IMG/VR virus record: IMGVR_UViG_3300020442_001799
Location: 1-25,592 of that record
Origin: a virus
Length of the DNA stretch: 25,592 nucleotides
Direction: 5' to 3' (one strand)
Both the position numbers and the translations under genes were made by a program. The notes beneath the pieces were generated by a model that saw nothing but the letters and a program-made list of their open reading frames with translations, made no database searches and was not told where the DNA came from. This document shows, in pieces, positions 1 through 25,592 of the stretch (the first letter of the stretch is position 1; each line of letters opens with the position of its first letter).

Positions 1-3000
1 TGGTCTTTGTGCGGTAGTACCTACTGGAGGAACCATCGCGCCAACACCCATCTTACCGCGAGTAACAAATCCCTTAACTGCGAATTCAGTTGGGCAAGCG
101 GTGTTGGAGTCGCCAGACATGAATTCATCAGAGGAGAATTCGTTAATTGCCTCACCGACCTGACCACCGATAGCACCCAGTCTCAATTCGGTCAAACCAG
201 ACAAGTTGAACGCGGAAGCATCCAATGTCGCACGACCTGTTAACTGGTCAACGGAGAAGAACTGACCAACTCTGAAGTTACCACCTTGGTCGGTAGATAC
301 GAAGAATACCTTACCTGGCCCGAATGTGTTGGTCTCATTACCCTGAATGATTTGAGTTTCGTCAACATCAGGATAGTTAGTTTCAGTCTTGTTACCAGTA
401 CCAACACTCAAGAAGTCGTGACCTGTCAGGCGGACCTGAGAGAATCTAGTTCTAACAGTGATGGTAGAACCTGCGCCCGTGATGTTACGGGTGTCAGGCG
501 TACCCTGACCCTTCTCTGGAGAGATTGTCAGAGTAGCACGGTTAAAGAATGTGTGTGCAAGTCCAACAGTGTCAGTGTAAGTTACCGCAGCCGAGACGTT
601 AGTAACTGTGTTAACAATGTAGAACAGGGAATCTCCACCGTAGGAAGTTGAGAATCCGATTGCGTCACCTACGAGAGGAACTTGATCGTATCCATCGATC
701 TCAAGGATTGTACCCTTCTGACCAGAGATGGAAGATGTTGCAGCAGCAACAGTGAATGAACCACCGTAAGATGCGCCTGAATCGAATTGATATGCGTATA
801 CAAGTTCACCATCAATGAATGGAGATGTACCGATTGCAACGTTACCGTTAGAAGGAGCTGCAGTCTGACCGTAGCCAGGATGATACTTGAAGTAGAACTT
901 ATCAGCAGACTTCTGGTCATTAACCAACCATGCCTGAGCACCTGAGGATTGACCAGTAAGTGTATTACCAACCGCGACAGTACCCGTAACAGTTGTTCCG
1001 AGAATAGTCATCAAGTCACCGAACAGTCTCGCTGATCTTGCAGTTTCTTCAGAGGAGAAACCAGAAGAGATAACACCGTAGTCACCGTAAGAGTTGTTAC
1101 CACCAACAGCACGAATTCTCGCACCACCACCAGAGTAGTAACCCCACTTAGCGTAGTAGGAGAAGCAGGAGACGATCTCAGCGATTGCACTCTTATCAAG
1201 GAGGAATCCAGCACCATCAGAGTTAACCTGCGTGAAGGCGTCGAAGACCATCGATTTTGCACCTTCGCTGTGGACACCACCGTCAATGAAGACTCCAACA
1301 CCACCACCACCGAAGCGGCCGAAGTCAGTTGCAGGATCAGAGAAGGTTGTACAGTCCTTAACGTAAGGAGACTTGTTGTTAATTGGGGAGTTGGGGTTCA
1401 GTGCGAAGAACACACCAGCTGCAGTTGTACCGATACCAGTTCTGAGGTTGGTATTGTCCATCTCCAGAGGAGCGTTAGGATCGTAATGGAAACCTTCCAT
1501 TCCCTTGAATGCCAGCGCCTGAATGGTAGTACCATCAGACAACTTGAACATTGTAGATCTGTTGTTTGGAGTGGTTCCATCATCAGAGAAACCAGAAGCA
1601 GGAAGAACCTGAGTACCTCTCAATGTATGTCCAACAATCGAAGTGAATGGAGGAACAATAATTGGAAGTTGCTCATAGAACTGAGACGCAGACAGTCTCA
1701 AGATAGCAGGAGTCAGGTCAGTTAACAGACCACCCTTGACATAGGTGTGATTAATTGTAGAAACACCAACGTTAACTCTGAAGGTATCAGAATCGGGAAC
1801 CTCAAGAACTTCGAAGTAGGACTTAGAAGCCTTATCAGGATAAACAGTAGTTGTAAGACCAACGAATGCAGTACCAGACTGGACGTAGAGGTAATCAGTT
1901 GCAGATTGACCAACGTTCAGGATGATAGAGTTAGCATCGGGGATACCTTGTACAGGGAACTGATACTGGCCAGGAGTATGGACAGATGGGAAGTTACCTG
2001 TGATAGTTGTATTACTGGATGCAACACCGATGTTAACAGTAATTGTTGTTGTCGAAGTTGCGGTAATAGGAATCGCAGTATCGTAATATGGGTCTGTAGA
2101 ACGAGGATAAGAGTGATCGGTAATATAACCGTCCATTGCACAACGGAAGATCAAGCTGTTATCAGCAAGTTTAATTGATGTTCCAGATGCAAGTTGGTGA
2201 GTACCGATGTCCATAACCAGTTCACCAGTAAGGTGATCATAGGTTGCAGCACCTACATCGTAAGTTACAAGTGGAGAAGTACCAACGTTTACAGTGAAAG
2301 TATTCTGAGTAATTGCAGTAACTGCCAGAGTTGAACCTCTTGCAGGGTCACTAGATCTTGGATATGTCTTGTTAGCCGAGTTACCATCCATGGCACAAGT
2401 AAATGTCATGGAGTCGTCATCAATGGTGAGTGTATCACCGATTGAAAGACCATGGTTACCAACGGTGAATACGATTTCACCAGAGTTCGCAGTATAAGAT
2501 GCGTTAGTTGGTGTTAACTCTGAACCATTGAGAGATCCACTAGTGATGTTGATTGCACCAGAGTTAGCAGCGATAAAGGTGTGAGCGTAGTTACCACCTG
2601 TCTTAACTGCACCAGATGTTGCAGACTGGAATGTGTGAGCAAATCTTGCGTCTCCAGTATATTGAACCTGAAGATTTCTGATTCTAACAGTAGCACCGAT
2701 TCCAATTTCAGGAGCAGCACCAAGTCCAATAGCAGTAATTGTTGCAAGACCAACAGTCTTGTTGTACTGCATACCCAGTACGCTAAAGACATTACCACCA
2801 GAGAGACATTCGAATTCAACACCCTCTAACTGAACGAACGTACCAGTGTTTTGCAGTCCATGACCAGGAGCTGTAATGGTTGCAACACCAGTTGCGGCAG
2901 TGTAGTTGAATCCTGTAATAGGTGTTTGAGGACGAGCAGCGGCACAAGCCTTCTTAATCGTCTTAAACGCCAAGTTAGGTGCAAGACCGTTGTTAAGGTC

Positions 3001-4035
3001 ATGTCCAGACTCAGAGTCAACATAGTAAACTCGGGTTTGAGCACCAACGATCTCGTATCCAGGCATTCCGTTGTCCTGAACAGCAAGAGCATATCCAGTA
3101 GAACCAATACCAATTCTGAAAGGACCAGAGTTATATGTAAGAATATCACCCTTACTTACCAGAACAGCAGAGCTGTCTCCAGCAGCAAGTGTTTCCCAAT
3201 AAGTACCGAGACCAGCGGTAGGAGTAACACCTTGGAAAGAGTTACCAACAGAGACATAAGAGTTGGAACCGTATCTTACGACATGGCCAGGATGGTATGC
3301 GAAAGATGTAGAGAAGTTACCAACGAAATTGAAACCTTTAACAAGAAGGTCCCAAACAGAGTTACCGATACCAACACCCTGCGTATTACCTGCAGAAAGT
3401 GGAGCGATGTTAGTAGTAATTCCTAATTTGTGGCGGAAAATGTCACCACCGTACTGTACAAGTTGTCCTCTGTAATAAGTTCCTGTTGCATAAGTGATAG
3501 CAGCACCTGCGATACCATCAGCAAGTACCTGCCATTTCTTACCAGAAACGTCAGTACCGATAGCGACGTTCTCTGGAGGAGAGAATCCTGCAAGAGAAGT
3601 AGTTAACGCAACATAGGATGAACCTTGATAGTTAACAACGTCACCTGATTGATACTCGTTATTAATGCTCCATTCGCCTTCGGCTTTGAAACCTGCAATA
3701 TATTCCGTGACTTTACTTAAGTCAATAAATGTTCCTACTGATTCGTGCGCCGTAGTAACTCTATACTGAACGTTGCCGAATTTAACGACATCATTAACTT
3801 TGTAGTAAACGCCAGCTGTCCAATCGCCTTTCGAGGAGATTCCTTCGATATGCACGTTCCACTTTGAGAGATCCGTAGCATAGAAGTCTGCGGTACTCGC
3901 TGTAGAAGTGTGGTTGGCGACAGCAACGTAAGAGTTACCACCAAACTTGATGAGGTCATCAATCAGGTAGGATTTGGATGGCTGCCATTCGCCAGTCCAG
4001 TTGAATTTTACTCTTCCAAGTCTAAACTCAGCCAT
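1..4035 (-). CDS. Beta-helix tail fibre/spike protein with five N-terminal sugar-binding-like modules (3' end beyond window)
   Basis: One frame stays open from ATG at 4035 to the left edge (1345 codons, no stop), so the C-terminus is missing. AGGAGAG lies at 4039-4045, close before the ATG. Residues about 11-267 hold five modules resembling chitin-binding (CBM5/12-type) domains, each with a pattern like W...Y..GD.V.Y.G..Y.A (e.g. SGDVVNYQGSSYVALTT). YYVDSESGHDLNNGLAP (about 337-353) followed by AFKTIKKAC is the usual opening of a pectate-lyase-like beta-helix, which resumes at about 786 with LPIIVPPFTSIVGHTLRGT and a Gly-rich stretch to about 980. Between them sits a block with two ~85-residue YPR repeats. 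Residues 1239-1345 (GPGKVFFVSTDQGGNF, LRLGAIGGQVGEAINEFSSD) look like a conserved cyanophage C-terminal domain. The likely role is an adhesin touching host surface sugar. Beta-helix fold and virion location are inferred from motifs. Confidence 0.88.
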   Translation of the reverse strand, partial: MAEFRLGRVKFNWTGEWQPSKSYLIDDLIKFGGNSYVAVANHTSTASTADFYATDLSKWNVHIEGISSKGDWTAGVYYKVNDVVKFGNVQYRVTTAHESVGTFIDLSKVTEYIAGFKAEGEWSINNEYQSGDVVNYQGSSYVALTTSLAGFSPPENVAIGTDVSGKKWQVLADGIAGAAITYATGTYYRGQLVQYGGDIFRHKLGITTNIAPLSAGNTQGVGIGNSVWDLLVKGFNFVGNFSTSFAYHPGHVVRYGSNSYVSVGNSFQGVTPTAGLGTYWETLAAGDSSAVLVSKGDILTYNSGPFRIGIGSTGYALAVQDNGMPGYEIVGAQTRVYYVDSESGHDLNNGLAPNLAFKTIKKACAAARPQTPITGFNYTAATGVATITAPGHGLQNTGTFVQLEGVEFECLSGGNVFSVLGMQYNKTVGLATITAIGLGAAPEIGIGATVRIRNLQVQYTGDARFAHTFQSATSGAVKTGGNYAHTFIAANSGAINITSGSLNGSELTPTNASYTANSGEIVFTVGNHGLSIGDTLTIDDDSMTFTCAMDGNSANKTYPRSSDPARGSTLAVTAITQNTFTVNVGTSPLVTYDVGAATYDHLTGELVMDIGTHQLASGTSIKLADNSLIFRCAMDGYITDHSYPRSTDPYYDTAIPITATSTTTITVNIGVASSNTTITGNFPSVHTPGQYQFPVQGIPDANSIILNVGQSATDYLYVQSGTAFVGLTTTVYPDKASKSYFEVLEVPDSDTFRVNVGVSTINHTYVKGGLLTDLTPAILRLSASQFYEQLPIIVPPFTSIVGHTLRGTQVLPASGFSDDGTTPNNRSTMFKLSDGTTIQALAFKGMEGFHYDPNAPLEMDNTNLRTGIGTTAAGVFFALNPNSPINNKSPYVKDCTTFSDPATDFGRFGGGGVGVFIDGGVHSEGAKSMVFDAFTQVNSDGAGFLLDKSAIAEIVSCFSYYAKWGYYSGGGARIRAVGGNNSYGDYGVISSGFSSEETARSARLFGDLMTILGTTVTGTVAVGNTLTGQSSGAQAWLVNDQKSADKFYFKYHPGYGQTAAPSNGNVAIGTSPFIDGELVYAYQFDSGASYGGSFTVAAATSSISGQKGTILEIDGYDQVPLVGDAIGFSTSYGGDSLFYIVNTVTNVSAAVTYTDTVGLAHTFFNRATLTISPEKGQGTPDTRNITGAGSTITVRTRFSQVRLTGHDFLSVGTGNKTETNYPDVDETQIIQGNETNTFGPGKVFFVSTDQGGNFRVGQFFSVDQLTGRATLDASAFNLSGLTELRLGAIGGQVGEAINEFSSDEFMSGDSNTACPTEFAVKGFVTRGKMGVGAMVPPVGTTAQRP
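2010..2520 (-). repeat. Two YPR repeat units (~85 residues each) inside the beta-helix protein
   Basis: The cores are TCAMDGNSANKTYPRSSDPA (cysteine codon near 2397) and FRCAMDGYITDHSYPRSTDP (cysteine codon near 2142). The two cysteines are 85 residues apart, the same period as the array at the right end of the window. Each unit also carries a leading G.GH(G/Q)L-type turn and a trailing T.NVG-type strand. Boundaries are approximate. Confidence 0.75.
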
Positions 4036-4053
4036 TGTCTCTCCTGGTAATTA

Positions 4054-4458
4054 TTATTTGGGTCCGATAGAGTTGTAATCATAATCTGGTCCGTTGAACC
4101 TAATGACGAAAAAACCGTCGTCATCTATGTAATAATATAAGTTTCTTCGATCGAAACGGATCTGTTGGTATTTATCATTCGGATCATCTAACGTTTTTTT
4201 AACGGTAGCGATATCTCCACGGATGACTGATGTTTTACCAACACCAACATCATAAGTTCCGTAGTCAACACCATCACCGAATTCTGGAATTGCGGTTCCA
4301 TTTGTACGATAGAATTCACCTAATTCAGTAGAAGCAGCACTAACCTTTGAGAAATACAGCATATTTTCTGCATCTCTTCTCAGAGCATAAACGAAAAAAC
4401 CAGAGGATTCTGATGGTAAAAACTCACCAGAAATTGAATTAGATAGGGTTAATGCCAT
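4054..4458 (-). CDS. Small conserved T4-like cyanophage structural protein, function unknown (134 aa)
   Basis: The start at 4458 is supported by GAGGAAG at 4465-4471, six bases upstream; this site lies over the end of the preceding gene, so the two are probably translated together. The protein begins MALTLSNSISGEF and ends with an aromatic, acidic stretch (NLYYYIDDDGFFVIRFNG), with no membrane segment or signal peptide. It resembles small hypothetical proteins I recall beside tail-fibre genes in T4-like cyanophages, but I cannot name a domain. Its place between the Mtd-N-like protein and the beta-helix fibre, 18 bases before the latter, suggests a fibre adaptor or assembly factor; this is position-based inference. 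Sampled G+C is about 35% (4141-4200), lower than both large neighbours. Confidence 0.82.
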   Translation of the reverse strand: MALTLSNSISGEFLPSESSGFFVYALRRDAENMLYFSKVSAASTELGEFYRTNGTAIPEFGDGVDYGTYDVGVGKTSVIRGDIATVKKTLDDPNDKYQQIRFDRRNLYYYIDDDGFFVIRFNGPDYDYNSIGPK

Positions 4459-4460
4459 GT

Positions 4461-4919
4461 TTAACTTCCTCTATTGTTGAAGATTTTCCAAAGTGATCCA
4501 GTCCAGATCAAACTTACCGATGCACCAGAAACATCCAAAATCAATGGAGATGTTTCTCTCACTAGATGACCATTCTCAAATTCGTGAATCGAGGTCAACG
4601 AAACTGGATTAATACTCCAAAAGTTAGTGAAATCTTCTACCCATACCCAGTCACCAACCGCACGAGGGGTTGGCATCGCCAAAGAATATCCACCAGGAGC
4701 ATTTTTTGAATCAACCGTATACTTTTGGTTAGTCGTCATAGAATAAGGACCATCGACGAACGTCCATCTGGACTTCGCCAATTCAAAACCACCTGGAGTT
4801 ACACCGTCGTGAACAACAGCAACGTTTTTGTCTGTGTCAACAGTTACTTCTGCAAGGGCACCAGTGAAGTTAAAGTGTTCAGCTGTTGTGCCTTTTCTTA
4901 GTTGTACCTGTTTTGTCAT
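4461..4919 (-). CDS. Tail protein with Mtd-type (major tropism determinant) N-terminal domain (152 aa)
   Basis: Residues 1-47 (VQLRKGTTAEHFNFTGALAE, then VTVDTDKNVAVVHDGVTPGG) match the pattern of the Mtd N-terminal domain, found at the start of many phage fibre and receptor-binding proteins, where it helps trimerisation or attachment. The remainder resembles a short beta-rich tail domain in which YTVDSKN..GGYSLAMPTPRAVGD is followed by ILDVSGASVSLIWTGSLWKI. There is no C-type lectin domain, so it is not a full Mtd. A late promoter box at 4956-4963 sits about 37 bases upstream, so this gene probably starts the last transcription unit with the 134-residue gene and the beta-helix fibre. The Shine-Dalgarno sequence is weak (GAG in GAGATTTGAATC before the ATG). 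A small fibre or fibre-tip subunit is likely. Confidence 0.87.
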   Translation of the reverse strand: MTKQVQLRKGTTAEHFNFTGALAEVTVDTDKNVAVVHDGVTPGGFELAKSRWTFVDGPYSMTTNQKYTVDSKNAPGGYSLAMPTPRAVGDWVWVEDFTNFWSINPVSLTSIHEFENGHLVRETSPLILDVSGASVSLIWTGSLWKIFNNRGS

Positions 4920-4955
4920 GATTCAAATCTCATGAAACGGACTTTGCTTCTGTTT

Positions 4956-4963
4956 TATTTATA
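4956..4963 (-). promoter_or_regulatory. T4-type late promoter box TATAAATA
   Basis: The minus strand reads TATAAATA in the 62-base gap between the 1493-residue gene and the Mtd-N-like gene. T4-like late promoters use this box about 10 bases before the transcription start, so a start near 4949 and a ~30-base leader to the ATG at 4919 would follow. Confidence 0.78.
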
Positions 4964-4981
4964 CTTTTAAAAATAATTGAA

Positions 4982-7900
4982 TTAAATGATGACAACGAAT
5001 GTACGACCTTCCTCGAATTGAACACGTTCGATGATTGTTGGTGTGATCGATTTGATCGTGATATTTCCGATTCCAACATAAGTCGATCTTGCATATGCCT
5101 CGTCGAGAGATCCAATGCCGAACAGGGATCCTGTCGCGTTGAATGGTGGGAATACGCGGCGGAACCCAGTACCACCTCCAATTTTGAAGAGTCCAGAACC
5201 ATCTGGAGATGGAGTGTAATCGACAAATGGATGTACGAGAGGAGTATTGGAGAATGTAAATCCACCAGATGTGCCAGGATCTTTGTCGTCTCCATAGTAT
5301 CCAAAGACTTGGATTGGTTTTGTAATACCAACACCAGAGATTGTGGTGATACCAGATGTGCCTGGATCTTTGTCGTCTCCGTAGTATCCAAATACTTGAA
5401 TTGGTTTTTCTTCCGCATCTCCAAGAATCTTGAAGAGCATTGTTTCTTCGCCAGCACCCGAAGTAAACGATACGTCTGCGGAACCAGAAATCGTTGCAGT
5501 ACCACCAATAATGATTGCGGTGATTCTGTAAACTGTTGTGGATTCTCCAGTAAATTCGAACAGACCAGAACCGTCTGGAGCTGGAGTGTAATCGATCTGT
5601 GGATGTGTAAGTTCTCCAACAATCGAAATTGTTCCTGAAGTGCCTGGATCTCTGTCGTCTCCATAGTATCCAAATACTTGAATCTGTCTGTTTTCGGATT
5701 CTCCTCCAACGTTGACAAGAACTGCGAACGTGGAAATAACAGGTGTGATAGATTCCGCACCACTGGCGAAGGCGAAGAGAGAACCACCACCAACTTCGGA
5801 GAATGTATTTCTTTCTTCCGCAATACCAGAAACATGAAGTGTTCCAGATGCAACGTATTTACGTTGACGGAATGCGTCTGCGTCTCCAGATACTGTAAGT
5901 GTCGCTGTATTTTCTGGAGTTTGTGCGGAGTATGCCTCTGCAGCACCGTATGGACCAGATATGAATAATGTACCTGCTCCAATTGGACGAACCAGAGTGC
6001 TTTCTGCAGCTCCACCGATTGTGTAGAGAGAACCAGAACCATCGAATGCATTGGTTTTTCTGAAGTCCAGAGATCCAGAGAATGTTCCAATGCCAACTCC
6101 GACTGGAGCCTGAGTAATTTCGCGATAAAGAGTTTTGTCTTTCTCTGTAGAGATCGTAATCGAACCAGATGTGCCTGGATCTCTGTCGTCTCCATAGTAT
6201 CCAAAGACACTGATTGGTCTGTTTGGTGCAGAACCAACGAAGTTGAAGAGAACAGGACCTGCAATAATTGGAGCAGGAATGAAACGTTCCTTCGCACCAA
6301 ATTCAACACCATTAAGATCACCAATTCCAGTGTCATCATCAATAACACCGTTGCCTTCAGTACCAATACCAAGAATGTAGATAGTACCATCGGTAAGAAT
6401 TGGTGCGTTAGTACGACCGATTGCCTTACCATCGATGAAGATAGTACCAGATGCAGGATACCTAGGAATAAATCTGGAGGTAACAATGCCTGGACCTGTT
6501 CCGTCTTCGTTGAGTCCACCACCATTGGATAATGTAACTCCAGTCTCGATACCGATATTTCTGTCGATACCGTAATGTGGAGTGTAATCGATATCTGGGT
6601 GAACCAGTTCTCCAGACAATCTGAGAGTTGCTTTGTCTGCAACCTCGGCGAATGTTGCACTGAATGGATCGACACTTCCGTATGGAGTGAAGAGAGAAGT
6701 TCCTTCTGGAGGATTCGAGATAAGCTTCTCGGAACCAATACCAACCAGACTGATAGTACCAGATCCAACTTCTTCGAATCTGACTCTTTCGACCATCTCT
6801 CCAGAGAAGGATGCCGTACCAATACCGACATCGACCTTGGTGAGATTCTCTGTTCCAAAGCCACTTGTAAGAATTGTAACAGTTCTTTCTGGAGACTGCC
6901 AGACAACTGCTTCGTCGCCCGATCCAGAAAGTGGCAGAAGAGGAACATCTGCACGTTCGAATATGGTAATCGACTCTTGAGCGCTGGAAATATCGAAGAG
7001 AACTGAACCTTCTCCATCGTAAGATGGAATCCACTGAGTCTTCGCACGAGGAACTGCGTCGATAACACCAACCGCAGTACCAGAAGTAAGTGGGAATATT
7101 GGGGCTCTTTCGGAATCTTCGTTGAGCCAACCATAATCAAAGTAACCTCTGTCAATATTATCCTGATGGACAAATCCAGTATTAGATGGCCATTCATATT
7201 GGTCATATGGAGGTCCACCAACAACAGAAGATCCAAGTTCACCCCAATCTTCACTGACAACGTTGTAACTGAAGTTACCAACTTCATTAGTATTATCGAA
7301 CGATGGAAGTGATGTACTTCCAACACTGACATCGAATCCACGACTGACGTTGAGGTTGCTGATTTCTCCCCAAGTCTCGTTGCCCTGACCATAAAGAATA
7401 GAAGATTCGTTGTAAGAATCTGTCTGTCTTTCATCACTAGAACCAGTAATTCCGAAGAGACCAACAGTATCACCGACATCAATAATTCTAAGATAAGTCT
7501 GACCTTCTTCTCTACCCTGTCTAAGAGTAATGAGACCACTACCTCTGAAGTGTGGAACGTACCTAGAGACAGAAGAACCAGTGATGAACTTGACAGCGGC
7601 AGTGTCAGATGTCTTAGTGACAGATTCACTAAGACCACCGATTGTGAAGAGACTACCAGAACCAATCTCGGTTGCAGGAGTAATAGACTCATTACCACTA
7701 CCACTAATGGTAATTTCACCCTCAAGACCGAATACTGTATGTTGTGGTGCCTGACTGAACCAGTTGTAACCAAAGATATTGATTCCAGCCTTGTAGGTGG
7801 CAATACCAGTAATACCAGAAGATTCGTAATCGTATGCTCTTGGAGCATCTGCAAAGTCGGATAGGAAGAATGTTCCGATACCGTTGTAAGAAGTTCTGGC

Positions 7901-9463
7901 GAATGCTTGGTCGCCTTCTCCAACAATAGTAACCGCCCTGAAGCCAGGAATAATGTACTTGTAATCTTCTGCTCTGAAAGCAACTAGACGTACAAATCCA
8001 TAATCTGCATCGTCTTGAGTTGGAGTTTGACTGATTGAACCATAATCAATAGGTTCAACAAATCCATCTCTTTCAAGAGGCGATCTCCAATGAGGAGTGA
8101 AGTCCTCGATGATCGTACCACTGATAGCAAAGAGATTTGTATTCTCGTAGTCTTTGACAATTGCAACGTCTGTTGCAGCACCTGTGAGGGTATGTCTTGC
8201 AGTTGTTGATGGTGGGAAGTGTGTAAGTTTGAGTCCTTCTGCAAATCCTGTAAAGAATAGTTCTGCACGACTGATTCTTTGACGAACAACTGCTTCTGCA
8301 GCAGCACTTCCCTTGACAATGAGACCTGTGCCTTCGATACCCTTCGGTGTGAAGGATTCGTTTGCGGATCCATTGAAGGTAAATTGACCTTCTTCTCCAA
8401 ATACTGTGTGTTGTGGTGCCTGACCAAGACCAAGTTGACCTTGTGCAGTGATCGTACCAGATCCTTCCCATGCAAAGGTGTTTCTCTCGGAGAGTCCCGA
8501 CTGTTTGACCAGTTGAGCAGTTTCTCCAACATATTTTCTGATAAATCTGTCGTATGCCTTGTTCTGTGCATTAACAGAAGTTGCCTTGGTGGATAACTTA
8601 CCGTAACGAACATCAGCAACGATCTGACCCCAATCTTCATAAGATGCTGGAGTCTGAGAAATCTCACCAAATGCTTCTGCTGTTACCTGATCGGAATCAG
8701 CGAACGAATTGGTATTATTTTGTGTAGAGTCAAAGGTGACATCATCACTAGAGAATGCTGCACCTTGTCTAACAGCAACCGTGCCGAAGTCGAGTTCTTC
8801 GAAACCGCCAGTGTAGAAGGAGTAGTCATACGTTCTACTCTCTTCAAGTGTACCGTTAAGGGTTTCCTCATTAGGACGAACTTCAATAAATTCGTCTGGA
8901 TATGTCTGTGAGGTTCCACCAGAAACGGTGAGTGTAATTCTTGATTCGAACGGATATATGTTGAATTCCGCCGTTGCAGCCTCTTCAGAGACAGTAAGCG
9001 TTCCAGATCCGATTTCGACAAACGTATTGCTTGTATGGGCCTCGCCGAGGAGGGTAGGAAATGGTCCTGCGGCTCCAAAGTCGGGAATAACCAGTCTTTC
9101 CAGACCGCCACCAATCTCGAATAGGGTGCCAGATCCTTGCCAAGGCGCCTGAGAACGAGATACCTTACCAAGTCCTTGAATAAGGACTGCATCCAATGGA
9201 AGAGAAGGCACGAAGGTTGCAGACTCTTCTAAGCCGTTTGTAATAGTTGCGATTTCTCCGAATGGATATACATCGCCTGTAAAATTAATAATACCGTAAT
9301 TGTTAGGGTTAAAACCTAGTGCGTCTTCTTCAATTACGGGTGCATCTGAAATATTTCCAAAATCCTCTGTCGTCCCCGCCGTGGTCGTAAGTTGACCATA
9401 GGTTTCGGAGACAAAATAGTTTATTCTTGCCGAGTCGTAGGTAAAAACCTTTGGGGCAGACAT
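4982..9463 (-). CDS. Very large Gly/Ser-rich, repeat-containing virion (fibre-like) protein (1493 aa)
   Basis: ATG at 9463 follows GAAGG (9470-9474) at a six-base spacing. I do not recognise a named domain over most of the protein. It is built of short beta-type units with recurring signatures: GSGTLF.I.G...ES (many copies), F(G/D)..SQTP, APQHTVFG.EG (two copies), L.HP..DYTP (three copies) and VFGYYGDDRDPGTSG or its K variant (four copies, near residues 1088, 1266, 1360 and 1388). Such composition fits a long extended fibre or an outer virion adhesin and is familiar from T4-like cyanophage structural proteins. A hairpin with a U-tract sits just upstream of its start and a late promoter just downstream, so its expression may be set apart from both neighbours. 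Sampled G+C is high (47-52% at 7501-7560 and 9001-9060). Virion location is inferred from content and neighbours. Confidence 0.87.
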   Translation of the reverse strand: MSAPKVFTYDSARINYFVSETYGQLTTTAGTTEDFGNISDAPVIEEDALGFNPNNYGIINFTGDVYPFGEIATITNGLEESATFVPSLPLDAVLIQGLGKVSRSQAPWQGSGTLFEIGGGLERLVIPDFGAAGPFPTLLGEAHTSNTFVEIGSGTLTVSEEAATAEFNIYPFESRITLTVSGGTSQTYPDEFIEVRPNEETLNGTLEESRTYDYSFYTGGFEELDFGTVAVRQGAAFSSDDVTFDSTQNNTNSFADSDQVTAEAFGEISQTPASYEDWGQIVADVRYGKLSTKATSVNAQNKAYDRFIRKYVGETAQLVKQSGLSERNTFAWEGSGTITAQGQLGLGQAPQHTVFGEEGQFTFNGSANESFTPKGIEGTGLIVKGSAAAEAVVRQRISRAELFFTGFAEGLKLTHFPPSTTARHTLTGAATDVAIVKDYENTNLFAISGTIIEDFTPHWRSPLERDGFVEPIDYGSISQTPTQDDADYGFVRLVAFRAEDYKYIIPGFRAVTIVGEGDQAFARTSYNGIGTFFLSDFADAPRAYDYESSGITGIATYKAGINIFGYNWFSQAPQHTVFGLEGEITISGSGNESITPATEIGSGSLFTIGGLSESVTKTSDTAAVKFITGSSVSRYVPHFRGSGLITLRQGREEGQTYLRIIDVGDTVGLFGITGSSDERQTDSYNESSILYGQGNETWGEISNLNVSRGFDVSVGSTSLPSFDNTNEVGNFSYNVVSEDWGELGSSVVGGPPYDQYEWPSNTGFVHQDNIDRGYFDYGWLNEDSERAPIFPLTSGTAVGVIDAVPRAKTQWIPSYDGEGSVLFDISSAQESITIFERADVPLLPLSGSGDEAVVWQSPERTVTILTSGFGTENLTKVDVGIGTASFSGEMVERVRFEEVGSGTISLVGIGSEKLISNPPEGTSLFTPYGSVDPFSATFAEVADKATLRLSGELVHPDIDYTPHYGIDRNIGIETGVTLSNGGGLNEDGTGPGIVTSRFIPRYPASGTIFIDGKAIGRTNAPILTDGTIYILGIGTEGNGVIDDDTGIGDLNGVEFGAKERFIPAPIIAGPVLFNFVGSAPNRPISVFGYYGDDRDPGTSGSITISTEKDKTLYREITQAPVGVGIGTFSGSLDFRKTNAFDGSGSLYTIGGAAESTLVRPIGAGTLFISGPYGAAEAYSAQTPENTATLTVSGDADAFRQRKYVASGTLHVSGIAEERNTFSEVGGGSLFAFASGAESITPVISTFAVLVNVGGESENRQIQVFGYYGDDRDPGTSGTISIVGELTHPQIDYTPAPDGSGLFEFTGESTTVYRITAIIIGGTATISGSADVSFTSGAGEETMLFKILGDAEEKPIQVFGYYGDDKDPGTSGITTISGVGITKPIQVFGYYGDDKDPGTSGGFTFSNTPLVHPFVDYTPSPDGSGLFKIGGGTGFRRVFPPFNATGSLFGIGSLDEAYARSTYVGIGNITIKSITPTIIERVQFEEGRTFVVII
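5264..6222 (-). repeat. Four dispersed direct repeats encoding FGYYGDD(R/K)DPGTSG
   Basis: Near-identical 50-59 base copies occur at about 5264-5322, 5351-5409, 5641-5690 and 6164-6222. They share the plus-strand core CCTGGATCT.TGTCGTCTCC with few substitutions. All are in frame within the 1493-residue gene. The two leftmost copies are only about 87 bases apart. Confidence 0.85.
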
Positions 9464-9469
9464 ACTAAA

Positions 9470-9474
9470 CCTTC
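9470..9474 (-). promoter_or_regulatory. Shine-Dalgarno site for the 1493-residue gene
   Basis: GAAGG on the minus strand ends six bases before the ATG at 9463. It lies immediately after the U-tract of the hairpin, so ribosome loading and the hairpin are physically close. Confidence 0.6.
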
Positions 9475-9481
9475 ATCTGAT

Positions 9482-9516
9482 AAAAAAGGGGAGATACTTC
9501 TGTCGAAGCACCTCCC
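9482..9516 (-). terminator. Rho-independent-type terminator hairpin
   Basis: On the minus strand GGGAGGTGCTTC (9516-9505), loop GACA, and GAAGTATCTCCC (9500-9489) form a 12-pair stem with two G-U pairs and no mismatch, followed by C and six U. It lies 33 bases after the 335-residue gene's stop and 19 bases before the next gene's ATG. It should end or attenuate late transcripts, or act as a processing or stability element at a 5' end. Confidence 0.85.
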
Positions 9517-9532
9517 TTACATAATAAAGATC

Positions 9533-9540
9533 TAATTATA
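9533..9540 (-). promoter_or_regulatory. Possible weak late promoter box TATAATTA
   Basis: The minus strand reads TATAATTA, 7 of 8 matches to TATAAATA, in the gap upstream of the 1493-residue gene. A start near 9526 would put the hairpin at 9482-9516 in the transcript's leader. This is weak evidence, since AT-rich gaps produce such matches by chance. Confidence 0.3.
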
Positions 9541-9548
9541 TGTATTAA

Positions 9549-10556
9549 TCAGTCAAGTGCAACGTTCAGGGTGATCTTAATTTGGTCACCGTTGTTCTGA
9601 ATATTGTATGGACCATTTGTAAATCTCTCAGCGTACATGATGCTGGAGTACAAGGTCGCAGTATTCAGACCTGCAACACCGTTTGCGGTTGCAGTCAGAG
9701 AAGGAGTTGTTACGAACTCATCTGCGTTAGGTACGTCGAAGACGGTATAAACGTTCGATTCCAGAGTTGTGTTACCTGCACCAGCAGCGACATAGAGAAT
9801 GTCTCCAGCTACTAGTCCGTGGTTGGGTGCGGAAATCTTACCGAAACTAAACGTAATCGATGGGTCAGTCTGAGGCTGAATGTTGTCGATAAGTGCCTTA
9901 TCTAAGTAAACAACGTTCAGAGCTCTGTCAAGTCCAATGATTCTAGTTCCTGTTTGAATTCCAGGGTTTCCTGCAACATACTGACCAAGTGTAAGGTCAT
10001 TCATGTTGATGTTAGTATCTACATTGAAGTAGAAGTTACCAACAACGCCGATACAAGGATCAACGTTTGTACCCTTCGAGACAGTTGTTCCGATACCAAC
10101 CCCTGCAGCGTGTTCAACACCCTGAAGTGCAACAGGCATGTTGTTCGCTCTAGTCACATAGTAACCGTAGATGTTACCAGCTGGACCAGTAAAGGTGAAG
10201 GTTTGTTCTGGATAGGTCGCGGTTGTACCACTACCAACGTTCTTAATAACCCAACGAGATCCATTCAGCAGAATTCCGTACTGCTGAGTGTAACTCTGAT
10301 CTGATCTATTATTGACACAGTTTGGATAACCTGTGTTCGCTGTCGTTCCATAACCATTGGTGTTACCATCAATGTATGGTTCAAAATATGCTGTGGTAGA
10401 CGGTACGTCACCTTCCGCTGGGGTCGTATTACTCGTAAACAATTTGAGTACGAGGTTTCTTGGTGAAGTATCCTCTAGGTCTTGCACGAAGTTATTCTGA
10501 GCAATCAGATAACGGAGGGACTCAATTTCACCAATATTGGGAACTAGTAATGCCAT
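9549..10556 (-). CDS. T4-like cyanophage virion structural protein, likely tail-fibre associated (335 aa)
   Basis: ATG at 10556 has a strong GAGGAG (10566-10571) nine bases upstream and an exact late promoter box at 10600-10607. The N-terminus (MALLVPNIGEIESLRYLIAQ, then PRNLVLKLFTSNTTPAEGD) and the middle (GYPNCVNNRSDQ, LLNGSRWVIKN, TYPEQTFTFTGPAGNIYGYYV) resemble a family I recall as virion proteins in marine T4-like phages. The C-terminal part holds NHGLVAGDILYVAAG, a turn also seen in the repeats of the larger proteins, and ends in a beta-strand typical of tail-fibre subunits. There is no signal peptide or membrane segment. The terminator directly downstream plus its own promoter make it a likely one-gene late unit. 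The biochemical role is unknown. Confidence 0.87.
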   Translation of the reverse strand: MALLVPNIGEIESLRYLIAQNNFVQDLEDTSPRNLVLKLFTSNTTPAEGDVPSTTAYFEPYIDGNTNGYGTTANTGYPNCVNNRSDQSYTQQYGILLNGSRWVIKNVGSGTTATYPEQTFTFTGPAGNIYGYYVTRANNMPVALQGVEHAAGVGIGTTVSKGTNVDPCIGVVGNFYFNVDTNINMNDLTLGQYVAGNPGIQTGTRIIGLDRALNVVYLDKALIDNIQPQTDPSITFSFGKISAPNHGLVAGDILYVAAGAGNTTLESNVYTVFDVPNADEFVTTPSLTATANGVAGLNTATLYSSIMYAERFTNGPYNIQNNGDQIKITLNVALD

Positions 10557-10599
10557 CGAAACAAACTCCTCTAGGGGTTAGACTTTTAAGAACTAATGT

Positions 10600-10607
10600 T
10601 ATTTATA
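10600..10607 (-). promoter_or_regulatory. T4-type late promoter box TATAAATA overlapping a stop codon
   Basis: The minus strand reads TATAAATA at 10607-10600. It includes the TAA stop codon (10605-10603) of the 225-residue gene. The transcription start would be near 10593, giving a ~37-base leader with GAGGAG before the 335-residue gene. Confidence 0.78.
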
Positions 10608-11280
10608 ATTTTAATTTTAAAGAGATTAGGAATCTTCTAATACCTGAGACTCCGAACACTTCAAATGTAAGGATATCACCAGCAACAATTGTCTTATCCC
10701 AATTATTTAGTACATCGTCGAAGTATTTGTCAACTCCAGACAGGATTACTCTATTTCCTCCTGTTATACTAGTGAATGTGGGATAATTTGTGAAGTTAGA
10801 TTTGGAAATTTCAAAAGCTACATTTCCATTCTGATCGGAAAGAACAGTAATCGAATCTATAACTCCACTTACGTCAAGTGTTACCTTGCCTTTGTTTCCT
10901 GCAAGCATATCCGAACTACCACTATCAATTACATAATTGATTGTTCTGGTAAGATCAGCAGTTGTTGCAAGAGCAATAACAAAGACATTATCCGTTTGTA
11001 ACGGTGCCTGATTAAAAATAATGTTACTACCAGCAAGAGTAAAATCTTGTGAAGGATTCAATACACCACCATTTTTAACAACAATTAGTTGTTGGTCATT
11101 GATTGCAGTATATGGATTTCCATTTTCAGCAAGAGCAAATGTAACTCCTACTCCATTGAAACCACCACTGAAATCATCAATTACAACGTTACCATATTGA
11201 ATGGCTTTAGTTGGAATCTCATAATCGACTCCAACTCTGTATTCACCTGGCGTATTTACTGATACAAGGTAATTTGTCAT
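10603..11280 (-). CDS. Tail-fibre-like structural protein (225 aa)
   Basis: The ATG at 11280 shares one base with the stop of the 110-residue gene (TGATG), and GGAG lies a short way upstream inside that gene, so coupling is likely. Residues about 40-115 follow a layout common in podovirus and myovirus fibre proteins: a stretch ending GGFNGVGVTFALAENGNPYT, then QQLIVVKNGGVLNPSQDFTL, then AGSNIIFNQAPLQTDNVFVI. The rest is beta-rich, without recognised catalytic residues, ending in LKLKL. It sits between small putative adaptor proteins and large fibre-like proteins, which suggests a fibre or fibre-attachment role. Sampled G+C is about 35-38%, like the baseplate genes. Function is inferred from motif style and place. 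Confidence 0.83.
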   Translation of the reverse strand: MTNYLVSVNTPGEYRVGVDYEIPTKAIQYGNVVIDDFSGGFNGVGVTFALAENGNPYTAINDQQLIVVKNGGVLNPSQDFTLAGSNIIFNQAPLQTDNVFVIALATTADLTRTINYVIDSGSSDMLAGNKGKVTLDVSGVIDSITVLSDQNGNVAFEISKSNFTNYPTFTSITGGNRVILSGVDKYFDDVLNNWDKTIVAGDILTFEVFGVSGIRRFLISLKLKL

Positions 11281-11612
11281 CAGGAAACTCCAGGCACTAC
11301 AAGAACGTTACCCTGAATGGGTTTCGTTTTATATGAGTTAGGGGAAGTCAACACAAGATCATATACATATCTTCCACCTTCTATTGCAGCAGTAGCTGTC
11401 GATGCAAAAGCAACTTTGCACTGTCCAGCCAATCTGTTAGGGAATGATATAACGAAAGGGTAGTATTTTGTTGCCGCAGGATGCTTTCGCATCTTGGCTT
11501 CTGCAGTATATCCAGTAAGATTTAATGCAGATGCGTTCTGGTTTTGAATTGTGAACGTGGCTTCAAAATCTACGCCCTGGTCAACCACCAAATTAATAAC
11601 TCTTGCTGCCAT
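11280..11612 (-). CDS. Small beta-rich virion protein, BppU-N-like style (110 aa)
   Basis: The chain reads LVVDQGVDFEATFTIQNQNA, then LNLTGYTAEAKMRKHPAA, and later GGRYVYDLVLTSPN. This order (D.G..F..T......L.LTGY.A...R, then G.Y.YDL.LT) is seen in small N-terminal domains of phage baseplate and fibre proteins with an Ig-like beta fold, including the BppU type. At 110 residues it is probably that single domain as a free subunit. The start at 11612 has only a poor Shine-Dalgarno (GATGGATA), so initiation may depend on translation of the gene ending 23 bases upstream. The next gene overlaps its stop by one base. The fold is inferred; the function is unknown. Confidence 0.8.
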   Translation of the reverse strand: MAARVINLVVDQGVDFEATFTIQNQNASALNLTGYTAEAKMRKHPAATKYYPFVISFPNRLAGQCKVAFASTATAAIEGGRYVYDLVLTSPNSYKTKPIQGNVLVVPGVS

Positions 11613-11635
11613 TATCCATCAGGGTCGGATTTGAA

Positions 11636-11842
11636 CTATTTATCCAATTTTTCTAATATCAACTTCATCATACCTTTCAACTCACCAACTTCGTCTTTGA
11701 GATTGGCGATTTCTTGTTTATCAGTCAACGCTTTATTCTTCAATCTAATATATTCATCATATTCCTTGTCAGAGTTATTCAGAATCGCATTTGACTCTGA
11801 GTCTCTAACAAGTCCTGTATGATCTTTAACCTTAAAATGCAT
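11636..11842 (-). CDS. Small coiled-coil protein conserved in marine T4-like phages (68 aa)
   Basis: The ATG at 11842 lies one base after the stop of the 2503-residue gene (TGATATG), with no clear Shine-Dalgarno, so it is probably reached by terminating ribosomes. The N-terminus has HTGLVRDSESNAILNNSDKE followed by YDEYIRLKNKAL, and the C-terminal half (QEIANLKDEVGELKGMMKLI) has heptad-spaced hydrophobic residues, indicating a coiled coil. I recall similar short proteins (VRD...GAI.N....EY..Y) in marine T4-like phages, without known function. An oligomerisation or assembly helper for the giant protein before it is plausible but unproven. Confidence 0.8.
   Translation of the reverse strand: MHFKVKDHTGLVRDSESNAILNNSDKEYDEYIRLKNKALTDKQEIANLKDEVGELKGMMKLILEKLDK
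11637..11644 (-). promoter_or_regulatory. Possible weak late promoter box GATAAATA
   Basis: The minus strand reads GATAAATA, 7 of 8 to the T4 late consensus. It lies over the end of the 68-residue gene and 25 bases before the next ATG. The geometry resembles the exact box at 10600-10607, but this match could be chance. Confidence 0.3.
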
Positions 11843-11843
11843 A

Positions 11844-14800
11844 TCAAATAGAAGCGATCGCTCTCAAGTCACGAATCTTAGGAACATAAGCGAAGTTTGT
11901 TCCTGTCATAATAATTTTGATTTGGAATCCAGTAAACGGAGGTAAATCTCTTACATTATATTCATATTCACGATAGTCAGTTAATCCGTTAGAAGCAGTG
12001 ATTCTTCTATCTGGTAAACCATCATTCTTTGCAACATCAATAGTGACACCCTCACCATCAAGGTTGTTATAGCCAGGGAAGAGTTCAAACAACTGATACT
12101 CAGTAGGAGTGTCAGGTCTAAAGATCCTATAAAGAACTCTAATATCATTAGTTGCATGTCTATACGCATCAAACATAACCTTCAATCCATCAGCAGACTT
12201 CTCAAGATTAATTGGTTTAGACACATAGATTGATGCAGAAGGATCAGCATCAAGAGAATTAACTCTAAGATCAGTTGCATAATCACCAATCTTATCATTA
12301 ATTCTATCCATTGTAGTAATAACATTGACTCTATCCAAGTCAATCATTGGACTTACCTTACTATCTTCGGTACTAAGAGTAAATTCCATAGTGAAGGACT
12401 TTCTGCCAGGGAAATCTTGGAGTCTAGAAAGTTCATTTACCTTAGAAGCAACGATTCTTGGGGAAGTGAATGGGTTATTACTGTTAAGAGAAATTGGTTC
12501 AAATCCCTGATCAACGAATGATTGATCAGAACCATCAGGACTATTACCTGTAAAGGTTCTAACTCTTGCAGATGCACCTGTTCCTTCTGGTTGAAGGATG
12601 GAAACATTAGTTCTCAATGAATTGTAAGGAATGTTTTGTGTTGCTCTAGGTACGTTCTGAGAACCAACAATAGAGTGTTGAGATTCGTAAGATCCTGCAG
12701 ATTTTGTTTCATTAAAATACAATTCTGGAAGTGTACCAGAACCAGCAGCACGATTAGTACCTCTACTAGAAACACCAACCCTAACCCAGTAATGGTCAAT
12801 ATCTATAGGATAGTTTCCAATATCTGTAGATTCAAAACTATGTTGACAGTTGATTCTTCTGAGTGAAACACCGTTTAACTCATACTTATGAATAACATCA
12901 TTAGGATCATAATCACCAGACTTAGTATCATCAATTGCTCTGGTAACACCAGTAATTGAGGAATTGTTAGTGGAAACACCAGTATACTTAATAATTTCCT
13001 GTCCGATCTTTACATAGCCTGGGTTATTTGCATCAACTGGATAGTTTTCAAATCCAGTAAAGATACCAACAGATGTGACAGGAATATCATCCGTAGATGC
13101 AGAGTCAAATGCAGCAGTAATTTTTTCTGGTTTGATATCACTTTCAATACCAAACAATTCTACTCTATCTAAACCAGAGTACATACCATGGTTAGAGTGT
13201 CTAACTCTAAAATGCAATCCATCAGAAGCAGTATTTGTAAATCTAACCGTTGCACCTGTAAGAAGTGTAGATCCACCAGCACCAACGTAGAAAAGGTTGG
13301 AAGAAGAATCAACTTTTGGAGATCCTTGAATATTATCAATAATTAACGTGTTGAATGATGTAATAATGCCTGGGTTATTAGGAATAGTAAGAAGAAGATT
13401 CTTACCAAATCCACCAGTATCAGCTGAATTAACAGTTAACACATCACCTGCTGCATATCCAGTACCACCGATAGAAACCGTTGCTGCCACTGCAACACCA
13501 CCATTAACATGAATACTTGCCTTTGCACCTGAACCACTACCAGTTTTAGCAACCAGAGGAACATTGGTGTAAACAATAGATCCGTTAGTAAATCCTGCAC
13601 CAACAGAACTTAATACAAGATCACTACCAATACCAACAGCACCCAGAACTTTAGAAAGTTTAGAACTAAAGTCTTTATTGTTCTGTTGTTTAATGGTAAT
13701 ACCTGGCTGTAAAGCAGTAGTTTCATTGGAAGAAAGACTCTTCGCCATACCAACAACTACATTCCTTGCAACCATATCAATTGGATTTCTCCTCAATGAT
13801 GCAATCTGTCTGTTACCAATGTCAAGATCTGGATTATAGAATCTTACATTAGCTTGTGCAGCGTTAAATTCTGCTCTATAAAGAGTGAACTTAAGATCTT
13901 CAAACTGTGAAGGATCCCATGTAGCACCGTTCTGTGATTTAAAGAGAGAACCGAGAAGTGGTTGTTGAGAAACAATGATTTTTTCGGAATCTGGTTTGTT
14001 TACCGTGGTTACATCTTCTTCACCCATTCTTGAGATGAATACTTGATATTCATTTGATGCTGATAGAAGAACCAATGCAAACTCTCCACCACCCTCACAA
14101 TAAACAGGAGAGGGGAACTCAAAAGTTGTTGCTAATGTACCATCATCAGAAAGAACAACTTGATCTGGATCAAGAATTGATTCACCAAACGGAAGAATAG
14201 TTTGTGTTGGTAAACCAGTTTCCAGTGTTCTTACTTGAAGAGTAACTGGGAGACTCTTAGTATCTTTAGTTCTAAAGAATACATCACACTTAGTAAGGAA
14301 AACACCATTGACATCAGGAACCTCGAAAGATTCTGCAAGAGGGTCAACCCATCTTGTTTGTTGTGTGGTTCTTTGACTAAACGTAGTATCAGCAACTAAT
14401 CTAGTATCACTTTCAGTAATCGATCTAGAATCTGATCTAGGAATTCTTTGAACATCTGCATTTCTCATCCTCAAAGTAGATTCTTCTACGTTTTGTAGAG
14501 TACCTTGAGAAGTAAAGTTAGTTTCAGCAGAACTATCGGTGAAACCAGAAATAGTTTCATTTGTAGAACTGGAAGTAAGAGTAAAGGTTTTTGTACCAGT
14601 GTCAAATGTTGGTGTTGCAGGTGTAATAGGATCAGGAACAAATAAAGATCCAATCAATACACCAGCCTGATCAGTAATTAATCTTACATCTTTAACCGTT
14701 GCAATAGCACCACTAGATTGACCAACCAGTTTCATACCCTTAACAACATATCCAAAATATCCTGATGCAGATTGAAGTTCTAACGATGCAGTATCAACGT

Positions 14801-17800
14801 TTAGAGCTGTTGCAGTAGAAGAATACGTTGCAGATAATCCGTCAGCAGGTGAATATGGGTTAATCTTATAAACTTCAGTTGGAACATTATATGGACCATA
14901 CTTATGGTTTTGTTGTGCAAGTCTAAATCTAATACTTGCAGATCCTAGAGATCCAGATACAACTTCACCAGTACCAAAAGTACCACTAGTCATTTCAATT
15001 TCAATGAGTTTAGGTACAGTGTACTTACTCATATCGATATTATCGAAGAATGAATAAAGTCTAGTATTAGGCTTCAATCTTCTAGTAATAAATTCAATAT
15101 TTCTAGATCTCATTGTAGCAATGACATCTGTAGAAACTACCTTGTCACCTAAACTTGTAGAATCGAATCTTTCACCGACTCTAAATTGAATACCTTCTCT
15201 ACTTTGATTTCTAGTTGTAGTGGTTGTTTGATTTCTAAACGTAGTAGTTCTACTGTCAGTTGTAGTTGTTGTAGTAATAGGAATACCACGACCACGAGGG
15301 ATGCCAGGACCACGTTGGAAATGTCCCCTTACAGAAGAACTTCTAGATCCAGTATCTCTAGTAATAGATTCAATGGCAGGTCCCGTACTAGTGCTTTGTC
15401 CTGTCCAAGTAGTTTCCCATGCACCCCAATCAATAGGAGACATACCAGTATTACTATCTGCACCAGTGATTGCCATTGATGCACTGAAACTACCTTCGAT
15501 ATCGTATGTTCTTGCACTCCTTCTAGTTTCAATCCAAGTATCAGTTGATGGATTAAGTTCAATTTGACCAATCCAGTTAACAACAGCAAATGGGTTTACG
15601 TTTTCAATTCTTGTTGCAAACTTGTTAATGATATAAATTTCATGATTATAATCTAAACATACAACGTCACCTTTTCTGACAACATTACTATCACCCAAAT
15701 CACTGACGAATCTATAATCTGCAGATGGATTAGATGATGTTGCCGCACCAACAACAACTTCAGAACCTAATAAAAGGTCAATAGATGTTGTGTAATGGGA
15801 AGGTCTTAATCTACCTTCTACTGTATCAATACTTGCTCTAAACTGTGTATTCTGAATATCTCCACCAAGAATAGACTTGAAGTTATCTACAAAGAATCCT
15901 GCTTTAAATCTATTGAGATTTGTCTGAGGATCTCTCAGAGTCATATTTGCAGTATCACTTTCAAGAAGAGAAAGGGAAGTATAATATTCAACGTTCTTCA
16001 ATCTCTTTTCAATTTGCCCGATATCTTTCATTCGATATCGTTTATGTGTTTGTAAACGAGTTCTTACTTCTGAAGCATAGTAAATGTACGGAGGAAGAAC
16101 AATGGTTGCAATCTCCAGAGCATTATCCAAAGTATTAGGAATCTTTGGTGTAAGTGCAGGAATACCTTTCTGTAAACTAAAGATACCTTCCTTAGTTAAG
16201 TAAAGTTTATCAATTCTACCGACATAATAATCATATGAAAGATTTGTGGATTTATCTTTAGCAATGATATGTGTAGAAGATGATGTAAGAGGATCGAAGT
16301 TTCTTGCTTCAAATTCAAATGGAGATAAGTTATTAGCAGTAAACGCAGTTACTCTAGGTCTAAAGTCAATAATATCAGATGCAGCTAAACCAGAAACGAA
16401 TGGTAAATCATAAGTATATCTGTCTGCATCATAAGAATTCACAACAACAAAATCGCCAGGATCAGATCCATCGATATAGTAGTTGTTATATACAACTTTG
16501 AGTCTCTTACTAGGAGCAGAAGCACCAGCTGTTCTAACTAATGCAGAATATCCTACAAATTCTCTTCTTTGTGCAGGATCAAATTCAAAGTTATCCTTAA
16601 TATCTCTATCGCCAGGTACAACACCAGAAATATTTGCAGAAATATTAGATTCCCTGAACTTAACTAATTCATTTGTATTAAAGACATTCTCATTCAAATA
16701 CACAAACTCAACTTCATTAGTTCCATTTGTAGTTACAAATGCAGCTGAAGCACCAGAATCTTGTCCAATAATGGTTTCTCCACGAATAGCATTAAGGATA
16801 TTGGAATTAAGGTTTACAAGATTTAATTTGGGAAGAGCTGGATCTTGATTTGTTGAGGATTCAAATACACCAATAACGTTTGCAACATCTGGAATACCAA
16901 GAGAAATTCTTCTGTCTTGGACTCTAGTTCCATAAAGTGCATTATATGTAAGACCATCATCCAGTTTTTGTTCTCCACTACCAGATCCACCTTTAGAAGA
17001 CCCAGTAATTACACTAACACTGCATCTTTGGAATACTTTTTTCTTGGGTCTGAGATTAACTTTCTTCCAAGTAACAGTAAGTTTTGCAGGACCATTGGTA
17101 CTAACATTGCTAAGAGATACTGTTCTACCTGAAATGACTAGTTTTTGATTTGTTAGTGGCTCAATAACTCCATTATCAAAAGCAAGACTATAGTCTTCTT
17201 CATCAAATGGTTCTAGAGTAACATTAGGATCTGTCTCCAGAACTTCACTAAACGCACCACCAGATACTGTTACAGCATAAGACTTTCGGAATACCAATGA
17301 GGAATTACTTAAGTCAACATTAGCTACATTTGTTCTTGTGAGATCGGAGAACAAATATGCATCACCATCATTCTTAACTTCAAGAGAAACATTGAAAAAG
17401 TCATTAGTTGTAATTTGACCAGATGGCAATGTTCCATCACAAATACCAGTTACATTTGTCGTTGCTGAAATTACAACATTTTTACTTGCAGTGTTAACTG
17501 TAGTGACTCTGTTATACGTTGGAACACTGTTTCCTGCCTTCGTATATTGAACAATATCTCCAGTCTTAATACCAACAGCAAACGATGCATTTGCAGATGT
17601 CACTGTACTAACACCACCAGAAGCAGCAGTAATTGTATACTGTGTTCCAGCAGGTGCAAGAAGTTTACCAATATCAAGAATAGGATCTGCAGTAAAAGGA
17701 ACTCCAGAATTACCTACAATCTGATGAACATCATCAAGTCTATGGTCATGTACCTTATCAACAGTTCTATTAATTACTTCCCCATTAACTTTAATTTCTT

Positions 17801-19355
17801 CACCTACTTGGAACTGTCCAGATACTTGATACAAAATCATTTGATTTGTATCATTCATTGCCTCATATAAGAAACCAGATGAATTACTACTTTGACCTTC
17901 GATAAACGCAGGTCTAGCCATGATTGTTGTAGTATTTAAGTTCAAATATGTAAATGTTTGAACATCATAGAGAGACGCTTCGAACTTTGTAGTTGCATCC
18001 TTATACTCAGCATTTTTGAGTTTTAAGTCATATACTCTAGCAACACCAATTTTATTACCTGATGCAGTTCCAGGCGTTGCTGTTCTTTGGTCATAAAGAT
18101 GAACCATAGAAGTGGTTCCAAAACCAACTGGAGTTTGTCCGAAGACATTATTCAGTTCAATCTGTCTACCAAGAGTAAAGGATAAAGACTCATTACTTTG
18201 TTTTTCAGTTGTTCTGGTTTTGGGGAGATCAATATTAGTAGTGTTGATTGTCTCTACTTCATAACCTCTAACATAAGCCTTTCCTGGGCTTACAGAAAGA
18301 GTAAGAAGATCTTGAGATGGAATAGCTCCACCTTTAGTTTTTTGATTCTCAAAATAAGTACCATTATTACCCTGTCTGTCATTAAGAGACTCTCTAGTAG
18401 AAAGAGTAAATGGTTTTACATAATAATCTCCAGACTCATCATATGTTCTTCTTGCCAACTCATCTCTGATGAGGTTATAGTTTGAGTCTTTTACAAATTT
18501 TGAAAGAACACCTTGTTCAACTCTCAAAAGTTCTACAAAGTTTTCATCATCAAAGTCATCAAGAGACTTTTTAATTAGAGTAGTTGAAATTTTAAATCTA
18601 TCAGCGCCAGGTGCAGCGAAGTTAGAGAAACCTCTAGCATTATCGAATAGATCTGAGTTAGTTTGAGATGCAGTTACTAATTCTTCAGTAATTAATAAAC
18701 CTACTCTATAACTGGGTTTATTGGTATACTGATCAAGAATAACAGTTTGTGGTTGAACATTTACAAAGAAACCACGAATAAAATATACACCTTCTGCAAT
18801 TTTTGCCGCAGAACCAGTTCTTGTAGAATTAGAAATGGCAGTTGTTGCAAATGTAGAGTTAGCTCTAATATTTGAAAGACCGTATTGTACCTCATCCAAT
18901 ACGATTAAGTTTTCCCCATCAACAAAATCTTGTCTTGCAAAATCAGTTTCACTAGAACTCTGATACTTAACATATAAAGTATAATTGCCTAACTCTGACG
19001 TTGAGTTAGTAATAAAGGTTTCTACCTTTGCAGTAACTCCACTATCTTCACCTTTAATTGTTTTACCAATAAGGTTAGTTAAGTATAAATTGACAGGAAG
19101 ACCCAAGTGAGTCTCGTCAATCATTACAGCAGTAAAATCAGAATCATATGCAATCTGACCTGGGATTACTACTGATCCTTCTTTGAAAAAATGCTTACCA
19201 AACTTTTCAACCTGATTCTGTAGAATCGATTGTAGAGTTGTTAATTCCCTCGCCTGAATAGGGAGTCCTGGCTTAAATAATACCTTTTGATAATTATTAG
19301 ACTCACTAAAATCGTCGAAGTATGGAGACGCATTGAGGTTAGTATTTTGTGGCAT
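11844..19355 (-). CDS. Giant virion structural protein with DUF4815-type N-terminus (2503 aa)
   Basis: Residues about 1-570 match the DUF4815 style of large phage tail proteins: NASPYFDDFSESNNYQKVLF, then KPGLPIQARELTTLQSIL and FGKHFFKEGSVVIPGQ, later VSPGKAYVRGYEVET. Around residues 1350-1390 is a Thr/Arg/Gly-rich linker (GRGIPITTTTTTDSRTTT). It is followed by STDVIATMRSRNIEFITRRL and KPNTRLYSFFDNIDMSKY, then by DPLAESFEVPDVNGVFLTKC and FFRTKDTKSLPVTLQVRT; these blocks recur in large DUF4815-bearing phage proteins. The C-terminus (LPPFTGFQIKIIMTGTN, RDLRAIASI) is also of that type. It starts six bases after the gp8 stop, with a GGAG about 14 bases upstream. It occupies the T4 gp9-gp10 position, so a baseplate periphery part that anchors fibres is likely. 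At 7.5 kb it is the largest gene here. Confidence 0.9.
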   Translation of the reverse strand: MPQNTNLNASPYFDDFSESNNYQKVLFKPGLPIQARELTTLQSILQNQVEKFGKHFFKEGSVVIPGQIAYDSDFTAVMIDETHLGLPVNLYLTNLIGKTIKGEDSGVTAKVETFITNSTSELGNYTLYVKYQSSSETDFARQDFVDGENLIVLDEVQYGLSNIRANSTFATTAISNSTRTGSAAKIAEGVYFIRGFFVNVQPQTVILDQYTNKPSYRVGLLITEELVTASQTNSDLFDNARGFSNFAAPGADRFKISTTLIKKSLDDFDDENFVELLRVEQGVLSKFVKDSNYNLIRDELARRTYDESGDYYVKPFTLSTRESLNDRQGNNGTYFENQKTKGGAIPSQDLLTLSVSPGKAYVRGYEVETINTTNIDLPKTRTTEKQSNESLSFTLGRQIELNNVFGQTPVGFGTTSMVHLYDQRTATPGTASGNKIGVARVYDLKLKNAEYKDATTKFEASLYDVQTFTYLNLNTTTIMARPAFIEGQSSNSSGFLYEAMNDTNQMILYQVSGQFQVGEEIKVNGEVINRTVDKVHDHRLDDVHQIVGNSGVPFTADPILDIGKLLAPAGTQYTITAASGGVSTVTSANASFAVGIKTGDIVQYTKAGNSVPTYNRVTTVNTASKNVVISATTNVTGICDGTLPSGQITTNDFFNVSLEVKNDGDAYLFSDLTRTNVANVDLSNSSLVFRKSYAVTVSGGAFSEVLETDPNVTLEPFDEEDYSLAFDNGVIEPLTNQKLVISGRTVSLSNVSTNGPAKLTVTWKKVNLRPKKKVFQRCSVSVITGSSKGGSGSGEQKLDDGLTYNALYGTRVQDRRISLGIPDVANVIGVFESSTNQDPALPKLNLVNLNSNILNAIRGETIIGQDSGASAAFVTTNGTNEVEFVYLNENVFNTNELVKFRESNISANISGVVPGDRDIKDNFEFDPAQRREFVGYSALVRTAGASAPSKRLKVVYNNYYIDGSDPGDFVVVNSYDADRYTYDLPFVSGLAASDIIDFRPRVTAFTANNLSPFEFEARNFDPLTSSSTHIIAKDKSTNLSYDYYVGRIDKLYLTKEGIFSLQKGIPALTPKIPNTLDNALEIATIVLPPYIYYASEVRTRLQTHKRYRMKDIGQIEKRLKNVEYYTSLSLLESDTANMTLRDPQTNLNRFKAGFFVDNFKSILGGDIQNTQFRASIDTVEGRLRPSHYTTSIDLLLGSEVVVGAATSSNPSADYRFVSDLGDSNVVRKGDVVCLDYNHEIYIINKFATRIENVNPFAVVNWIGQIELNPSTDTWIETRRSARTYDIEGSFSASMAITGADSNTGMSPIDWGAWETTWTGQSTSTGPAIESITRDTGSRSSSVRGHFQRGPGIPRGRGIPITTTTTTDSRTTTFRNQTTTTTRNQSREGIQFRVGERFDSTSLGDKVVSTDVIATMRSRNIEFITRRLKPNTRLYSFFDNIDMSKYTVPKLIEIEMTSGTFGTGEVVSGSLGSASIRFRLAQQNHKYGPYNVPTEVYKINPYSPADGLSATYSSTATALNVDTASLELQSASGYFGYVVKGMKLVGQSSGAIATVKDVRLITDQAGVLIGSLFVPDPITPATPTFDTGTKTFTLTSSSTNETISGFTDSSAETNFTSQGTLQNVEESTLRMRNADVQRIPRSDSRSITESDTRLVADTTFSQRTTQQTRWVDPLAESFEVPDVNGVFLTKCDVFFRTKDTKSLPVTLQVRTLETGLPTQTILPFGESILDPDQVVLSDDGTLATTFEFPSPVYCEGGGEFALVLLSASNEYQVFISRMGEEDVTTVNKPDSEKIIVSQQPLLGSLFKSQNGATWDPSQFEDLKFTLYRAEFNAAQANVRFYNPDLDIGNRQIASLRRNPIDMVARNVVVGMAKSLSSNETTALQPGITIKQQNNKDFSSKLSKVLGAVGIGSDLVLSSVGAGFTNGSIVYTNVPLVAKTGSGSGAKASIHVNGGVAVAATVSIGGTGYAAGDVLTVNSADTGGFGKNLLLTIPNNPGIITSFNTLIIDNIQGSPKVDSSSNLFYVGAGGSTLLTGATVRFTNTASDGLHFRVRHSNHGMYSGLDRVELFGIESDIKPEKITAAFDSASTDDIPVTSVGIFTGFENYPVDANNPGYVKIGQEIIKYTGVSTNNSSITGVTRAIDDTKSGDYDPNDVIHKYELNGVSLRRINCQHSFESTDIGNYPIDIDHYWVRVGVSSRGTNRAAGSGTLPELYFNETKSAGSYESQHSIVGSQNVPRATQNIPYNSLRTNVSILQPEGTGASARVRTFTGNSPDGSDQSFVDQGFEPISLNSNNPFTSPRIVASKVNELSRLQDFPGRKSFTMEFTLSTEDSKVSPMIDLDRVNVITTMDRINDKIGDYATDLRVNSLDADPSASIYVSKPINLEKSADGLKVMFDAYRHATNDIRVLYRIFRPDTPTEYQLFELFPGYNNLDGEGVTIDVAKNDGLPDRRITASNGLTDYREYEYNVRDLPPFTGFQIKIIMTGTNFAYVPKIRDLRAIASI

Positions 19356-19361
19356 TGTTCT

Positions 19362-20957
19362 TTAGAACTCCAGTACGATTTTAATGTCTTCCTTCTGACT
19401 AGATGATCGGGGAATCGCAGTCCTGTTATCAATATAGATTAATTCACCAGACTTCTTATTATATTCTGCAGAAGCAATACCAGCGACAAAGTTAATGCCT
19501 AACTGGTATGTCGTATTATTTATTGACGTAGTAATACCGTTGAAATCGGTATTCAATTCCAAGACAGGTCCAGAAACAGAACTGCCGTTAATAGTAACAC
19601 CATATCCTGCATCAGGTGTTGCAGTAAATGGAATAATTTTAAATCCTGCATCACTGTTAGCAAGACCAACTGGTTGATAGTATTTAAGAACTGCGGTAAC
19701 AGGATCCCATGCTGCAACCATACCAATTGCGGTAGAACCAACACCAACGGTCTGAGTAATCTCAGAGTCAACTGCATACTTTGTTTCAGTCGTAACACCA
19801 GATAACTTTAATGCTTGTAATCCACTAACAACTGATGTATCTAGAAGTTCTTTATCACTTCCAAAAACTGTTGGATTCTTTAAAACTCCAATTCTAGCAA
19901 AATCATTTCCTTCAATAACGTCAGGATTTGTTTCTTGAGTTTCAAATCTAGAGTACATAAGAACTCTATAAGCACCCAATTCCCTGTAAACATCATAACC
20001 ATGACCACCCTTGGGAGGAATAATAACGTCGAATTGAGCTCTAGCAGTAGTACCAATACCAGTATTAGTCAAGTTCTCAATAGCACCTCCAGACTCACTG
20101 CCAGGGGCGCCAGGGAAGAACTGGATGTTGCCATGGGTATATCCTTGGCCACCATCAGTAACAAAGACCTCAGATACCTTACCGAAAGAGTCAATAGTGA
20201 TAGTTGCCTTACCACCAGTACCATCACCAAGAATAGGAACATTAGCAAAAGAAGTGGAAATTGGTTGATAACTTGTTCCCCTATCACCAATAACTACAAT
20301 TTCAATCTTTCCATCAATAGCATTATTTTTGGTAGCAACAGTTTCACCTTGAATACCCCAGTCTTCTGGAACTGGAATATATTCAATTGAATCAAATTTT
20401 ACAATTTCTGACGGTTTAATAGTGTATAAGTATTTCCAAATATAACCATCACCAGAAGTACCCGCTGCTCTTGGTTCTAAGTCAATGAATTGTGGTTGAT
20501 CATAAGATGGACGACCCTTGGGGTTTTCTGGGTCAGATCCATTCTGCAAACAAACATAAACCCTAAGGTCTTCATTAATTACATAATAATTTGCTTCATA
20601 TAAGTTTGCTTGGGAAGTTGTAGGAGTAAGATTGTAGATATTATAGTCATGTCTATACATTTCATAGGTTGCACCAGCAACCCAATTAACTTTCCTAACA
20701 AGTCTACGAACATCTCTATCCGTGACTTTTTTCAATGCAATAATAGACTCCTTTACTTCATTTTCTTCTCTAAAGCCATCTAGAGGAGCAGGAGTATTGG
20801 TATTCCAGTCATTAGTACCGCCACCATCTGGATTAGTGGAGTTCGGCAATCCAATAAAAGAATAATACTTGTTTACTGTAGAGCCAACGCCAACAAAACT
20901 TTTCACAAAAGTCTCTGCGTTGAGAATTCTAAATTGATCTGAAATGATGGCAGGCAT
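19362..20957 (-). CDS. 8: Baseplate wedge subunit, T4 gp8 homologue (531 aa)
   Basis: The N-terminus (MPAIISDQFRILNAETFVKS, then YYSFIGLPN) and WVAGATYEMYRHDY (about 92-105) fit cyanophage gp8. Residues about 170-200, with DGYIWKYLYTI followed by EYIPVPEDWG, align with T4 gp8's DGYVWEYLFEI and its EYIVVP sequence. gp8 is a dimeric wedge protein that binds gp7 and gp10 in the T4 baseplate. At 531 residues it is longer than T4 gp8 (334); the extra length is mainly C-terminal, with GDGTGGKATITIDSFGKVSE and GGQGYTHGN glycine-rich segments. It follows the gp7-position gene and has an exact late promoter box 26 bases upstream. No good Shine-Dalgarno is visible (AAGAAAAAAATACC before the ATG region). 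Confidence 0.9.
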   Translation of the reverse strand: MPAIISDQFRILNAETFVKSFVGVGSTVNKYYSFIGLPNSTNPDGGGTNDWNTNTPAPLDGFREENEVKESIIALKKVTDRDVRRLVRKVNWVAGATYEMYRHDYNIYNLTPTTSQANLYEANYYVINEDLRVYVCLQNGSDPENPKGRPSYDQPQFIDLEPRAAGTSGDGYIWKYLYTIKPSEIVKFDSIEYIPVPEDWGIQGETVATKNNAIDGKIEIVVIGDRGTSYQPISTSFANVPILGDGTGGKATITIDSFGKVSEVFVTDGGQGYTHGNIQFFPGAPGSESGGAIENLTNTGIGTTARAQFDVIIPPKGGHGYDVYRELGAYRVLMYSRFETQETNPDVIEGNDFARIGVLKNPTVFGSDKELLDTSVVSGLQALKLSGVTTETKYAVDSEITQTVGVGSTAIGMVAAWDPVTAVLKYYQPVGLANSDAGFKIIPFTATPDAGYGVTINGSSVSGPVLELNTDFNGITTSINNTTYQLGINFVAGIASAEYNKKSGELIYIDNRTAIPRSSSQKEDIKIVLEF

Positions 20958-20982
20958 TTTAACCGAGCGGTATTTTTTTCTT

Positions 20983-20990
20983 TATTTATA
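20983..20990 (-). promoter_or_regulatory. T4-type late promoter box TATAAATA before gp8
   Basis: The minus strand reads TATAAATA, three bases past the stop codon of the upstream large gene. A transcription start near 20976 would leave a leader of only about 19 bases to the ATG at 20957. It probably drives gp8 and the following giant gene. Confidence 0.75.
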
Positions 20991-20993
20991 GGG

Positions 20994-23900
20994 TTAAGTC
21001 AGAGGTCTTGTTCTGAAGATCTGGGCTGCAGTAGAAAGACCGACTAATCCAGCATCAGGATTGACGATGAAATTCTCAGGTTGTCCAGAAATTCTATTCT
21101 GGAAGTCATAAATTCTACCCCATGAGTATTTACCATAATAATCACTAATAGCAGTAGTTCCAACTCCAACTTGAATCTGACTATTACTATTTGGACCAGG
21201 CTGGAATGAACATGTAACTGTTACAATTCCACTCACAGTATCTGGTACTGAAACTTTATCTACTTGGAAAAGTCCATTAAGTTTTTCACCAGCAGAAATA
21301 ATTCCAACCTTATTTGTAGGATAGTTATTATATCCACCGACATGGGTACTAATTCCAGTTAAGGCATGTCCTACGGTTACTGGACTATCGTAGATAATAA
21401 AGTAATCACCAATTTGTAATTGAGTATTATTAATTCCAAATGTGTTTAGAGATGAGAAACCATAACCAAGGTTAGTGTTGTCATTGAACTCAGACTTGAG
21501 ATAGAACTCAAGTTTTGGAGGAACACTAAATCCAATACCAGTAACGAAGGTACTCATACCAACAATTCTACCGAAATCACCTTCTGCTTTGAATGAGTAT
21601 ACAGTTTCCTTCTTGGGAACATCACTTCCAACAACTACAGGGGGATTAGAACCTAAATCATAACCAAATCCACCATTAGTAATAATGGCAGTAGAAACAC
21701 CACCATTAGTTACTGCACATGTTGCTGTTGCTCTATTGAGGATTGGTTCTGCATAGTAGGCAGTTCCTGAACCACCAACAACAAGTAATCTACCGTCCAA
21801 TCCAAAATTAGAGAACACTAAGTCACCAACTGGTTGACTTTGACCATTATCTCTGTAATTCCAATTTGCAAGATCTAAAGAATAATAAAGTTCACCTACA
21901 GTGGTAATACCAACATAGAGTCCATCATCATATCTAATTTTTTCAAAGTCAAATGTTGCAGCTGCAGTTGTTCCTGCAGGAAGATTATCACTGAATGGGA
22001 ACCAGAAGTTTTTATCTGTAGATGTGACAATAGTACCATTATCACCAACTGCGATAAATCTACTACCATCGTACATAATATCTCTAAGATTCTTATTGGT
22101 GTTACTTGTCTTTAAATTCCAAATTTTACCAACATTAGATGAGATAATAGCACCACCATTACCAACTGCCACATATTCATCCTGAGCATAAACAATTCCA
22201 TGAAGTGTCTCTAAAGTTCCAGAGAATTGACTGTAAAGAGTGGTAGTTCCAATACCAACACCAGTAAATACAGATCCACCAAATCCAATAGCAATCCAAG
22301 ATCCTGCAGTATTATCCCAGATAACATCATTAAATTCTCTAGAGAATGTAGTTGGATAATCCACACTAACACCAATAGAAGGTATCTGTCTCTGTTCAAT
22401 AAGTTGCAGTTCTTCAAATTGTCCAATTGTATCACCATAAGAAACTGCTCTGGCTGCTGATGCATATTCACCAACAATCATTACTTGATGATTTGGACTA
22501 TAAGTTTTATCTTTTGCAGTAGCTACAGCATTTAATGTAGTTGTTCCACCGAAACCAACAACACCTCTCTCCCAGAAGAATCCACTGAGAGTATTGATAT
22601 ACCTACTACTAGTTCCAACTGCAATAATTGGTTCACTCTGCGTAATTTCTCTAAGATCTGCAGAAGCAATATCACCAGTGATAACATCAAACTTCCAATC
22701 CTTCATTGGATCTTTCTTAGTAATCTTAGAAGAAGATATAAGAATATCTGGATTGGTAACATTTAAGTAACCAGCACCAGAAGATGCAATACTTAAGGCA
22801 GAAATACTAGAAGAGGTAGATACCGTAGCAGTAATAATTGCAGGATCAATTTCTCTTTCTTCGAAAATTTGAATATGTCGATCTTGTTCTGTAAGAAGAT
22901 CAACCTCAGAGAATACAGGGAAAGCATTCTTAACATATATCGAATCGTCTGTTGCTCCTACGTTTTTAATGATTTGAGTAACAGGAGTAACCTTACCTTT
23001 ATAATTTAACCTATCCTTGGAATAATAAACACCAGAAATAATTTTATCAGACTTCTGTTTAACCCAAGAAAGAGGTCTTTCTGCATTCTGATCAGTTGAG
23101 ATTCCAAGACTATCGTAAGTAAAGGTCTCAAGCATATCAGAAGCAACAATTCTCTTAGTTGTTCTTGGGAATTGATCCCTATCAAGAACATCTAATTTAT
23201 TTTCTTTAATCTGAATTTCATCGCCTGGTTGAACTGTAGGAATTGGTTCAATTTCTTCAACATCAATAGAAGAACCTCTATAGTAGAAAACAGAACACTT
23301 AGATCCAGGCTTAGGTGCTTCAGTGAATATAACTCTACTACCTTTCCAAGTATAGGCCTCACCTGGAGTTTGAAGGATATCATTAATGTAGATAAAGATG
23401 TTATTGGTAACATCCATATCACTGCCTTCAATGGTTTTAAGACTGAGAATCTCAGTTACTCCAGCAGTTGTTACGGAAAGAGTAAACTTAGTTCTACTTC
23501 CATTAAAGAATGGTGCAATATCATCAAACAAGACGAACTGGCCAGGATAGAATCCAAAGAACTTATCATTACCAATCTCAATTACTTCTAGTTGGAAATC
23601 AGTATGAACACCTACTCTTGCGTCAGTAACAATACCAGCAACAGTAAGTCCATCTTCAACTTTATACCCTACACCTTCTTCAGTAATATCAAACTCACCA
23701 ATATTTCCATCAACGTTAATTCTAACGTCTACAATAGCACTTTGACCAATTCCAGTTGTTGTAAGACCAGTAGCATCTGGATTGTAAACCAATGGAAGAG
23801 CAAAGTAGCCAGGTGGTTCATGAACATTCAATCTAATAGGTCTTTCTACAGTTCCCCCTCTACTAAAATACCAAGGAGAAGTTAAAATACCAGATTGTAC

Positions 23901-25592
23901 TCTGAAGTTTGCATTATCAATTTTTTCAAGTACATGTTGACCATCACCAAATTGTTCAGACTCCATTCCTGCAGCTTGAACATAAGGAATAGGATACCTA
24001 AATGCACGTTGTACTGTACCACCTCTATTGTAATTGTGAGGTACTGTAGATGGTCCAACTTGGACTGTAAATGTAATTCCACTACCAACTTTCTTAACAA
24101 ATGCTCCGTGTGCAGCAACATCACGTCCACTAGTAGAATTATTCTGTTCTCTTGGTGCTAAAATAGAACCTTGAATAGTTCCACCACCAATGTAATTTGA
24201 AGGTGTGGTAGAAGGACCGACATTAATCTCAACTACAGTATTACTAGTTACTTTGGAAATTTGAGCAGAATTGAAATATGGATCTCCACCTTGAGGATAT
24301 CTATGTTCTGTAGCGTTTCCATCCTTTGTACAGGTGAATACAAGAGACTCTGGTAAAATCCTTACTGGATTTTCTACAAGTAATCCATGACCCGATCCAA
24401 GAGTCAGATCCATTAAACCTGTTGTTGGAGAGTATGTTGCTCCAGTAACATTATGAGAAACTGATGTAGTTGGTCCAACACTAACTGTAAAAGTATTTGT
24501 AGTTGTAGCAGCAATTGATACACGACCTGCAACTGTAGCTGGATCTGTTTGTCTGGGATAAGTATGTTCTGTTTGATGATCGTCCATACCACAGGTAAAG
24601 ACAAATCCATCAACAGCAAGTCTAATTGATGTGCCAGTTCTCAATCCATGAGGTTTATCAGTAGTGACTGTCATAATTCCAGTCGCTGCATTATAATCAG
24701 CACCAATTGCTTGTGAGAACGTGTGAGTAGAAACTCCAACGTTTACAATAAATTCATTTTCACTGGTTGCTGCAATACCGATACGGGTATTGGAAATAGG
24801 ATCTGTTGATCTAGGATAAGTGTGATTAGATCCATGATTATCCATATCACAAGTGAATGTGAAGGAGTTATCGGTGAACCTAACAGATCTAGTAGTATCT
24901 AAACCATGACCAGCAGCAATAACTGTCAACTGACCTGTTACTGGGTTATAAACTGCATTTGTTGGTTGGATGTATGTTGTTGTAGTAACACCAACTTCAA
25001 TTTCAAAAGTATCTAATGTTGTAGCTCCAATAGAAACACCTACACCAGAAATAGGATCTGTTGATCTTGGATATGTGTGTTCTGTTGCATTATCATCTTG
25101 AGAACATGTGAATACAAAAGAGTTATCCGTAATTCTGATATGTGATCCCGTGAATAGTCCATGTCCTGGCGAGGTAATCGTCATGATACCTGCAACAGGA
25201 TTGTAAACTGCATTAGTTGCTGTCTTATAGACTAATGGAGAAGCACCTACATTAATCTCAAATGCATTCTGACTTGTACCAGCAATCGCAACATTAGTAC
25301 CATCAATAGGATCACCTGCTCTAGGATAAGAGTGAGTGCTATTATGATCATCAAGTTCACAAGTAAATACTAATGAATCTCTAGTAACCTTAATGTGTTG
25401 ACCTTCTTCCAATCCATGATTGGGGAAAGTGATATTTACAATACCAGTCTTACCATCATAAGTTGCATTTGTTGGTTGTAAATAAACAATCGTGGAGATA
25501 CCAACTTGAACTTCAATCTGAGTTGTAGAAGGAACACCAACTACAGGAACATCAAGTTGTCCCTGGCCGATTGGGTCAGTTGATCTTGGATA
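20994..25592 (-). CDS. Very large baseplate/tail structural protein in the gp7 position (5' end beyond window)
   Basis: The frame is open from the right edge to TAA at 20994-20996, giving 1532 visible residues. A TTG at 25412 could be read as a start, but the coding pattern continues unchanged upstream to YPRSTDPIGQG at the edge, so the true start lies outside. The visible order is: tandem ~85-residue YPR repeats (24330-25592); three Y..GGT(I/V) turns; a fibre-like segment (NIFIYINDILQTPGEAYTW); a gp7-like block (DRDQFPRTTKRIVASDMLET, then RPLSWVKQKSD); a propeller-like region at 21735-22360; and the C-terminus with YYGKYSWGRIYDF. Placement directly before gp8 matches T4 gp7, the largest wedge protein, but sequence identity to T4 gp7 is not evident. 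It probably acts as a wedge or peripheral baseplate protein; this is mainly inference from order and domain style. Confidence 0.87.
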   Translation of the reverse strand, partial: YPRSTDPIGQGQLDVPVVGVPSTTQIEVQVGISTIVYLQPTNATYDGKTGIVNITFPNHGLEEGQHIKVTRDSLVFTCELDDHNSTHSYPRAGDPIDGTNVAIAGTSQNAFEINVGASPLVYKTATNAVYNPVAGIMTITSPGHGLFTGSHIRITDNSFVFTCSQDDNATEHTYPRSTDPISGVGVSIGATTLDTFEIEVGVTTTTYIQPTNAVYNPVTGQLTVIAAGHGLDTTRSVRFTDNSFTFTCDMDNHGSNHTYPRSTDPISNTRIGIAATSENEFIVNVGVSTHTFSQAIGADYNAATGIMTVTTDKPHGLRTGTSIRLAVDGFVFTCGMDDHQTEHTYPRQTDPATVAGRVSIAATTTNTFTVSVGPTTSVSHNVTGATYSPTTGLMDLTLGSGHGLLVENPVRILPESLVFTCTKDGNATEHRYPQGGDPYFNSAQISKVTSNTVVEINVGPSTTPSNYIGGGTIQGSILAPREQNNSTSGRDVAAHGAFVKKVGSGITFTVQVGPSTVPHNYNRGGTVQRAFRYPIPYVQAAGMESEQFGDGQHVLEKIDNANFRVQSGILTSPWYFSRGGTVERPIRLNVHEPPGYFALPLVYNPDATGLTTTGIGQSAIVDVRINVDGNIGEFDITEEGVGYKVEDGLTVAGIVTDARVGVHTDFQLEVIEIGNDKFFGFYPGQFVLFDDIAPFFNGSRTKFTLSVTTAGVTEILSLKTIEGSDMDVTNNIFIYINDILQTPGEAYTWKGSRVIFTEAPKPGSKCSVFYYRGSSIDVEEIEPIPTVQPGDEIQIKENKLDVLDRDQFPRTTKRIVASDMLETFTYDSLGISTDQNAERPLSWVKQKSDKIISGVYYSKDRLNYKGKVTPVTQIIKNVGATDDSIYVKNAFPVFSEVDLLTEQDRHIQIFEEREIDPAIITATVSTSSSISALSIASSGAGYLNVTNPDILISSSKITKKDPMKDWKFDVITGDIASADLREITQSEPIIAVGTSSRYINTLSGFFWERGVVGFGGTTTLNAVATAKDKTYSPNHQVMIVGEYASAARAVSYGDTIGQFEELQLIEQRQIPSIGVSVDYPTTFSREFNDVIWDNTAGSWIAIGFGGSVFTGVGIGTTTLYSQFSGTLETLHGIVYAQDEYVAVGNGGAIISSNVGKIWNLKTSNTNKNLRDIMYDGSRFIAVGDNGTIVTSTDKNFWFPFSDNLPAGTTAAATFDFEKIRYDDGLYVGITTVGELYYSLDLANWNYRDNGQSQPVGDLVFSNFGLDGRLLVVGGSGTAYYAEPILNRATATCAVTNGGVSTAIITNGGFGYDLGSNPPVVVGSDVPKKETVYSFKAEGDFGRIVGMSTFVTGIGFSVPPKLEFYLKSEFNDNTNLGYGFSSLNTFGINNTQLQIGDYFIIYDSPVTVGHALTGISTHVGGYNNYPTNKVGIISAGEKLNGLFQVDKVSVPDTVSGIVTVTCSFQPGPNSNSQIQVGVGTTAISDYYGKYSWGRIYDFQNRISGQPENFIVNPDAGLVGLSTAAQIFRTRPLT
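21735..22360 (-). other. Beta-propeller-like (BNR/Ycf48-style) region inside the gp7-position protein
   Basis: The segment shows repeated blade-like units: FNDVIWDNTAGSWIAIGFGG, LHGIVYAQDEYVAVGNGGAI, LRDIMYDGSRFIAVGDNGTI, and IRYDDGLYVGITTVGELYYS. Each combines a strand, an aromatic or acidic turn, VAVG.(G/N)G, then ISS or TS followed by a Trp-containing (W) strand. This pattern is typical of sialidase/BNR and Ycf48-type propellers. Four to five blades are visible. No catalytic role is claimed. Confidence 0.65.
24330..25592 (-). repeat. Tandem ~255-bp repeats encoding ~85-residue YPR units
   Basis: Five full cores are visible: FTCELDDHNSTHSYPRAGDP, FTCSQDDNATEHTYPRSTDP, FTCDMDNHGSNHTYPRSTDP, FTCGMDDHQTEHTYPRQTDP and FTCTKDGNATEHRYPQGGDP. 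A sixth begins at the right edge (YPRSTDPI). The cysteine codons start at about 25361, 25106, 24851, 24593 and 24332, spacings of 85, 85, 86 and 87 residues. The DNA is also similar, for example plus-strand ATAGGATCTGTTGATCT at 24796 and again at 25051. Confidence 0.9.

Follow-up and report, generated by a model that had tools for sequence, protein, structure and literature searches.

A re-used insertion site in the beta-helix of a cyanomyovirus tail fibre, occupied in one clade by a putative concentric nest of YPR units

Our results indicate that the tail fibre encoded at one end of a 25,592-base IMG/VR virus fragment (the window, meaning the whole stretch of DNA that was analysed) has, judging from its sequence, a pectinesterase/pectate-lyase-like right-handed beta-helix whose N-cap helix is separated from the first coil by 407 residues. 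We consider it likely, although by no means assured, that these residues reflect domain insertion at a re-used site (S1) followed by concentric growth, and that they form a surface-contact turret whose units are exchanged with a pool in gp7-type proteins. S1 is the first loop of this helix and joins its N-cap helix to the coil that follows; in the model that we propose, a small beta-barrel unit (A) would have been inserted there first, and further units would then have been placed inside A, in the loop just before its YPR/FPD hairpin. The insert would enter and leave at neighbouring points of the helix, so that the helix would fold as it does in insert-free relatives. The block would stand off the side of the helix near its N-terminal end, as a swappable turret of small barrels contacting a host-surface glycan or the envelope, and its units would be exchanged by recombination with the many units of identical type that gp7-type virion proteins contain. 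The features of the window are as follows (residue numbers are those of the fibre).

1..4035, minus strand: tail-fibre ORF, residues 1-1345 visible, C-terminus past the window end (phrog_9851 match)
3574..3675, minus strand: best-scoring CBM_5_12-like repeat, residues 121-154 (PF02839)
2932..3030, minus strand: beta-helix N-cap, residues 336-368, comprising a strand (YYVDSESG) and a helix (AFKTIKKAC) (anchor A HMM, 60.6 bits)
1711..2931, minus strand: insert at site S1, residues 369-775, 407 aa (gap between anchors A and B)
2794..2919, minus strand: putative first half (A1) of the outer split unit A, residues 373-414 (unit HMM 1-45, 21 bits)
2662..2781, minus strand: putative first half (B1) of the inner split unit B, residues 419-458 (joined B halves, 23.5 bits)
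2275..2508, minus strand: complete YPR unit C, residues 510-587 (104 bits, E 1.8e-33, computed in a small search set)
2020..2250, minus strand: complete YPR unit D, residues 596-672 (109 bits, E 5e-35, likewise computed in a small search set)
1867..2004, minus strand: putative second half (B2) of unit B, residues 678-723 (HMM, joined halves)
1711..1860, minus strand: putative second half (A2) of unit A, residues 726-775 (outer-unit HMM 40-93, 43.4 bits)
1600..1710, minus strand: beta-helix first coil, residues 776-812, PAILRLSASQFYEQLPIIVPPFTSIVGHTLRGTQVLP (anchor B HMM, 70.2 bits)
1573..1599, minus strand: second insertion site S2, residues 813-821, 9 aa, almost empty (anchor gap)
1045..1572, minus strand: remaining beta-helix in the analysis, residues 822-997 (anchors C and D; Foldseek)
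24210..25592, minus strand: C-terminal part of a gp7-like baseplate protein, with five YPR units in full and the end of one more (80-99 bits)

The profile phrog_9851 ("tail fiber protein") matches the ORF at 1032 bits, which identifies it as the tail fibre of a cyanomyovirus. Fibre residues 1-1149 pair with only profile columns 1-763, leaving approximately 386 residues that are extra to the family profile. The closest named relatives are a protein of Synechococcus phage Sf-FS3 (70.9% identity) and the tail fiber of S-SSM7 (68.6%). Since the closest full-length homologues have approximately 1475 aa and 1345 residues are visible here, the C-terminus lies beyond the window. In the N-terminal region (residues 1 to about 300), three stretches match PF02839 (CBM_5_12; E 1.5e-16). 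Members of phrog_9851, such as those of S-SSM7 (YP_004324166), P-SSM2 (YP_214532), and S-CAM1 (YP_007673142), share with the window the gene, the beta-helix, and the gene order small Mtd_N tail protein, small protein, fibre. Most of them, unlike the window fibre, lack the S1 block, and P-SSM2-like members have their YPR units, one or two in number, at S2. Two observations concern the remainder of the fibre and its neighbours. In one full-length fibre (L023), the last ~90 residues (1383-1473) match positions 64-151, the C-terminal part, of phrog_9648, the family to which the neighbouring small Mtd_N tail protein (window 4461-4919, minus strand) belongs; a tip domain is common to the two adjacent genes. 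The ORF at 4982-9463 (minus strand) encodes a 1493-aa protein without a Pfam match, in which a 91-base repeat, present in three copies at window 5265-5724, encodes QVFGYYGDDxDPGTSG-type motifs.

A preliminary description of the window had noted two beta-helix motifs held apart by a long block, and both are located where it placed them: YYVDS begins at residue 337, AFKTIKKAC lies within the anchor at residues 336-368, and LPIIVPPFTSIVGHTLRGT falls inside the first-coil anchor at residues 776-812. The block, estimated there at about 420 residues, is present with an exact size of 407 (residues 369-775). The YPR repeats attributed to it are found as two complete units (residues 510-587 and 596-672), but the block is not a simple YPR run; its remainder is largely made up of another two related units, both of them divided into halves. 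To survey the site, anchor HMMs were built for the N-cap, the first coil, and the next conserved stretch and were searched in all fetched ORFs. Among 191 homologous ORFs, retrieved by searches seeded with particular homologues and giving counts that are not population frequencies, the two motifs are separated by 1-14 residues in 79 (typically by 1 in insert-free fibres), which agrees with the earlier expectation that they normally lie close together. The gap is 84-93 residues in 85 ORFs of the Pelagibacter-phage type, where it is filled by an unrelated module rich in ITNGGSG motifs, and 93-107 residues in 11 ORFs, which contain one YPR-type unit. It reaches 407-414 residues in 15 ORFs including the window and 298 in one (L022), that is, 298-414 residues in 16 ORFs in total. 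S1 is evidently a re-used insertion hot spot, with different viruses loading different domains. The next loop, S2, which follows "...RTSTVKP", has 9 residues in the window and 4-6 in the shortest homologues; in P-SSM2-like fibres it has 180-299 aa with 1-2 YPR units, and by the same comparisons it is a second hot spot, one coil after S1. In Pelagibacter-phage fibres (L009, L129-L207), S1 and S2 each hold an ITNGGSG.AAGDTVTF module, and in a few homologues YPR units are found at further positions of the fibre.

For the C-D pair (175 residues), an alignment of 55 unit pairs gave a predicted structure of two small beta-barrels with a pLDDT of 90.4. The invariant or nearly invariant features of the unit are Y, G, H (in HGL), FTC, D, YPR, DP, and G. 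When the C-D model was compared by Foldseek, it matched the phi92 endosialidase (probability 0.98-0.99, rmsd 2.7-3.1 over 80-86 residues, E 0.15-0.22, the lowest of which, 0.15, exceeds any normal threshold) and chains of the E1 enzyme UBA6 (probability 0.66-0.80, E 0.6-1). In Pfam, weak matches to End_beta_barrel (PF12195) were obtained for 10 of the 55 unit members (best E 0.0073, with a score below the curated cut-off), the window unit itself being unmatched by this family, and weak matches to E1_FCCH (PF16190) for 4 of the 55 (best E 0.00099). An hhalign comparison of the unit with the K1F barrel aligned only the HGL-GD stretch (24 columns), and the unit was identified neither by an NCBIfam search nor by a direct search of PDB sequences. 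A weak kinship of fold with the endosialidase beta-barrel and E1 FCCH is only a lead, because the structure and Pfam lines agree, yet neither is significant alone. The endosialidase barrel (PF12195; K1F, phi92) resembles the unit in being a small beta-barrel set into a different domain, there that of a phage receptor-binding enzyme, in the HGL-GD motif present in both, and, weakly, in its predicted fold. It differs in that its host domain is a beta-propeller, within which the K1F barrel sits inserted, in that it occurs in one copy only, and in that the sequence similarity covers ~24 columns with no YPR hairpin motif aligned. The K1F barrel, itself an inserted domain, bears a polysialic-acid site (PMC12632334), which makes the lead a suggestive one.

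The unit is present in 329 phage records, all of them from cyanophages or marine viruses. None was found in plasmids, and the search of bacterial genomes gave only 14 loci, almost all on marine MAG contigs, which we read as phage contigs and not host genes. A bacterial genome assembly, that of Nonlabens xiamenensis, includes a 188,235-base contig (L287; NZ_RMVE01000006.1) with cyanophage-type YPR units; its size fits a whole cyanomyovirus, and the contig may have entered the assembly as contaminating phage DNA. Within the window, YPR units are also found in the gp7-like ORF at 20994-25592 (minus strand; phrog_2885, baseplate wedge subunit), which is open at the window end and after which comes gp8 (19362-20957). 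The unit family of the window is also found in giant virion proteins of cyanophages (phrog_701, phrog_3442, and phrog_2885) (31-109 bits, up to 24 units per fragment), mostly in head-to-tail tandem, unlike the nested block of the fibre. The gp7 gene of P-SSM4 (L302; record 57144-79082) has 21,939 bases, encodes about 7,300 aa, and is rich in YPR units; giant genes of this kind occur in other cyanophages too. In a virion protein of ACG-2014f (L304), a tandem array is formed by an A-type (FPDGT...STIxHTYxSGG) sub-family of the unit, scoring up to 66 bits, with stray second halves.

As to the role of the S1 block, a surface-binding turret is our best guess, one that we favour by a little, because the number and kind of units vary at one loop in otherwise conserved fibres and because the cyanophage fibre gene cluster is known as a host-recognition region (PMC7029224). 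The main rival, since the baseplate gp7 uses the YPR unit too, is that the insert acts as a structural spacer, or offers other virion parts (e.g., gp7) a surface for docking, and makes no host contact. The five complete units in the gp7-type baseplate protein of the window, the abundance of units in P-SSM4 gp7 and similar giant gp7 proteins, and an insertion point at the N-terminal end of the helix, probably the one nearer to the virion, would all suit such a role. However, the insert is absent, or swapped for unrelated modules, while the fibre is kept, which fits a variable contact surface better, and the nearest fold match, a weak one, binds polysaccharide; a spacer or docking role is therefore possible but rather unlikely. 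A broader proposal, that marine T4-like phages keep S1 and S2, in the opening coils of the fibre helix, as dedicated docking loops into which barrels of a genome-wide pool in giant gp7-type proteins are recombined, the barrels in turn taking up more units at one fixed loop and the host-contact turret growing by concentric nesting, is put forward as doubtful.

The comparisons show unit A split around the rest of the block and support a concentric order, A1-B1-(C-D)-B2-A2, in which A is split by B and B in turn by C and D. Outside C and D, the YPR-unit HMM aligns its positions 1-45 with residues 374-417 and, weakly when taken alone (3.9 bits), its positions 48-78 with residues 731-759. An outer-unit HMM trained solely on inserts from single-unit fibres in other phages detects A2 at residues 723-776 (43.4 bits) and A1 at residues 373-413 (positions 4-43, 20.5 bits); when the two halves of the window are joined, they score 77.7 bits as one domain, and the joined halves score 72-79 bits in every nested member. 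In the alignment, unit A is unbroken in four homologues (L026, L032, L102, and L106) and split by about 310 residues in the window clade. The joined B halves of the window score 23.5 bits as one domain with an HMM built only from other phages, and those of all eight nested members tested score 22-31 bits, versus a best score of 10.3 in 2000 shuffles. From sequence comparison, we regard the nesting of layer A as well established and the case for layer B, which rests on joined weak halves, as good. One alternative is that A1, B1, B2, and A2 are degenerate leftover repeats and not folded split domains, so that the nest would be an accident of repeat decay. Layer B is indeed weak, its halves alone being near noise (2.7 and 7.4 bits), and stray half units also occur in the unit families of giant virion proteins. 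Against this stand the intact A at S1 in single-unit homologues (45 bits in L102), the scores of joined A and of joined B, the latter above anything in the shuffles, and the retention of the A and B halves across the nested clade at 65-93% identity, and we consider leftover repeats improbable. In another virion protein (L043), one complete unit is nested inside a split one; this host protein, unlike that of the window, is no beta-helix fibre as far as examined.

The history of the nest was read from a fibre tree built from the flanks only, without either insert, and unrooted. In this tree the nested clade (support 100/100) is sister to the single-unit clade (98/96), the insert-free L111-L113 come next (99/95), and the state of S1 requires three changes, the least possible. 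The flank tree, together with the empty state in distant branches, supports well a gain of one unit followed by growth inside unit A, rather than loss, although the direction is one that we infer, the tree being unrooted. L022, which lies inside the nested clade with one inner unit fewer, is most simply explained by loss; when its single unit was tested as a C/D recombinant, this was only weakly hinted at. A tree of the units, whose 78 columns resolve little, scatters the S1-inner units among those of other virion proteins (4 changes) and does not support C and D as sister copies that arose by local duplication. At the same low resolution, S1 and S2 units do not form separate single clades and are mixed with units of other virion proteins. 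It might be argued that the insert is the ancestral state and that the short homologues have lost it, given that change counts on an unrooted tree cannot by themselves separate gain from loss. However, the empty state is found in all major branches, including the closest neighbours of the window clade (L111-L113) and the most distant fibres (L119-L121), S1 holds unrelated N-type modules in another clade, no such insert occurs in pectinesterase folds from outside phages, and exact excision down to 1 residue would have been needed many times, all of which makes an ancestral insert very improbable.

Both ways in which the preliminary description could have failed were examined, and neither refuted it. 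The block is not carried by all homologues: its place is taken by 1 residue in S-CAM1, S-CAM3, and numerous relatives from metagenomes, and single-unit intermediates exist. Where the insert is missing, the first coil lies right beside the N-cap helix, as S-CAM1 illustrates (AFASLSHAVSLVTGPATIYVKAGIYNETLPIIVPENVSIIGDNMRTSTVKP), and the window first coil PAILRLSASQFYEQLPIIVPPFTSIVGHTLRGTQVLP corresponds to PATIYVKAGTYNETLPIIVPENVSIIGDNMRTSTVKP in insert-free homologues. In one of them (L120, residues 41-101), Pfam Pectinesterase aligns across both motifs, as do PDB pectinesterase sequences, although the Pectinesterase and Pect-lyase scores of L120 fall below the Pfam cut-offs. Across the insert-free homologues, the best E values were 3.1e-6 for Pectinesterase and 4.5e-7 for Pect-lyase_RHGA_epim (matched in 11 of 21 members), DUF1565 was matched at 5.6e-5, above its cut-off, and PDB pectinesterases at 2.7e-4. 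Since the motifs are adjacent in insert-free homologues and pectinesterase profiles run through both, the one-helix premise holds. The window protein itself has no direct Pfam pectinesterase/pectate-lyase-like match, because the block splits the motif; by Foldseek, its helix region matches pectin methylesterase, PL6 lyase, and phage tail fibre/lyase folds. The predicted model places the N-cap strand at residues 335-339 and the helix at residues 360-367. For residues 318-1022 as a whole, the model has a pLDDT of 77 and a pTM of 0.52, so that the placement of the block relative to the helix is uncertain; the top Foldseek match of the whole model, 1ohf, was discarded as meaningless (TM 0.06). That the block separates two unrelated domains, a view to which only the moderate pTM lends any room, is scarcely credible in the face of 79 ORFs with adjacent motifs and of profiles that span both.

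Domains that protrude from a parallel beta-helix are known from the P22 tailspike (dorsal fin) and K1 lyase (rider) (PMC8822698). Like the S1 block, they are inserted domains on a phage receptor-binding beta-helix, and the helix of the fibre is continuous without the S1 block. They are single inserts located elsewhere on the helix; in contrast, the S1 block is nested, lies at the junction of N-cap and first coil, and is made of a unit common to other virion proteins, and its site, unlike theirs, is re-used by unrelated modules. In the literature searched (open-licence papers only), we found no earlier description of domain insertion in cyanophage fibres or of FCCH domains in phage tails. Going by that literature, two elements are new: a site that is used repeatedly and may be empty or filled by one unit, by a nest, or by an unrelated module, and the arrangement of units of a single family in concentric layers.

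Cyanophage fibre genes vary strongly, and the roles of their individual parts are mostly unclear. The states of S1 (empty, one-unit, nested, and unrelated module) provide ready natural variants for testing the role of the insert in host contact. Concentric nesting by one unit family would be an uncommon route of protein growth, and its intermediates are still visible here.
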